NCBI GenBank assembly: GCA_004565275.1
Contig: SDOX01000017.1
Span: 167,898 to 231,897 of the forward strand
Length of the DNA stretch: 64,000 bases
From: Nannochloropsis salina CCMP1776
Taxonomy: Eukaryota; Sar; Eustigmatophyceae; Eustigmatales; Monodopsidaceae
Direction of reading: 5' to 3'
The translations under genes and the position numbers were made by a program. The notes below the pieces were generated by a model that saw only the letters and a program-made list of their open reading frames with translations, was not told where the DNA came from and did no database searches. Below are positions 1 to 64,000 of this stretch, in pieces (the first letter of the stretch is position 1; every line of letters begins with the position of its first letter).

Positions 1-334
1 CGATGAAACCTGCAGGGTGGCAGTGGCTCATGATATGAGACAGGGAGCGCAACATGTCCGGGCCAGGGAGAAGGTTGAAGGCCGGGCAGGCGTTTGGGCG
101 AGGGCCCACGCCGCCAACCGATCCGAGCCGTTGATCAACCTCCCCACCGAGAAATTTCCAGCCGGGCCAGTTGCGTAAAAACACGTTCGAGGGAGCATTC
201 GTAGAACATTTCCCTACATAAATGAAGCACAAGGGTCAGGATTAAGATGAAAAGTTGAAAAATCAAGCAAAAAAGGTGGTCAGCCGTCTACGTCCACCAT
301 TGTACCTTTTAGCAAACAATACAGAGCACGAGAA
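1..334. other. 5' flank, no gene seen
   Basis: No convincing reading frame, RNA gene or repeat is visible. It lies directly upstream of the short-chain dehydrogenase and probably carries its promoter and 5' UTR. Confidence 0.5.
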
Positions 335-1506
335 ATGCCCCCACGTCGCAATTACGCTGCCCCACGCCGGGCTAGCAAGTCTTCTACATTACCGAAACTG
401 CAACATATGACTACTACAATAAGGAGTGCGGCTTTACGTGCGTGGAAAAATTCCCCCTCGCGGAATATTTATCTGGGGGGAGCAGCTATGATTGCAGTAA
501 TAGCCGTTTTTATGCGGCATTTTCTTAGCCCAACTTTCCCTATTCCCAGTAAAGGAGTTGTTCTTGTAACAGGTGAAGTTGAAGAACAATATGAATGCGC
601 TGATGAAGCACAAATCGTAAAGATCACAGCACAGGTTCCGATGAGTGCTGACCTGTATTTTTCTCCATAGGAACCTCTTCCGGGATTGGGCGCGAGGTAG
701 TCATTTTGTTGGCCAACAAAGGATATCATGTCTTCGCAGGAGTGCGACGGCAAGAGGACTTCAATAAATGGAGAGGGTTTGTTAATCGTCATCAAGGATC
801 CTACAATGTGATCCCTGTAATGCTTGACGTGAGAAGCAAAAAGAATATTGATGATGCAACTACCGAGGTCGAAAATTACCTGCGGGAGCGCAGCAACTTG
901 AGATTTTCCGGCTTGGTTAATAATTGTGGAAGAGGATACCACATGCCCCTTGAGCACCACGATATGAACGATGTGCGCGACATGTTCGAAACAAATCTTC
1001 TTGGTCCTCTGGCGCTAACACAAAAACTACTTCCGCTTATCCGTCGCGACAAGGGACGCGTTGTCTTTACTTCGTCGCTTGCCGGGCGCATAACGCAACC
1101 AAAGGAGGGAATATACTCAGCTACTAAAGTTGGCATGGAGGCGATCGGGGACGCTTTGCGGCAAGAACTCCTTCCTTACGAGTGTTCTGTTAGCCTAGTG
1201 GAACCTGGATTTGTCTTAACGCCTATTTTATCTAAAATCCTTGAATCAGAAGAAATAGGCAATTCGACCTTGGCGGCGCGAACCTACCCCCGTTATTACA
1301 CTAGCAAATATTTCTCAATTTTTAAAAAGGGCATTGAAATGGCAGGACATGTATCCCAGCCCGCTCACAAGATCCTGGCAGCTCTGACAGACGCCAAACC
1401 TAAGACGCGCTATACCGCAACAAATTTCATGTCCATACCTACCTGGGCTGCCATTCGCGTGAAGGAAATCATACCTGACCGGCTCTTTGACAAGATCGTG
1501 GCGTAG
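335..1506 (+). CDS. Membrane-anchored short-chain dehydrogenase/reductase (SDR)
   Basis: NAD(P)-dependent oxidoreductase of the classical SDR fold; the substrate is unknown. Two exons are joined across a 98-nt GT-AG intron (573-670), giving 357 aa; the splice restores the cofactor motif TGTSSGIG (residues 79-86), which would otherwise run into junk and a stop. A single hydrophobic segment (about residues 44-64) precedes the Rossmann fold, so the protein is probably an N-terminally anchored membrane enzyme, as in 11-beta-HSD-like SDRs. NNCG (163-166, standing in for NNAG), the catalytic serine region (FTSS, about 214) and YSATK (Tyr228, Lys232) are all present. The start is the first ATG, with A at -3. 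It converges on the Nudix gene downstream. The fold is certain; the substrate (steroid, retinoid, lipid or sphingoid) cannot be told. Confidence 0.88.
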
Positions 1507-1740
1507 AATACCTAAATCTACAAAGCGGTGATCAAACGTGTAAGGAGCTGAAGAAGTCATGAAAAGGATTTAAGAAGACAATATCAGTAGAATAGCGAGA
1601 AGAGAGTAAGTGTACGACACCCAGAACGCAGTGTCACAAGATAACGAAGACAACGAAAAATAAGGCGGAAAACGATGAGGAGATGCTAGCCATAAAGAAT
1701 GTCACTCTTTAGAGTGAGAGGATCATGTAATTGATGACTC

Positions 1741-3026
1741 TTATAATTTATTTCTCCCGGACGCTTGGAGCGGTGCTTTTGTCGTGGAGAGCCAGTTCTT
1801 AATAAGATGATGCGCAATTGCGTAAGGCCCTGGGATACTTAAAGTTTTCGAGCTCTCTTCAGAGGGACCAGGCCTTCTCGCCACAACCAGTTCCTCTGCC
1901 TCCGCAACCTCGGCACGGGAAAACCATCTGCAATCCTCTAGTTCGTTTGTGTCGATATGGATCTCGGTGCTCGTTGCGGTGGCTGTAAAGCCCACCATCA
2001 TCTGACACGAGGCCCCACGACCGATCGGCCATGGTTGAGAGCTATGGTAACTCATCTCTCCCACATCGATTCCGGACTCTTCCTTCACTTCTCGGCGCAC
2101 CGCCTCTTCCAAGCTCTCGCAAGGACCCACATATCCAGCCAAGCAACTGTACATCATAGGGCGGTATACACTCTGACGGCCCAGCAATATCTTGTCTCGG
2201 ACGGGGTCCTGAACGAGCGCAATGACAACAGGATCCACGCGAGGGTAGGCACGGTTGCGACACGTCTCGCTCGTGCACGCCCGTCGCCCGCCAGCCTCGA
2301 CAGCCACCATACGACTTCCACACAGTCCACAGAACTGATGCTGCCGATGCCAAGCTAATGTAGATGCCCCTAGCCCTGCCATCGCGATATCTCTTTGATT
2401 CAATGTAGCCAGCAGCGCTCGCACCGGCTCAAAGCGAACAGTACCCTCTACCTCGTTCTTGACCTCAAATTCGTGTCTCGACCGATTTGATACGTCTACA
2501 GCGAACGCCCACCCAGATGCTGAGGCACCCAGCGCCATACATGGATATATAGGAATGGAATTTCCAACATCATTGCTGCTACAAGTTAACGAGGGCTCAA
2601 ATTGTTGGAGAGATATCTCATACAAAGTTTGAAGCTTTTCAGCATCGTGAAATGCTAATTTCATTGAGGAATCGGTGATCACCAGGGCTGATGTTCCATG
2701 GAACAAAGCAAATGCTGTTAACAAGTAAGAAAAATACATGACTGAGTGGAACGAGGGAATAGGGCTACATTTTGACGGACGTGGAAGTGTCTCCCCATTT
2801 CATCCCTGCACGCCTACCACAAAATCTTACCCGCTCCGTGACTTCTCAAGGCGTTTTGAAAGGCACTGGCCTCCTTAAGCTCCGCTTCGACTCGGCTTCG
2901 ATCGATGTCCATCCCACTAAAAGTGTGAACAATGCCCAGAGGGCTGCGACGGGTCGAATGCATCCTGTTGGTGAAGGCCTGGGAGCTCCTACAAAACATT
3001 AAGAAGACAAGCAAAGGCTCCCACAT
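1741..3026 (-). CDS. NudC-type NADH pyrophosphatase with plastid presequence
   Basis: Nudix hydrolase of the NADH/NAD-capped-RNA pyrophosphatase (NudC/NUDT12) group. Two exons (3026-2831 and 2714-1741) around a 116-nt intron give 389 aa. The upstream exon supplies the family's N-terminal motif (FSGMDIDRS), and the splice joins to ALFHGTSALV, matching the NUDT12 arrangement. A four-Cys zinc ribbon (Cys194, 197, 212, 217) is followed by a complete Nudix box (about 259-281, RREVKEESGI) and the diagnostic SQPWP. The N-terminus WEPLLVFLMFCRSSQAFT is a signal peptide ending in an ASAFAP-like AF, so I infer plastid delivery. The longest frame starts upstream at TTG; the ATG at 3026 is preferred. Plant relatives occur in plastids and peroxisomes; no peroxisomal C-terminal signal is evident. 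Confidence 0.88.
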
Positions 3027-3251
3027 ACAACTTCCCCCACCCAATCAGGCCTGTGTGAAGGAGTAGAATAAAAGAAACACATATTCCTGCTATTTAATAC
3101 CGCACACTTCGGGATTTACGATCCGACCTCCCCACTTGCTTCTCCAGCCTGGTGCATGCGTGTCGTTGCCCGGACGATGCTCCGACGTCAGAGGTGTTGT
3201 CAATCGCAGTCTCTGGCCGTAGGCCATTCCACGGCCTGCCTCTGAACCTTC

Positions 3252-4673
3252 ATGGATGGACAGTGTCTACACGGTTTGGTGCGAGGGGCTCCACATCTAT
3301 GCCTCATGCCTCCGGCTTGTAGTTTGGAAACTCAACCTCCCTCCTCAATTTTGGAAATTGTTGTCACTCTAGCATGTTTTGGTGTCGCGAACATGGAAAG
3401 CTTGGCCAGATCCCAGTTATTACCATCGAATACGGAAGTGGAACTGCCAATGTTAGTTTTGCCACATGTAGTGCTCTTTCCCGGAGAAAATCTTCCCCTG
3501 CGCGTCTGGGAGCTGCACCATGTACATCTCCTCCTTCTTTTAGCCTTTACTCAACGACGCGGACAACCAGCTTACCTCGGCATCCTTAATGCTCGAAGGC
3601 GCTCTTCAACGGAGGATGCAGTAGTGGGTTGCACGTGTGAGATGTTCGAGGTCGAATCAGATTGGGACGGGTCCTCGCCCCTCACGGCAAAGGCCAAGGG
3701 ACGTCAACGATTTAGAGTACTGGACGCTGCGAGAGGGGGGAACATGGAAATGCGCCAAGGCATTCCGCATGTGCGTGTTGTTATTCTTTCAGACGAATGT
3801 GTAAGTGCATATCCCAGGTTGCCTCAGTGGCAAAGGAGCAAGTTGCATCAATGTACCTATTGGCCCACTACTATAATGGCTCTACTGTCTCCCGCATGCC
3901 TGCTTCGAAAAGTCAAACAAATACTTCTTTCTATTGAGTCTTGGCAGGGTGTCCGATGTGCTACAGGCTTCGAACTCTGTCGTATTGCCGGATTCTCTAG
4001 TGACTGCTTGGATGGAGAGGAGCGGGGTCGCGAGGGGGCTGACGAAGAAGAGGGAGCTACAGTGGACATGAGGGATGCGGTGTCTTTGTCATTTCGCTTG
4101 GCAGCTAGTTTGCCACTTGATGACATTACACGTCAGCGTCTCTTAGCGATGGACTCAGTGGTTTACCGCCTACAAAATATCATCCTATTGCTGAAGAATA
4201 CGGCAGAGAGCAAGCTATGCTGCGCTCATTGCGAGGTAGCTTTAGTTGGCAAAGGAGCGCTTTTCAGTGTTCCTGGCGCAGAGGGGACTGTTGGGGCCTA
4301 TAGCAATCCGGCAGGTGTTGTGCATCAGATGCTTACGGTCAGAGGGGTGCTCGATGAAGAGGAGAACGTAGCTTTGGAGGGACCGACTGAAACGGAGGGC
4401 TCATGGTTCGAAGGCTACGCATGGACGATTGCTTACTGTAGGCGCTGCAGCCTACATCTGGGATGGCTGTTCACTTGCTGCGAAGTAAATAGAGAGGACT
4501 CGACAGATTTGCCGCGGTTTTGGGGAATTAGGCGTCAGGCCTTGGTGGATGAGCTGCAGTGCAATGCTCAGCGCGTCCCCGATAGTCGTCAAGATGGAGC
4601 ACGGCCTCAGATTGACGATGGCGAGGGGATAGTAGCGGAGGAAGAAGAAATGCTAAGTCGCATGGTTGAATAA
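3252..4673 (+). CDS. CRBN: Cereblon-like CRL4 substrate receptor (LON-like + CULT domains)
   Basis: Likely substrate receptor of a CUL4-DDB1 ubiquitin ligase. The 473-aa single-exon frame has an N-terminal Lon-protease-like domain (from LPMLVLPHVVLFPGENLPL, with KGRQRFRVL), a helical linker of the kind that binds DDB1 in human CRBN (442 aa), and a C-terminal CULT domain. The CULT domain has two Cys pairs (CAHC and CRRC), the signature YSNPAGVVHQMLTVRG, and Trp385, Trp391 and Trp405. Those spacings (6 and 14) are identical to the human ligand-cage tryptophans W380, W386 and W400. The acidic insert (EERGREGADEEEG) looks lineage-specific. The start is the first ATG; an ATG near 3393 is an alternative. 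Identity is strong; target proteins are unknown. Confidence 0.92.
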   Translation: MDGQCLHGLVRGAPHLCLMPPACSLETQPPSSILEIVVTLACFGVANMESLARSQLLPSNTEVELPMLVLPHVVLFPGENLPLRVWELHHVHLLLLLAFTQRRGQPAYLGILNARRRSSTEDAVVGCTCEMFEVESDWDGSSPLTAKAKGRQRFRVLDAARGGNMEMRQGIPHVRVVILSDECVSAYPRLPQWQRSKLHQCTYWPTTIMALLSPACLLRKVKQILLSIESWQGVRCATGFELCRIAGFSSDCLDGEERGREGADEEEGATVDMRDAVSLSFRLAASLPLDDITRQRLLAMDSVVYRLQNIILLLKNTAESKLCCAHCEVALVGKGALFSVPGAEGTVGAYSNPAGVVHQMLTVRGVLDEEENVALEGPTETEGSWFEGYAWTIAYCRRCSLHLGWLFTCCEVNREDSTDLPRFWGIRRQALVDELQCNAQRVPDSRQDGARPQIDDGEGIVAEEEEMLSRMVE

Positions 4674-5206
4674 GGGGGAGATGTGTCCGGTCACGAAATT
4701 GAAGTTGGTGAATGCGCAATCGAACACGCCGGAGAACGTGTGGACGATTGTATTTCGAATGTACAAGGGGGGGGTCGCTGATTGATCACATCAACCTCAA
4801 TATGAAGACGGAACATGTAAAAATAGAGAGGTTACATAATAATTTTTTTGATCGTGTACAAGGTACGAGGTAGATGTACTCTGACGCCAGATTTCTACTT
4901 CTTCGACCTCGCTAGGGCAAATACTCCTTGCGCGGCTTGATAATTCTTTTTACCATGCCGTGAAGATGCAGACACACATCTCATATTGAACTGCACGGAC
5001 GCAGCTTATCTGTTTCTTAAATGTAGGCTTGTGTTGCAACATGATCATCTATCTTCACGACAACATTCGCCTGAACCGTTACCCACGACAAAAAACATCC
5101 CAGTCCACCTGTGCCCTTTATCCTCTCCTATCACGATTGAAACTTGCCACCGAAATCTTTAGCAGCTGCCTTCTAGCCCAGACAACGAATCATCTTTCAC
5201 ATGACT
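4674..5206. other. Convergent intergenic region
   Basis: Lies between the 3' ends of the cereblon and aminopeptidase genes. It is AT-rich and has no supported gene; it presumably holds both 3' UTRs. Confidence 0.5.
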
Positions 5207-8131
5207 TTACACTTCTCCCGCAAGCTTTTTCCAAAACGCCGAATTTCCAATTTCACTGCGGAGGCGATCCAGAAAGCGGGCGTTGATGCGTATCCTCTCT
5301 AGAGTCTGTGCAATCTTGCGTTGTGAAGAGGGCAAAGGGTTTTCTCGGAAAAAGGTCTCTATCTCGTCAGCCTTCTCGGCGGTGGAAAAGCTCCCGCACG
5401 AGTAGACTATGACAGCGTCCATGAGAGAGGAGGAGGCAGTCGCCAGTTTCGCCTTGAGCTGTGGCAAGTTCATTTTGAAGAAGTCCCAGGCCAGCTCTAA
5501 GCCTTCATGAGAGGAGCTGGAGACGGAGCCAATGGGATAGAAAAAATCCTGCAGCTTGATGTCCTGCAGGGCCCAATCAAGGACGCGGCGTTTGAGCTTG
5601 GGGTCTGACGTGGCTCCGATGGCATTATAGACCTGTTTCTTTTCCACGTTGGAGGGGGCATCCTGGTAAAGACGCATCACCTGATCGAACTCGTACTGAT
5701 GTCCGGCCTTCAGGACCATGCTCAGGACTGGTACTTTGTACTCCGTGGGCAGGGTCGCCACGTCTAAGGGGTTGAGGAGAATAGCCTCGAACCGCCGGCG
5801 GGCCTCGCCGAGCACTTCCGGTTCTGACCAGCAGAAGAGTGAGAGGAGGTTGATAAGAGTGGCTCGCAGCAGCTTTCCCAAGTGCCCGTCATCGCTGCGT
5901 GGGTCCCAGCCCACCTTGAGAGCGGCTGGCTTGACCAGGGACGACGCGAAGTGGCCAAAGCGCTTCCGAATTTCGGGAGCTTGGATCAGCAGCTTGTCGA
6001 GCGCCGTGAGTACTTGGGCCAAGGCCTCCCAAACCGTACTGTTGTCTTCCTGCTCGTATGCCTTGATAAGTGTCAGGAGCTGAGTTGCCGGAATTTCTCC
6101 CTTCTTCGTCAAATTGAAACAATCCATGAGCAGACCCGCCCGGTCGGTCGCGGGCAACGTCTTGTCCCGAACACCAGCGGCCAGGCGGGCCAACAAGACA
6201 GGCGGGTAGAGGACGCGTAAAGGTGCGTGCTGCCCAAGGTTCAGCTTCACCCAATCGTTGGGACCCCTCAAAGGCACCTCGATCGTGTCCGTCTTGAAGG
6301 TCAGGATTTGGAGGTCGGGTCGAACTCCAGTGGAGCCGTTGACGGAGGCTGCCGTGCCGTAAAGGAGGGGAACGGTCCACAATTTGCTCTCTTCCTCCTT
6401 GGACAAGGCCCCTTCCACAAGGAACCAAGACTGGCTGACCGTCAGATAGGCCTTGCCGTCCGTCAGGTCCGCCTGTTCGACACGCACGATCGGGTACCCC
6501 ATCTGCTCCGTCCAGGAGGCCATCATCTGCCCGATTGGCTTGCCCGACACCTTTTCCCACGCGTTCCAGAGATCAAAGGTCTCCGTGTTCGAGTACTGGT
6601 GCCGCTGCATGTAGAGTTGCAGTCCCCGTTTGAAATCCGCAGGCCCGAGCACGGCGTGCAGCATGCGCACGACGGAGGCGCCTTTGCAGTAAGAGATGGC
6701 GTCGAATACCTGCTCCACCTCCTCCGCGTGGGCTATGGGGACTTGGATTGGGTGCGACGTTCGGAGAGAGTCCAAGTTGAGGGCAGCGTTCTGAGCGTCT
6801 ATGGTGAATTGCTCCCACATGAGCCAGTCGGGGAAAAGGATGTCGGTGGCGTAGTTCTCCGTCCAGGAGGCAAAACCCTCGTTCAGCCATAGGTCGTCCC
6901 ACCACTGCATGGTGACCAGGTTCCCGAACCACTGATGCGCCAGCTCGTGCGCCACCACGGTCGCCACGCGCTGCTTCTGCTGCGAAGACGCCTTGTGCTC
7001 GTTGATGAGGATGTCCACCTCCCGGTACGTGACTAGGCCCCAGTTCTCCATCGCCCCCATGGCGAATTCGGGGATGGCCACCATGTCCAGCTTGGGGAGG
7101 GGGTAGGGGACTGCGAAGAAGTCGTCGTAGAGGTCCAGCGTGTCCTTGGCCACGCGCAGCCCAAAGCGCCCCTCCTCCGCCTTGCCTGGCGGCGTGTAGA
7201 CCCGGACCATTACCCCGTGCTTCGTCATGTCCTGCACGAAGTCGAATTCGCCTACCACGAAAGCCAGCAGGTAGGTGGACATCTTGGGCGTGGGGGCGTA
7301 CCGGAGCACCCGCTTCCCCGTCCCGGATTGTTCGGACGACTCCACCTCGGGCATATTGGAAAAGGCGGTGAGGTCCCTGGGGATAACCAGCGTCACCTCG
7401 AAGACAGCCTTCACGCCGGGCTCGTCCCAACAGGGAAAGGCGCGCCGGGCGTCCAGGGACTCGAACTGCGTGGAGACCATGACCTTGCTCTTCCCCGCGA
7501 TGTCCGTGTATCCGGAGCGGTAGAAGCCAGCCATTTGATTGTTGTGAGATCCCTGGTACACAACGTGGAGCTCTCCCAAGCCCACCGGTAGCGGTGAGGC
7601 GAAGGTGAAGGCGAGTGTGTGGTGCCTCAAGTTGTGCGCTAGGCCGATCAGCTCAATCGGCTTCCCTCCCTGGGGTGTAAACGTCACATGCTTGATCAGG
7701 AGCTCCTTCGAGTGCAAGACAATCGTGGCTGTCTCTTCCACGACCTGCAACTCTACCTTCTCATTTCCGTCAAAAATAAACCTTAAGAGAGTAGTAGAGC
7801 ATGCGTGCCATAGGCGGAAACAGACCGCTAAGTAGGAGTAAGGATAGTAGTCAACAAGCATACAATATTCAAGGCATCTGAAGACAGGTAATTTTCTTGC
7901 AAGGACAGTTCCGATCGCAACACCTTCGGTCCCCTCAGGCCGCATTCAAGTGTGTCTAAATTCTAGCCTGCTCCGTCTCCCACTTTGCCTGTTCGCCTCC
8001 TCCCTCCCGCTTCTTGTCCGTCAAAATACTTACTTGTCAAGGTCTACGTCTAAAGTCAAGTCGTACTTTAGTGGAACAACATTTTTGGGTAGCAGCACGC
8101 GGCCCTTCGCCTTCTCTGATGCTGCTACCAT
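5207..8131 (-). CDS. M1-family metallo-aminopeptidase (puromycin-sensitive type)
   Basis: Zinc aminopeptidase that removes N-terminal residues from peptides. Exon 1 (8131-8034) encodes a start region with LLPKNVVPLKYDLTL, typical of the family; a 252-nt intron (7782-8033) is removed, and exon 2 continues FIFDGNEKVELQVVEET, giving 890 aa, close to NPEPPS. The substrate-binding GAMEN starts at about residue 275. The HELAH zinc motif is at about 311 with the third ligand in NEGFASW downstream, so the catalytic set is complete. A long helical C-terminal ERAP1-like domain follows. The open frame running upstream of exon 2 is intron read-through. An in-frame stop precedes the ATG at 8131, which fixes the start. 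No targeting peptide is obvious, so the enzyme is probably cytosolic. It is divergent from the FHA-RING gene. Confidence 0.93.
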
Positions 8132-8731
8132 CCCTGCTTGCCGTCCCGGGTGCCCGGATGGAGGTGATGAAGTTGCTGAGAGGGGGGTGGGCGCCGAGTG
8201 AGTGATTCACAGACAAGCAGACGACTGCAGACCCTCGTGCGCGGACATGCGAGAGGAAGAGTGGTCAGAAAGGGGCAGCGAGGGCCCGAGAAAGCGCGGC
8301 CGCTGTCACGCGGGACTGGCATTAGAGGATGGGGACTCGCTCGGGAGGGAGAGGGCGAGGCTTAGGGGGGGCACTCCCAGCTCTCGTAGCCGCGTCCGGG
8401 CGAAAATGCCATTTCCAGGGCTGGTTTTTGTCCGCTGCTGGTGCGGTTGTAGTCGTGTGCGAAGTGCGACATTGAATTTTGTGTCGTACCTTCTATTGGT
8501 TAATGAAGAAGCATGATCTCAGCCGATGCTTTCAGCTCCACTTGCTCGAATGACTAATTCTCATTTTATCTTTTTTGGGGGAAATGAAGCTCTGTGCAAC
8601 CCTGCTGTATCTACGTTCTCAGCTTCGTTTCGGTGGCTTGAGAGGAGGGACGTCACTTCAGTCCTTTCCGCACTTTTGTGTCAGGTAGCTCCACATTTTC
8701 CGGGAAAAAGTAACTTCGACGCCGACACAGG
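8132..8731. promoter_or_regulatory. Divergent promoter region (M1 aminopeptidase / FHA-RING)
   Basis: 600 bp between two divergent start codons. It contains a GACGTCA half-CRE near 8650 and short G-runs. A 5' UTR intron for the FHA-RING gene is possible because CACAG immediately precedes its ATG. No gene is supported. Confidence 0.4.
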
Positions 8732-10579
8732 ATGGAGAATGACACCGGCAAACGCAGTCTGGATGGACCTGCGCCTGTGACAAACTCCGCTATAACAGCC
8801 CATCCTTTACGATTTTGTCTCACCTTGTTGGCAGAGGAATGCTTAAAGAGCAACCAATCCTTGCCTCCCTCCGTCGACCTGTCGGAGCTGCCTGTGGCGA
8901 TGGGGCGTGCGTGTGGCCAGGCACAAGGCGCCTTAAATTACGCGAAAAGGGTAAGCTTGACGGGCATCGGCATCAGTCGGCAGCATTGCAGCCTTGTCCA
9001 AGGGCCGGATAACTCCCTGCAAATAGTGGACGAGTCCTCGCAAGGGGTCGCCGTCAATGGCGTGCGGATCCCCCCGCAGACGCCTCGGACTTTGAAGGTA
9101 GGTGACGTTGTCGTCTTGGGGTTGCCCATGGCGCATGATCATCCAGTGGGGGCTCTCAGCTCCTCAGGATCCGGGAGCATGAGCAAAGGAGGTGCCGTCT
9201 TCCGTGTGGATTGCCTGCCAGCAGAGAGGGCCCGTGACTCTCCGGCCGTCAGAGAAAGCGAGGCCTTGAACGCGGAAGAGACTTCTCCATCACTGATATC
9301 TGCCACTTCAACTTGGACTGACACACCAGCAGTGTGTACCATGTCGTCAGCCGATGCAGCATCTGTACACCAGGGGGGCGCTTGCAATAAGCCTGGCAGG
9401 CAGGGAGACGGCGCAGCGTCACTGGACGTAGCTAACGAAAGTGAGCACCTCGAAAGAGGGGAGAGGAGTCTGTTAGAGGCCGAGAGGACTGCGAAGGAAG
9501 CAGATGACGAACATGAGGGCGTGGCCCAGGAGAGCGACAGGAACAGCGATGTGGAGATTGTGGAGGTCCGGTCGGCCGCGACCGTCCCTCCGAGGGGCTC
9601 GCGGAAACGAAGGCGGCCGGTCCAGGTCGTCTCGCTACTGGAAGACGACGACGAGGATGAGGCTGAAACGATCATCGGTGCCCTGGACACTGGGGCTGGG
9701 AGGGGTTGTCAGGAAAGTCAGATGACGCGCTCGGCGGGTGTGTGTAGGGTCGCTGCTTGCGCCGAGGAGAAGGAGTACAAGCGGCGGTGGTTGAAAGCCT
9801 TGGAGTGCCCCGTCTGCATGGAACCTCTATGTGCTGCGGCCCACATGTCATGTGGACACATAGCTTGCTTCACATGCATCCATCGACGCTTTGCGCTGCA
9901 GAGTGTGGAAGACGGCAGCGCGTATGGCTTCCAGGACCGAAAACGATTGTGCCCGGTCTGCCGTAAAGCCGTCTTCTTCATGAGCCGGGACGTGAAGATG
10001 GACGAGCTGGTGGAGGAATCGATGAGCAACCATGCGGATAGAATGACAACCGCGGAGCGCGCAGTGTGGGAGAGGAGGAAGCGTGATGGGTTGGCTTTGA
10101 GCCAATTTTATGAAAGGAAAATTCACAATAATCCGCAGAATCTCGTTCATCGCCGGAGAGAGATAGGTGTCAAAGTCTCGATCAAGACGGTCACGGCGTC
10201 GGGGTCTAGGAGGGGAGATATGAGTACACTCTGCTCTGAATGTCGACAGGCTATCGGAGGTCCAAGCCGGCGCTACATTGCAGTGTGGAAGCTCACCCCG
10301 ACTCAGGGCTTCCGGCCCGTGCCCTGTGTGGCAAGTGTGCACCTGGAGTGCTTGAAATCCTCCACCTGCAACGCGATCAGGGCTGGTCTGTCATCTGACG
10401 GCATTTTGTCTTTGCTCTATCGACTTGATGTGCTTGGTCTGCAATCCGACGAAGAGAATGGGATAGAGGGCTTCAGGAAGAAGGTCTTTCAGGCCTTGAG
10501 CGAGGAACGCCAGGAATACCCTTGGTGGGTTGACGGAGCTGTAAGGCTTCAAATATGTGGCCAGGACATCCGTGGATAA
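8732..10579 (+). CDS. FHA-RING E3 ubiquitin ligase-like protein
   Basis: 615-aa single-exon frame. The N-terminal ~60-150 region is a forkhead-associated phosphothreonine-binding domain (GRACGQ, ISRQHCSL, DESSQGVAVNGVRI, LKVGDVVVLG). A long acidic/Ser-rich linker follows with a basic patch (RGSRKRRR) that could be a nuclear localisation signal. A RING finger begins at Cys359 (CPVCMEPL, MSCGHIACFTC, CPVCRK). A further Cys/His-rich stretch (CSECRQAIGG to VHLECL) lies near residues 500-540. FHA plus RING is the architecture of CHFR and RNF8, which act in checkpoint and DNA-damage ubiquitination, so a similar nuclear role is inferred. The overall linker does not let me choose one orthologue. The ATG at 8732 is the first in frame. 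Confidence 0.83.
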   Translation: MENDTGKRSLDGPAPVTNSAITAHPLRFCLTLLAEECLKSNQSLPPSVDLSELPVAMGRACGQAQGALNYAKRVSLTGIGISRQHCSLVQGPDNSLQIVDESSQGVAVNGVRIPPQTPRTLKVGDVVVLGLPMAHDHPVGALSSSGSGSMSKGGAVFRVDCLPAERARDSPAVRESEALNAEETSPSLISATSTWTDTPAVCTMSSADAASVHQGGACNKPGRQGDGAASLDVANESEHLERGERSLLEAERTAKEADDEHEGVAQESDRNSDVEIVEVRSAATVPPRGSRKRRRPVQVVSLLEDDDEDEAETIIGALDTGAGRGCQESQMTRSAGVCRVAACAEEKEYKRRWLKALECPVCMEPLCAAAHMSCGHIACFTCIHRRFALQSVEDGSAYGFQDRKRLCPVCRKAVFFMSRDVKMDELVEESMSNHADRMTTAERAVWERRKRDGLALSQFYERKIHNNPQNLVHRRREIGVKVSIKTVTASGSRRGDMSTLCSECRQAIGGPSRRYIAVWKLTPTQGFRPVPCVASVHLECLKSSTCNAIRAGLSSDGILSLLYRLDVLGLQSDEENGIEGFRKKVFQALSEERQEYPWWVDGAVRLQICGQDIRG

Positions 10580-11027
10580 AGTCATCATGTAAATAACGCC
10601 GATCTTTACAGGTTTAATCCCTCTAGCATGATATTACCTCGAATCGCCTTCTTTGACCTTTATCGCCAGAGACCGTATTTCAATGTCTTCTCGAAAAACC
10701 CTGCGCAGCAGCTGTTAACGAGAGCGGAGGAACAACTGAGGGAGCCATTTCTCGATCTTCCCCCCTCTGGACATGACAGACAATCGAAGTAGAAGCTATA
10801 GGATAGAGCATATTGAATGCGAAGAATTTTACCCGTGTACATAGCCGGTACCTCCTTCTTCAAACTTAAGTTTTAAAAAAATGTTCTTTCAAAGCTTTTC
10901 CCACAAGACATCACATATTTATGCATTTTCTTCCTCTCACTCACGTGTACCCCATTTGTCCTGCTGAGTGCGTAATCTTCGTATTTATTTTATTCCAATA
11001 CTCGATGACAGCTCTCACAAAGAAAAA
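10580..11027. other. Convergent intergenic region
   Basis: AT-rich spacer between the 3' ends of the FHA-RING and nucleotide-sugar transporter genes; nothing coding is recognised. Confidence 0.5.
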
Positions 11028-12260
11028 CTACGCTGTCTTCGCTTTGGACTCTAATGGGCCGTGGCCTTGGTCCCCGCCGCTCTGAAAGATCTTGATGCAG
11101 AGGCCTAGGAATACAGAAAACACTCCCATCCACTGCCACCAGTGCACTGTATGCTTGTAAATGACGATACTAATGAAAAGTGTTATTATTTTCCGGGTAA
11201 TTGTGACGGTGACACAGGTCAGACTCCCAAATTCGTCAATGATACTGTATATGAAGACCTGGCCGAGGGCGTTGGAGAAACTGAAGGTAAGAATGTCCGT
11301 GATGATGGCCGGGTAGGCGGTCAAAAAATGGATCGTGTAGGCCAATTGTGAGCCCTGATTGCGCCAAATCAGGTCCAGAAGAAGGAAGCTTAAGGCGAAG
11401 CAAAGGGACCAAGTATTGACCATGGCCATCATGTAGTACGGAGAGACGCGATGTTTCTTGTTGATGCGATCTTGCTCCGCATTAGTGAATCCATCGATGA
11501 GTAGATTAATCATAGCCATACAGAGGCCACGCAGCTCCTGCAGAGAAAAGCTGGAATATATCATTCCTCCTAGGGCTTGAATTATCATCCATAAATTGTC
11601 CCGCGCGATCGCGTCCCCAAGACGGGAACGTCTTGGGTGGCTTGCAGTGCGTATGGACTTGCTCCAGCCAGAATGGTGACCAACGTCCGCATCGCTTACT
11701 TCAGGACTTTTGAACATAAAAAGCATGACTCCGCATGAAATCAGAGCGACAGCAGCATATTCGTGCGGCTTATATCGTACGCCGTTCACAAGCGCGCCGA
11801 CTAACATGACAGGTAAAAGCTTGCAATTTTTGACGAGAATAAGAAGAGGATAGCTTATGTCTCGCAACGACAAGTACCCTATTGGCGAGGCAAGAGTATT
11901 AGAGAGCGCAGGGCGCCAGAAAATTGAGAATGGTGCCGTGGTGCCTTTGTTGACCTGGTGCAGAAGCACGCCGACTATAGTCGCTGCAGCGGCCATGAAG
12001 GCATTAAGAGTGATCATGGCATTAAAAATGCCTGGTTTTTCTTGGCGTCCGGCAGCAGATTTGTATGCGGTGGTGGTGACTTTCTCCTGCACAAAGCCCC
12101 AATAAATGAAACAAACATAAATACCCAGCGCTTTTGCCATCAGTCGAATCGCGTTACTGATTCTTTTTTTTTGGGGGTTGGCAGCGAAGGTTTCATCCCT
12201 CTTGGTAAAGTCCGTGTTGGCTGCTTTCGCTGTCATGGTCATCCGGCGTGTTTGCACCAT
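11028..12260 (-). CDS. UAA-family nucleotide-sugar transporter (SLC35B-like)
   Basis: Drug/metabolite-superfamily transporter that would exchange nucleotide sugars (or PAPS) for nucleotide monophosphates across ER or Golgi membranes. The 410-aa frame has about ten hydrophobic helices. Diagnostic UAA-family stretches include WGFVQEKVTT in the first helix and SYPLLILVKNCKLLPVMLVG, which matches the K-S/N-C/S-K..P-M pocket of SLC35B1/B2. No intron is needed. The N-terminus is short, basic and not a signal peptide (MVQTRRMTMTAKA). The C-terminus does not end in a clear KKxx or KxK retrieval signal, so ER versus Golgi placement is open. Substrate (UDP-galactose, UDP-glucose or PAPS) cannot be read from sequence alone. 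Confidence 0.88.
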   Translation of the reverse strand: MVQTRRMTMTAKAANTDFTKRDETFAANPQKKRISNAIRLMAKALGIYVCFIYWGFVQEKVTTTAYKSAAGRQEKPGIFNAMITLNAFMAAAATIVGVLLHQVNKGTTAPFSIFWRPALSNTLASPIGYLSLRDISYPLLILVKNCKLLPVMLVGALVNGVRYKPHEYAAVALISCGVMLFMFKSPEVSDADVGHHSGWSKSIRTASHPRRSRLGDAIARDNLWMIIQALGGMIYSSFSLQELRGLCMAMINLLIDGFTNAEQDRINKKHRVSPYYMMAMVNTWSLCFALSFLLLDLIWRNQGSQLAYTIHFLTAYPAIITDILTFSFSNALGQVFIYSIIDEFGSLTCVTVTITRKIITLFISIVIYKHTVHWWQWMGVFSVFLGLCIKIFQSGGDQGHGPLESKAKTA

Positions 12261-12768
12261 GATTGCGACCGATGCTCTTCGTTCCTAGAGGCACTGATTT
12301 GCCAGATAATTCAAGAATGTCCGTTAGAAGTGACCTGAACTTAAATAAACTGCAAGTGGGAAGCGTGTATGATTAGACACGTGGTGAGTGTCCCTCATAT
12401 TTCTACACAAAACGTAAAATATACATTATATTATTAAATAACAGCTGACATGTTTCAGAAGGGGGACCGGAACGATATAGTGAGCATGAACCCTCTGCTT
12501 TGCCGGACGACAGAACGTTACGCGGCGTCGACCGTTGACTCGAGCTCGACCGTTTTCAGAGGAGGTTGCCGAGCCTTCCGATTTTAAGAATGCGTAAACC
12601 CGGCATTCGCTGCAACAAAACACTCTCATATTTTCATACAATGTTGGATACAGGTTCGAAAAATCGTTCACCTAATCTTTTGGAAAACTTATGGCAGTTG
12701 CTGTAATGAACCTTTTAGCTCATGATAATTAGTTTATACATTTGCCTCGCTTACATTTGTTCAGATTT
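12261..12768. other. Intergenic region upstream of the transporter
   Basis: About 500 bp, AT-rich near 12,400-12,450, holding the transporter promoter and the glutathione synthetase 3' UTR. A CACGTG box lies about 115 bp upstream of the transporter ATG. The short open frames here have no recognisable product. Confidence 0.4.
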
Positions 12769-14532
12769 CTATTGCAACTTTCCACTTCTCTTGCTTACAG
12801 CAATGTATGTTAAAAACAAACCGACTCCCCAAAAGGCTATGCCCGTTGCACCTATTTTCCAAAATCTTTGTCTTCGCCAGACACGCGCCGACATGGTGAA
12901 CTCTCGCAATGTCGAAAAATACTTTTTGCTCAATATGCCACTATCTTCAGGTCCACCGACTAGCAAAGGACTACTGAGGACGGCAAATCCTGCGGCGACT
13001 CCGCCTTCGTGGCTGCTAGCCAGCTTTGTCCTCAACAAATGGCCGACAGATTCGTTGAGAATGACGCGTTTACCTTCACTGTCACCCAAGTACACTCCGT
13101 AAACACCCAACTCGAGAACTGCAAGTCCCCGAAGGACACTGTAGTCTCGAAGGAAAAATGCTTCAAATGGCGGAGGTCGAATTTTCTCCATCAGTATGTA
13201 GGCAGCTCGCTCCTCTGCTGTCATCTGTGACAGTGCCTGCACAAGATCCTGGTCATACAAGTTATGCCCGCCCCCTTCACGTTGAGGCTTCAGCACAAAG
13301 TGTTGAGGACTATTACAGGCCGCAGCCACCGCCGCCGTTGCGCCTTCACATTCCGGGTCAAGTCCGTACAACCCAACAAAACAGTTCCGGATGGCATCCA
13401 CATCTTCGGCATCTTTAAGGAAACGTTCGAGCACCCCCGGCCGACAGAGAGCTTCCTGGACTTTCTTGGTGCCGGCCAGATGGTGGGATATGCTAGGACA
13501 CTTTATGGCAGCCGACATCTCTATAAGTTCCCGCCCTTTCCACTCTCCTTCGCTCGGATAGTCGCTGGGATCGTATCCTGCGCGAAAATACGCAACCGTT
13601 ACTTCCACCTCTGCTTCTTGCACATCTTCCTTGCACGTGTCTGAGATTAAGGGTGACACGAGCAACAAATTTTGGCGTCGCTGCAGGTCCAAATGCGCAT
13701 TGCGAGCGACTTCCAGGAGCGTAGCACGGTGTAGAAGAACTCCGAATTCCTCCCAAAGACAGATTTCTAGCAGTTTCTGATCGTTTATGTTGCGCTCGTC
13801 AGCTTGAACCAGCATGAGCACGCAGGGGCGGCGACCAGGTCGGGAGGACTGGGAGGGATTGAACATCACAGATTCTTGCCGCAGATATTCCTTATGCGCT
13901 GCGGCGAGCCCATGAGCCAGCCCTCGCATGGTCTCATTACGTGGAAGGATAAAGGATTTTGAAGACAGACGGGAGTGGCCGAGAACTTTCTGAACAAGAT
14001 ATTGATGCAACCGCGTGACCTGGGTGGACAGGCAGCCGAAGGAGGCGGCAATGGTGTTGATCTCCACCTGTTTCAGCTCAGGCGAACCCGAACCACTTTC
14101 TCCTGCGTGGAGCATGTAGTCGCTGCGAGTGATACCCAATTGAATTTTTTGCACGTCCCGTTCGGCTCCAGTGATTGCCTGGAAGATCTCAACAAGCCGC
14201 CGTGTAAATTCATCATGAGGGAGCACGCTTGCCAGTGTTTGCAGTAGCCATGGCCCATCGTGAGCAATCCGTGCGACGAGCAGGTTCCAGATTGTGGCCA
14301 AGCGCCTAGCCTTGACATACTCCTGGACGGGGAGTGCGTTGGGAAGCAAGCACACGGGTGCGTGGCAGAATGCAGGCTTGACATGAGTGTCAGCCCGGCT
14401 ACCGCCCGCGCTTCGCATAAGCAATCCGGTCGTGGCTGCCATTCCTAGGGCCTCTTGAAGTAAAACGGTAGTTTCTTCTTCATTGCGTGGGGCCAGAGGC
14501 AAGGCCCCGTCCGTCTTATCATATGTTCTCAT
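12769..14532 (-). CDS. GSS: Glutathione synthetase with C-terminal membrane tail
   Basis: ATP-grasp enzyme joining gamma-glutamylcysteine and glycine, the last step of glutathione synthesis. The 587-aa frame follows eukaryotic GSS throughout: NRSDYM-equivalent TRSDYM, KQVEINTIAASFG substrate loop, AYFRAGYDPSDYP, HLAGTKKVQ, glycine-rich ATP loop KPQREGGGHNLY (about 414), LMEKI, and the closing loop HEGGVAAG. Human GSS (474 aa) ends a few residues after that loop; this protein continues about 55 residues, ending in a single hydrophobic helix (about 559-578) flanked by basic residues (RRQRFWK and SKRSGK), which looks like a tail anchor. A GTAAGC within the last codons could also be a donor that removes the extreme tail in some transcripts. 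The catalytic call is very strong; membrane association is inference. Confidence 0.94.
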   Translation of the reverse strand: MRTYDKTDGALPLAPRNEEETTVLLQEALGMAATTGLLMRSAGGSRADTHVKPAFCHAPVCLLPNALPVQEYVKARRLATIWNLLVARIAHDGPWLLQTLASVLPHDEFTRRLVEIFQAITGAERDVQKIQLGITRSDYMLHAGESGSGSPELKQVEINTIAASFGCLSTQVTRLHQYLVQKVLGHSRLSSKSFILPRNETMRGLAHGLAAAHKEYLRQESVMFNPSQSSRPGRRPCVLMLVQADERNINDQKLLEICLWEEFGVLLHRATLLEVARNAHLDLQRRQNLLLVSPLISDTCKEDVQEAEVEVTVAYFRAGYDPSDYPSEGEWKGRELIEMSAAIKCPSISHHLAGTKKVQEALCRPGVLERFLKDAEDVDAIRNCFVGLYGLDPECEGATAAVAAACNSPQHFVLKPQREGGGHNLYDQDLVQALSQMTAEERAAYILMEKIRPPPFEAFFLRDYSVLRGLAVLELGVYGVYLGDSEGKRVILNESVGHLLRTKLASSHEGGVAAGFAVLSSPLLVGGPEDSGILSKKYFSTLREFTMSARVWRRQRFWKIGATGIAFWGVGLFLTYIAVSKRSGKLQ

Positions 14533-15052
14533 TTTACAGTGTGGGCCAGTAGGTTCCGCCTCCGTAGCTCCAATTAGCAGCTTGATTTAGGGCAAACTTG
14601 ACAAGCCCAAGCACTTGCTTTGAGTCTTGGTTAGTAAATGCCTTAATTATACAAAAGCGGTCGACATGAGGGCAAGAAGTATGGTGCGCCGGAAAACTAC
14701 GAGACATATAGACACCAAAAACGGCACGTACAGGGACGGTCGCGTCGCTGCAGCACTCTCACCTGCTGTAGCCGGCGAATCGCATTCCTTGATCAAGTTC
14801 AGCCTTGACGCTATCATTTTGGGATCCCTAGCTTCTTTCATGCTTGCCACACAGGGGTAGATTTAGAGGGAGTCGAAATTTGGGAACAAATATCGACACA
14901 AAAAATACGCGATGCACCTAAAAATCAACAAATGGTGTGTAGGCCTACGACTTCCGTAGACCCTCTACAAATGCGTTATGAAGTCCTCACTTTTTCTTTC
15001 GCGAGTCTCTCATTTGCTTGTTAAAAGTTAACACATTGGCGCGCTCAATGAC
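14533..15052. other. Intergenic region, possible tiny ORF
   Basis: Holds the glutathione synthetase promoter and the 3' UTR of the next gene. Overlapping frames of about 60-75 codons at 14,627-14,860 exist on both strands; the minus-strand one ends in a hydrophobic stretch, but I recognise no family. Confidence 0.35.
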
Positions 15053-16412
15053 TCAGCTACTGCTGCCGAAGCCCTTGCTGGTGGTGGTCATTCCCCGTCT
15101 GCGAGCTAGCTTGCGTTTTTCGGACTTACTAGGCTCGTAGTCCGGACCCCGGTCCACCTTTCTCTTGTACATGACTCCCACGATATGCGGATCCAAGAAG
15201 TAGGATTGTTCTTCCACGTCTAGGTCTAGCTCTATCCCCTCCGCTTTGCCCACTTGCTCGGCCCAGGCGTTCACGAGGTTCTTGAGGTCAAGGCCCGGGT
15301 CGCCGAACGCGCCAGTGGCCCGATGGATGGCCCCCAGATACTTGCGGATCCCGCCCAACAAGGGATTATCACCGCAAACGGGCTCGACGAAGACAAAGAC
15401 ACCATCGTCTTTCAACAAATCCATGGCCTTGGCAAAGGTCACGAGGGGTTGCTTGCTTTTGTTGAGCATGTAGGTGGAGACCACCGTGTCCACACTCTCA
15501 GCCGGAAGCTTTAGTGCTTCAAACGTCTCTGGAAGGGCCGTCACGTTGTATGTCGCTTTTGCTGCTACTTTTAGCCGCGCGCACACCTGTTTATACGAAG
15601 CCTCGTGAGAAATAGAATAAGAGGGAACTCCCACGAATGCTACTGAGAAGACGTTCACCGCTCTGCCATCTGACACAAACACTGGTTCACGTACCTCGGC
15701 AATAGTCTGCAGGTTCTTGGGATCGCCTGAGGGAATTATAAGCTGATCCATCTTTCCGGGCCCCGGCTCGTAATAAAAGAGGTTTCGGAGCGAGTTTCCA
15801 TAACGAAGCTGGAGTTGGAGCACAGGAATGGACATGAGTGGTCGCAGACTAGGTCGTCCCTTGCCTTGACTTCAGAGACCCAAACCCATGAAGAATGCTA
15901 AGCCAGGTCGCTCCAAAAATATAACCAGTAACGCACGCTACATCAATGTCTCCCGAGAAGGAAGGATGTTCATCTGCTAATCAAGCTCTAGAATCCCGGA
16001 TTGGTCCACTTACTCCTCCCGAACGCACCTCAACTGTTGTTCCATTGTCCGCAAAAAGTGTACAAAGTTTTGCTATGTAAGACTGTACCGTAAAGTAAGT
16101 GTATAGCCGTATAAGTAGAGCTGTTAGGCCGAAAATGCCAACTCCGGAAGGCCCTCGCAGCAGCGCAAGCATGGCCTCCGCTACTTGCTGTGGGCCGCCG
16201 CCGACCCCGCCATTCAGCGCAGCGTCCGTGACGAATGCAGGGTCCAAAGCGTAACATCGCGATTGCGGCAGCCGATGGCTTTGTCGAGGTGGCCGGAGGG
16301 AGGACACAGAGGTGCGTGCGCCGGGAGCTTGATGGAACCCCTCTGCGAGCAAAATAGACGACGTGGCGAAGAGAAGCAGGAGAAGCCCATTTTGAGACCA
16401 ACCTGGCGTCAT
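15053..16412 (-). CDS. Plastid-targeted SAM-methyltransferase-like protein
   Basis: I join two exons across a 205-nt intron (15809-16013), giving 384 aa. Exon 1 encodes a signal peptide (NGLLLLLFATSSILLAEGF) ending in an ASAFAP-like GFHQAP, then a hydrophobic helix. Exon 2 carries the C-terminal half of a class I methyltransferase fold: DTVVSTYMLNKSK, DGVFVFVEP and a basic tail, resembling METTL7/UbiE-type enzymes. The joined sequence places VEVRSGGLRYGNSLRNLFYY where motif I (E/DxGxGxG) should be, in degenerate form. An alternative donor (GTGCGT, 12 nt upstream) stays in frame. The two pieces could instead be separate genes 173 bp apart, but exon 2 alone lacks the N-terminal half of the fold. 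The substrate is unknown and SAM binding is not assured. Confidence 0.62.
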
Positions 16413-16668
16413 CACACCTACGAAAGGTTAAAATGTTTTATGCATGAGCTATGAATCCCGAGAAAATCCCTCTACGTTCGGACAGGGCCACTCCTTGAAA
16501 GGGGAGATGAAGCTAGTGCCAGGCAAGGGGGCGTGAGGGAGCGAGTGACGTCACGTGGACAGGCGGGCTCGCGGCGGTCTCTTTCCGAGTACGATCAAAA
16601 TTAAAAGCATGTATACCGGGCGGCAAACATTGTGGCACTGCTTTCAAATCTTATTTTTACATGAGATT
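16413..16668. promoter_or_regulatory. Upstream region of plastid methyltransferase-like gene
   Basis: 256 bp between tandem minus-strand genes. It carries the overlapping CRE/G-box described separately. Confidence 0.4.
16546..16557. promoter_or_regulatory. Overlapping CRE (TGACGTCA) and G-box (CACGTG)
   Basis: TGACGTCA (16546-16553) overlaps CACGTG (16552-16557), about 135 bp upstream of the methyltransferase-like ATG. Both are palindromic cores recognised by bZIP and bHLH factors in eukaryotes. Binding here is inferred from sequence only. Confidence 0.45.
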
Positions 16669-18017
16669 TTACTTCATTTCAGCAACGTAGTCGACAGTAA
16701 AGGCCCGGATAGCACTAAGTTTCCGGTGCATCTCCCGCAGCTCTTCATCCTTGTTGCCTGAATCCAACAGAGCTGGCATACGTTCGTCCAAGTCCGCCAG
16801 TACCGTCTCCACCATCTCAAGAAATTGGTCTGGTTGAAGGCTACCGGCCAAGAAAGATCCCCGCAAAGCTGTGACCACTTGCTCCTCGTCAGAGAAGGCC
16901 AACAGACGAGAGACCTGGCTAACGTCGGAGCCCATCATATCCTCCACTTCTGCGAGGACCCGTGCCTGTATGGCCTGAAGGAGATTAGCCAGCACCACAG
17001 AATCCTCTGTCATGGGCGGGGTAGAGACGCGCTCGTACTCTCCTCTCAGGTATGTGACAAAATCTTCCCGGAATTGCGGCCGCAGTCTTTTTAATGTCGC
17101 GTCCAGCTCCGTGCTTGATTCTATGACAACAAGGGAAGAGAGGTTTCGAGGAGTCAGAAGCCAACCGCGATTGGGGTCAAAGGGAGCAAGATGCATCAAG
17201 TGCTGACCACGTACTCTTTTGCGCCGCCTCCATGATTTCCTTCAAAACGGCTTGATGAGAACGGAGCTCGCCCTGAGTGTGCGAGACAAATCCTTCGATA
17301 AAATCCATTGTAAGCGTGAAGAGGTTGACCAAGGCGGTTCGCTGCTGCTCCACCGTGACCTGATAGCCGCCTCCTAGGGGCACCGGGGTCGCCGGATCCA
17401 TGCTGTCCAGCTCCTCCAGCATTTCCTGCATGAATAAGGAGGTGTTCGTGCCCAGAAAGAAAGGCACATTACTGGAGATGAGGCCCATAACGTTCTCCAC
17501 CGGCGCTGCTTGCATGGTATGGATCACCTCCCTAAAACGGGCCCGCTCTTGATCCACTAGGAAGGAAGAGGTGTGTATAGAGCAATTATCATGAAAAAAT
17601 GACTGTACTGACGAGAGGGGTATTTGTCCGTCAAGAGAAGATTATTGATCAAGTTGTCGTACCTTGACGTTTATCTGGCGAGAAGAGGAGCTGCATGGTC
17701 TCCTTCATAGGCGGCAGCTTCGACCGGCTTCGAGTGGCTGTAGAATTACCCGCGCTTTCACTGCTGCTGCTTTTACCGTGTCGCATAAACTCAGCGCCTG
17801 GATCGGCTGAAGCGGCCTTACCCTCTGTCCTGGCGAATTTACGAAAAGGGACTGAATGAAGTGCGCTGCTCCCGCGCGGGGCCGGCATCAAGAAACCTCT
17901 CGTCAAGGCTATACACGAATACATGACGATCAGGCGACAAAGTGGCCGGCCTTTTCTACTATGTGCAAATTTTGGCGCGGCCTCCAAGCCTCGTATGCTC
18001 CATTGTACAGCTGCCAT
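16669..18017 (-). CDS. Uncharacterised plastid-targeted helical protein
   Basis: Three exons (18017-17663, 17556-17215, 17120-16669) joined across 106- and 94-nt introns give 382 aa; both junctions keep phase 1 and remove stops. The early region holds a hydrophobic stretch and GFLMPAP, very like the heterokont ASAFAP plastid motif; an internal ATG just before MYSCIALTRGFLMPAP may be the true start. The mature part is predominantly helical and acidic, with no cysteine or metal motif that I recognise. It contains LGTNTSLFMQEMLEELDSM and a C-terminal AFTVDYVAEMK. I do not recognise the family. Expressed-gene status is supported only by the clean exon structure. Confidence 0.6.
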
Positions 18018-18474
18018 CGTTTCTTTGAGCACTGATGCCTAAGCTTTGCGCCGCAGGGGCCGGAGGCTGCGCGAGCAACAGAAAGAAGGATAAAAGACAA
18101 AAGTCACTCTTTCCCTGTGCCGGGTATGCGATATAGGTATTGAAATATTGAGGTCCACAGTAAGCTTACAAAGGCCTGAGTTTTTAACGCGGGGGGAGGG
18201 CTATGCTCGTGGTAGGAAAGGGGGGGGGGGTTGGGGGGGAAAGGAGAGGAAGCAGGCGAGTCACGACACTAGCATAGGCCGTGACCATAACAATGCCTCC
18301 ATTCACACACATTGCGCCGCTCCCTGTGATATTTCCTAACATCTTCGCGAGTCGTTGCCTGCACTAACATATATGTGTAATATACACATCCCGGTTCCAC
18401 ATTTCTGCGAACTTGAGCCAGTTCGGCCGCAGACAGTCGCATACGTGTCCCACCGAGCCCTCCTGCATACCAAA
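18018..18474. promoter_or_regulatory. Divergent promoter with G-rich tract
   Basis: Lies between two divergent genes. The plus strand holds G-runs at 18,191-18,250 (six, ten and seven consecutive Gs) able in principle to form a quadruplex. No gene is supported. Confidence 0.4.
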
Positions 18475-19773
18475 ATGCTGGTTCGTGCCTTGCTCCGTAC
18501 TGGGAACCGCGGCACTCATTGTGCCCAGCGGGCATATGGCACGGGCCACCCTCTCATCACACGCTGTGTGATTAGGAGACCAGCTTCATCGTCTCTTGCA
18601 ATCCTGGCGGGGCCAGCCGGATGCGCTTATAGGAGCATCTTCAGTATGCTGAGTGGAGCTGACAGAAACCGGGCGCTGGCCAAGAAAGAAGCTGAAGACC
18701 AGACCGCGCTAGCCAAGCCTATTGATTTTGACGTGGCCTCGCGTGTGGAAGGCGCAGAGACGCAAATCGTGGTGGTAGACTTGGAGCCGGGACAGGTACT
18801 GCGGGCGGAGACGGGTAGCCTCCTCTACATGACGGACGGGGTGGAGCTTGAGACCTCCCTGGGGGGCGGCCTGTCCGCAGGCCTAAAGCGGTACATGACA
18901 GGGGAAAACATGTTTATAAGTGACTTCAAGTATCATGGTCCGGAGGGCAGTTCTGGGACTGTGGCGTTGGGGACGGAGTTTCCCTCAAAGATCATCCGTG
19001 TGACACTAGCTGACTACGGCGGTTCGCTCATCTGTCAGAAGGGTGCTTTCTTGTGCGGAACTCATTTGACGGGGATGGAAATGGAGTTTACGCGCTCTTT
19101 CAAAAGCGGCTTCTTTGGGGGGGAAGGCTTCGTGCTACAGCGCCTGACGGGGGGCGGGGACGCTTTCATTAAAGCGGGAGGTGCACTCATCCGGCGCGAG
19201 CTCTCGGAGGGAGAAACACTGCGAGTCACCTCCGGATCGCTCGTTGGCTTCGCGCCGAGCGTCCAGTATGACGTGGAGATGTTGAAAGGCGTCAAGAACG
19301 TCATGTTCGGGGGCGAGGGTCTCTTCGTGACCACGCTCACGGGGCCGGGGAGCGTCTTCCTCCAGTCGATGCCCTTCGACCGCGTCGTCGCCTCCATCGC
19401 CTCCCGCGTACCGCGCGGTGGTTTGGGCCTCGGTGTACCCATCGGCATGGGGGCAGGAGGCGGGGGTGGGGAAGGTGAGGGGGAAGGCGAAGGGGAAGGG
19501 CAGGCGGGGGGAGAGGGAGCAGACGCCTCTTCGGCGGCCGCGGCTGGTGCCGGGCTGGGCGGAACGAGCAGTGGAATGAGCAGTGGGGGTGTCAGTGAGG
19601 GTACAGTGCCAGGAAGCAGTGGTACAGAGGAGGTGTGGGGGGAGGAGAAGGGGGGCGAGCCAGAGGGCGATGAAGGGGGGGAGGCTGGGGGGGAGGATGA
19701 TGAAGCTTTCTCTGAGTCGGGAGTCCGGGACGCGATAGGCGACGTCTTTGACAGCATCTGGGGTGATGACTAG
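18475..19773 (+). CDS. AIM24/TIGR00266-family protein, probably mitochondrial
   Basis: Beta-structured protein of the AIM24 family, whose yeast member affects mitochondrial inner-membrane architecture. The ATG at 18475 (CAAAATG context) opens a 432-aa frame with a basic, Arg-rich presequence (LVRALLRTGNRGTHC to AYRSIFSML) suited to mitochondrial import. The family core follows: VVVDLEPGQVLRAETGSLLYM, GENMFISDF, GTVALGTEFPSKI, SGFFGGEGFVLQRLTG, GSLVGFAPSVQYDVEMLKGVK (motif quoted in part) and GEGLFVTTLTGPG. The last ~100 residues are a Gly/Glu/Ser low-complexity tail. The longer open frame begins at a TTG and is less likely. Molecular function is not established in the family. Confidence 0.85.
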   Translation: MLVRALLRTGNRGTHCAQRAYGTGHPLITRCVIRRPASSSLAILAGPAGCAYRSIFSMLSGADRNRALAKKEAEDQTALAKPIDFDVASRVEGAETQIVVVDLEPGQVLRAETGSLLYMTDGVELETSLGGGLSAGLKRYMTGENMFISDFKYHGPEGSSGTVALGTEFPSKIIRVTLADYGGSLICQKGAFLCGTHLTGMEMEFTRSFKSGFFGGEGFVLQRLTGGGDAFIKAGGALIRRELSEGETLRVTSGSLVGFAPSVQYDVEMLKGVKNVMFGGEGLFVTTLTGPGSVFLQSMPFDRVVASIASRVPRGGLGLGVPIGMGAGGGGGEGEGEGEGEGQAGGEGADASSAAAAGAGLGGTSSGMSSGGVSEGTVPGSSGTEEVWGEEKGGEPEGDEGGEAGGEDDEAFSESGVRDAIGDVFDSIWGDD

Positions 19774-19932
19774 GCGTGGCAAACGCTAACTCAAATGAAA
19801 GGAGCTAGAGACCTGGCTTACCACGTGCACAGTACCAGAGCGACTTTTTGAGCTAACCAATTTCAGTTGTTCTTTGGGCGCCCCAAACAAGATTTACTCC
19901 CTCGGCGGACTAGCCATCTCACACCTCTCTTC
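19774..19932. other. Convergent spacer
   Basis: Short region between the 3' ends of the AIM24-like and ABC1K fusion genes, with a CACGTG core; no gene. Confidence 0.4.
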
Positions 19933-22900
19933 CTACCAAAAAGGCAAAGGTCTGCCAAGATTCAATTCCTCAGTGACCAAACTCAGCACCTCGTACCCGA
20001 TGTTTTTCTGCCCAGGCAAGGCGGCTTTATTCGAGGTCACCACCAGTACCACGCCCGTGCTTGGATCACAGAGCGCCAATTGTCCACAGGCACCCGCGTG
20101 CCCGTACGCGCTGCCCCACCGCACGACTTCCATGGGGCTGTTGCCCGCGCCCTCAGGCCCCCCGGCAACCATGGCGGCGGGGGCCTCGAAACCGAAAAGC
20201 TGGACTCCGCAGGCTAGCTTGACGGTGTGTTCGCGCCCCATGATGCGAGTAAGGCCTGGTTCAGAGTCCACAGGGTTGGCCTTCATGTCCTCGAGCCGGG
20301 CCAGACTCAGGATCGTAAAGGGAGGGGAGGCGGGCGACAAGCCAGCGGGTGTGGGGGCGGAGGAGGAGGACGACTTGAAGGTGGGTTTGCCCACCCTGGT
20401 GTTGGCGCTGCTGTTCGTGTAAAGGACTTTGCCGGCTTTCGAGGGGGATGAGGCTAGCGCTCCGGATGCGAAAGGTAATGTTACAGGCGCGCCCGAGGCA
20501 GTAGTCAGGAATTGCTGTTGCGCAACGTTACCTGTGCTTCGCTCGATGCGACACAGGGCCTCCAGGACATCAGCAAGGGCTCTGGCGCTGAAACGGCCGC
20601 TTAGCGAAGGCAGGGAGCCCGATGACCGGCATCTTTTGCCGTTGAGCATGCGCGGATCCAGCAAAAACTCACGTCCGGTCAGCTTTTGTTGCCAATCCTT
20701 GAAAGCTGCGGCCTCGTCGCCCTCGTCGCTACCTCTCACGTCTATCATTCCCTCCATCATCCCCATCAGCCCCTTGTCCGCCCCCGTACTCCCGCACCCT
20801 TCCCCTGACAACTCGGCCACCAACTCCCGCAAATCGTATTCCACAGTGGCCAGGCGTGGGTCGTCCGACGAAGGGAGCTGCTCAGTGCCAAGCACAGGGC
20901 CCAGCACGACACCACCCGGTTCACTTTCGGACTGCGGTTCGAGACCTAGAGGAGTCAGAAGCTTCTCATGCACTAATTTCCGAAGCGATTTCCCCGAGGC
21001 AGCCTCAAGAAGAGGCGCTAAGAGCCACCCGAAGCTGTAGTAGTGCATGGAGACGCGGGCAGAGGGCTTGCCAATCGCACCCACGGGTTTCGCCTCCTTA
21101 ACAGCCTTGATGCCTGTCTGAGGGTCCCATAACGACTGCGGGGTGGCATTCCTGGGGAACGCGTACTCGAGACCGGCACTGTGCGTCAAAATATGTCGCA
21201 GTGTGATGCCGTCCTTGCCGGAGTCCCGGTGCTCGGGACAGACGTCCGTGAGCAAGGTGTCGTAGGATAGGACCCCCTCGTCGACCAAGGCGTGCGCTAG
21301 GATAGCCAGCACTGCTTTGGTCAGACTGAAGCCGCAGAAGAGCGTGGAGGACGTTACGGGCATGGGGTTCAGTCGGCTACATAAGCCCTCGGCAGCGTTG
21401 ACCAGCATGCGTCCATTTTTGTACAACACGACTTGAACCCCTACGCCGTGGCCCTCAGCCAGTAAATCCTGTAATAACGTACGTACTTTGCGGTCCAAAA
21501 ACGATACAGGTGGCGAGGACGAGTCCGAGGGCGAGGGTAGCGGTGGACGTGGCCGCTCGAGGAGAGCTCGTTTGCAACTGGCAGCCATGATGTGCATATA
21601 CTCCACGCGCACGCCCAGTTTAGCGCCCAAGCCCTGCAGCATCTCCGTCACTCGGGCCAGGAAGAGAAGTTCGGGGACCATCGTCTTGAGGGGATTCCTC
21701 TCGCGCTTAGGTTTTTTCTTTTGCTTCTCCACAAAGTCCTCCATGAACTGCTTCGACTGCTCGCGCGCTTCCGCCCCCGGCGACGTGTCACGCATCATGA
21801 ATCGAATGTTGCCGAGGTCCTCCACCACGTTGACCAAGTCGATCGGCATCCCGACCTCCTCCATCCCGTCCAGCATGCCCCCCATGTCGAGCTCCCACAC
21901 AGACAGGACGATCTTCGCGTTCCCGAGGCGGACGTGCTCTGAGAGCTGCTTGGCGAGGCCCCAGTCCAGGACGACCGGCCTGAAATGCCGGCGGCCCTCC
22001 GTATCTGTGGAAGCCTGCACATGAATGTTACCTGCGTGCGGATCCCCTTGGAAGAAACCCTCCACGTAGCAGCCGTAGGCAAAGACCTCGCACAGCGTCC
22101 TCATGAACAGGGCCTTGTCCTCCGCGGCAGTCTCGGGATTGGAGAAGGCTCGGGGGTCCGTCACCTTGACACCCTCACAGTATGTCATGACCAGCACGTC
22201 CGGTGAGGCGTGCAGCACCTGTGGGACCACCGCGTCCAATCCCGACTTCTTTGCGATCCCCTCGTATGCCATCCGCAGGTTGTCGCCCTCAATTTTGAAG
22301 TCCAGCTCCTTGCGCACCTCCTTACTCCACTCGCGCGCCACCATGCTGAAGTCGTAGTCCGGTTCGATCCATCCGATCAAGGTAAGAATCACCACGATGT
22401 TCCGCAAGTCTATGCTTAGGAGCCTTGCCACGTCTGGGTGCTGCACCTTGACCACCACGTCCGTCCCGTCCTTGCGCCTCGCCCTGTGCACCTGAGCGAT
22501 GGAGGCAGATGCCAGGGCCTCCGACTCAAAAGTGTAGAACGCCTCGTCAAGACGAGAACCAAGCGCTTTTTCGATCATGGGCCGTATGGCTGTAATCGGG
22601 GACGGAGGGACGGCGTCCTGAAGAGCTGAGAGCTCGTCCGAGAAGGCATCTGGCACGATGTCGGCGCGCGAGGAAATGTATTGCGCCATCTTGATGTAAC
22701 TCCCCTTGAGTCGGAAGAACGCCAACCTGAGGTAGGCACCGTAGATGTAATTGGCCTCCTCCCACAAGGCCTCCGACTCCGTGGCCAGGCGTGTCCCCAC
22801 CCGGACCTTGGTCAACTCGATCGCCACCACCAGCACAGCCGCGACGCTGAAAGCCGTTGCGCTGCGTCTGTACAGGGTCGACGAGACCAGCAGCACGGAG

Positions 22901-24003
22901 ACTAGTATCGTCACCGACAATGTCAACCAGTAGGATTCGGTGCTGGTAGGATGAATCTCATACAAGTGCTTGAGATAAGCAAGGGGCGCCCAAGGAGCGC
23001 GAGAGCTCCAGCCGAAGGAGGCAGGCAGATCCAGCCAGTCCACCGTCTGTCGCAGGCTCGGCTGCAGCAGTTCCACGACCTGCACATCCCAACCCCGCAG
23101 ACGGATGAAAAGCGCAAGATAGTGGCCAATAAAGGCGCCACAAATGAGTGTGGATGCAGTGGCGCTCCCAATGACCCAGTCAGCGCATTTGAGTAGCGTC
23201 CTTGCTTTCCTGACGCGTCGCGCCCGTTCCAGGGTACCAAGCCGATTCTCCAAGGTCAACATCCGCTCTGTCATGTCTTGGCCGTAGTCTGGACCGTACG
23301 TCCCAGCAGTGGGAGAGGCAGGCACTGCTCCATAGAGCGCACAGTCCATCTTGCCACCGCTTTCCTCGTACTCACGCCGTGCCCGCTGTACCGCTAGATG
23401 ACACAGCATGCAAGCTCTCTTTTGCTTTGTACCGAGTCGATAACGGGTGCAATCCGAGCAGCATAAGGCTCCACAGAAGCGACAATGGTGCCGCCGCGTG
23501 GTGAGGGAAAAACCTGCACCACACTGACTACACTGAGGTCCGTCAGGCTCCCACTGGCTGCGTGGAACAGGAACAAGCATCGGTGCCCTGTCGTCTTCTT
23601 CCGCTTCTGATCCACATTCCTTCGGTTCCAACACGTCTTTGAGCTTGCTAAGCTTCGAAAAGTTGCCTTGTACTCGTATCAATCGCTTCGCTATGGCCGC
23701 CGTGAACTCTGTTTTGCCCTTGAGAGCCTCGAGTAGGGCATCTGCTGATTCGCACGTAATAGTGAAGTCTGCATTTGGCGGAGAGCCCGATGAGATGCAG
23801 TCGTCGGGTAGTTCAGACACGGGATCTACAATGTCTTTGTGTAAGTCAAGCATCCAAGATCGCGGATTGGGGTTGAGAATATCGAAGCGGCCTCGCAGGT
23901 CGACGTCGTACCCGGGGTTCAGTTTTCTCTTTTCCGCTATATTCGTCTGCACCAGTAGGAAAAACCGGTCAATTTCAAGCCCAGCGGCAGGTTTCCGAGC
24001 CAT
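19933..24003 (-). CDS. SCP2-FYVE-TM-ABC1 kinase-beta-lactamase fusion protein
   Basis: One uninterrupted frame of about 1,356 aa from the ATG at 24003 (the frame opens further to ATG 24234, but that extension looks untranslated). Domain order: SCP2-like sterol-carrier domain (~10-125); FYVE zinc finger (~150-208) with WEPD, RRHHCRFCG and paired CxxC motifs; coiled segment; about three membrane helices; ABC1/UbiB atypical kinase with KMAQ (for KxGQ), SASIAQVH, VVVKVQHP, GDPHAGN and DWGLAK; then a class C beta-lactamase/LACTB-type serine hydrolase with SLTK (SxxK), a YYSFG at the YxN site and YGHAG (HxG). ABC1 kinases support quinone and lipid metabolism in mitochondria and plastids. A plant ABC1K clade with a lactamase-like tail is known to me; the SCP2 and FYVE additions suggest lipid and phosphoinositide membranes. 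Function is inferred. Confidence 0.9.
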   Translation of the reverse strand: MARKPAAGLEIDRFFLLVQTNIAEKRKLNPGYDVDLRGRFDILNPNPRSWMLDLHKDIVDPVSELPDDCISSGSPPNADFTITCESADALLEALKGKTEFTAAIAKRLIRVQGNFSKLSKLKDVLEPKECGSEAEEDDRAPMLVPVPRSQWEPDGPQCSQCGAGFSLTTRRHHCRFCGALCCSDCTRYRLGTKQKRACMLCHLAVQRARREYEESGGKMDCALYGAVPASPTAGTYGPDYGQDMTERMLTLENRLGTLERARRVRKARTLLKCADWVIGSATASTLICGAFIGHYLALFIRLRGWDVQVVELLQPSLRQTVDWLDLPASFGWSSRAPWAPLAYLKHLYEIHPTSTESYWLTLSVTILVSVLLVSSTLYRRSATAFSVAAVLVVAIELTKVRVGTRLATESEALWEEANYIYGAYLRLAFFRLKGSYIKMAQYISSRADIVPDAFSDELSALQDAVPPSPITAIRPMIEKALGSRLDEAFYTFESEALASASIAQVHRARRKDGTDVVVKVQHPDVARLLSIDLRNIVVILTLIGWIEPDYDFSMVAREWSKEVRKELDFKIEGDNLRMAYEGIAKKSGLDAVVPQVLHASPDVLVMTYCEGVKVTDPRAFSNPETAAEDKALFMRTLCEVFAYGCYVEGFFQGDPHAGNIHVQASTDTEGRRHFRPVVLDWGLAKQLSEHVRLGNAKIVLSVWELDMGGMLDGMEEVGMPIDLVNVVEDLGNIRFMMRDTSPGAEAREQSKQFMEDFVEKQKKKPKRERNPLKTMVPELLFLARVTEMLQGLGAKLGVRVEYMHIMAASCKRALLERPRPPLPSPSDSSSPPVSFLDRKVRTLLQDLLAEGHGVGVQVVLYKNGRMLVNAAEGLCSRLNPMPVTSSTLFCGFSLTKAVLAILAHALVDEGVLSYDTLLTDVCPEHRDSGKDGITLRHILTHSAGLEYAFPRNATPQSLWDPQTGIKAVKEAKPVGAIGKPSARVSMHYYSFGWLLAPLLEAASGKSLRKLVHEKLLTPLGLEPQSESEPGGVVLGPVLGTEQLPSSDDPRLATVEYDLRELVAELSGEGCGSTGADKGLMGMMEGMIDVRGSDEGDEAAAFKDWQQKLTGREFLLDPRMLNGKRCRSSGSLPSLSGRFSARALADVLEALCRIERSTGNVAQQQFLTTASGAPVTLPFASGALASSPSKAGKVLYTNSSANTRVGKPTFKSSSSSAPTPAGLSPASPPFTILSLARLEDMKANPVDSEPGLTRIMGREHTVKLACGVQLFGFEAPAAMVAGGPEGAGNSPMEVVRWGSAYGHAGACGQLALCDPSTGVVLVVTSNKAALPGQKNIGYEVLSLVTEELNLGRPLPFW

Positions 24004-24587
24004 TTCAGTTTTGTCCTGCATCTGTATTTTATGGCGGAAGCCAGGGTCGTGTTTTGTTGGAGAATGGTGGCGGAAAGTGTAATTCTCCTCGATTCTTGTC
24101 ACGGGGCAGTGATGATGGTGAACATACCCCACCTGGGCCCCTCGGTGGCAGGGGCCGCAAGCCAAACGTGGACATGGCGATATGGATGCATGTAAATTGC
24201 TCATAATTTGGGATGGGTGTCCAGTGCCGCCCATTCCATGCCAGCAAGATAAGTAAATTATCGTTCACACGGCGACCACGCCTGGCCCCCGGATCCGGCC
24301 TCGCTTGCGTCAGTACGCGGAGGGCGGTTGGCCCATATCCGTCTAGGCGCTTCAAGGGAGGGAGGAGGTTCGCGGGGCTGCGCTGTCCGTGCATGGGGAC
24401 AGCGTGATACGTGTAAAGCGTTGCTATTCAGACCTCTTGAGAGCTACGATGAAATGTTTTGCGGAGTAATTTTTCTTTGCCCTGTTGCCTCACACCGCCT
24501 TATCAACATGGTCACATGCATCTCTGTCTACCCTGTCCTACTTCGTAAAAGGTTTTTGATCGATCATTACCTCGGCTCTTCTGCGCC
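24004..24587. other. Upstream region of the ABC1K fusion
   Basis: About 580 bp between the fusion gene's start and the 3' end of the AAA ATPase. The fusion's open frame continues to 24234, but its composition (His/Pro-rich, no domain) argues for 5' UTR. Nothing else is recognised. Confidence 0.4.
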
Positions 24588-27020
24588 CTAACCTTCCCCG
24601 ACGTTACATTTTTGTCGCGAAAAGGTGCCAAAGTCGTCATTCCAAGCCAGAAGGGTGTCCAAGTCCTTTTCACTCACGGAAGGCCGCAGAGTTGACAGTG
24701 CCTCCAGGAAGTGGCGGAAGTGAATGGGAGGGACGTCGGCGACAGCAAGTGCAGTGATGTCGCCAGCCAAGCCCGCAGTCATGTCGCGGATGGGTCCCAT
24801 GGCCGCCTCTGTGCAGAGCTGATGGACGTCTGAGCCGCTGAAACCACGGGAGCGCGTCACTACCTGCTCGATTTCCTGCGGGGTAAGCTGGTGGTTGTTG
24901 GTGCGCAGGAGAAGGACAATTAGAGCACGTCGAGCTTCCGCCTCTGGCAGCGGAATGTAGAGCCGCTTCACGAAACGCCTTCTCGCCGCCTCATCCAGCT
25001 CTTGCGGTCGATTCGTCGCGCCCACCAGGAGGACTCGCGCCGCCGCCGCGGCGCTGCCACAGCCATCGAGCTGAACCAGGAACTCAGTTTTCATGCGTCT
25101 GCTCGCCTCGTTCTCGTCGGCACTTCGCTGGCACAAAAGTGAGTCGACCTCGTCGATGAAGACAATGGACGGGCTCATGTAGGCCGCCAGCCGGAAGAGT
25201 GTACGCACGAGCTTCTCTCCCTCCCCGATCCACTTTGACGTGAGGGAGGAGGCGGAGATGTTGAAGAAGGTGGCCCCTGACTGATGGGCGATGGCCTTGG
25301 CGATGAGGGTCTTGCCTGTGCCCGGTGGTCTGAGGTGTGTGGATGCGTGCGTTGCAGGTGAGTTAAAGAGAAAAATGAACGAGTCCGCGTGGAATATTGG
25401 GCATGCGGGCAAGGCAGAACCCCTCAGGGGGGCCGCATCCAGGAGACGCACTCCTTTCTGTGTCACGCACCCGAAGAGCAACAGGCCCCGAGGCAAGGCG
25501 CGCAAGCCTGTAAATATGTCAGGTCGAGACATGGGCCAGCAAATGAGCTCCAGGATCGTCTGTTTGGCGAAGGCAAGCCCGGCGATGTCATCGAAAGTGA
25601 CGGGGTCCCCGCGGTCGATGATCTCCTGCTCGATCCTCTCAATAAGCAGCGGGTCACAGCCTTTCAGTTCCTCCGGAAGTTCCTCTTCCGACCCTCTATC
25701 CCCGCTGGGTCCGTGCCTCTGTGCCTGCGGTTGCTGCACAGAACCTCTGAAGGCGTTTTCCACCATGCTACTGATTCCCTTCTTCCCCCCAACGCTCGCC
25801 CCTCCTCGCCCGCTCGTCTCACTGGAGCCCTTGACGGGTGGTACAAACTTTTTCATCACGCGAGACGGAGCTGAAACGGGCGCAGGTGGACCCACCCAGT
25901 TCAGATTTTCTTCGTTTTGCTGCAACATACAAGAGCGCGACGGCGGCTGGATCCAGGACGTTGATGGACCGCTGCGCTCCTGAGCCTGACTCCAATTCGG
26001 CCCACCACACGTATTCCCACTTTGCCTTATGCCAGTCGAGAACATAAATTTGGATTGTTCACCATTCGCTTTCGCCGGCTCTGGCAATGGTCGCTCCTCA
26101 CGAGACGACAACAGCGAGTGTTGCAGCTCCGCAGAATCTTCTCCACGCCCTCCTTCACGTCCGAAACCACTCAAGCCCCCTCCCCTCCCGCTTTCTGCGC
26201 CAGCAAAGGGACGCTTGCGGCTCTTATCTCGCAATTCTCCCGCTGTAGAGAAATGTGAGGTATACGCAGGACGCTGCTTTCGCTGCGCGTCATCGTTCTC
26301 CTGCCTTGAAAAGGGCACTGGCTTCTGCGGCACAAGCGCATCATGGTGAGATGACGTTACCGCCCCGCCATAAGAAACAGGTGAACGAAAATGCTGTATT
26401 GAGACATTGGAGATCACATGAGGTTTCCTCGAAGAGGTTGGGGGCGCAAATGGACTTTGACGCTGGACCTCTGTGAGTGTACTGTCCGATAGATGGTGAT
26501 GCTGAAGAAGGTTCTTCTGCGCCGCTGCGTCTTGTCGCTCCTTTGTTCTGTACTCCTTGATTACCGATGTCCGCCCTTGTTCCATCACTACATTTTGGAG
26601 AGGTGATTCATGGCTGGGAGTCGGACCATCCCACCTTGTCATTAGTGCCAGCACATCCTCCTCGTCTGTCAAAAAAGAGGCGTCACTCAGCAATTCGGAC
26701 GTAAAGGTTACTCTCTCGGCCATTGATGAAGCCTCAGGAAGCGGATACTCTTGTACTTGTTGTTGGACAATGTTCAAGCGTTCTTGCTGCACCAGAACAC
26801 GAAGTGCCTGTTGTTGACATGTTATTTTATTTGTCAAAGGACCAGCGGCGAGGGCTTGCTTTGCCAAAGCTACCTCCAGAAGGCAAAGACAAGATATACC
26901 ACTGACTAATGCGCATGGACTTGAGTGGGCTGTCTCGTGTGTCAGACCTGCAGGTGTCCTCAGCGCTGTGACGCGTGGCTCCAAAGATGGCAAGGAGGAG
27001 GAGAGGGAGGAAGGTACCAT
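24588..27020 (-). CDS. FIGNL1: Fidgetin-like 1 (FIGNL1) AAA ATPase
   Basis: Meiotic-clade AAA ATPase; FIGNL1 acts on RAD51/DMC1 filaments in recombination and relatives sever microtubules. The ATG at 27020 gives 763 aa after removal of a 141-nt intron (25330-25470) that sits inside the P-loop: LLLFG then PPGTGKT. The FIGNL1 hallmarks are DPVTFDDIAGLAFAKQTI, WPMSRPDIFTGLRALP, SGATFFNISASSLTSKWIGE, Walker B IVFIDEVDSLL, ATNRPQELDEAARRR and RLYIPLPEAEARR. The N-terminal ~370 residues are Ser/Pro/Gln-rich and poorly conserved. The intron has no stop and a length divisible by three, so the unspliced message is also open. The frame opens further upstream at TTG; an unseen 5' exon is possible. Confidence 0.9.
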   Translation of the reverse strand: MVPSSLSSSLPSLEPRVTALRTPAGLTHETAHSSPCALVSGISCLCLLEVALAKQALAAGPLTNKITCQQQALRVLVQQERLNIVQQQVQEYPLPEASSMAERVTFTSELLSDASFLTDEEDVLALMTRWDGPTPSHESPLQNVVMEQGRTSVIKEYRTKERQDAAAQKNLLQHHHLSDSTLTEVQRQSPFAPPTSSRKPHVISNVSIQHFRSPVSYGGAVTSSHHDALVPQKPVPFSRQENDDAQRKQRPAYTSHFSTAGELRDKSRKRPFAGAESGRGGGLSGFGREGGRGEDSAELQHSLLSSREERPLPEPAKANGEQSKFMFSTGIRQSGNTCGGPNWSQAQERSGPSTSWIQPPSRSCMLQQNEENLNWVGPPAPVSAPSRVMKKFVPPVKGSSETSGRGGASVGGKKGISSMVENAFRGSVQQPQAQRHGPSGDRGSEEELPEELKGCDPLLIERIEQEIIDRGDPVTFDDIAGLAFAKQTILELICWPMSRPDIFTGLRALPRGLLLFGCVTQKGVRLLDAAPLRGSALPACPIFHADSFIFLFNSPATHASTHLRPPGTGKTLIAKAIAHQSGATFFNISASSLTSKWIGEGEKLVRTLFRLAAYMSPSIVFIDEVDSLLCQRSADENEASRRMKTEFLVQLDGCGSAAAAARVLLVGATNRPQELDEAARRRFVKRLYIPLPEAEARRALIVLLLRTNNHQLTPQEIEQVVTRSRGFSGSDVHQLCTEAAMGPIRDMTAGLAGDITALAVADVPPIHFRHFLEALSTLRPSVSEKDLDTLLAWNDDFGTFSRQKCNVGEG
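25330..25470 (-). other. Stop-free 141-nt intron inside the FIGNL1 P-loop
   Basis: Donor GG|GTGCGTGAC at 25470 and acceptor CACCTCAG|A at 25330 (minus strand). The intron is 47 codons long and open in the gene's frame. Removing it restores the Walker A motif FGPPGTGKT. Confidence 0.85.
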
Positions 27021-27581
27021 GCTGTCGCTAAATTTGGTCCGCGATCTGCGTGAGGCTTTGTTCCCTGCTTTTCGCTCTGGATAAGGAGCTGTAGATAGTT
27101 TAATGAGGGCCAAAAAAGGTAACGTTGAGGTCAAACTCCTTCAAGGTAGAGAACGTGAGAAAGGACCTTGAATGTCATGAATGCCTGTGACAATTGCTGC
27201 GGTCACCTTCAAAGTTTGTAATTCAGCGACGACGCCAAGGAGCATCATGCCGGAGAGTGCCAAGAAGAGGGAAAAAAATGGAGAGACGGAAATGAATGAA
27301 GCGAATCATTAACATTTTCGTGTATTTGACGAATTTTAGTATCGAAATACACACATGGTGCCCAGGGGAGGGGGAGGTGGACGATGGAGCACAGAATCAT
27401 CGTGGAGAGGGTAGGAAGGGAGCCTCGAGGGGAGGGTGCCGGGAGGTTTGACCAAGCAAGTGCAACAATGTGACGGAAGTGGCACTGGAGGTTTGCTACA
27501 AGAAGGTACATGTCGTGGTTTTTCCTAAAAGGAAAAATATGTCCCCCGTTCCCAATTAAACCCTTTTTCGAATAAACCAGC

Positions 27582-27613
27582 CGAGTCGACCTCACACACA
27601 GGTCGTCGACTCG
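27582..27613. repeat. Short inverted repeat (9-bp arms)
   Basis: CGAGTCGAC at 27582-27590 and its reverse complement at 27605-27613 flank a 14-nt loop, which includes an ACCT/AGGT pair. It could form a hairpin in DNA or RNA. Confidence 0.55.
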
Positions 27614-28506
27614 ATCCCCTCTTTCAACGTTGAAGTCGGTCCTGACAATATTTGAATTGAATTAAAAAAATGAGAGTCGATTCTCAAGGTACTAGAACCA
27701 CTACTCAATAACAAATTGAGCGACTGCCTTATGCATTGTACCGCAGCCTCGGGTCAAATTAGGTCGAGAGCCCATGTAGGACGATGCGGGAGCATATTGA
27801 CGTAGTTTTACATCCAGAATAAGTGAAGTTCAACAATGACTCCTTGGAACATTTGTTTTTTTGCATTCAATCCATGCTAAATTGTTGCGTTTTTTCCTTG
27901 ATGGGGAGAAACTCCTCCCTATCCCTGTCCAGGCCCACTGACATGCTTATGACCGCATGGACGACTTCGACTCCCTGAAGGAGGGAGAGGGCTTCGTGTG
28001 TCACCTTCTTGCCTCCTACATGCTTATTTTGAGCGAGTCTGAAGAATGGAGGGGCAGCGCTGGTGAACGATCAGGAGCGTCGAGCGAGGATTATAATGGG
28101 GGCTCAGTTAATGAGGAGGGCCGGACCCGCCTCTGTCCTTATCAGACGAAAAAGGCCCTGGTGCGACGCATTCGGAAAACCCCAATTCACAAGTTTTTCT
28201 TGGGTTGGCAGGGACCCCTTTTCAAGCCTGTATTTCGATTGCAGGCAAGTATTTCGATTGCGTTCTCTCCTCCTTCAGCGACGGACAGATGCCCAGAAAA
28301 GGCTGGCTGTGTCCAGCGAAACTCGAAGTAACGCGTCAATGCATACTTCAATATTAATAGGCCACTTGACGTTGTTGTCAATAGTCAACCTAGGCGGCTG
28401 ACGAACATGTTTTATAGACCACGCATTGGAGGGCCATAAAGCGCCTTCAAGATTCTGATTCGCAAGAAATGGATGGATCATGCATCATTTTCTTATGTTC
28501 ACATGG

Positions 28507-28603
28507 CATCAGAGTGCATGAACAGTCGCATAAGGGTCCACGAGAGTGCATAAAGACAGCGTGAGCTTTCCCATTCAAAGCCATGAGAGTGCACAAAGAG
28601 AGC
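28507..28603 (+). repeat. Three dispersed copies of a GAGAGTGCA motif
   Basis: Related ~18-22-nt copies (core CAGAGTGCATGAACA, CGAGAGTGCATAAAGA, TGAGAGTGCACAAAGA) start near 28507, 28538 and 28581. The spacing is irregular (31 and 43 nt). Confidence 0.4.
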
Positions 28604-29255
28604 AACAGCTTCCGTGTACAGAGTCATGGGGCTTAAAGTTTCTCATAAGTGCTTTGCTTCGGAATCCATCCCACATACGCCCCCCCCCCCCCTTTTCGCG
28701 CAAATCTATTTCCAACTTCGCCGCCATTCTTTTCGTTCTAAAAAAAAGATTAAAAAACCTCGATGCGCGTATCTGGGAAAATAACATCTGGGCGTCAGCC
28801 TGGCAGGTAAATACTTCAGCCTTTTGAACCTAGATATGCAGCAAATATCTTGGCTATAGGTTCATCTTGCTAGGTGCTCTTATTTATAAATGGGCACTCG
28901 ATGATGCGGAGGGGCGCTTGTGTTTTGCTTCGGGCGAGGACCCTTGCAAAGAAAGTCAGCCATTGGAAAGTGAAGAAGGGGCCGAGCCGGGTGAGGAGGA
29001 CAATGCGTGAGCAGAGGACATGAGGATGGGCGTACAACTCCTCGCGGAAACTCCCTCTATGGATGCGGGTAGCCAGAATTTCCTTGGTATAAGAGGGAGT
29101 GCGAGCCCAACTAAGTAAAACCCAGAGGGGCCCAGAGGGGGGATGGGGGGGGACGGAAGAAGACAGTAAGAACGTCTTGTTCCACAGAATGACGGGGAAG
29201 GGCAAACGGGTGCCGGAAATTGGCGGGCTACGTCAACACCGCCGGATCGACAAAG

Positions 29256-29436
29256 TGTCGTCCATGGCGGAAGCAACGAGTGCGAATACACCAATTGCAC
29301 CGACTCTGCCCAAAAAAGCAGCCGCAACACGGGTCTTCGTGAATGTGGATCGTCCACGGCAGGTTTAGTGCAATTGGTGTATTGGCCCCGCCATGGACGA
29401 CAGAACCGTCCAGGGAGGCCCGTGTTACGGCTGCTG
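29256..29436. repeat. Nested and interlocked inverted repeats
   Basis: Three arm pairs. A: 29256-29270 with 29388-29402 (15 bp, perfect). B: 29285-29300 with 29368-29383 (16 bp, perfect). C: 29318-29333 with about 29419-29435 (one mismatch). A and B nest into one hairpin; C lies in its loop but pairs outside it, giving a pseudoknot-like or alternative pairing. Confidence 0.75.
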
Positions 29437-30236
29437 CCTAAGGCATAGTTGATGTATTTGCACAGATTGTGGATAAGAAATATTCTTCCTGCTCGGCTGT
29501 GTTTTGCGTGAGATATTGTAGAAACAGCATAAGTGACATGTTCACTACATCTTGCTACTGATTGGTACTCGTAATTACAAGGAATAGTAGCAGTACCAAG
29601 CTTACAGGCTTTAAGCTCGTTTACTGTGTATCGTGTACCGTGATTGTGTCAGAACCCATTCAATATATGGGTTACACATACTTACACTTTGTTGTTGCAT
29701 GTTCTGATGGGGATTAAACGGGCTCGTCGTTCTTGAATTCAGCCAGGGAGTTACTAATATAGTATGGTATTTGCCCCTGAGAAGATCGAAGGGCGGGCTC
29801 GGACATGCAGGCATGAATGCAAGCATGGGCTCAACAAGTCAAGCCACACACGGGGGCTGGATTGTGGTACAGATTATGTGCCCACATTCAACTACTTGTT
29901 CAGTCGTTGTCGCACAGAAAGTGGCCAGGTTGTAACAATTGACTGGCGGATGGAGGCCTACAAGCGTTCACTCCCAGGCATAAGCGTTGCCTCCTGCCTT
30001 AAATAGGTCGACTGTCACTACATTCTCTCGCTTTTCCATTTCTGCTCACGAATTATTACTTGATTTCTATTTCCGTATGACGCAGGTGTTTTGAGAGTGA
30101 TAAGATATAGCCGTTGTACGCTTGATTTAGTGCAATATACCGAAGTAAGGGTTTCCGAAGAGAGTCTGCAGAACTAGCTTTAGAGGGTGCGCACCATCCA
30201 TCGTCTTTCACTTCAATTTTAGACGGTCACACCCCC

Positions 30237-31654
30237 ATGTTACGACGTGCCTCGACTGCGCGAAACTTTCCAGTCCTCGAGAAGGTAGCAGGGGGCAGAA
30301 GAAACGCGGAACGGGGCCAGGACAAACGGGCCATTGGTGTCGTCTTGTTAGAGTGGTCCCTGATGGTAGCCGGCTACTACATTTTGTACCTGTCCGTCAA
30401 TGGTATCGTCACCATGATGGACCCGGTAAAAAAGGATAGGGGCGCAGGAGTACAGGTACTAAAAGCTCATGTGGATAGTACTTGTACCTCTAGAATGTCG
30501 ACGAACTTAACCACCTCCCTCTTGTTTTACACGCACCACAGACCAAAGAGGCCCTGGGGAAAAAAGCGGACCGTTCTGAGATTGCGCGCCTGGATCTTTC
30601 GCCTTATGAGCGGATCATTGCCAACGAGGTCTTGGACGCAGAGCAGTTGGAGGGTGGATTCGATACTATCGGCGGGCTAGAACAGCAAAAGAGGGAGATT
30701 TTCGAGCTGGCCGTGCTTCCCCTGAAGCGCCCAGACCTTTTTAATAAGCGAGGGAAGCTTTTGGGTTCGCCCAAGGGCATCCTTTTCTATGGCGCTCCTG
30801 GGACTGGGAAGACTATGTTGGCCAAGGCCATAGCGCGGGAGTCGGGCGCAGCTTTCATCAATTTGCGAATGAGCACGCTTACGAACAAGTACTTTGGCGA
30901 GTCCAATAAGCTCGTTTCCGCCGTCTTCTCCCTGGCCAATAAGCTGGCGCCCACCATAATCTTCATCGACGAGATCGAGTCCTTCCTGCGCGTGCGGGGC
31001 CGGGGGGACGACGCGCCCTGGATCTCGCTCAAGGCCGAGTTTATGACCCTTTGGGACGGCATTCTCACCGAAAGCGCCGTGCCCATCATGGTGCTAGGGG
31101 CGAGCAATAGGCCCTACGACCTCGACCCAGCCATTCTCCGGCGCCTCCCAAGACAATTCGAGATACCACTCCCAGACCCCAAGCAGCGGGCGGAGATTCT
31201 GCGCTTGCTGTTGAAGGAGGAGCACGTTGACTACGAGTCGGTCAAACTAGGGGCATTAGCGGCCGAGACAGAGGGCTACTCAGGCAGCGACCTGAAAGAA
31301 CTGTGCCGAGCCGCCGTCATGATGCCGGTCCGCGACGTGATGTACTTGCCCGCGGGCGGAAGTCTCACCGCCCTGGACGTGGATGGTTTGCAGGCGGAGC
31401 ACCTGCGCCAGGTCACGATGGAGGACCTTCGGAACGCCATGAAGCGCGTCAAACCCACGGGCCACGCCGCTCAGGACTATGAGCGGCGGGAAAGTGCCCA
31501 CGCGGAGCACACAGCCCATATTTCTCCGGCCTTCATGAATACTGCGCTCTCTCTTCTGCTGCAAAGCTTGGTACAAGGCCATGTCCCACAGGTGCCAGGA
31601 GCGGCCCACGGGCAGGCTGGCGGGGACGGTCGCAGTAACGGGCGAAGTGTGTAA
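30237..31654 (+). CDS. Msp1/ATAD1 membrane-protein-extracting AAA ATPase
   Basis: AAA extractase that pulls mislocalised tail-anchored proteins from mitochondrial or peroxisomal outer membranes. Exon 1 (30237-30425) encodes a short basic start and one transmembrane helix ending in MMDP; a 116-nt intron (30426-30541) is removed, giving MMDPTKEALGKKA, matching ATAD1's MDPTRK region. Total 433 aa. The AAA core has FDTIGGLEQQK, GAPGTGKT, the pore region NKYFGESNK, Walker B IIFIDEIES (Glu where most have Asp), LKAEFMTLWDG and LRRLPRQFEIPLPD, all typical of Msp1 rather than other AAA proteins. Another donor after GAGVQ keeps frame but fits the family less well. An unusual Ala/Gly/Ser-rich C-terminal tail of ~60 residues follows the ATPase. 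Confidence 0.92.
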
Positions 31655-32233
31655 GCATAGCTGTGTGGATGGAGTTGGCTGGAGGGGGGGGGGGAGGGAG
31701 GGGTCTGACGTGTGCATAGAAAATAGATTGACATTTTTGTCCCAAAAATCTGCCCGATAGGTCCGCGGCGCTAAAATCACATGAATGCCCGGCATCCACA
31801 GGCTTTGTCAACCTGATTTCCTTCATTTAGGAAGAAAACGTCGACAACTTGTACTCTTGGTCGCTGGCATCAGAAGCCAGCCTTGAGTTTTTTCTTTGGT
31901 GTGCCCACAATCCTTTGCCCGAGAGTACCTGCAGCGCATCAATTAATCCGAGGCCTAATCTTGGATAACATCGTCACCTTTCTTCACGTTCTTCTACTGC
32001 CCCGCCTCAATTTCTTTTACCCTCTCTTGCACCATATGCTGACGTTCTGTGGCATCGCTGCCGCCTACTGGAGCCTTTCCTCGTTTCTGAAGCGCAGTTT
32101 CTATACAAATACGCAAATATGCACACCACACCTCTCTTTGACTTTTGTCTTTGATAGATTGAATCGTTTAGCCCCGTGTACGGCCATCAAGCGTTACAAG
32201 GCCTGACGCTCCCCTGACGCAACCTGGTCACAG
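31655..32233. other. Convergent intergenic region
   Basis: Between the Msp1 and KDM4-like 3' ends. A G-run (GGAGGGGGGGGGG) lies near 31,681. A 107-codon hydrophobic open frame (31,883-32,206) is not recognised. Confidence 0.4.
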
Positions 32234-35068
32234 TCATCGCCCTCGTCCCAATATGCCGCGAGAGGCCCCTACTGTCCCAGCGGTAGCACCGACTGCCCCG
32301 GGCCCCATCGCCGGAATCCCCGCATTTCGCAAGCCCTGGCCGCAGTCCATTGACGTCAACTTTATGTTCGCACAGTTTCCCGTTCCTGTACGGCACTCGT
32401 ACACGGTGCTGACTCGCGACGCCGCAACGGAAGAACTTCCCTCGCCTGACATTTCCACGCTGGCATTTTTAATGGAAGACTCTGTGGATGGCCTTGTGCT
32501 TGATGGTTGATGCGGGCCTTTGAGAGTACCGCATTGCGTTCCTTCATGGTGCTGTTGTAGCGGGTATAGGCAGGCCGACGAGGGAGGGACGTGAGCGCCT
32601 TGAGCCAGGGCGCAGGAGTTGGGGGTGGGCTCCTGCGCTCGCTCGGTCGCACCGTCGGTTCCACAATATCTTGGAAGGACATGACCGCCATTCGACAAGT
32701 CGTCGTGCGCACTCCCACACCCTCGGCCCCCGTTCAGCCCACCTGCGAGGTCGCCGTTGCCCGGTGGCAGCCCCCTGCACTGCTCCTCTAGCACTTTCCT
32801 TTCTCCCTCCTCGTCGTCGGACCACTCTCCGTCAAAGATGGATGCATTGTGCGCGGCATGATATCGACTGTACGACCCCCCTGGGACAGCTTCCGAATTG
32901 CGAGTGCGGGAAAAGAGGCTGCGGAAAGCCTTCTTGCTTCTAGCCAGGTCCTTCTGGAATTTGGCGTGGCGCACAGCTGCCTGGGCGTCAGGCAACGGTA
33001 CGCCCCGAAGCAAGGGAGCTGGATGGGGAGCCATGCCACGCTTGGTATTTGCTGGGGCCTGCGCCGCACCTGACCCTCTAAGTGACGACGCGGACATTAC
33101 CTGATCCCTGCAGCAATGCCCTGCACTCGTGGCAACATCTCCGTGATGGTCAAGTCCCTGCTCCAGCTTTTTCTCCTGAGATTGCGGCGTTTGCATCTTT
33201 ATAGATTCACTGATTGTGCAGTCTTGTGTGGGAATAGACTGGAGGCTAAATTGGCCAAGGGCTGCTTGGACTCGCTCTCGACTCAGAAAGCGACTGGACA
33301 TCACGTTTACCCATTCCTCCATAGGCCTCTTGAGCGCCTTCGGCCAGGTCTCTCCAGGCGCGCCTGCCCGATCGCGTTTTCTTGACTTTTTCATTCCTTT
33401 AAAGTAGACTCGGGCCATCCCCTCTCCGATCATCGTCACGCTTCCCTCCTCCAGCCCTCGCGGGCCCCGACACACCACCACTTTTGACCGCAGCTTGATC
33501 CGCCGCCCAGTGGGCCAATCCGTACCCGATGCTTCCAATCGCTGCAATACCTGATGACAGCCTGCACAGAACGCCCGGCGGGGGGCGTGGTCCTTGCTGT
33601 ATAGGCAGCGCGTGTGCGACCAGGCCAAGCAGCCCGCGCACTGGAAGATGGCGCCTTTCGGCCAGCTCAGCACTGGTGCCCCACTCGTTGCGACCACCCC
33701 GCAGCGACACCGAAAGTCCCACTGCTTCTGCGCCGCTAGGTCCACCTCGAGACCTTGGCGGGCGGGCCCGCCGTCCTCCTCGTCCTCTCCCTCGTCTCCC
33801 CCCACGCGCTCCTCCGAGTCTTCTGCAGACTGGCCATCCCCACCACCTTCCCCTTCCCCTTCCCCCACAGTCAGGCTAAGTGTTCCCCCATTCAACCGTC
33901 GAACCTTCTCTTTCCGACGCAAATTCGTTTGCTCCCGCTGTAAGCGCTGACGCTCCTTGACCGCCCGGGCTTCCTCCACTCGCCTCGCTTCTTCATCTTG
34001 CTCGCGCCAGGCCATCCACCCTATGTAGCTCAAACGCCTCAAGATCTTTTTCCGGTCTATTTTGGACGTTTTGTTCGGCAGCGCTTCCACGCGGGCTTGG
34101 TCTGCGGCACGTTTGGCGGCCAGCTTGGCAGCGAAGTCGTCCATATTGATGTGGACCGAGTAGGGCTGGCACCGGCAAACCTTGGCCTCGCGGCCCTTGG
34201 ACAACCATCGCTCCGTGCTGAAATTTGTCGCCTCCGCAACGTTAAATCCGTGGTTGAAGCCTGCGTGGTAGGAAGCAGGAAAAGTGACGACGAACTCCCC
34301 CGGTTCCTGCACCAGGGTGTGGAAGGGAATGCCGGACTCCCGGAGCACCTTGGGCGAGAATATGCTGGTTTTGTGGCGCAAAAACTCCGAGCAGGTCCGG
34401 AAGCCTTGGGGATTCAGGGACTGCGCCAGACTCTCAAAGCGCCTTTGAGCGTGGGGGGGGATGGAATACCAGCTCTTGGGCCGGCCCGCGTGAAGGTAGT
34501 TGATGCTGTACAAGTTCATGTCCTCCGTGTGGAAGGCAAACATGGCGCGCCACATCCCAAAGTACAGCATGGCCGTGGTGATACCGGGCAGATTGGAAGG
34601 CAGCAGTTTAATCATGTTGTCCAGCTCCGACAGATTCCACCCGCTAGCCTGATCGCGGAAGAGAGAGCCGCTCATGTCCGCGCCGTAGAGAGGAGGGGGC
34701 GCCAGGGGACCCATACTGCGCCAGAACAAGCGCTCGATCTCCGAGTACGACATGGCTTGGTCGGGCTCCGCCTTCTTCGCCAGGGCCTGGAAGTCCTTGA
34801 CGGCCATTTTCTTGCCGTCCATCAGGCCCAACTGGTACACGCCCCTGAGGCCAGAGACACACTGCTTGATGGGGGGCACCACCAGTCCTCGCTCCGCCCA
34901 CATGCCTTCGAACTCGGCCTCCGTTGGCGTATCATACCAGCCTTCCGGAGGTATAATTTTGCACAGCCCAGCATTTCCTACCCTACTGTCAATCTTGTCG
35001 ATGTAGGCTGAAAAGTTCTTGAACTCCTCCCTGGAGGGCCGAAACACAGGACATGTCGTCGAGGACAT
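32234..35068 (-). CDS. KDM4/JMJD2-like JmjC histone lysine demethylase
   Basis: Fe(II)/2-oxoglutarate oxygenase expected to demethylate histone H3 lysines. The ATG at 35068 gives 944 aa (the longer frame starts at TTG). JmjN (CPVFRPSREEFKNFSAYI) is followed by a JmjC domain with the iron triad in HTEDMNLYSINYLHAG and HAGFNHGFN, the lysine-proximal GRPKSWYS, and a zinc-binding CRCQ after the core as in KDM4A. A Cys/His cluster downstream (RCRCGV, CAGCLAWSHTRC, CAGCHQVL) is PHD-like. A short beta-rich block (KVVVCRGPRGLEEGSVTMI) hints at a reader module. The C-terminal third is disordered and low-complexity. No intron is needed. H3K9/K36 specificity is inferred from the family only. Confidence 0.92.
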   Translation of the reverse strand: MSSTTCPVFRPSREEFKNFSAYIDKIDSRVGNAGLCKIIPPEGWYDTPTEAEFEGMWAERGLVVPPIKQCVSGLRGVYQLGLMDGKKMAVKDFQALAKKAEPDQAMSYSEIERLFWRSMGPLAPPPLYGADMSGSLFRDQASGWNLSELDNMIKLLPSNLPGITTAMLYFGMWRAMFAFHTEDMNLYSINYLHAGRPKSWYSIPPHAQRRFESLAQSLNPQGFRTCSEFLRHKTSIFSPKVLRESGIPFHTLVQEPGEFVVTFPASYHAGFNHGFNVAEATNFSTERWLSKGREAKVCRCQPYSVHINMDDFAAKLAAKRAADQARVEALPNKTSKIDRKKILRRLSYIGWMAWREQDEEARRVEEARAVKERQRLQREQTNLRRKEKVRRLNGGTLSLTVGEGEGEGGGDGQSAEDSEERVGGDEGEDEEDGGPARQGLEVDLAAQKQWDFRCRCGVVATSGAPVLSWPKGAIFQCAGCLAWSHTRCLYSKDHAPRRAFCAGCHQVLQRLEASGTDWPTGRRIKLRSKVVVCRGPRGLEEGSVTMIGEGMARVYFKGMKKSRKRDRAGAPGETWPKALKRPMEEWVNVMSSRFLSRERVQAALGQFSLQSIPTQDCTISESIKMQTPQSQEKKLEQGLDHHGDVATSAGHCCRDQVMSASSLRGSGAAQAPANTKRGMAPHPAPLLRGVPLPDAQAAVRHAKFQKDLARSKKAFRSLFSRTRNSEAVPGGSYSRYHAAHNASIFDGEWSDDEEGERKVLEEQCRGLPPGNGDLAGGLNGGRGCGSAHDDLSNGGHVLPRYCGTDGATERAQEPTPNSCALAQGAHVPPSSACLYPLQQHHEGTQCGTLKGPHQPSSTRPSTESSIKNASVEMSGEGSSSVAASRVSTVYECRTGTGNCANIKLTSMDCGQGLRNAGIPAMGPGAVGATAGTVGASRGILGRGR

Positions 35069-36141
35069 GCTCAAATGACCCGCCTCCTAAACCACCGCCG
35101 ACGTCACCTCTATGGCCGCTGCTGATAATCGCTACCGCAAGTCGATATTATTTATATACTTACGGCCCAAACAGGCGACGTGCCCCCAGACGGTCGAGCT
35201 CCACGCTGCAGCTTTGCTTCTGTCCGACACAAATTTACGCCACCGCAACCGCAGTGAAGTCAAATTTCTTCCACTTCATACTTTTGCTGTTTTTCCAACA
35301 TGGCTCTATCTTTCAAAAGTGATCCACAAGGGCCTTCTTGGGAGTGTTGAGGAGGTTCGTGAGGAATGGCTCGTGATGAGCTTGGAAATTGACTCGAGCA
35401 AGCAAAAATTCGAGATAACTTTCGGTCGCAATCGTGCTGAAGCATATATCACTCCAATCAAATTCTATGCCAGACAAAGCGAGACGGGAACGGAAGACAA
35501 AGAGATGGTTGTAGACAGCCGGTGCCCTCAAAACAGTCGGAAATGCGCCACATCCTCTTTCTCGACTACTCTCGAAGACCGTAAGAATGCATGATCATGG
35601 GAACAAAACCCTCACGTCCCGATCCCCAATCCTCTGGACATAGTTTAGATTTAAAGGAGGTAATTGGAATGCATTTGTGAATTGTCCTTGGATGGTGATT
35701 CCTGCCCAGCTTGACTGCAAGAAGACGAGAACCCTCTTGAGGAAACCCGGCAAAAACATGAAATCGAAAAGAAAAATCACCGCCGCGAGCCATCCATATG
35801 CCTATGCACGAGGTCAGAAGAATAAAGCGCATGCCTTGCGGTGTGGTGATGGAGAACCAGGCGTGGGCAGCCAGCTAAATCTTTGTGGCCCGGCCTGGCG
35901 GGGGGCCTCGCTTGAACGGGAGGACGAGTCTCAAGGAAACTTACGTGTTGCTCGCCCCGGCCTCTGACCCCGTACTTTCTCCACGGACCAACCCACAGGC
36001 AGGGATCAGGAGATGATTTTACGTGGCCAGCGACGTGCTTACCATGCACTGGTTAGGCTGGAAGAGTTTTCGGCTCGTGTCGGACGTAAAGGAGTACTTC
36101 CCTCCTCGCGACCTCCCCCCCGCGGCCTCGCGAGCGCGGCC
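35069..36141. promoter_or_regulatory. Divergent intergenic region (KDM4-like / exonuclease)
   Basis: About 1 kb with AT-rich TATTTATATAC near 35,147. A 160-codon open frame at 35,112-35,594 has no recognisable domain. An in-frame ATG at 36013 could extend the exonuclease by 43 residues. Confidence 0.4.
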
Positions 36142-37434
36142 ATGGACGAAGGGGCCTCAAGGGACATTCCAGGGAAACAAGGCTTACACAGTGTCCAGAT
36201 TGAGGAGCCAGTTGCAGAGTACATGGAGGGTGGGCCGTTGTCTCGGCAAAGTGACTCGTGTAATTTGACCCGGATGATTGAAATGACTTGTCCCTTTTCG
36301 TACGGCAGGGGGCGTGAGACCGTCAAGGTAAGCTAACACGCATGGGTAAAAAGGCTGGCGCTAACTCCTCTCGTCAGTCTCAGCACGTTTTTGAATCCCC
36401 TTGTCGGCTCCTGTGCTGCGTCTTTTTCTCGCGATGACAGAGAAAAGGACTCCGCATACCTGACAGTCTCCATGGAGACGAAAAGCCACCTCACAGTCCT
36501 TGCCCTCATACTTTAGGTGGCCGTCATACAAGGTACAACGGCCGCGAACTACTGGTGCGATAGACTCTGCCACCGCGTGCGGAAAGAGCTCGGGCCAGGC
36601 GGGGGGGATGGGGCCATCGGTTTGGACGTAGAATGGAGGCCCTCCTTCAAGCCGAATCAGCCCGCGCGTCGATCGGCCATCCTCCAGCTCTCGGGCCCCG
36701 GCCTCTGCTTGATCATCCAGCTCCAGCGGCTGAGTCACATCCCCCGGCAGCTGGGCAGGCTTTTGAGGGACCCCACCCTGCCCAAGGTGGGTGTCTCGGT
36801 GGAGGAGGACTTGGCCCGGCTCCGGGAGGACTGGGGGCTCTCATCGAGGTGCTTCGTGGACGTCGGCCGCGTGGGCGGGCGCGTCTTTCCAGAAGGCGCT
36901 CCCTTCCGTATCATATCCCTGCAGAAGCTGATGGGGGCCCTGTGGGGCATCTGCTTGCCCAAGCCCCAGTCGATCAGGCTTGGGAACTGGGAGACCCCGG
37001 AGCTCTCTTCGCGTCAGGTCGAGTACGCCGCGCTCGACGCTATGGCAGGCCGGGCCATCTACCAGGCCTTTCACCGGCGGGGCCTCCTGGACAAGGTCAC
37101 GCTGGAGGAGCTGATGCTGAAGTGGTCCCTCTCTTCGGACGAGAAGGACTTGAAGCGGGCCAGGAGCCTGGCGTTGGAGTCTGACCTCCTGCGCCACCTC
37201 TACGTACGGTTCACAGGCCTGCAACCCACGCGGCCGCGTGCAGGAAACCGACGTTTGGGTTCTGACGCCATATCTATCGGGTCTCAAGACAAGGGAGGGA
37301 GCAGCAGCAGACGCGAGGGGGACCGCGACCGGAGTGGAAGAAGCAGGACGAGAGGCAGCACTCTCGCGCCGGTGAGGCGCACCATCGTCGTGTCCGAAGA
37401 GCCATTCTCGCTTCAGGAAATCGCTGTTGTATAG
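36142..37434 (+). CDS. WRN/EXD-type DEDDy 3'-5' exonuclease
   Basis: RNase D/WRN-fold 3'-5' exonuclease. Two exons (36142-36327 and 36517-37434) around a 189-nt intron give 367 aa; ATG 36142 has a strong GCGGCCATGG context, while in-frame ATG 36013 would give 410 aa. The splice reads ETVKVAVIQGTTAANYWCD, the usual lead-in strand. Exo I is GLDVEW (Asp, Glu), Exo II is VGVSVEEDLARLRED, and Exo III is VEYAALDA with the Tyr-x3-Asp of the DEDDy class. There is no helicase domain, so this is a stand-alone exonuclease like plant WEX or metazoan EXD2. The C-terminus is a basic, Ser/Arg-rich tail (GRSRTRGS) that may bind nucleic acid or direct nuclear import. Confidence 0.86.
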
Positions 37435-37619
37435 GCCCTATAAACTGCGATGCACGCGAAATGTCACTGTGTTGATAGAGTCTCAACCTGCGTACTAGAT
37501 CTCAGTAAGTTGAGTGCCCGGGCGGCACATAAAAATAGGCCAAAACGCTCCTGGTGTAAAATAACGACAAATTAAGCAGTCTACTCATGCGGATGTCGAG
37601 TATCAATTACTTCCTTATT
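37435..37619. other. Convergent spacer
   Basis: Between the 3' ends of the exonuclease and Nudix genes; no feature is seen. Confidence 0.4.
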
Positions 37620-38294
37620 TTACGTGAAAGGCTTCGAAGATCTGACGACTTGTGCCGCGCTAGCTGTTGGCAACCTACACAACACTTGCTGTGCTCCTCG
37701 CTCCTTCACCACGGTTGTACCCTCCTTGTCACACACGACCAATCTCACCCATGTCTCCTCAATAATTTTCTTGTGGTCGAAAGCTAGGGGAGGAAGTGAG
37801 CCGAACGCGAAAAACTTTGCCTCTCGGGCGTCATCCCCAGCTCTTGCTCCCTTAGACGACAGCAGGAATGCTGTGTAGGCCACAGTGATGGTGTGTCCCC
37901 GCGGGTCTCGCCCTGGCTGTCCATAAGTACCAACCTGTGCAAACGAGATACTATCCAGAGCAGTTTCTTCCCTGAGCTCCCGAGCCGCCGCGGAATCCAG
38001 CCCCTCGTCCTGATTGACAAACCCCCCCGGCAGAGCCCAAGCCCCTTTGAAGGGCTCGTTCCCGCGCTGAACGAGCAAAATCTTCATCTGGGTTTCATCC
38101 AAACAGAATACAAGAGTGTCAACCGTGACCGACGGTCGGGGATATTTATAGCAAAAACCTTGAGCGGCCATTCCCACAGCGGTGGAGGCGGGGCGGCTTG
38201 ACGAAGGACGGAGGACAAAGGAGGATGGAGCGGTGAAGCACAAGCAGGCAGCACTTATAAGGGTTCTACTCAAAGTCGGAAGCAACGGGGGCAT
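37620..38294 (-). CDS. Plastid-targeted Nudix hydrolase
   Basis: 224-aa single-exon Nudix protein. The N-terminus (TLISAACLCFTAPSSF) is a signal peptide ending in a CFTAP motif much like ASAFAP, so plastid import is inferred. The catalytic core begins at RPSVTVDTLVF and contains a complete Nudix box, GFVNQDEGLDSAAARELREE-T. Residues DPRGHTITVAYTAFL and the AFDH near the C-terminus resemble the ADP-ribose pyrophosphatase/NrtR-like subgroup. Likely substrates are ADP-ribose or another nucleoside diphosphate derivative, unproven. It is divergent from the COA7-like gene across a promoter carrying a tandem duplication. Confidence 0.86.
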   Translation of the reverse strand: MPPLLPTLSRTLISAACLCFTAPSSFVLRPSSSRPASTAVGMAAQGFCYKYPRPSVTVDTLVFCLDETQMKILLVQRGNEPFKGAWALPGGFVNQDEGLDSAAARELREETALDSISFAQVGTYGQPGRDPRGHTITVAYTAFLLSSKGARAGDDAREAKFFAFGSLPPLAFDHKKIIEETWVRLVVCDKEGTTVVKERGAQQVLCRLPTASAAQVVRSSKPFT

Positions 38295-38905
38295 TCAGCC
38301 ACGCAATCTGAATCGAGAGTGAACTGATATCAAATTGAAGAGGAGTTGTGCGACCTGCAAGAAAACGGAACGAACCAGGCGGAAGCGGTTGTCCTCAGAA
38401 AGAGGACTAGGAAGAGAGAACGTCAAAATTGGGCGAGGCACTTGCCCACCCATGTGACTCAGGGATGTACGTGCCTGCTTCCTTACATCCTTCCTTAGAA
38501 GGTCACACAGCCATCCTGATGACAGTGCTTCGTCTCCATGTGCGACGAATGGCTACTCACCAACCTCCCCACTCGCGACGTGCATTCCTCTGTACCTTAA
38601 AGGATCTCGAAGACGGGACCAAAGAGAAGTGTGGAACGGTACGAATACACAAGCTACTCACCAACCTCCCCACTCGCGACGTGCATTCCTCTGTACCTTA
38701 AAGGATCTCCAAGACGGGACCAAAGAGAAGTCTGGAACGGTACGTATACACTAGCAAGTTGCGAAGCTCATGCATGCATACGTGAGAGTCGCCGGTACGA
38801 CTGAATGAATGACATGAATGACACGGCATCACACGTGAATAATAGTAATGGGTCACAATGAACACTTTGCGTAGGCCTGGATAGATTGAGGCAAGTAAGA
38901 CGGTA
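38295..38905. promoter_or_regulatory. Divergent promoter (Nudix / COA7-like)
   Basis: 611 bp between divergent ATGs, including the 101-bp tandem duplication. No additional gene is supported. Confidence 0.45.
38552..38751 (+). repeat. Two-copy tandem repeat, 101-bp period
   Basis: Copy 1 at 38552-38652 and copy 2 at 38653 to about 38751 start with GCTACTCACCAACCTCCCC. Only about three substitutions separate them over ~98 bp, so the duplication is recent or kept homogenised. Each copy includes ACCTTAAAGGATCTC and GGGACCAAAGAGAAG. Confidence 0.9.
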
Positions 38906-39724
38906 ATGATCGAGGGGCTTCAGGCTATCGATCCCGAGTATGAGGAGCGGATGCTGGCATTTGAAATGGACTGCGACAAGGGCAAGGGCGATGCATGGGC
39001 TTGTCACTCTGTGGGAGAATTTTTAGCCGTTGTCAAGGTGCGTTTGTCCTCTAATATGTCCGGAAACTGCTATATCTGTCTCTCACGCTTTCCCTTCCGC
39101 AGGGCGACTACAACAAGGCGGCGAAGGTATACACAGACAATTGCGCAAAATACAGTCACCCTCCCTCATGTTTTAATTTGGGACGCCTATATCTGGGCGG
39201 TCGCGGGGTTCCTCAGAGCGACGCGAGGTCGCTCAAGTGCTTTGACACTTCTTGTAAAGCCGGGCACGGCATGGCCTGCCACCACATGGGGCTACTGCTC
39301 CTGTATGGGAAAGATGGCGGGTACGACGTTTCCAAGGACGTAAAGAAAGCGACGGGTATCCTGGATAAGGCGTGCAGGGAGGGCATCCCTGATAGCTGCT
39401 ACGCGTTGGCCAGTCATCTGCTTCGGCAACTGCCGGAGGACAAGTCGCACGAACGGGATGCTCTCAGGGCAAAGGGGTTATTGGAACAGGGTTGCGCGCG
39501 GGGACATGGGCCCTCTTGTTTCAATTTGGCCGTCATGCACAAGAAGGGCGACACGGGAATTCCTCGGTAAGGGCGGGCGGGGAAATTGGGGTGTTTGACG
39601 CTCAGTTCACGGCCACTTCCTTGCACAAATTAACAGAAACGAGCAAGAGTTTGAGAAGTACAAAAAAGTAACGGAGGACCTGGTGGAGCAAACGGGCGCG
39701 CTGACGTGGAAGAAAGGGCACTAG
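38906..39724 (+). CDS. COA7: COA7-like Sel1-repeat protein
   Basis: Cysteine-rich Sel1/TPR-like repeat protein resembling COA7, an intermembrane-space factor for cytochrome c oxidase assembly. Three exons (38906-39037, 39103-39566, 39637-39724) with 65- and 70-nt introns give 227 aa (human COA7 is 231). Five consecutive repeats each carry two spaced cysteines (C-x7 to 9-C, as in CAKYSHPPSC, CKAGHGMAC, CREGIPDSC, CARGHGPSC), the pattern that makes one disulfide per hairpin. The short C-terminus (EQTGALTWKKGH) parallels the human end. No presequence is present, consistent with MIA40-type import. Both splice junctions preserve frame exactly. Confidence 0.87.
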
Positions 39725-39902
39725 AATACCCATGGCGTGCATGGCATACACGAGCTGGAAGTCAACAATGCGTACAGGGGCATCTGCATTGTGCTTAGAT
39801 GCCTAAAATACTTAGGGTCGATGTTGCTTTGATTCGCTTCTTAATGAATGTACAGCGGGATTCGAACATGACCTCCCAGGGCTCACAGAAACCCCCTCCG
39901 TC
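39725..39902. other. Convergent spacer
   Basis: Between the COA7-like and helicase 3' ends. It contains a GATTCGAAC that superficially resembles a tRNA T-loop, which I rejected. Confidence 0.4.
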
Positions 39903-41642
39903 CTATCTGGATCGAGGCCTCTTCATCACACCCATCCGCCTCACTTCGATCTTCAGCGAGTTCGCCAGGCGCACAAGCGCGAAGGCCTCCGTCTCTGAGA
40001 CGAGCGAGACGACCCAGCCTGGCCTGCCCATCCGGCCCGCCCGCCCCCCTCGGTGCAAGTACGTGTCTGCCTCCCCAGCCACGTCGAGCATGATCACGTG
40101 GCTGACGCGAGGCACGTCCAGACCTCGCGCCGCGAAGTCCGTGGTCACCAGTCCCCAGCTCTCCCCGGTTCGGAATGCGTCCATCACCTTGGCCCGGCGC
40201 GTGATGTGCTCCCCGCCCACCAGGGCCTGCACCACACTGCTCTCTCCCCGGGGCTCTTGCCCTCCCGCCGCGAGCCCTCTGCTCCTCGCCAGGATCGCGG
40301 CCATCTTTTCTGCCTCCCGGTCGTCCGCCGTGAAAATGACGCAAGCCTGCAGCCGGCCCTTGGCCCGTTCCCGCCGCAGGAAGGCCAAGAGTGCGGCGGG
40401 CTTGTCAGCCTTGGTGGGGGCGACGAGGTAGCCGTGCCGCAAAGCCGGAGGCATCAGCTCCCCGGGCGTGACATGCACGTGCATCGGTTCTCGTAGAGTC
40501 CACTGCTGCTGGACGCACTGCTTGATGAAATGCTTGTGCTGCGGGATGCTGGCGCTGACGAAGAGGGTCTGCCGATGCACGAGCCTCCACGGGGCAAGCT
40601 TCCGGGCCACCCGCCCGCCCTTCTCGCCCCCGCCATCCTTCATGGCTCCTTGTGGGAGGAGCGGACCCTCCTCATCCTTGCTGGATCCGCCCGTGGCGGT
40701 GGCCTCCTCCTCGAGCTCTGCGGTCAAGAAGGAGGGAGAGAGGTACTTACCGAGCAGGCCCTGCAGCTCCCTGCCGGTCTCTGGACTGGTCAGGCAAGCG
40801 TCCACTTCGTCCACGACTACCATCTTCACCTGGTGGTAGCGAATCCCGCCCCTCTCCACCAGTTGTGCCAGGGAACGGGGGTTTCCGATCACGACGTGCG
40901 GAGGCTCCGCTAGCACCCACGCCTTTTGCCGTCGGTTTTTAGAGCCCTCCAGTAGAGACATGATCAGAATTTTCTTGGCGGCCCTGTAACTGCTGGCGTC
41001 CGCCGTCGTACTTTCGCTCCCGACACGTTCTTCCCAGCTTTCTGGGTCCTCGTTTTCCGCGTCCCTTCCCTCTTCTTGCCCGTCTTCGCCGCGGTAGTAC
41101 ATGTGCCCACTTGCCAATTGTTTCGCGACACTCGCTACCTGCAGTCCCAACTCCCTGCTCGGCACCACCACGAGCGCCTGCACCGCATTCTTGTTGACAT
41201 CAATTCCCGCCAGAAGAGGCAACATGAATGCCAGCGTCTTGCCGGTGCCCGTTTGTGAATGCACCACCACATCCTCACCCTCAAGAATGGCGCCCAACGC
41301 TTCCTTCTGCACGGCGGTCGGCCTTGTATAACCCAGGCTCTCAACACGCGCCAGCAACCATGCTGGCAAGCGGTCGCCGTAAAGCTGTGAGAACGTCTCT
41401 GCGGTCGTTCCGTCGTTCTCCGCGACATGCATCATTTCTTTTCCCGGGGGCAGCGCACCCTGAACCTGACTTGTCGATCGCCGTGGGGGCAAGCTGGAAA
41501 GGAAGGCAGCATGGCAAAGAGTGTGGCTCGAGGAGGCCGAAGCCGTGACATAAAGAAGGGTGACTGAAAACAAGAGAGTTTCACGTTGCCATTGTCTGGT
41601 GCTGCTTGTCCGAGTGCTAGGAGCGCAGTCATGGCGGGCCAT
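39903..41642 (-). CDS. RH58-like plastid DEAD-box RNA helicase
   Basis: ATP-dependent RNA helicase closest to plant chloroplast RH58. The ATG at 41642 gives 579 aa; the N-terminus (TLLFSVTLLYVTASASSS to CHAAFLSS) is a signal peptide plus likely AF motif, indicating the plastid. Core motifs: Q-motif region YTRPTAVQ, motif I SQTGTGKT, Ia PSRELG, II DEVD (not DEAD), III SAS, and VI HRGGRAGR. The stretch SASIPQHKHFIKQCVQQQWT and following PMHVHV are near-identical to RH58, as is the KAWVLAEPP region. A ~50-residue acidic insert (GEDGQEEGRDAENEDPE) follows motif Ia. A longer frame upstream of the ATG looks untranslated. A role in plastid RNA folding is inferred from the family. Confidence 0.9.
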   Translation of the reverse strand: MARHDCAPSTRTSSTRQWQRETLLFSVTLLYVTASASSSHTLCHAAFLSSLPPRRSTSQVQGALPPGKEMMHVAENDGTTAETFSQLYGDRLPAWLLARVESLGYTRPTAVQKEALGAILEGEDVVVHSQTGTGKTLAFMLPLLAGIDVNKNAVQALVVVPSRELGLQVASVAKQLASGHMYYRGEDGQEEGRDAENEDPESWEERVGSESTTADASSYRAAKKILIMSLLEGSKNRRQKAWVLAEPPHVVIGNPRSLAQLVERGGIRYHQVKMVVVDEVDACLTSPETGRELQGLLGKYLSPSFLTAELEEEATATGGSSKDEEGPLLPQGAMKDGGGEKGGRVARKLAPWRLVHRQTLFVSASIPQHKHFIKQCVQQQWTLREPMHVHVTPGELMPPALRHGYLVAPTKADKPAALLAFLRRERAKGRLQACVIFTADDREAEKMAAILARSRGLAAGGQEPRGESSVVQALVGGEHITRRAKVMDAFRTGESWGLVTTDFAARGLDVPRVSHVIMLDVAGEADTYLHRGGRAGRMGRPGWVVSLVSETEAFALVRLANSLKIEVRRMGVMKRPRSR

Positions 41643-41987
41643 GCAGGATGTCGCTGTTGCAGCAACCCAAGCTTGTGACGGAGGGTCGAAGAACCTTCTC
41701 CTAGCAACCCCTGTGGCTTGATATCGGCATACGCTGCCCTGCATCAAATATGTGCCATATGACCAAGAAAAGATTGAGATGATGTTGGTTTCGGGAGCAT
41801 CGGTTGTACACGGGTGGTGAGACAAACTAGGAGCGCGGGCGACAGCGAGGTTGCAGCTCCGCCTCTCCAGTACTTTTAAGGGATCCCCCCAACCTCTTTC
41901 ACCCACGACCACAGAGCGATCCCAGAAAAGCACAATTGTCCAGCTCCAATCGCATCAGGGTAGAATCTTGACACGTGGCTCGTCCAA
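41643..41987. promoter_or_regulatory. Divergent promoter (RH58-like / Get1)
   Basis: 345 bp. A CACGTG box at 41972-41977 lies only 11 bp before the Get1 ATG. No gene. Confidence 0.4.
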
Positions 41988-42670
41988 ATGGCTATCACGC
42001 TGGTGGAGCCGCCATCTCCTTACTTTCTACCCCTCCTGATCTTCATTGTCCTGTTTGAGGTTGCCCTGCTTTTGGGCAAGAGGCAAAAATGCAAGTCCCT
42101 TACACTTGAGATAAAGTCTCTAACTCTTCGCAAGTTTGAGCTCGCGTTGGCCATGAAAAGCGTAAGTATCTGTTCGCAAAATGAGGCGCTGTCTTTGCCT
42201 GATAGCAGGACGACGGAACGTACGATGCCCCGTCTCCACAGAGTGCTCGGGTCCCTCCTAATCGGCAAATAAAAACTTAGCAGTCCCTATCTCTCTCACT
42301 GCACATACTGGGGGTCTTCCTCCTTTCAATTTCATAGCTGGGCATTCCCACAGATTTTGTAAAAAAGAGCAAGCTGGAGCGAGAGCTCATTCAGGTAGAG
42401 AAAGACCTGGCCCCTCGGAGGGAGCAGGTCCTTGCTCGTGCCAAGGATTACGATGCACTGGCCAGTAGACTACAATACGGCGTATATGCCTTGCTGGTGA
42501 TCGTCTTTTGGCGCACGCGTCTGGTCGTCATGTCGCCGGCAGCGACCTGGCCCTTGTCCTCTTTCTTCGGCTTCCCGCGACTGGGGCTCGGAGCGGTGGG
42601 CGTATCGGCGGTGATCTCCATGGCCAAGGCTGTGATCAAGCCTTTCACGCCCTTGCTGTCATCTGTATAG
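41988..42670 (+). CDS. GET1: Get1/WRB tail-anchored-protein insertase subunit
   Basis: ER-membrane receptor subunit that, with Get2/CAML, receives tail-anchored proteins from the Get3/TRC40 ATPase. Two exons (41988-42161 and 42338-42670) around a 176-nt intron give 168 aa. Helix 1 is PYFLPLLIFIVLFEVALLL. The cytosolic coiled coil spans KCKSLTLEIKSL to KDLAPRREQVLARA and contains the family motif DFVKKSKLERELIQ. Two further hydrophobic segments follow (YALLVIVFW and a C-terminal GVSAVISMAKAVIKPF), the usual three-helix topology. The splice MKS|LGIPTDF uses the TCATAG acceptor because the nearer CCACAG would create a stop. It converges on the synergin-like gene. Confidence 0.87.
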
Positions 42671-42869
42671 GAAGGAAAAGCCAGCACAATAACATGAACG
42701 GGGCAAGCCCGTAAGAAAGCATAAAGGAGTACAAGTAAGATCTCAGCCAACCGGCGCCTTTCGCGACATGACTTTGAATTTTGGGCAAGCTAATCTGTAG
42801 AATACTTTATCGCTTTTCTCCTAGTGTGCATGACTGAAATCTTTGTGTGGGAGTGCAGGGCCTCAGTCC
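42671..42869. other. Convergent spacer
   Basis: Between the Get1 and synergin-like 3' ends; no feature is seen. Confidence 0.4.
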
Positions 42870-45800
42870 TCACGCTCGTCCATAAACCCCCTCAGACTCG
42901 GTAGCCTCCCTCGCCGTCACTTGAGGCCGCGGGAGGTCCCTTGACACGGCGTTGATCCAGAAGTTCAGGCACACGCAGAAGTATGCATGCTCGGAGTTAT
43001 ATGTGACAGTGACGCCCAGTTGACTGGCACAAGCCAGGGGCAGGAGGCACAGGTTGCAGTGTTCCGAGGGCTGGATCTCTCCGGCGTCGGAGTCCACGCA
43101 GTCGGCCACAACCAGCCGCATGGCCTCGGTGCTGGGAGGCAGGCGGGGCGCGAAATACGCCGTCAGGCCCATGCGATCCAGGGCGACCCCCAGGTCCCGC
43201 ATGCAGGCCTCCACGGCTTCCTCCTCCGCCAGCACCAGCCCCAGCAAGGCATCCGCGGCCGAGGCCAGGACGAGGCGGGCCACTCGCACCATCTCGAAAG
43301 CCGCCTCCACCATGGCCAGGACGCGCGTCGATGTCAGGACTTCTCGCTTGAGACCGTCCTCCTTCTCAGCCGTCGCAGCCACCACCTGGTTACAGGTCTT
43401 TACTGCCTCGCGGACGTGCTTCTGCGCCGCCTCCAGGACGGCTAGCCAGTGCCCCGGGTGGGCTACCCAGCGCCCGGACGCGTCCATCCCCTCCAATAGG
43501 GCGCAGCATCGCCGCGCTTGTCGGCTCCGACGAACCGCTTCCCGTCGTCCCTCCCGCCCACGGGCTGCCTGCTCGACTAAGGAGGGATGGCCAATGACGA
43601 AGGTTGCCGCGAAGGCTTCCCCTCTCCCCGCGTCCACTGCCGCAACTCGTGCTTGCAGCTGCTTCAAGGCGACTGCACCTCCCTTTTGGCTCGCTTGCTT
43701 TCCATCTCCGCTTTTCTTGCTCTCTCCCATGACGGCATTCTTCCATACTCCGACCTGCTCCTCGTCACAGACCATCTTCGCCAGCCTCCTCACCTCCTCT
43801 CGAATCAAAATCGCCTCCTCCAGCTCATCTTCGGCCTTCGCCTTCTCGTAGCGGGCCCGAGTCTCAGGTAGAGCAGCCAGGGCCTCCAGGTGCCCTGTCA
43901 ATTTGACCGCTTCGTCCACTGCCTCCAGCTCCCACAAGGTTCGAAGCGCGACCAAGAGTTTTTCTTCTTCCGCAGGCCCGGTATACGGGGCCGACGTCTG
44001 CGTCCCGGCGCCGACAGCCTCCTCCCAGGCATTCTCAGGACGCGTGGAGGGCGTCGGGGGGCACACGAGGACGGAGGGGGCAGGACCAGAGAGAATGTGG
44101 ACTGATGGCTCGAGAGGAGCGAGGGACGGGGGTGTGTGGGGGGGGAGCGCCCAGGGGCCAGGATTTTCATGCCAAGGATCGGACTGCATCCAGGGGGCTT
44201 GAGCGGTGCTCGGCATGGCGCGAACGGGAGGCACGTGAGTGGAGGTGGGGGCGTGCGGCGCGAGGTTTGGCACGCAGAAGTCCCCCCACTCGCCTTCAAG
44301 GGAACTCCCTGGTGGGGCGGCGGGGCGGGCAAGAGGGGAGAGTGCCCCCCCGGCTGGCCTCTCCTCTCGCTCGATGGGCTCCGGAGAGTCATCGTCTTTC
44401 CCAGTCGCCGCCAAGACCGGTGCCGCCCCCCGCCCCTCCAAGACCGGTGCCGCCCCCCGCCCCTCTCGCCCATCCTCTAACAAGCCGGCAAAAGGGTCGG
44501 TCTCCTCCTCCGCTCGCTCTCCACTCTGCCGCCGAGGGAGCACGGGGCAGAAATCAGCGCTCGTGTCCAGGGTGGATGCAGCGTTCGCTTGCTTGAATGC
44601 CTCCCAGCTCTCCTCGCCCTCCATCTCGTTCCCGAGAGAAGCCTCCACAGGCGCTGTTCCCAATGCCAAGGGGGCGCGTGGTGTACCCGAAATCGCGCCC
44701 AGGCAGAGCGCGGGTGTAGTGAAGGAGGAGAAGGTCGCCGCGGTGGCCACGGGCTCCGGGCTCGTCTGGAAGGGGTCATCCTGGGAAAGCGGGCCGGGCG
44801 GAGTGGACAGGGAGAGGGCCTGCCTGGCGAGGCAGGGGGGCGAGGACCGGCCGGGTGGCGGGGAGGGGAAGGGCGCCGCCTGAATGAGTCCACCTGATAC
44901 CGGACGTGTGGGGGCCGCGAACGTCGCGAAGGCCCCGCGCGATCCCCGCGGGCCCAGGCCGCCCTCCGCCCCCTCGACGGCCTCGCCCACCGGGAGTAGG
45001 GTGGCGAGAGAGGCGTTGGGGGAGGAGCGGAGGCTTGGAGTGCGAACATCAGGGTCGGCGTCCGGGTCGGCGTAGGGATTCTCAGAGGGACTCATATCGC
45101 ACAGGGGCTCAGGGCCCGAGGCCGTGGAGGCAGGGTCGAAGGCTTGCTTTGCGCCCGACTCATCGCCGCCGAATAGGGGCAGGGGTGGAGAGGAAGGGGG
45201 GGTCTCTGTCATGAAGCGCGACGTGGGAACCTCCCCTGCCTGGATGCTGTCGATGGATACGAGCTCTGGGCCGCCGAAGGGGTCGTGCGGGCTCTCCCAG
45301 GCGTCACCCAGCCAGAGGGAGGGGGGGGGCAGGGACGAGGGTACCGCGGCCGGCAACGAGAGGGAGCGTGCAACCACATGAGAGGCCACAGCTGCATGTT
45401 GCTGTTCCCAGGATTCCTCGTCTCGGGACAACTTTTCCTCCCCCTCGAATGTGAGCGTCGAGGGGGGGGGCACAGGGCCTGCCCTTTCGGTGGGCGCTTG
45501 CGGAGTCGGAGCCCCCAAGGCCGACAGCACCACGGGCATAGGTAAGGACACAGTCGAGCGCAGTGTCGGTGGCTCTGATGATAGCGTTGGCCCTGGCGCG
45601 GAAGAAAGCGCGCCCGGGGGGGAAGGAGCAGGCTCAGCTGATTGAAATTCATCCCACTCGTTTTCTGCCACTACCATGTCGAGTGCGGCCATGCGGGACG
45701 CAATGTCGTCATCGCCGGCTTGCATCGGACGCTTGGATGGACTAGGAGGCAGCATAGTGGGTGGTGAGGGTGCCTGTCCATCGTCTTGTGACGAGATCCA

Positions 45801-46502
45801 TACCGGCGAAGATGGAGGGCGACAAGGCCCCCCCGGGGACTCCTTGCGTACGGGAACCATGGGGTGCAACTGCGTCGATTCCAGGGAGGGGGGCTTTTGA
45901 TTTGTCATCGAAAGATCAAGGACGGTGGAATGGATCGGAGTCGGAGGCGCTGCCATGCGTAGCGGGGGAAGTTGCGGCAGAGGCACAGAGAGGGGATCCT
46001 TGGCCCGTATCCGCCCTGGTAAGGAGGGATCATCCGGTGCTATGTATCCATTTTGGGTCAATACCATAAGCCGCATCGCCAGATGAAAGTGTGCCCTGAA
46101 GAGGATGCCTCGACCTGGCGCGTCGCAAAGGGCCCAAATATGTCGCAGCGCTGGCGTCGGCAGGCCTGACCGGGTCATCAGATCGACCGCATTCTTGCCT
46201 TGCACGAAACCATCAAGACCCGAGGCCCCAGCCTCGATAAAAAGTTGGTCGTACAGTTGCCTCTCAGGCGAAGGCAGAAGCTCAGGATCGTGGAAGGATG
46301 GGGGCCATGATGGAGAGGTCTGAAGTTGAGGATTGTGTGGTGGCGTTGACTGCATCGCGGAAGATCGATTGAAGCGCGTTCGTAGAGGGTTGAGCTTGAG
46401 GACGGCCACAGAGGTCGCTTGAGGTGTAACCTCCGTCCTCCTTCCGTGAGCTGTACCATGTAAAAGCGCGTGTGTATGTTCGGGGTGTGAGCGTGCGTGC
46501 AT
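42870..46502 (-). CDS. Gamma-synergin-like EH-domain trafficking protein
   Basis: Clathrin/AP-1 accessory protein. The single frame is 1,210 aa from ATG 46502; in-frame ATG 46355 (AMQSTPPHN) is an equally good start. The N-terminus holds an EH domain (YDQLFIEAG, FVQGKNAVDLM, LRHIWALCD). The long middle is Pro/Ser-rich and disordered, with three DPF motifs (DPFGG, DPFQT, DPFAG) and several acidic W/F motifs (EWDEFQ, ESWEAF, EWGDF) of the type that bind adaptor appendages. The C-terminal ~250 residues are helical and end in a Cys/His cluster (CNLCLLPL to HAYFCVCLNFW) like the synergin C-terminus. It likely acts at the trans-Golgi network or endosomes. A perfect 27-bp in-frame duplication lies at 44411-44464. 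Confidence 0.8.
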   Translation of the reverse strand: MHARSHPEHTHALLHGTAHGRRTEVTPQATSVAVLKLNPLRTRFNRSSAMQSTPPHNPQLQTSPSWPPSFHDPELLPSPERQLYDQLFIEAGASGLDGFVQGKNAVDLMTRSGLPTPALRHIWALCDAPGRGILFRAHFHLAMRLMVLTQNGYIAPDDPSLPGRIRAKDPLSVPLPQLPPLRMAAPPTPIHSTVLDLSMTNQKPPSLESTQLHPMVPVRKESPGGPCRPPSSPVWISSQDDGQAPSPPTMLPPSPSKRPMQAGDDDIASRMAALDMVVAENEWDEFQSAEPAPSPPGALSSAPGPTLSSEPPTLRSTVSLPMPVVLSALGAPTPQAPTERAGPVPPPSTLTFEGEEKLSRDEESWEQQHAAVASHVVARSLSLPAAVPSSLPPPSLWLGDAWESPHDPFGGPELVSIDSIQAGEVPTSRFMTETPPSSPPLPLFGGDESGAKQAFDPASTASGPEPLCDMSPSENPYADPDADPDVRTPSLRSSPNASLATLLPVGEAVEGAEGGLGPRGSRGAFATFAAPTRPVSGGLIQAAPFPSPPPGRSSPPCLARQALSLSTPPGPLSQDDPFQTSPEPVATAATFSSFTTPALCLGAISGTPRAPLALGTAPVEASLGNEMEGEESWEAFKQANAASTLDTSADFCPVLPRRQSGERAEEETDPFAGLLEDGREGRGAAPVLEGRGAAPVLAATGKDDDSPEPIEREERPAGGALSPLARPAAPPGSSLEGEWGDFCVPNLAPHAPTSTHVPPVRAMPSTAQAPWMQSDPWHENPGPWALPPHTPPSLAPLEPSVHILSGPAPSVLVCPPTPSTRPENAWEEAVGAGTQTSAPYTGPAEEEKLLVALRTLWELEAVDEAVKLTGHLEALAALPETRARYEKAKAEDELEEAILIREEVRRLAKMVCDEEQVGVWKNAVMGESKKSGDGKQASQKGGAVALKQLQARVAAVDAGRGEAFAATFVIGHPSLVEQAARGREGRREAVRRSRQARRCCALLEGMDASGRWVAHPGHWLAVLEAAQKHVREAVKTCNQVVAATAEKEDGLKREVLTSTRVLAMVEAAFEMVRVARLVLASAADALLGLVLAEEEAVEACMRDLGVALDRMGLTAYFAPRLPPSTEAMRLVVADCVDSDAGEIQPSEHCNLCLLPLACASQLGVTVTYNSEHAYFCVCLNFWINAVSRDLPRPQVTAREATESEGVYGRA
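44411..44464 (-). repeat. Perfect 27-bp tandem duplication in coding sequence
   Basis: Two identical 27-bp units (44411-44437 and 44438-44464) encode the repeated peptide GRGAAPVLE/GRGAAPVLA in the disordered part of the synergin-like protein. Confidence 0.9.
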
Positions 46503-46841
46503 GCGGCGTAGATCAATTGGAACGAGGAAAGGATGTAACGACTCTCCCAGGGCCTCTCGGAGCTAGCGCGGGGATAGCGGCCAGGCAGACGTGCGGCCTA
46601 GGTTGAGCGATCGAGCCGGATCTCACGCCTTCCCCGTCTTTCCCATCTCTGGCAACTTAATGTCCGCAACAAGCAGGTCGCAGGACCTGGATCCTGCTGG
46701 GCCTGGTAGTCAAGAGGAGACGGGGCACACCCAGCAACTTGGGCGCCGCACCTCCTAGCCACTCTTTGCTCCATGCTACTCATGACACACGTAGGAAAGG
46801 AAGGAAACACACCGCCTCCACAGCGCCCTTCATTACATACA
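46503..46841. promoter_or_regulatory. Divergent promoter (synergin-like / FBPase)
   Basis: About 340 bp between divergent genes. The FBPase frame opens at an ATG at 46773 inside this region, but the downstream ATG is preferred. No other gene. Confidence 0.4.
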
Positions 46842-48074
46842 ATGTGGTGTCTGCGTTTTATGACACTGTCCATGGTGCTTAGCTCGCTTTGCCTCAGCTG
46901 TCAGGCATTCCTCCCCACATCAGACACCCTTTCTCCTCACCCAAGCATTAAGCATTGTACGAAAAGTCTCCAGCGGCACGGGCATCTGATGCTCATGGAT
47001 GAGCCGCCACATGAAGGCACTACAAGCTGGTCACCGGCGCTAAGCAGGCAAAAAACACTATCACGTTACGTGGAAGTGGAGACTTGGAAACGTAGGGAGC
47101 TGACGGACCTCCAGCCTGTCATGAGCGGCATCGAGTCTGCGTGCAGGGGTATCGCCACCCTGGTGCGACGCGCGCAATGCGACGAAATCGCGGGGCTACA
47201 TGGGTCGGGAGGGGACACGAATGTTCAAGGAGAAGTGCAGAAAGTGATGGACGTGTTGGCTAACAACATCCTAGCCGCGTCCATGTGCGCCCCCGGGAAG
47301 ATGGACTACGTGGCCTCGGAGGAGGAGGAGGAGCCCACCTACTGCTCTGTGGTGTTGCAAAACGCGGCGTTCCGGGGAGAGTATGCAGGCGTGTTCGACC
47401 CCCTGGACGGGAGCTCCAACATCGAAGCGGGCCTGCCCGTGGGCACCATCTTCGGGATCTACCGGCGACCGGAGCTGAACATGTCGCCGAACCGCGCACG
47501 GGACCCTCTGGAGGCGATCATGCAGCCCGGGAGCAAGCTTTTGGCCTCCGGGTACTGCCTGTACGGCGGACAGACCATCCTCGTACTCACCCTCGGTCAG
47601 GGCGTGCATGGCTTCACCCTGGCGAAGCCGGGTGGGGACTTCGTCCTCACGCACCCGGACATGCGCATCCCCGACAGAGGCCGGCTGTACGCCATCAACG
47701 AGGGGCCGTCTCTGCAGTGGGATCCTCGCATCGCAGAATACGTGCGTCGGCTAAAGCTGGGCGAGGGGGCGGGCAACGTGCCGCACAGGACGGCATACGT
47801 CGGGGCGATGGTGGCGGACGTGCACCGGGTGCTGGTTGAAGGGGGTGTGTACGCATATCCGGGGACGGAGAGCGCGCCGAGCGGGAAGATCCGGCTGCTC
47901 TACGAGGCAAATCCGATGAGCATGCTGGTAGAACAGGCGGGGGGACTGAGCACGACGGGAACCGCGCGCATTCTGGACCTGCGGCCTTCGAGCGTCCATC
48001 AGAGGGTGCCGATCTTCATCGGCAGCAAGGAGGACATCCAGGACTTGCAGGCGCTTCTGAAGGAGGGAGTTTAG
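46842..48074 (+). CDS. FBP: Plastid fructose-1,6-bisphosphatase
   Basis: Hydrolyses fructose-1,6-bisphosphate in gluconeogenesis or the Calvin cycle. From ATG 46842 the protein has 410 aa (an ATG at 46773 would add 23). The N-terminus MTLSMVLSSLCLSCQAFLPT is a signal peptide plus an ASAFAP-like AF, so it should be plastidic. Conserved sites: TNVQGEVQKVMDVL, VASEEEEEP (metal-binding Glu), FDPLDGSSNIEAG (catalytic DPxDG), and the family signature GKIRLLYEANPMSMLVEQAGG in shortened form (KIRLLYEANPM). The Cys-bearing regulatory loop that precedes FDPLDG in plant chloroplast FBPase I is absent, so thioredoxin control is doubtful and a cpFBPase-II-like role is possible. No intron. Confidence 0.93.
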   Translation: MWCLRFMTLSMVLSSLCLSCQAFLPTSDTLSPHPSIKHCTKSLQRHGHLMLMDEPPHEGTTSWSPALSRQKTLSRYVEVETWKRRELTDLQPVMSGIESACRGIATLVRRAQCDEIAGLHGSGGDTNVQGEVQKVMDVLANNILAASMCAPGKMDYVASEEEEEPTYCSVVLQNAAFRGEYAGVFDPLDGSSNIEAGLPVGTIFGIYRRPELNMSPNRARDPLEAIMQPGSKLLASGYCLYGGQTILVLTLGQGVHGFTLAKPGGDFVLTHPDMRIPDRGRLYAINEGPSLQWDPRIAEYVRRLKLGEGAGNVPHRTAYVGAMVADVHRVLVEGGVYAYPGTESAPSGKIRLLYEANPMSMLVEQAGGLSTTGTARILDLRPSSVHQRVPIFIGSKEDIQDLQALLKEGV

Positions 48075-48317
48075 TCAAGGGTACATATGATGACGAACAC
48101 GAATTTTTTGAGTCCCCTTTTGGTTGTACATACGTGAGCGGAGGTACTTAGTGTAACATAATGCCAAGAATATAGCCGACGAAAATCAATCAATTCCATC
48201 TCTTCGCATCACAAAACTGCGGCCAATAATTTGCGTTCTTTGTTTCGTTCATTTTAATCTATTTAACAGCATTAACTACCAGCACGAAGCTTTTCACGTG
48301 GGCAACGTCTTCGCCTC
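48075..48317. other. Convergent spacer
   Basis: AT-rich 3' region between the FBPase and AP-3 beta genes; no gene. Confidence 0.4.
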
Positions 48318-51300
48318 TCATAAACTCCGCGGTGCCTCCGATCTAGCCAGTCCTTTTTTCAACACCTCCAGGAGCGTGGCGCTCATGACAGCATCGTCGC
48401 AATTCACCTGCAGCGTCAATCGGCCACAGTTTCCGTCCAAAGAAATTTGGATCACCATCCGCTCCCTCCTGTCGCGCTCGTCATCCTCCCTCCGCCACAG
48501 CAAAGAGGCGAAGAGCGCAACCCGCTCCTCCTGCCAGCGATCGAGCGAGGAGACCCAGGCTAGATTTGCGGTCTGCAGCACTTTGCGCGGTACGCTGTCA
48601 GGATCGTCGCGCAGGACCATGGGCAAAGACACAGAGGCTTTGCTTTCATGGAAGCCTCCCAATAGGGATCGCTGAATAGCCTGGGCCTCGGATGACGAGA
48701 CGGGGTGGGGCAGGAGAGACTCCTCTGGGGGCAAAACCACCGTCACCACATAGGGCCCCCCCCGATCCGTGCTGAACTGCAGCTTCAGATTCTCGACACC
48801 ATTCAGGCCCCGATGCACCCGCAGAGTCTGCTCCACGGTCACGCCGGCTTCCAGCACGGGGATCTCCGGAAAAGGGGCCAGTCGTTTGAAGTCGGCGGCA
48901 TGGACTGACGTCAGCTTGATCCGACGCAAAGGCCCCTGCTGCTTGTTAGTCAAGGCGAGTAGAAGGGTGCTTGTGGCTGGCGTTGGGTCGGCGCGCGTGA
49001 AACAATACTTCACTGCCAATCCACCGCCTACATCATGGCGTAAAAGCTCATGCGGTGCAGATATGACCCGATCCCCTGCAGAGGTAATTCGAGAGCTGGT
49101 GCGCTTCTCAGAGAGAGAGGTCTCCTCCATGCCCCGCATCAGGTCAAGAAACTGCTCGTCCGCGCCTCCAGCCTTCCCATTCACAAGATCCGGAAGGGAA
49201 TCCCTTTTGGCCACGGCATACGCCTCCAAGTCGAGCAAGGAGCTTTCCGAGTCCTGTCCCTCCTCATCAGACCGAGGGGCGGCTGACAGCCCCGCCTTTT
49301 GCTCGAGTGCCCCTTTGTCCCTGTCGGTTGGCAACAGGTCCCTCGTGACCTCATCGTAGCCTGCGCGGCGACTATCTTGTAGGCTTTCCCCCTCCTCTTC
49401 GCTTTCTGAGCCGCTCGAATACCCGCTGCTGCTCCCCTCGCTGCTGCTCTCTTCTTCCTCTCCCTCCGACGACGAAGAGGCCTCCGGCAAGCGGGCCCCA
49501 GCCCCTTCCAAGCGGCTGACCAGACCGCTCTGTGTTGCTGCCGTCCTCGCGGGCTCATTTCCAACCGAGTCTGTCTCGCTGTCTTCGCTGGGCGACACAG
49601 AAGAGGCGCTCTCACTCTCACTCTCCTGGGAGGACGAAAAAGAGCTCTCTCCGTTGCCTCCCTCGTCTTCGTCCACATCCGAACCCTCACTCTCGTCTGA
49701 GTAGAATTCGGAGTCTTCGCTTCCCTCTTCGGGGCCCACTTCTCTCCCTCTACCCTCCTCCGTCGCACCTCCAAAGCTGCCGGTTGATTGCTCTGCTGCC
49801 TCCCCCAGGCCCTTGGGCGCGTCCCTCACCGATGGGTCTTGCGGGAAGGCCGCCCACCCCGGGAGTTCCTCGTAGCCCTGCACTTTGTGGTTCAGCATCC
49901 AGGACAAGGAAGAAATGTTCAGATGAGGCATCCCCTCCGTGGCCACGGGACCCCGGGAAGTGAGAGGAGGCAGCTTGGTCTTGAGGAACACTTCGTCGGC
50001 CTTCGCACGCAGCGCCACGAGGGCCGCCGTGTCCGCGCCTCCCGCCCCTCCCCCGCCTGCGGCCAGTCCCAAGCACGCTGTTAGTAAGCGAGTACGATCC
50101 CGGAGGTCGTAATTTGTATCAAACCGTGCGACTTCCAGCACATACCGAACCAGCTTGGCCACAGCATCGTCCTCCTCCTCCCCTTCAAGCAAACGCATTT
50201 CCTTCCCACCCGCCCCGCTGCTTGCTTTCCTCAACATTTGGGCGTGGTGCAGCCTCAGTTTCAGGGCCAGGTTGACAATTTGCATCTTCACCGGGGGCTC
50301 CTCCTCCGAGAAAGACTGCGCCAGAAGGCGGAGGATGTCCGGGGCCGCCGCATCCACAAAGCGCATAAATTCGCCGACAATCCATATCAGGGAGGCTCGA
50401 GCGGGAGGAGGAACTTGCCGGCCTTTTTCCTTTAGGAGGACGTGGGCCAGCTGCCTGACCACCCTCTCCTGCTCCTCCTCCTCGATGTGCGCCCCCTTCT
50501 TGTTCTGCTGAAGGAGCTGACGCACAACCACCACCACCTGCCCCGCCACCTTCTCGGAGCGCACGCATGCCAGGAGGGACATGAGCCCGTTCAGGCACTT
50601 GGCGGCGACGGCGGGCTCGGCATCTGCGACTCTCCCCACGGCCCGCACAGTCGCGCAAACGAAGTCCTTGTCGGCGTGCTTCACGTAGGATTGCAGCTCC
50701 TTCAGAACCAGGGGGACATTGTCAGCGTCAGTGAGCGCAGTCAGGATGTCGAGCTTGAGCGTGCGGCAGAATGAGGGGTCCGCGGCCGGTTGCACGAAGA
50801 AGTCCCGCAAGAAGGGCCGAAACATGGAGGGTCGCTCTTGTGCCATGGAGGCGATGGCCTTGAGGACCACGAAGGCGATCTCCCGCCGGTTCCGCGAGAT
50901 CCGGACCAGGGACTTGCCCAGCTGCGCCGCGATAAACTCGCTCTGGGTCCCGCAATAGTAGTGGAGGGTGGCCACGGCCAGGACAACGCCGCAATTCCGG
51001 CTCTTGAGCAAGGGGAGGCAGGAGCGCAGGAGAAGCTTGTGGTCAGGGTCCAGCTCCGCCGCGTCCAGCTCGGCGTCCGCGCTCTGGTACCGGGTGGGGC
51101 CCGGGGCCTGGGACCAGGAGGGCAGACTTGCGGACGGGCCCAGGGGGTCCAGGCTCTGGACCTCCTCCTCCTCGCTCACGTCCTCCTCGTCCGAGTAGAA
51201 AGCCTTCTTGACCACCCGGCGTTTGATCGCCCTTTGCGTCCTCTTTCCCGACCCCTCCAAGGCCGTCACTGCCGCTGCCCCCGAGGCGGAGGAGGAAGCA

Positions 51301-52364
51301 CGTTGCTGCGCCTGCGCCAGGATGACGGCACGCGTTTCGGGCGCTGGATCACAGAACTGTGTGCGGACGTACCGCGTCAGCACCGTGAGCACCGAGATCT
51401 GCGTCCACTCGTCCATGTCGGCAAGCAGGTGGCAGAGCTTGCGGTAGCTGCGATGCAGAAGCTCGTAGTTGGTTGGACACACCTCGTTGAAAGCCGCCAC
51501 CGCGGAGCCCAAGACCATGGTAGAGGAGTCTCGGAGGAGCTTCTCCAGGGCCTGGACGAGGGCGGGGAGCTGGGCCGGCTCCAGCGCGTAGACCTTGGGG
51601 ACAGCCGTGGCCGCGCATCGGCGCACGTAGGGAGAGGAGTCGGAGGCGCACTTGAAGATGGCAAGGAGTTGGATCTGGATGATGTCGGGGACGCGGATGG
51701 AGGTCATGACCCGCAGGGCCAGGGCCCGGATGAGCTGGTTCGCCGCCGCCAGGTCCTTCTGGAAGGAGTTTATGGAGAGGAGAGCCAGCTCGCGACAGGT
51801 GCCGGTGGCGTCCGCGTAGTGTACCAGGTACATGTAGACCATCTTCTTCACCTCCACCGCCCGCACCACCACATTCTTCACCACGTCCGGGAAAAACTCG
51901 GACATATCGCGACCTATCCATCCCACACAAATGTAGGACGCCATCGCGAAAACAGGGAGAAGGTGAGCGAGGTCAGAACCACACGCAAATGAAGAGATCG
52001 GTCGTGAGATTTTCAAGGGTATGACAACATGTTTTGATCAGTCCCGAGGAGGAAAGCATGCCTTGGCTCAATACAAATACTGAGAGATAGCATGAGGGGA
52101 GGCTTCATCTCGAGGCTCTTCGCGAGCGTTGTCCCACGAGGAAAACGAGATCCCTCACTTACCTTTGCTCATATTGGCAAGAAGAAATTTCATGCCCCGT
52201 GATTTTTCTGCTTCCTTGTTTGAGGCCAAGTAAGCTCGCACCTTCATAGTTAGGGATACATTTTTTTTATTGTTCCAAGACATGTTACATCCACCCAGTT
52301 GGAAGCGGGGTAACCAGAATGGACGAAACCAGGACCGAACCTCGGCCACATACCTTAGTTGCAT
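48318..52364 (-). CDS. AP3B: AP-3 complex beta subunit
   Basis: Large subunit of the AP-3 adaptor that sorts cargo from endosome/TGN to vacuole or lysosome-like organelles. Exon 1 (52364-52163) and exon 2 (51913-48318) around a 249-nt intron give 1,265 aa; the splice reads LLANMSKG|RDMSEFFPDVVKNVV, the standard start of the beta-adaptin solenoid. The ARM-like trunk runs to about residue 680 (for example LALLSINSFQKDL, RALALRVMTSIRV). An extremely Ser/Glu/Asp-rich hinge (SEFYSDESEGSDVDEDEG) is typical of AP3B. The ear region follows (ITSVHAADFKRLAPFPEI equivalents). The N-terminal 40 residues before VRAYLASNKEAEK look unconserved, so the start may lie at an internal ATG or in another small exon. 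It shares a promoter with UTP18. Confidence 0.9.
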
Positions 52365-52755
52365 TCATACTTTCCTCGAAATAGTGGGCATCTCCTAGGC
52401 TACTCGACATACTGCTTGCTGTACACGTAGGAGTGACGACGTTCAGTGCCCGGTTTGTGCCTTTGACGCCGGTCCCCCGTCTTTTGCACCTTCGCGTCGG
52501 CTATCCCGATGCTCCGACGGGACACTTTCGGTTGACGTGGAGGGGAAAACATAAGATTACAATGTACGATAGGGCGACAGGGAAGGAGAGGAAACTAGAA
52601 GGCAAAGGGTGGCCTGAGACGCTGGGAAGGAGCAGCGAGGCCTGGCGACTCGCCATCAGAGGGCCGAGCACGTTCCCGGTGAACTGCCCCCCGGTCGTGC
52701 CAATATCTTGAGGTTCGTCCACGCTTTTGCTCATTTTTTACTGCTTACAACACCA
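52365..52755. promoter_or_regulatory. Divergent promoter (AP-3 beta / UTP18)
   Basis: About 390 bp between divergent starts. A 92-codon open frame at 52,433-52,711 is not recognised. Confidence 0.35.
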
Positions 52756-54660
52756 ATGCGACATCATGCACTTAAGACAGGCAGTTTTCGAGACCAGCGT
52801 GCCATGCCATCGGGTGCCCGTCGGTCGTCCCGGGGGGGCGCAGGCAAGCCCCCCCCTGGAGAGGGAGAGCGGGTGCCTGACTCGCAGCCCCCCGGTGCTC
52901 CTGACGAGGATGCAGCGCCGCTTTTCTACGTTGATCGAGAGGAAATCGAGATGGTTGGGACCCTAGACGTGGATAACGAGCTGGATCAAGAGGCAGGCGT
53001 GGGGCCTGAGGAGGCTAATATAATAGCCCAGGCAGGGCCGTCCAAGCGCCAGAGGAAGCAAAACGAACAGCAATATCGGAGAAAGGTGGACGACGAAGCA
53101 GAGAAGGATGACGAAGAACGCACCTTGGAGCGTCTCGTATTTGGGGCCCGAGACACGGAAGCGCTTCTCCAAGGTGAAGATGGTCTCACGCCACAGGACA
53201 CGGTGTGGGAGGGAGGTTTAGGAGGCAATCATGAAGACGAGGTCGAAGGGAGTGGATCGACACGGACGCCCGCCTGGAAAGACGAGGACGATGAGATGCT
53301 TTGGGTGGATGTGGCGAGAAAGGACAGGCTGCGTAAATTGCGCCGGCACCCGGACGAGAGGGACATTAGCGGAGCCGATTACCAAGAGCGATTGCGTGCA
53401 AGGTTTGCGAAAGGTCATGAGGCAGCCTTGGACTGGGCAAAATTGCCGACAACTCCTGGAGACGGGGAGGATGGGCGGCGAGGTAGGCGTCGACGTGGAC
53501 GAGAGTGGGGAGGCGCAGAGACTAGCGAGGAGGAGGAAGAGGAAGTGGTGGAGGGGGATGATGACTTTGGAGGTCTTTTTCGGAGCAGTGCGCCTTTGGT
53601 GGTAGGTTCTGGCACAAGCACTCGCCGGCGGCTTCAGCCAGGAACCCTGGAGGTGGCTCGGTGTCGAGATGCGAACTTGCAGGAGCCGTCGCAGGCCGTG
53701 GTGCAGGCCGTGCAGTTCCATCCCTCCACAGGCGGACTCCTCTTCACGGCGGGCCTGGACAAGACCCTGCGCTTCTTTCAAGTGGACGGAAAGCGGAACG
53801 ACAAGGTGGCAGGTGTCTTTTTCCAGGACTTGCCCATCCAGGCGGCGGCTTTCGTGGACGGGGGGGGGGACAAGTCCTTCCGGGAGGTGGTGGTGAGCGG
53901 GCGCCGACCTTTCTTCTACTGGCACGACCTGGAGGCGGGGGCTTCGAGTCGGGTGCCGCGGCTGATGGGGCGGGAGGAGAAGAGCCTGGAGCGTTTCGTG
54001 GCCTCACCGGACGGGCAATGGCTGGCCTTCACAGGCAAGGACGGTTATGTGGTGCTGGTCGGGGCCCGGAGCAAGCAGTGGGCGGGGGAGTTCAAGATGA
54101 ACGGCACGGCCAGGGCGCTGGCTTTCAGCGCGGACGGGCGGCACCTGATGGCCTCGGGGGGGGACGCGGTCGTCTATCGCTGGGACCTACGGTCGCGGCG
54201 GTGCCTGGCTCGCTTTCACAACGAGGGCGGCACGGTTACCTCCGCGCTGGCCGCCTCCGCGGGCATGATGGCCGTGGGGGCGGAGAGCGGGGTGGTGAAC
54301 CTGTACGAGGAGGAGGCGGTGCTCGGGGGCGCTGCAGGGCCGGAGCATGGGCCGACATCCTGGCACTCCACCGCCGCGCTCGCCCCGTGCAAGGCTTTGA
54401 CGCACCTGGTGACGGCCGTCGACACGCTCGCCTTCAACCACGACGGCATGCTCCTGGCCATGGCCTCCAAGTGGAACCGCGACGCCCTACGGGTCGTGCA
54501 TGTGCCTTCGCGGACCGTCTTCTCGAACTGGCCCACCGGGCAGACCCCCATCCGCTACCCATCCGCCCTGGCCTTTAGCCCGAACAGCGGCATGCTTGCC
54601 GTTGGGAACGACCGCGGTCGCGTCTTGCTTTACCGCCTGCGGCACTACGACAGTAGTTGA
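52756..54660 (+). CDS. UTP18: UTP18, U3 snoRNP / SSU processome WD40 protein
   Basis: Nucleolar component of the small-subunit processome needed for 18S rRNA maturation. The first ATG (52756) gives 634 aa; 52804 is an alternative, and the longer frame starts at TTG. The acidic N-terminal arm contains the conserved LWVDVARKDRLRKLR and ISGADYQERLRARFAKGHEAA blocks of Utp18. The WD40 propeller follows (VQAVQFHPSTGGLLFTAGLD, REVVVSGRRPFFYWHDL, VASPDGQWLAFTGKDG, RALAFSADGRHLMASGGD, TLAFNHDGMLLAMASKW, PSALAFSPNSGMLAVGND). The C-terminus ends right after the last blade (YRLRHYDSS), as in homologues. No intron is seen. Confidence 0.92.
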   Translation: MRHHALKTGSFRDQRAMPSGARRSSRGGAGKPPPGEGERVPDSQPPGAPDEDAAPLFYVDREEIEMVGTLDVDNELDQEAGVGPEEANIIAQAGPSKRQRKQNEQQYRRKVDDEAEKDDEERTLERLVFGARDTEALLQGEDGLTPQDTVWEGGLGGNHEDEVEGSGSTRTPAWKDEDDEMLWVDVARKDRLRKLRRHPDERDISGADYQERLRARFAKGHEAALDWAKLPTTPGDGEDGRRGRRRRGREWGGAETSEEEEEEVVEGDDDFGGLFRSSAPLVVGSGTSTRRRLQPGTLEVARCRDANLQEPSQAVVQAVQFHPSTGGLLFTAGLDKTLRFFQVDGKRNDKVAGVFFQDLPIQAAAFVDGGGDKSFREVVVSGRRPFFYWHDLEAGASSRVPRLMGREEKSLERFVASPDGQWLAFTGKDGYVVLVGARSKQWAGEFKMNGTARALAFSADGRHLMASGGDAVVYRWDLRSRRCLARFHNEGGTVTSALAASAGMMAVGAESGVVNLYEEEAVLGGAAGPEHGPTSWHSTAALAPCKALTHLVTAVDTLAFNHDGMLLAMASKWNRDALRVVHVPSRTVFSNWPTGQTPIRYPSALAFSPNSGMLAVGNDRGRVLLYRLRHYDSS

Positions 54661-54965
54661 AAGCCGAAGGTGTCGGCGGTGGGGGTATCTTGAGGTGGGG
54701 AAGACGTGCAAAGAAGGCAAAAGCATCCGCACGTCGCGTGCAAACTCGGCTTTGGTATCATTGCCTTGCCAAGCATTGCTTTGACTTGGTTATCAAGCAT
54801 CCCTTCCATTTCACTTGCCTTAACATTGGAATGATGCCTTTGCTGCATTCGTTGTCTTTCTGTCCATACATGACTTTCCTCTCTATGTGTACTTTGCCTG
54901 ATTCGCAGGCCTTTCTAACCCATCCCTATATTTGACATTTAACCCATTCATCCACGGGGTGAAGG
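54661..54965. other. Convergent spacer
   Basis: About 305 bp between the UTP18 and Ctr 3' ends; nothing recognised. Confidence 0.4.
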
Positions 54966-55727
54966 CTAATGGAAACTCCCCGCGTGGAGGAGATTGTGCA
55001 GGGCGTCGGACGCGAAGGCCAGGTGGCCGGCCCCCTCCCCCACCAGGATGGCACCGATGACGCCTAGATTGAAAGTCATCGCCAGGAGCATCACCAGCAA
55101 GGACGACGCACTCAGTAACACAAAGTAGCACGTGAGCACTACACGATCCCGCAAGCTGATTGTGGACCCAAACTTGGCCAGCGCGTCATCCGAGGGCAGC
55201 AGCCGCAAAGGCTTACACGCATCCGATACGCAGGCCTCAGGGGCGACACAGCTCCCCTTTTTTCCCACGAGCTCTTGTTCCTCCTCGTCTGTCACCCTTG
55301 CACTTCTTGAGGTTGATCCATACGTCGACGACGTCGGACCAGGCTTGCTCGCTGCGCAGCCTACTAGCATGGATGTCGTCCCGTCACTTGCCTGACCTGT
55401 GCACGAGAAACGACGACATGGAGATGAAGGAAGTAGAATTCGCTCACTAAAATGCAAGAGATGTATACCTGTATCTTGCTCAGCCAAGCGCAAAACCAGT
55501 CTAGTCTTGTGCATAGTGAGTAAATGCCGCAAGAAGCAGAAGAAGCAGATGGCGGCAAGGCTAGCATAGTAAACCGAACATGTGTCGATGTCCCATGCTG
55601 CGATAAAAAGCTTGCCCACTTGACATGTGCATTTGAGAGTAAGATCCATGGACATGGGCATCGACCTCGGCATGGGCATATTGCTATCCATACTCTTCAT
55701 ACCCTCGCTTGCGCCATCGGAGTTCAT
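54966..55727 (-). CDS. Ctr-type copper transporter
   Basis: High-affinity copper uptake protein that trimerises to form a Cu(I) pore. The Met-rich extracellular N-terminus (MKSMDSNMPMPRSMPMSMD) suits Cu(I) capture. Helix 1 is KLFIAAWDIDTCSVYYASL to CFFCFL; helix 2 contains the selectivity motif MLLAM (MxxxM) in SSLLVMLLAMTFN; helix 3 contains GEGAG (GxxxG packing). A 72-nt GT-AG interval (55397-55468) in the cytosolic loop looks like a stop-free intron; splicing gives 229 aa (DTGQASDGTTSM across the junction), read-through 253. The loop carries CVAPEAC and further cysteines that could bind metal. The second helix pair sits at the very C-terminus. The start is the first ATG. Confidence 0.84.
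   Translation of the reverse strand: MNSDGASEGMKSMDSNMPMPRSMPMSMDLTLKCTCQVGKLFIAAWDIDTCSVYYASLAAICFFCFLRHLLTMHKTRLVLRLAEQDTGIHLLHFSERILLPSSPCRRFSCTGQASDGTTSMLVGCAASKPGPTSSTYGSTSRSARVTDEEEQELVGKKGSCVAPEACVSDACKPLRLLPSDDALAKFGSTISLRDRVVLTCYFVLLSASSLLVMLLAMTFNLGVIGAILVGEGAGHLAFASDALHNLLHAGSFH
55397..55468 (-). other. Stop-free 72-nt intron in the Ctr gene
   Basis: Donor ACAG|GTATAC at 55468 and acceptor GTGCACAG|GTCAGG at 55397, both in the same codon phase. The interval is 24 codons with no stop, so either isoform is translatable. Confidence 0.65.
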
Positions 55728-56298
55728 CCTGTTATCAACGCCAAAAGAAAGAGATGATTAAGATTCAGGGGAAGCATGCAAATCTTGCTCCATCAACAAG
55801 CTAATTCATCCCAAATTCTGACGCGAGCGGGTCTTTTTTCATATCGGTGGCCTTCGAGACGCATTCAGTGCTCTTCTTATGCGTTGTTTAGACGTACATC
55901 GTGCGGACTGGGGGAGAGGAGCAACGACGGAGCGCGTCACCGGTTCCGGCCCTAAAAAATATAGCCGCCGGAACAAAGACAGATTTCAGGGGTGTGTGCT
56001 ATGACCGAGGATTCAAATACAAAGCTGACAGTTGGTAGGCGTAGAAGTGACACAATGTACGGAGTTCAAGCATGTACTAGGTGCGCGCAGGCCGCGAAAC
56101 GGGCCATATCGATCCCTCGATAACCTCCTCATAACCTCCCCCCCACCACCGGGAAGCTTGTGACTCGGCTTTCACTGGTTCATTCTTTATTACTCGCCAC
56201 TCAATACATAATGTATTGGACCTATCAAATTACTAACACATGACAGCTTCTGCCATCAACATGCAGGTATATACACAAACTAATTGGAGCCCTACTGC
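55728..56298. other. Ctr upstream region
   Basis: 570 bp upstream of the copper transporter and downstream of the next minus-strand gene. A C-run lies at about 56,140. I see no gene and no classic GCTC-type copper-response element. Confidence 0.4.
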
Positions 56299-58014
56299 TT
56301 ATCCCGCCCGTGTCCATACCGCAAATCGCACCTCGTATGACTCCTTTGGAGTCGTACCTTTCGCATCCGACGATCTAGCAGTTACCATCATGGTGTCAGT
56401 GATGGCGAGAACCCGTAATGTGTGTGGTAGTCCAGTAGGAATCCCCAATGTGCTGGCCATGGACCCCTCAACCCCATAATTTAACACGCGCCCCGTGCCG
56501 TCGAATGTAAATGCGACTTTTACGTCCCGTACAACTTCGAATGGCGACACGACTAGCTTTCCGGTTATTGTCCTAGTCTCAGACTCAACCCGCTGCCAGA
56601 CGTCAATCTTGGTGAGGAAATCGACGCTTTCTTGATGGGCAGTGAGGCGGCACCGCCACCGACCATCTAGGTCTTGGACGGGGACAGGGGCCAGGCGTCG
56701 AGAGGGACCTTCCGACGCAAAATCGCTGCGCAAGACGTCTTGGTGCACCGCTCGCAGAGCAGCATTTATTGCATCGAAGCGGACGCCCACACCCTGGGCT
56801 ATGACGGCGTCTTCCAGTACCTCAAGGGCCTGAGCTACTGACTCGATGCGGAGCCCCGACAGGGAGTCGTCCGGACTAGGGCTGCTCTTTCCCTTCATAT
56901 AGAGGCCGTAGCTCCCTTCGATCTGCCCCGGTATGTAGGCGAAATTGATCATGTTGCGTGGGTTTACATTGCTTTTGGAGCCGAGCCCCAGCTTCTTCAT
57001 GGCCTCCGCACCCAGGTTGAGCGCTTTCGCCTTGGCCCGCAGGTCCTTCACGGGCGAGCTCCTGACCTGCGTGTAGATGTCTTGGGCCTCCTTGAACTCG
57101 TACACTGCCTCATGCGCCATGGCTAAATCCATGAGTGTGGATGCGCCCAATGAGCTCCGTACCGAGCAGATGCTGCGGAAGGGGAGGAGCACGGCCTTGG
57201 CGGCCTCGTATTCGCCTCGCAGCATGTACTTCCGCGCCTGCGTCCTCGCTACCTTGATACGCTCCTCGTCCGCCTTTTCCAGGGGGGTCAGGACCGTGCC
57301 TTGGACTCCCTTCTTATATTCCCGCACCTGAGCCATCAGCGAATCGTACTTTGCCAGCCATTCCTTGTCCCCCTCCAGGGTGACACCACCCTCGGGGATG
57401 TGCACGCCTCCCCCGAAGGCGTCAGGAATGTTCTTCGGTCGCGCAAATACGCCCCAGGACGTACTTTGAGGCTTGTATGTTTCCACATTCTGGAAGCGCT
57501 TTTCAACATCCTGGAGCTGCTGCAGCTTACGAGCCAGGTACGGCGAGGGCTGTCCCTTGTTGGGCGAGGCGGAAGAGGTGCTCAATGTGGTGGACGAAGA
57601 CTGGGTCTGAGACTGGGCCTTTGACTTGAGGATCTTGTCGAGCAAGGCTTGCTTTTCCTGTCGCTTCAGCTCGTTGTACATCTCCTGATCCTCGGCGGTG
57701 TACTCTGATGAGTCGGGCAGAGCGGCGTCGTCATTCGCATCATTATCCCAGTACCTGTAGTCCTCTTGTCCTCCCCCGCTGCCGGAGACCCCTCCATCAA
57801 GTAAGCGGTTATAGTCTCCTCCACCCTCCTTAATTTTTTTCAAGCGTATGAGCTTGGCAACTCTTTCTTTGTCCCCGCCTCCTCCTGCATACAAGGGATG
57901 GAGGTGTCGTTTCGCCTGCTGCTGAAGCGTGAAGGCTTGCACGAGGAAAGATAACGTCAGGCACCAACAGAGCACGCGCATTGCCACCGCAAGGCCATGA
58001 CCCTGTGCCGCCAT
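56299..58014 (-). CDS. Uncharacterised plastid-targeted TPR-like protein
   Basis: 571 aa, single exon. The N-terminus (MRVLCWCLTLSFLVQAFTLQ) is a signal peptide ending in AF, with a basic stretch after it, so plastid import is inferred. A disordered, Gln/Ser-rich segment follows. Paired helices around residues 270-350 (ARKYMLRGEYEAAKAVLLPF, STLMDLAMAHEAVYEFKEAQ) look like TPR units. The C-terminal ~120 residues, from LDGRWRCRLTAHQ to KESYEVRFAVW, are beta-rich, like a small barrel such as plastid PAP/fibrillin or DUF folds, but I cannot assign it. It could be an assembly or lipid-associated factor; the function is unknown. Confidence 0.7.
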   Translation of the reverse strand: MAAQGHGLAVAMRVLCWCLTLSFLVQAFTLQQQAKRHLHPLYAGGGGDKERVAKLIRLKKIKEGGGDYNRLLDGGVSGSGGGQEDYRYWDNDANDDAALPDSSEYTAEDQEMYNELKRQEKQALLDKILKSKAQSQTQSSSTTLSTSSASPNKGQPSPYLARKLQQLQDVEKRFQNVETYKPQSTSWGVFARPKNIPDAFGGGVHIPEGGVTLEGDKEWLAKYDSLMAQVREYKKGVQGTVLTPLEKADEERIKVARTQARKYMLRGEYEAAKAVLLPFRSICSVRSSLGASTLMDLAMAHEAVYEFKEAQDIYTQVRSSPVKDLRAKAKALNLGAEAMKKLGLGSKSNVNPRNMINFAYIPGQIEGSYGLYMKGKSSPSPDDSLSGLRIESVAQALEVLEDAVIAQGVGVRFDAINAALRAVHQDVLRSDFASEGPSRRLAPVPVQDLDGRWRCRLTAHQESVDFLTKIDVWQRVESETRTITGKLVVSPFEVVRDVKVAFTFDGTGRVLNYGVEGSMASTLGIPTGLPHTLRVLAITDTMMVTARSSDAKGTTPKESYEVRFAVWTRAG

Positions 58015-58272
58015 GGCCTATGTCGCCTCTCTGAGGGCCCTGCCGCCAATCTGCTTGTGCGTTTCACACGTGATGAGAGCATTGAAAGGCACGGTCCTCG
58101 TACAAACCTTATTGCGCCTCGAAAGGCGATCGATGTCGTCATCGGCCTAAGGGTAACCTCCTCCCTCCACTCGCACCCTGGTCCTACTTCCCTTTTCCCC
58201 CTAGTGAAGTCTCATGCAGCTTAATGGGTTTAATCTCTCCTTTACTTCCTTTGCTGCTTCAGGGAAGAGTAC
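58015..58272. promoter_or_regulatory. Divergent promoter (TPR-like / TrmK-like)
   Basis: 258 bp between divergent ATGs. I tried to place an upstream TrmK exon here and could not keep a frame. Confidence 0.4.
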
Positions 58273-59157
58273 ATGGGATGGACGGGCCTACTGATGCCGT
58301 TGAAGACGGCGGTCGCTGCTTTTGCTTTTCAAAAGCAAGCAAGTCAATCCTCAACAATTCTGCAAAAATTGGGTCCTCGTTTGTCTGCCGTTTACCACCT
58401 TGTACCTTCACATGCGAGGGGAATTGTAGATGTGGGATGTGACCATGCACTGCTAGGGCTTGCCTTGGCTGCGGGTCGAGATCATCCAAATTTGCGCAAA
58501 GTTATCGGTATCGACAAAGCGCTAGACCCTCTAGACGTGGCAAGGCAAAATCTAAGAGAGCACGCGTATTCACGTGGAGAAAAATATCCTCTGACAGCCT
58601 CACTAGAGCTACGACATGGTGACGGTCTTGAGGCCTTGCTTCCTGAAGATGTTAACGTTGTCGATACACTATGTATGGCCGGGCTTGGCAGCGGCACAAT
58701 TATAGAAGTGTTGAGCTCACTAAAATATGTCAGGGAAGGGGCAAAGTTTGAATACCTTGTCTTGCAACCCTTTGACTCACGACCGCATTATGTAAAGGAA
58801 GTCCGTGATTGTGTTAAGTCACAGGGATTTAGCATCCAGCAGGAGCGCATTGATTATGTCAATAGCCGCTGGTTCGTGACCATGGCCGCGAGTGTCAATG
58901 CCAACAAAGCAGACAAAGCTGGGCAATGTGAAAAAGATAGATATGATAGCACATGCATGCTTGGAGACACATTGATGCGCCTTGCGTTGGAGGACCGACG
59001 TACACACCAAATTTACGCTGACTACCTTAGCCATCACCGAGACTGGTATGCTAGCATTTGCAAAGCAAGAAATACGAGGATGCCACCAGAACATGATTAT
59101 GTGTCTAAATTCTTAAGCGCTATAGAGCAGGAGATATCAGCATTACGTGTGCATTAG
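58273..59157 (+). CDS. TrmK-like tRNA (adenine-N1)-methyltransferase
   Basis: Class I SAM methyltransferase of the TrmK family, whose bacterial members make m1A22 in tRNA. 294 aa. The N-terminal ~30 residues (LLMPLKTAVAAFAFQKQA) could be an organelle targeting peptide. Family landmarks: GPRLSAVYHLVPSHARGIVDVG, CDHALLGLALA (motif I, DVGCDHALL), GDGLEALLPEDVNVVDTLCMAGLGSGTI, LQPFDSRPHYVKE. A C-terminal helical region (DWYASICKARN) follows, as in TrmK. The base composition looks more AT-rich than the flanking genes. Eukaryotic TrmK homologues are uncommon, so organellar or bacterial ancestry is plausible. The tRNA target is inferred. Confidence 0.83.
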   Translation: MGWTGLLMPLKTAVAAFAFQKQASQSSTILQKLGPRLSAVYHLVPSHARGIVDVGCDHALLGLALAAGRDHPNLRKVIGIDKALDPLDVARQNLREHAYSRGEKYPLTASLELRHGDGLEALLPEDVNVVDTLCMAGLGSGTIIEVLSSLKYVREGAKFEYLVLQPFDSRPHYVKEVRDCVKSQGFSIQQERIDYVNSRWFVTMAASVNANKADKAGQCEKDRYDSTCMLGDTLMRLALEDRRTHQIYADYLSHHRDWYASICKARNTRMPPEHDYVSKFLSAIEQEISALRVH

Positions 59158-59312
59158 ACAAGAAATGTTTGGTTAGGGTTAGTGTTAAGAAGCGTGTTAT
59201 CCGAGGACACAGGGATAGTACTTTTTAAGTTTTCTGAATAGCGCTTTCGTAATTGTCAAGACACTCTCTAGTTGTATCATATTAAGTATATAGCTCTAGC
59301 TACTGTGACGTC
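59158..59312. other. Convergent spacer
   Basis: AT-rich spacer with a GGTTAGGGTTAGTG pair resembling a telomere-like heptamer, but only two copies. No gene. Confidence 0.4.
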
Positions 59313-60038
59313 TTAAAAATTCTTTCTTTTTACCGAAGTCGAAGGGCCTTCTGCCTTCCCAAAGCGGACCCCCCCGCCATTTCGCTTCCTTGAATCGACC
59401 TGCTTACCGCAGGCACTGACGACATTGTAAAAACCAGGTCCCGCCCCACTTGACGTTAGGTCTGGGGCTAAATCGCTTGTGAAGCTCTGCCGCTTTCGGC
59501 CTTTTCCGAACGTAGAAACAGGTGGAGTGGCCCTGCTGGACAAAAATTGTGGGCCTAACATATCTTTGAAATAATAGTGGCCAGGACCTGGCTGCATAAT
59601 CAATTTATTACGTGGAGAACAGCCTTTTGGAAAGGAAAATTGTGGCGCGGCTCGATGTTTAGGGTTACTCAGCAACCCTCCTTTCCGGCTTTGTGGGGAA
59701 AGGTACGCTCCGGGACCTGGTTCATCGGCGCCCGCTCTATCCTTTGAGCAGATTTTACCCCCAAATCCCTCTCTTCCGCGCAGAGAAAAGCAAATCGTTG
59801 ATCTGATCCTGGAGTCAGCTACATGCCCTGACAGAGTTGACTTCAGATTGTAAGCGCCAGGTCCTGGCGTGTCGTTACCCGAATGTGAAGGAGCTATGGT
59901 GTCACGTGGGGAGGATCCAAAACCAAAAGATGCGGTTGCGGGTAATATTGCTTTGCATGAGGTTATTATCTTGTCCTCCGCCATGTTGTTTACACCGGTC
60001 TTAGCCATGGCTAGGGGTAGATGTGCATAAGCTGGCAT
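59313..60038 (-). CDS. SHIPPO/STPGR-repeat protein
   Basis: 241 aa with four Pro-Gly-Pro repeats: TPGPGAY, EPGPGAY, QPGPGHY and GAGPGFY, each inside a ~40-residue unit with a preceding FG/FS-type block (SFGFGSS, CFSLRGREGFGG, QFSFPKG, TFGKG). This is the SHIPPO/ODF3 (CIMAP) pattern of axonemal and microtubule-associated proteins, where the repeats line microtubule inner surfaces. No membrane or transit signal is evident. Presence in a presumed small coccoid alga is unusual, because known members serve flagella. The ATG at 60038 is used; ATG 60008 (MAKTGVNNM) is possible. Composition is AT-richer than neighbours, like the adjacent TrmK-like gene. Confidence 0.83.
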   Translation of the reverse strand: MPAYAHLPLAMAKTGVNNMAEDKIITSCKAILPATASFGFGSSPRDTIAPSHSGNDTPGPGAYNLKSTLSGHVADSRIRSTICFSLRGREGFGGKICSKDRAGADEPGPGAYLSPQSRKGGLLSNPKHRAAPQFSFPKGCSPRNKLIMQPGPGHYYFKDMLGPQFLSSRATPPVSTFGKGRKRQSFTSDLAPDLTSSGAGPGFYNVVSACGKQVDSRKRNGGGVRFGKAEGPSTSVKRKNF

Positions 60039-60405
60039 TCGGTTTATTTTGATCGAAAGTTGCTATTTGAGGAGCGTGTTGAAGTTCAATAAAATGTGCC
60101 TGCAAGGAATGAGGAACAAAATGCATAAATCACTCGCAAAACAAAAGAATGATAGCGTTGGTTTTTAAAACGCGCTTTTCCAAATGTGGAAGCCGGCAGT
60201 GAAAGCCTCTCAACGGCCGGAGGTCGTAACGGTCTGTTCCCGCCATTTCCCCCCCAGGCCACACCGCGCGAGCCTTGTTCTTCACTTCCTTCTGTGCCCA
60301 ACATGATCGACGCCGTCCGTGGTTTTGTCACGCACGGGCTTAACGAAAATTTGCCAACCCATCACTACAGATTGTAAGCGTTTATCTGGAAAATTGGCCG
60401 CAAGG
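60039..60405. promoter_or_regulatory. Divergent region with uORF
   Basis: Between the SHIPPO and coiled-coil genes. A 24-codon open frame from ATG 60303 to TAA 60375 ends 28 nt before the coiled-coil ATG, so it may be a regulatory uORF if transcribed. A TTGTAAGCG at the uORF end also resembles a splice donor, so a 5' UTR intron is possible. Confidence 0.4.
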
Positions 60406-62181
60406 ATGAGGATCTTCTTCTTTTTCGCGTCCTTTTTCGCCTTCATTCTCGCTCAGGAAGTGGTTCGAGGGTTCACGGGCAGCAGTGGGGGCTTCAGCTT
60501 AAGCGAGATTCCAGAGGATCTTCTGGATGAAGATGGTGCCTCTATTGTTGGTAATGCTGACGGTACCGACTCGTGGACAAGCCCGATATCTCTCTCCCGG
60601 ACAGGTGGCAGGCGTAGCGGCAGTCTGGCGAACCATGCCATGTGGAATACTCTGCGCGAACAAAGCCACAAAGCTTTGCTGCCGTCGATTGCCACAGTTC
60701 TTGCAGGTGCCACAGGTCGAATATTGCATAAGCGCTACGCATCGGTAATCCGTCGCGCATGGCATGACCATCGTTCCGCCCGCCACTTGGGAAAGGAGAA
60801 GCGGCGCCTCGAAAGAGAAATCCAAGAGGAACAAGGCCGCTATCAACAAGAGATGCGCCGGATCTCGGAGGAACAGGAGGAGCTGGACGCAGCCGAGGAA
60901 GCCGAAATTCAAGCGAAGGACGAATTGCGACGTGCCCGCTTCCAGGAAGTGTCATCTATGCCTGGGGAGGACGAGGAGCAAGCACACCAACGAGATCGTC
61001 TTCAACAGCAGCAGCATTATCGACCAGATTTAAAAAGAAAGAGTTTCAAAGATTTGCTTCCATTTTCTGCCCCGTCATCTTCGCGCCGAACTGCAGAGGA
61101 CTGGAGGAGTGTCGTAGGGGAGCTGGAAACGAAGATAGACGCTCTCCAGAGGGAGGTTCGCGAGAAGGCGGAGATGGTCTCGAGGCTCCAGTCTTCCAAG
61201 GTGGAAGAGCTTAACAGTGCCCGCTCGGTGGTTGATCAGCTGCGGAAAGAGCTGGAGGGGGCGCGCGGGATGAAGGAGCATTTGGAAGGGCAACTCCGGC
61301 AGAGTCAGGTGCGGCTGCAGACGTTGAAGGACCAAGTGGGGGAGGGCCAGGGGCAGAAGGAGCCATCAGAGAATGACTTGCACCTTCTCCGCACTGACTT
61401 GGAGACGCGAATCCGGCAAGAATACGCGGAAAGCCGTGCACAGGACCAAGAAGCGTGGGCGAGGGAGGTGCGGCACCAGACGGTGGCTGAAATCACGGCG
61501 CAGACGACGGCGGAGCGCGAGAAGTACGAGGCCGACCTGATTGAGCTTTACCGCCGACGTTTGAAAGAGGAAGTAGCAAAGCGGGACGCGGTCATGGAGG
61601 AGCGTTTGCAGGCCCAGGACGTGGAGTATCGGCGGCAGTGTGAGGAGCTCCGGCTGAAGGTGCAGGGGCTGTTGAGGGAGCGGGACCACAGTCTCCGCGA
61701 CAAGCTGGTTCTGCATGCCCGGGAGTGGCAGCAGCGGGTGGGAGCGAAAGGGGGCGCAAGCAAGAGGCAGCGAGCTGCGGGTGGCCAAGCGCCTGTCCGC
61801 GTCGCGGGCAGTGGCGTGAGCGGCAGCCTTTTCCGCGGGAAAGGAGCCTCTGCCCCGTCCAAGGTCCCTCGCGGCGGGGCATCGGCCCCCACGGACACTG
61901 TGCAGGAATGGAAAGGAACGAGGGAAGGAGGCTTGGTAGCGGAGTTGATGGACGCGGAAGAGGCAGAGGCTCGTGCGAGCACGCGTGCGGTGGGGGCCAG
62001 GGAGGGAGGACAGGGGGTTCCACAGGGTGGCGATGACGGACAAGAACCTTCCAAGCTCGTGCAGCAACAGCGACAATGGGTCAACTGGGCGGCCTCTGGG
62101 GTGGGATTGACCGGGGTCGGAGGGGGAGGTAGCGGCAGGAGGGCCACGTCGGGGGCGGTCGGGAGGAGAGGAGGCGCGTGA
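60406..62181 (+). CDS. Plastid-targeted coiled-coil protein
   Basis: From ATG 60406 the protein has 591 aa (the longer frame starts at GTG). The N-terminus MRIFFFFASFFAFILAQEVV then RGFTGSS is a signal peptide plus GF-type plastid motif. From about residue 135 to 460 there is a long Glu/Arg/Gln-rich heptad region (EKRRLEREIQEEQGRYQQEM, GELETKIDALQREV, DQLRKELEGARGMKEHLEGQ) that must be a coiled coil. The tail is Gly/Ser/Arg-rich and disordered. No enzyme motif is visible. A structural, tethering or division-related role in the plastid is speculative. Confidence 0.72.
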   Translation: MRIFFFFASFFAFILAQEVVRGFTGSSGGFSLSEIPEDLLDEDGASIVGNADGTDSWTSPISLSRTGGRRSGSLANHAMWNTLREQSHKALLPSIATVLAGATGRILHKRYASVIRRAWHDHRSARHLGKEKRRLEREIQEEQGRYQQEMRRISEEQEELDAAEEAEIQAKDELRRARFQEVSSMPGEDEEQAHQRDRLQQQQHYRPDLKRKSFKDLLPFSAPSSSRRTAEDWRSVVGELETKIDALQREVREKAEMVSRLQSSKVEELNSARSVVDQLRKELEGARGMKEHLEGQLRQSQVRLQTLKDQVGEGQGQKEPSENDLHLLRTDLETRIRQEYAESRAQDQEAWAREVRHQTVAEITAQTTAEREKYEADLIELYRRRLKEEVAKRDAVMEERLQAQDVEYRRQCEELRLKVQGLLRERDHSLRDKLVLHAREWQQRVGAKGGASKRQRAAGGQAPVRVAGSGVSGSLFRGKGASAPSKVPRGGASAPTDTVQEWKGTREGGLVAELMDAEEAEARASTRAVGAREGGQGVPQGGDDGQEPSKLVQQQRQWVNWAASGVGLTGVGGGGSGRRATSGAVGRRGGA

Positions 62182-62615
62182 GCGGGTGGGAGGGAACAAA
62201 GGCCATGGAAGACGGGGAGAGGACCCCGGGGGCACATATTCTAACGAACGAAACAGGAGACGGAGTTTGTGAGGTGGCACAGCGTTACACGACTTGAGGG
62301 CTTGACTTTACGATGGAGGCACAGCAACACATACTTGGCTGGATGTTGTAAATGTTTAAATGGCAAGGAAAGGAATATTTTGAGGACGGTGGATGTAAAA
62401 GAGGAAGGAAATTGAAATGCGGTGCAGAGGCATCGGTCTCGATCTGTGTAAGAATGCTTCTCGGCGTTTCTTTTTCCAGAATTTTAACGTTATGTACAGG
62501 TTGTTAGACAGGCGCCCCATCACGGTTCAAAGGTCGAAGCCATCCATCGCCACCGATTGCCGTGTCTTCCACGAGAGGTAAGAAGACAGTTACATCTATG
62601 TACAATCATCATTCA
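62182..62615. other. Convergent spacer
   Basis: 430 bp, AT-rich in its 3' half, between the coiled-coil and Asterix 3' ends; no gene. Confidence 0.4.
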
Positions 62616-63040
62616 TCATTCCAAGAAGCTTTTGATGTATACCGTGTGGAATGCAAAAAGCATCGCTATACAGGCTCCGAAGAGAGTGCGACCGTCAAAG
62701 GAGGAGTAGCGGACATTTGCTGCCGCTGAGCACAACATGAAAAGCGAAAGCCAGGCGCAGATCCTCAATCTCGTAAGGATACACAGTACTGCTAGGAACA
62801 AGGAAAGTACACCAATTGAGTCGTACCTATAGGGTTCCTCCACGCTATCGCGGGCTCTACAGGAGAGTAAAGACAGAGAGTGACGAGTTGTAACATCGGA
62901 AGTGCAATAGACAAAAGGGTGACATCCTTTTTATCAATACTTTGTGCGTACCGAAGGGAAAGATAGGGAAATATATGCTTGGAGCGCCGAGGGTCATGTG
63001 TACGTTGTTGTGGCTTTGGGGCGATGGTGGCTTGCTGCAT
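62616..63040 (-). CDS. PAT complex subunit Asterix (WDR83OS-like)
   Basis: Small ER membrane protein that, with CCDC47, shields transmembrane segments of nascent proteins at the translocon (PAT complex). Two exons (63040-62952 and 62844-62616) around a 107-nt intron give 105 aa; human Asterix has 106. The upstream exon carries DPRRSK, the family's N-terminal DPRRP-like motif, and the splice gives YLSLRVEEPYRYDSIGVLSL. Three hydrophobic segments follow (GVLSLFLAVLCIL, CAWLSLFMLCSAA, TLFGACIAMLFAF), with RLRICAWLSL and AANVRYSS at the positions of KLKWCAWVAV and FANSRSSE. The gene is short, split and easily missed. It is divergent from eS6. Confidence 0.8.
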
Positions 63041-63714
63041 ATCTCGGATGGCCCCCCTTATCTCCTTCTGGACGGACAATCCTCTTCCTGTCCTTCCTTG
63101 TTGGAGACGTTTACAGAGGCTCGTGTACTCTATTGAAAATGCAAAGAATCCTGACGTGTCAGTTATATTCGGTACACTTTACGTGCCTCTAGTGCCCTGG
63201 CGGAACAACGCGGGGCGGGGCCGGCGCTGTGACAGTATGTGTCCGCCCGCTCGCACGGCCTCGCCGCCACACATCACGGAGAAAGAAGGCGGTCTGCCTG
63301 CCCCGCGTTTGGTTGCCATGCCGCCTCGTGCTGACTTGGATTTTTTTACACTGTGTGTTTTCACCACATGACATCCGTGCATTTGCGTCCATGGAGATCC
63401 TTTGCGTAGTATGTAAATGGCTGGGGGGGGCTGTTGCCTCCCTACCCTGTGCCCTCGCCGAGGAAGGGTGGGTGTGGTGGATGGCGCTGTCACGTGCAGC
63501 CTGGAGGTGTCGCACTTCCATCGTGATCCCTCTACTCGAATGTTACCTACATATGAAGTCCTATGAGGGGTCATGGAAGGGGTGGAAGCTTAATTTGCTC
63601 GGGCATACAACTCTGTCCCTCGTTTATCTCCCCACCCACCACCTCCCACGCAAACGCTTTTCCCTTCTCATCTCTTATATTAAAGGAGGCCGTAGCTCTT
63701 AACACACTGCCACC
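63041..63714. promoter_or_regulatory. Divergent promoter (Asterix / eS6)
   Basis: About 670 bp. A TATATTAAA (63676-63684) lies 31 bp upstream of the eS6 ATG, and a pyrimidine-rich TTTTCCCTTCTCATCTCTT precedes it. Open frames here are not recognised. Confidence 0.45.
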
Positions 63715-64000
63715 ATGAAGGTAAGAAGTTTTATAAGGCTGTGTTGTACCGCTCACATTTTAGTCTCCCTGAAATGAAGAGGTTCTCATCGTCCCCTTCC
63801 CAACTCGCAGCTCAACATTGCCAACCCTCAGACGGGTCAGCAGCATGTGGTAGAAATTGACGACGAGAAGCGTCTGCGAGCATTCTACGACCGGCGTATT
63901 TCGCAGGAGGTGGACGGGGAACACATTGGGGACGAGTTCAAGGGCTATGTATTCAAAATCTCTGGCGGCAACGACAAACAGGGGTTCCCCATGAAGCAGG
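63715..64000 (+). CDS. RPS6: Ribosomal protein eS6, 5' end (runs off window)
   Basis: 40S subunit protein, a TOR/S6K target in other eukaryotes. Exon 1 contributes only ATG AAG (63715-63720, in a perfect GCCACCATG context); a 90-nt intron (63721-63810) is removed, and exon 2 continues [17 protein letters not shown], giving [11 protein letters not shown]. Later it reads [38 protein letters not shown], which follows eS6 almost exactly. The window ends after GFPMKQ, so the kinase-site C-terminus cannot be seen. A short first coding exon right after the start is common in ribosomal protein genes. Confidence 0.95.

What the first reader, a model, noticed from the sequence alone, without database searches (positions are those of the whole stretch)
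19933..24003. Five-part fusion: SCP2 + FYVE + membrane helices + ABC1 kinase + serine beta-lactamase
One uninterrupted frame links a sterol-carrier domain, a PI3P-type FYVE finger (WEPD, RRHHCRFCG), membrane helices, an ABC1/UbiB kinase and a lactamase-like hydrolase with SLTK. ABC1K-lactamase pairs are known to me in plants; adding lipid-carrier and phosphoinositide-binding modules would make a self-contained lipid sensing and processing protein. The kinase has KMAQ where KxGQ is the norm, and the hydrolase has YYSFG where YxN is usual, so both activities may be altered. The fused domains suggest that lipid capture, membrane choice, phosphotransfer and hydrolysis are coupled.
Basis: partly seen in the sequence, partly recalled or inferred. 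Interest (0 to 1): 0.78.

Follow-up and report, generated by a model that had tools for sequence, protein, structure and literature searches.

The report
Lipid-carrying endosomal UbiB kinase–lactamase fusion
A small alga encodes one giant protein that joins a lipid-carrier pocket, an endosome-type membrane tag, membrane helices, a UbiB-type ATPase and a beta-lactamase-like domain; the same chain turns up in very distant single-celled eukaryotes, so it may be an old lipid-handling machine that has gone unnoticed.

Summary
In detail: one open frame (minus strand, 19933-24003, 1356 aa) carries SCP2, FYVE, hydrophobic helices, ABC1/UbiB kinase and a serine beta-lactamase-like domain, and two orthologues (75 and 74% identical) keep the whole chain. 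It is not a private fusion: the same order occurs in Capsaspora, in several unnamed eukaryotes and, with a weaker SCP2, in the dinoflagellate Effrenium. In two relatives PX, and in one PH, stands in the FYVE slot behind an SCP2-like domain. Plant entries carry the ABC1-lactamase core alone, noted for Arabidopsis and rice in 2006; my searches found no paper on the headed form. In 41 aligned family members the key kinase residues are kept in 40 or 41, so the UbiB ATPase is the constant part. The hydrolase is not: here its catalytic tyrosine is methionine (Met986), and 12 of 40 members lack the Ser/Lys pair. Best reading: an endomembrane UbiB ATPase with its own lipid carrier (as UbiJ serves the UbiB pathway in bacteria), moving lipids, perhaps prenyl-quinones, in or out of PI3P-marked membranes. 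Place, substrate and activity are untested.

The parts
19933..24003 (-). Whole open frame, 1356 aa plus stop: SCP2-FYVE-hydrophobic helices-ABC1-lactamase
   Evidence: conserved end to end in P0003 and P0004
23614..23994 (-). SCP2 lipid-carrier domain (residues 4-130)
   Evidence: Pfam SCP2 20.8 bits here, 25.3 and 25.2 in orthologues; SCP2 folds on model residues 1-130
23395..23553 (-). FYVE finger (residues 151-203), WEPD and RRHHCRFCG
23104..23160 (-). Hydrophobic helix 1 (residues 282-300)
   Evidence: Kyte-Doolittle mean 1.63; inside predicted helix 239-302
22873..22929 (-). Hydrophobic helix 2 (residues 359-377)
   Evidence: Kyte-Doolittle mean 1.99
22804..22860 (-). Third hydrophobic helix (residues 382-400), just before the ABC1 core; a similar RR...F stretch is seen before ABC1 in the plant protein P0010
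   Evidence: Kyte-Doolittle mean 1.86; sequences
21874..22623 (-). ABC1/UbiB atypical kinase, Pfam core (residues 461-710)
22681..22692 (-). KMAQ (residues 438-441), the KxGQ position
19951..21525 (-). Serine beta-lactamase / family VIII esterase-like domain with low-complexity inserts (residues 827-1351)
21316..21327 (-). SLTK: Ser893 and Lys896
21046..21048 (-). Met986 where most family members and solved esterases have the catalytic Tyr
20092..20100 (-). HxG box (His1302-Gly1304), counterpart of KTG

Best explanation
A single-gene, membrane-anchored UbiB-type ATPase with a built-in lipid carrier. Shown by sequence and model: the domain order, intact kinase-fold residues, an FYVE finger with its signature residues, an SCP2 fold, a hydrolase fold without its usual tyrosine. 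Inferred: FYVE binds PI3P on the cytosolic side of endosomal or vacuolar membranes; two membrane helices keep the protein there and leave ABC1 and the hydrolase domain in the cytosol; the ABC1 ATPase pulls a hydrophobic lipid out of, or into, the bilayer; SCP2 holds it in between, as UbiJ (SCP2) serves the pathway of UbiB in bacteria. The lactamase domain most likely binds or positions the lipid and is weakly active or inactive in this alga, though probably active in relatives that keep Ser, Lys and Tyr. The lipid may be a prenyl-quinone or related isoprenoid; this is the least certain step.
Against: No localisation, binding or activity data for any headed member. SCP2 is weak in the window by Pfam (20.8 against 21.3). 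A profile of heads from outside this lineage scores the genome's tandem SCP2 gene (about 41.5 bits per domain) above the window's own SCP2 (27 bits), so common descent of the SCP2 heads is not shown by sequence. Three hydrophobic segments would put ABC1 on the other side of the membrane if all three cross it. The 1-440 model is of middling quality (mean pLDDT 67.4, pTM 0.35). Fold matches to alkylsulfatase SCP2-like tails are as good as to sterol carriers and better than to UbiJ, so the fold does not name the lipid. PMC1560137 predicts mitochondria for the plant ABC1-S12 proteins.
Confidence: 0.45

Rival explanations
1. One reading: a complete lipid sensing and processing enzyme in which the lactamase domain hydrolyses a lipid handed over by SCP2, with the kinase as a regulatory or phosphotransfer step.
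For: Ser893, Lys896 and the HxG box are present; the fold is closest to family VIII esterases; relatives such as Capsaspora keep Ser, Lys and Tyr.
Against: The catalytic Tyr is Met in the four members of this lineage aligned, and Leu in P0006; Ser or Lys is lost in 12 of 40 rows while kinase residues are kept.
Confidence: 0.2
2. A signalling kinase on endosomes: FYVE recruits it, ABC1 phosphorylates proteins or lipids, and SCP2 is a lipid sensor.
For: FYVE with signature residues; full set of kinase-fold residues.
Against: PMC7263595 (passages) states that trans protein-kinase activity has not been shown for UbiB, Coq8 or COQ8A, and that their ATPase activity is stimulated by Q-intermediate analogues.
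Confidence: 0.13
3. The head is secondary: the ABC1-lactamase core does whatever it does in plants (perhaps in mitochondria), and SCP2-FYVE is a dispensable add-on.
For: Listed plant entries and a red alga have the core alone; PMC1560137 predicts mitochondria for the plant form.
Against: The head is kept in distant lineages; FYVE is 91-93% identical among orthologues, as conserved as ABC1; PX or PH stands in the slot in three relatives. A plant member co-precipitated with the Rho GTPase ROP1 of pollen tubes, a weak hint away from mitochondria only (PMC7582345, passages).
Confidence: 0.12
4. Two or more neighbouring genes read together by chance or by assembly error.
For: No cDNA for this locus was available.
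Against: No stop in 1356 codons; same chain in orthologues on other contigs; entries that are transcripts by their names carry the chain in other species: P0126, P0145, P0148 (SCP2 of the last two is weak).
Confidence: 0.02

Closest known systems
Plant ABC1-S12 protein (At5g24810, LOC_Os06g48770)
   Same: ABC1 kinase followed by serine beta-lactamase domain; noted in 2006 (PMC1560137, passages)
   Different: Listed plant entries show ABC1 and lactamase without SCP2 or FYVE by precomputed domains and no match to the family SCP2 profile at E below 0.01; no hydrophobic segment in the one plant protein tested, P0019
Capsaspora owczarzaki 'ABC1 family protein' (P0015)
   Same: SCP2, FYVE, two hydrophobic helices, ABC1, lactamase in the same order
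   Different: Hydrolase Ser, Lys and Tyr all kept and KxGQ normal; named only as ABC1 family
Bacterial UbiJ and UbiB
   Same: SCP2 lipid binder encoded next to a UbiB ATPase, both needed in one lipid pathway
   Different: Separate proteins, no FYVE, no lactamase; the window is far below the UbiB equivalog cut-off (186.2 against 487.55 bits)
Yeast Cqd1, Cqd2 and Coq8 (UbiB family)
   Same: UbiB kinase fold with roles in CoQ distribution or synthesis (PMC8346625, passages)
   Different: Mitochondrial; no lipid-carrier or FYVE head mentioned in the passages seen
Family VIII carboxylesterases (7y3z, 5gkv, 5gmx)
   Same: Fold, SxxK, HxG
   Different: 5gkv and 5gmx have Tyr where the window has Met986

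Membership tests
ABC1/UbiB atypical kinases (PF03109) | Profile score over curated cut-off | tested here: met
   191.9 bits against 22.9
ABC1/UbiB atypical kinases (PF03109) | KxGQ, Ala-rich loop, VAIK Lys, catalytic Asp and Asn, DxG | tested here: met
   All present, with KMAQ for KxGQ
UbiB equivalog (TIGR01982) | Equivalog cut-off 487.55 bits | tested here: not met
   186.2 bits
ABC1-S12 (ABC1-lactamase) proteins | ABC1 followed by PF00144 in one chain | tested here: met
   same in relatives
Active serine beta-lactamase / family VIII esterase | Ser and Lys of SxxK | tested here: met
   Ser893, Lys896
Active serine beta-lactamase / family VIII esterase | Catalytic Tyr | tested here: not met
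   Met986 aligned to Tyr of 5gmx and 5gkv and of 30 of 40 family rows
FYVE fingers (PF01363) | Profile cut-off; WxxD and RRHHCR signature | tested here: met
   36.4 against 27.8 bits; WEPD, RRHHCRFCG; signature motifs recalled
FYVE fingers (PF01363) | PI3P binding | not testable with these tools
   needs a binding assay
SCP2 domains (PF02036) | Profile cut-off | tested here: inconclusive
   20.8 against 21.3 bits in the ORF, 25.6 in the genome search, 25.3 and 25.2 in orthologues
SCP2 domains (PF02036) | SCP2 fold | tested here: met

The most novel reading that the evidence does not exclude
An ancient eukaryotic endosomal UbiB machine: a PI3P-, PX- or PH-targeted ABC1 ATPase with its own SCP2 carrier that moves prenyl-quinones or similar lipids between the cytosol and endomembranes, that is, a candidate for non-mitochondrial CoQ handling, with the lactamase domain turned from enzyme into lipid-binding part in several lineages including this one.
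Probability: 0.22. Interest if true: 0.85.

Novelty: new variant of a known kind. Interest (0 to 1): 0.6.

Why it matters
How CoQ is mobilised from mitochondria to other membranes is called a longstanding mystery (PMC8346625, start of abstract), and PMC1560137 says little is known of serine beta-lactamase homologues in eukaryotes (passages). A protein that ties a lipid carrier, a membrane-identity reader and a UbiB ATPase into one chain, kept in distant eukaryotes, gives both questions a concrete test object. The repeated loss of hydrolase residues beside a constant kinase suggests which activity matters most.

Tried and rejected
Assembly or gene-merging artefact: rejected (no stops, orthologues, transcript entries). 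Restricted to this alga: rejected (Capsaspora is an opisthokont, Effrenium a dinoflagellate). 'KMAQ means altered kinase': weak. 'YYSFG for YxN': replaced by the exact change Tyr to Met986. 'Single-copy in its genome': I first thought so; a recheck found a second, split ABC1-lactamase gene on contig C73, see full report.

Against my reading: the held-out head profiles did not single out the window. For SCP2 the genome's tandem SCP2 gene scored higher; for FYVE the window tied for second of 9 FYVE-bearing places searched, namely the 8 best of the genome's 16 match rows, fetched as loci, plus the window's own. Whether the SCP2-FYVE head was gained once is therefore open. The tree is by the quick method, 41 rows; head against no head needs 9 changes, but rows marked headless include P0005 and P0151, whose N-termini are probably cut off, so this may be an over-count, and the root is unknown. 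Five rows are long-branched. P0018 was marked FYVE though below the Pfam cut-off (19.9 against 27.8 bits), and its SCP2 was not recovered (E 0.29). P0157 has FYVE and ABC1 but no lactamase and no SCP2 hit; probably a fragment. P0158 (Effrenium) lacks the VAIK Lys as predicted.

Limits: in each protein search only about 7990 candidates were scored; one search found 453 proteins and listed 120. Absence from animals, fungi, oomycetes or diatoms cannot be claimed. Paper searches for the headed form: (FYVE with SCP2, sterol carrier protein, ABC1, ABC1 kinase, lactamase, domain architecture; ABC1 domain with beta-lactamase domain), and for the plant protein; the few hits looked unrelated by title. 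Subscription papers and preprints are not in that library. The host is taken to be a eustigmatophyte-type alga from genome size (26.5 Mb) only; not tested. Species for P0018 (Corallochytrium), P0017 (Spirogloea) and P0139 (Cyanophora) are recalled from gene-name prefixes, not from a call.
Full report
What is there. The minus-strand frame 19933-24003 encodes 1356 residues without a stop. Pfam finds SCP2 (20.8 bits, cut-off 21.3), FYVE (36.4), ABC1 (191.9) and Beta-lactamase (128.9) in that order. Between FYVE and ABC1 lie hydrophobic segments at 282-300, 359-377 and 382-400. The genome has 26.5 Mb in 103 contigs.

Conservation. Against P0003 and P0004 identity is 59-64% in SCP2, 91-93% in FYVE, 68-71% in the helix region, 88-91% in ABC1 and its C-terminal extension, 75-82% in lactamase parts, and 40-56% in two inserts. 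FYVE is as constrained as the kinase.

How far the architecture reaches. Protein searches followed by Pfam scans of 38 proteins (one, P0002, is the window's own protein, so 37 distinct) give FYVE over its cut-off in 17 of 37: P0001, P0003, P0004, P0011, P0012, P0015 (Capsaspora owczarzaki), P0125, P0126, P0135, P0137, P0144, P0145, P0146, P0148, P0152, P0157, P0158 (Effrenium voratum). All of these but P0157 also have the lactamase domain. SCP2 is over its cut-off in 10 of 37: P0003, P0004, P0011, P0012, P0014, P0015, P0125, P0126, P0137, P0152; P0001, P0135, P0146, P0148 and P0158 have it below the cut-off. P0014 has SCP2 and PX, P0128 PX, P0153 PH. P0126 has, in addition, a START domain between the two halves of its lactamase domain. 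I chose these 38 to cover headed and non-plant entries; they are not a random sample. Capsaspora is an opisthokont, Effrenium a dinoflagellate. Without the head: the listed plant entries by precomputed domains, the red alga Rhodosorus (P0141), Cryptosporidium ubiquitum (P0154), the ochrophyte Chrysoparadoxa (P0007) and Eutreptiella (P0013).

SCP2 goes with the head. A profile built from 11 heads was run on all 211 proteins held. At E below 0.01 it found its 11 members, P0002 (the window's own) and 8 more: P0135, P0144, P0145, P0146, P0148, P0158 (FYVE), P0128 (PX) and P0153 (PH); P0158, P0128 and P0153 are weak (E 0.0006 to 0.0012). No protein without FYVE, PX or PH passed. Misses: P0018 (E 0.29) and P0157 (no hit).

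Tree. A quick tree of 41 ABC1-lactamase cores groups the window with P0003, P0004, P0005 (100) and, in a wider starred group of 8, with P0011, P0125, P0012 and P0007. Capsaspora, P0018 and P0126 form a starred group (96); Effrenium and three unnamed rows (P0144, P0145, P0148) another (98); seven plant-type rows, Rhodosorus, P0143 and P0149 a headless group (98). Headed and headless rows alternate (9 changes, perhaps an over-count because of truncated rows). An old head with losses, and repeated gain, both remain possible.

Active sites (41 rows, the window included). Kinase: KxGQ Lys and Gln 41 of 41, Gly 35 (Ala in 6: four of this lineage, P0153, P0156), VAIK Lys 40 (not P0158), Glu 41, catalytic Asp and Asn 41, DxG 41. 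Hydrolase, 40 rows with the region: Ser and Lys both kept in 28; Tyr kept in 30. In this lineage (P0001, P0003, P0004, P0005) Ser and Lys are kept and Tyr is Met; in P0006 it is Leu. HMMER alignments to 5gmx and 5gkv put Met986 on their Tyr; which Tyr is catalytic in this fold is recalled, with Ser, Lys and Tyr named as active-site residues in PMC1560137. So the kinase is the constant part and the hydrolase has decayed or changed several times.

A second copy. In some searches a weak ABC1 match and a weak lactamase match lie 1.6 kb apart on contig C73. Rechecked with a profile of the ABC1-lactamase core, the + strand of C73 at about 17.8-22.2 kb holds pieces of the second half of the kinase (with DPHAGN and LDFG) and of the lactamase domain in order, in separate frames as if split by introns; the piece that should hold SxxK reads YDLGN, and the Tyr place is also changed. 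The first half of the kinase, SCP2 and FYVE were not found in C73:1-26000. So the genome has a divergent paralogue without an intact hydrolase site, and the window's gene is the only headed one seen. This fits the view that hydrolysis is the less guarded function.

Mechanism. UbiB-family ATPases are proposed to extract or deposit CoQ and its precursors (PMC8346625, passages); UbiB, Coq8 and COQ8A have ATPase stimulated by Q-intermediate analogues, and no trans protein-kinase activity has been shown (PMC7263595, passages). UbiJ binds ubiquinone intermediates in its SCP2 domain (PMC6747719, passages), and ubiJ and ubiB overlap by four bases in E. coli K-12. The window protein joins these two functions and adds an FYVE reader. 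I therefore propose an endomembrane UbiB ATPase with its own carrier. Shown: domains, folds, residues, distribution. Inferred: PI3P binding, place, topology, substrate, direction, and the hydrolase being weak here.

Novelty. The ABC1-lactamase pair was described in Arabidopsis and rice in 2006 (PMC1560137, passages). Searches of the held library gave no paper on the headed form. I rate it a new variant of a known kind.

Noticed in passing
G000:C73, about 17.8-22.2 kb (locus L030): Second, apparently intron-split ABC1-lactamase gene in the same genome with SxxK changed (YDLGN); next to it, about 13.5-18.2 kb, a stretch with long open frames in several frames and both strands, which may be a repeat.
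   Followed up: partly
18355-19773 (+): AIM24-family (mitochondrial biogenesis) gene, 208.4 bits, tail to tail with the fusion gene, 159 bases between the two frames.
   Followed up: no
24588-27134 (-): AAA ATPase with a Vps4-type C-terminal domain (31.8 bits) upstream on the same strand; such ATPases include endosomal Vps4 but also others (recalled), so the nearness may be chance.
   Followed up: no
P0126 (1731 aa), residues 1316-1481: A START lipid-binding domain between the two halves of the lactamase domain, a second lipid-binding module in the same chain.
   Followed up: partly
P0014, P0128, P0153: PX or PH domain in the slot of FYVE, behind an SCP2-like domain: exchange of phosphoinositide-type modules within one family.
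   Followed up: partly
P0154 (Cryptosporidium ubiquitum, 981 aa): Headless ABC1-lactamase with Ser and Lys of the hydrolase both changed and kinase residues kept.
   Followed up: no
P0008, P0009: Proteins joining ABC1 kinase with cytochrome P450, one named for Candidatus Poriferisodalis, by precomputed domains.
   Followed up: no
P0205 (Thalassiosira profunda, 750 aa): ABC1 kinase in one chain with PF00459 (inositol-monophosphatase type, name recalled), by precomputed domains.
   Followed up: no
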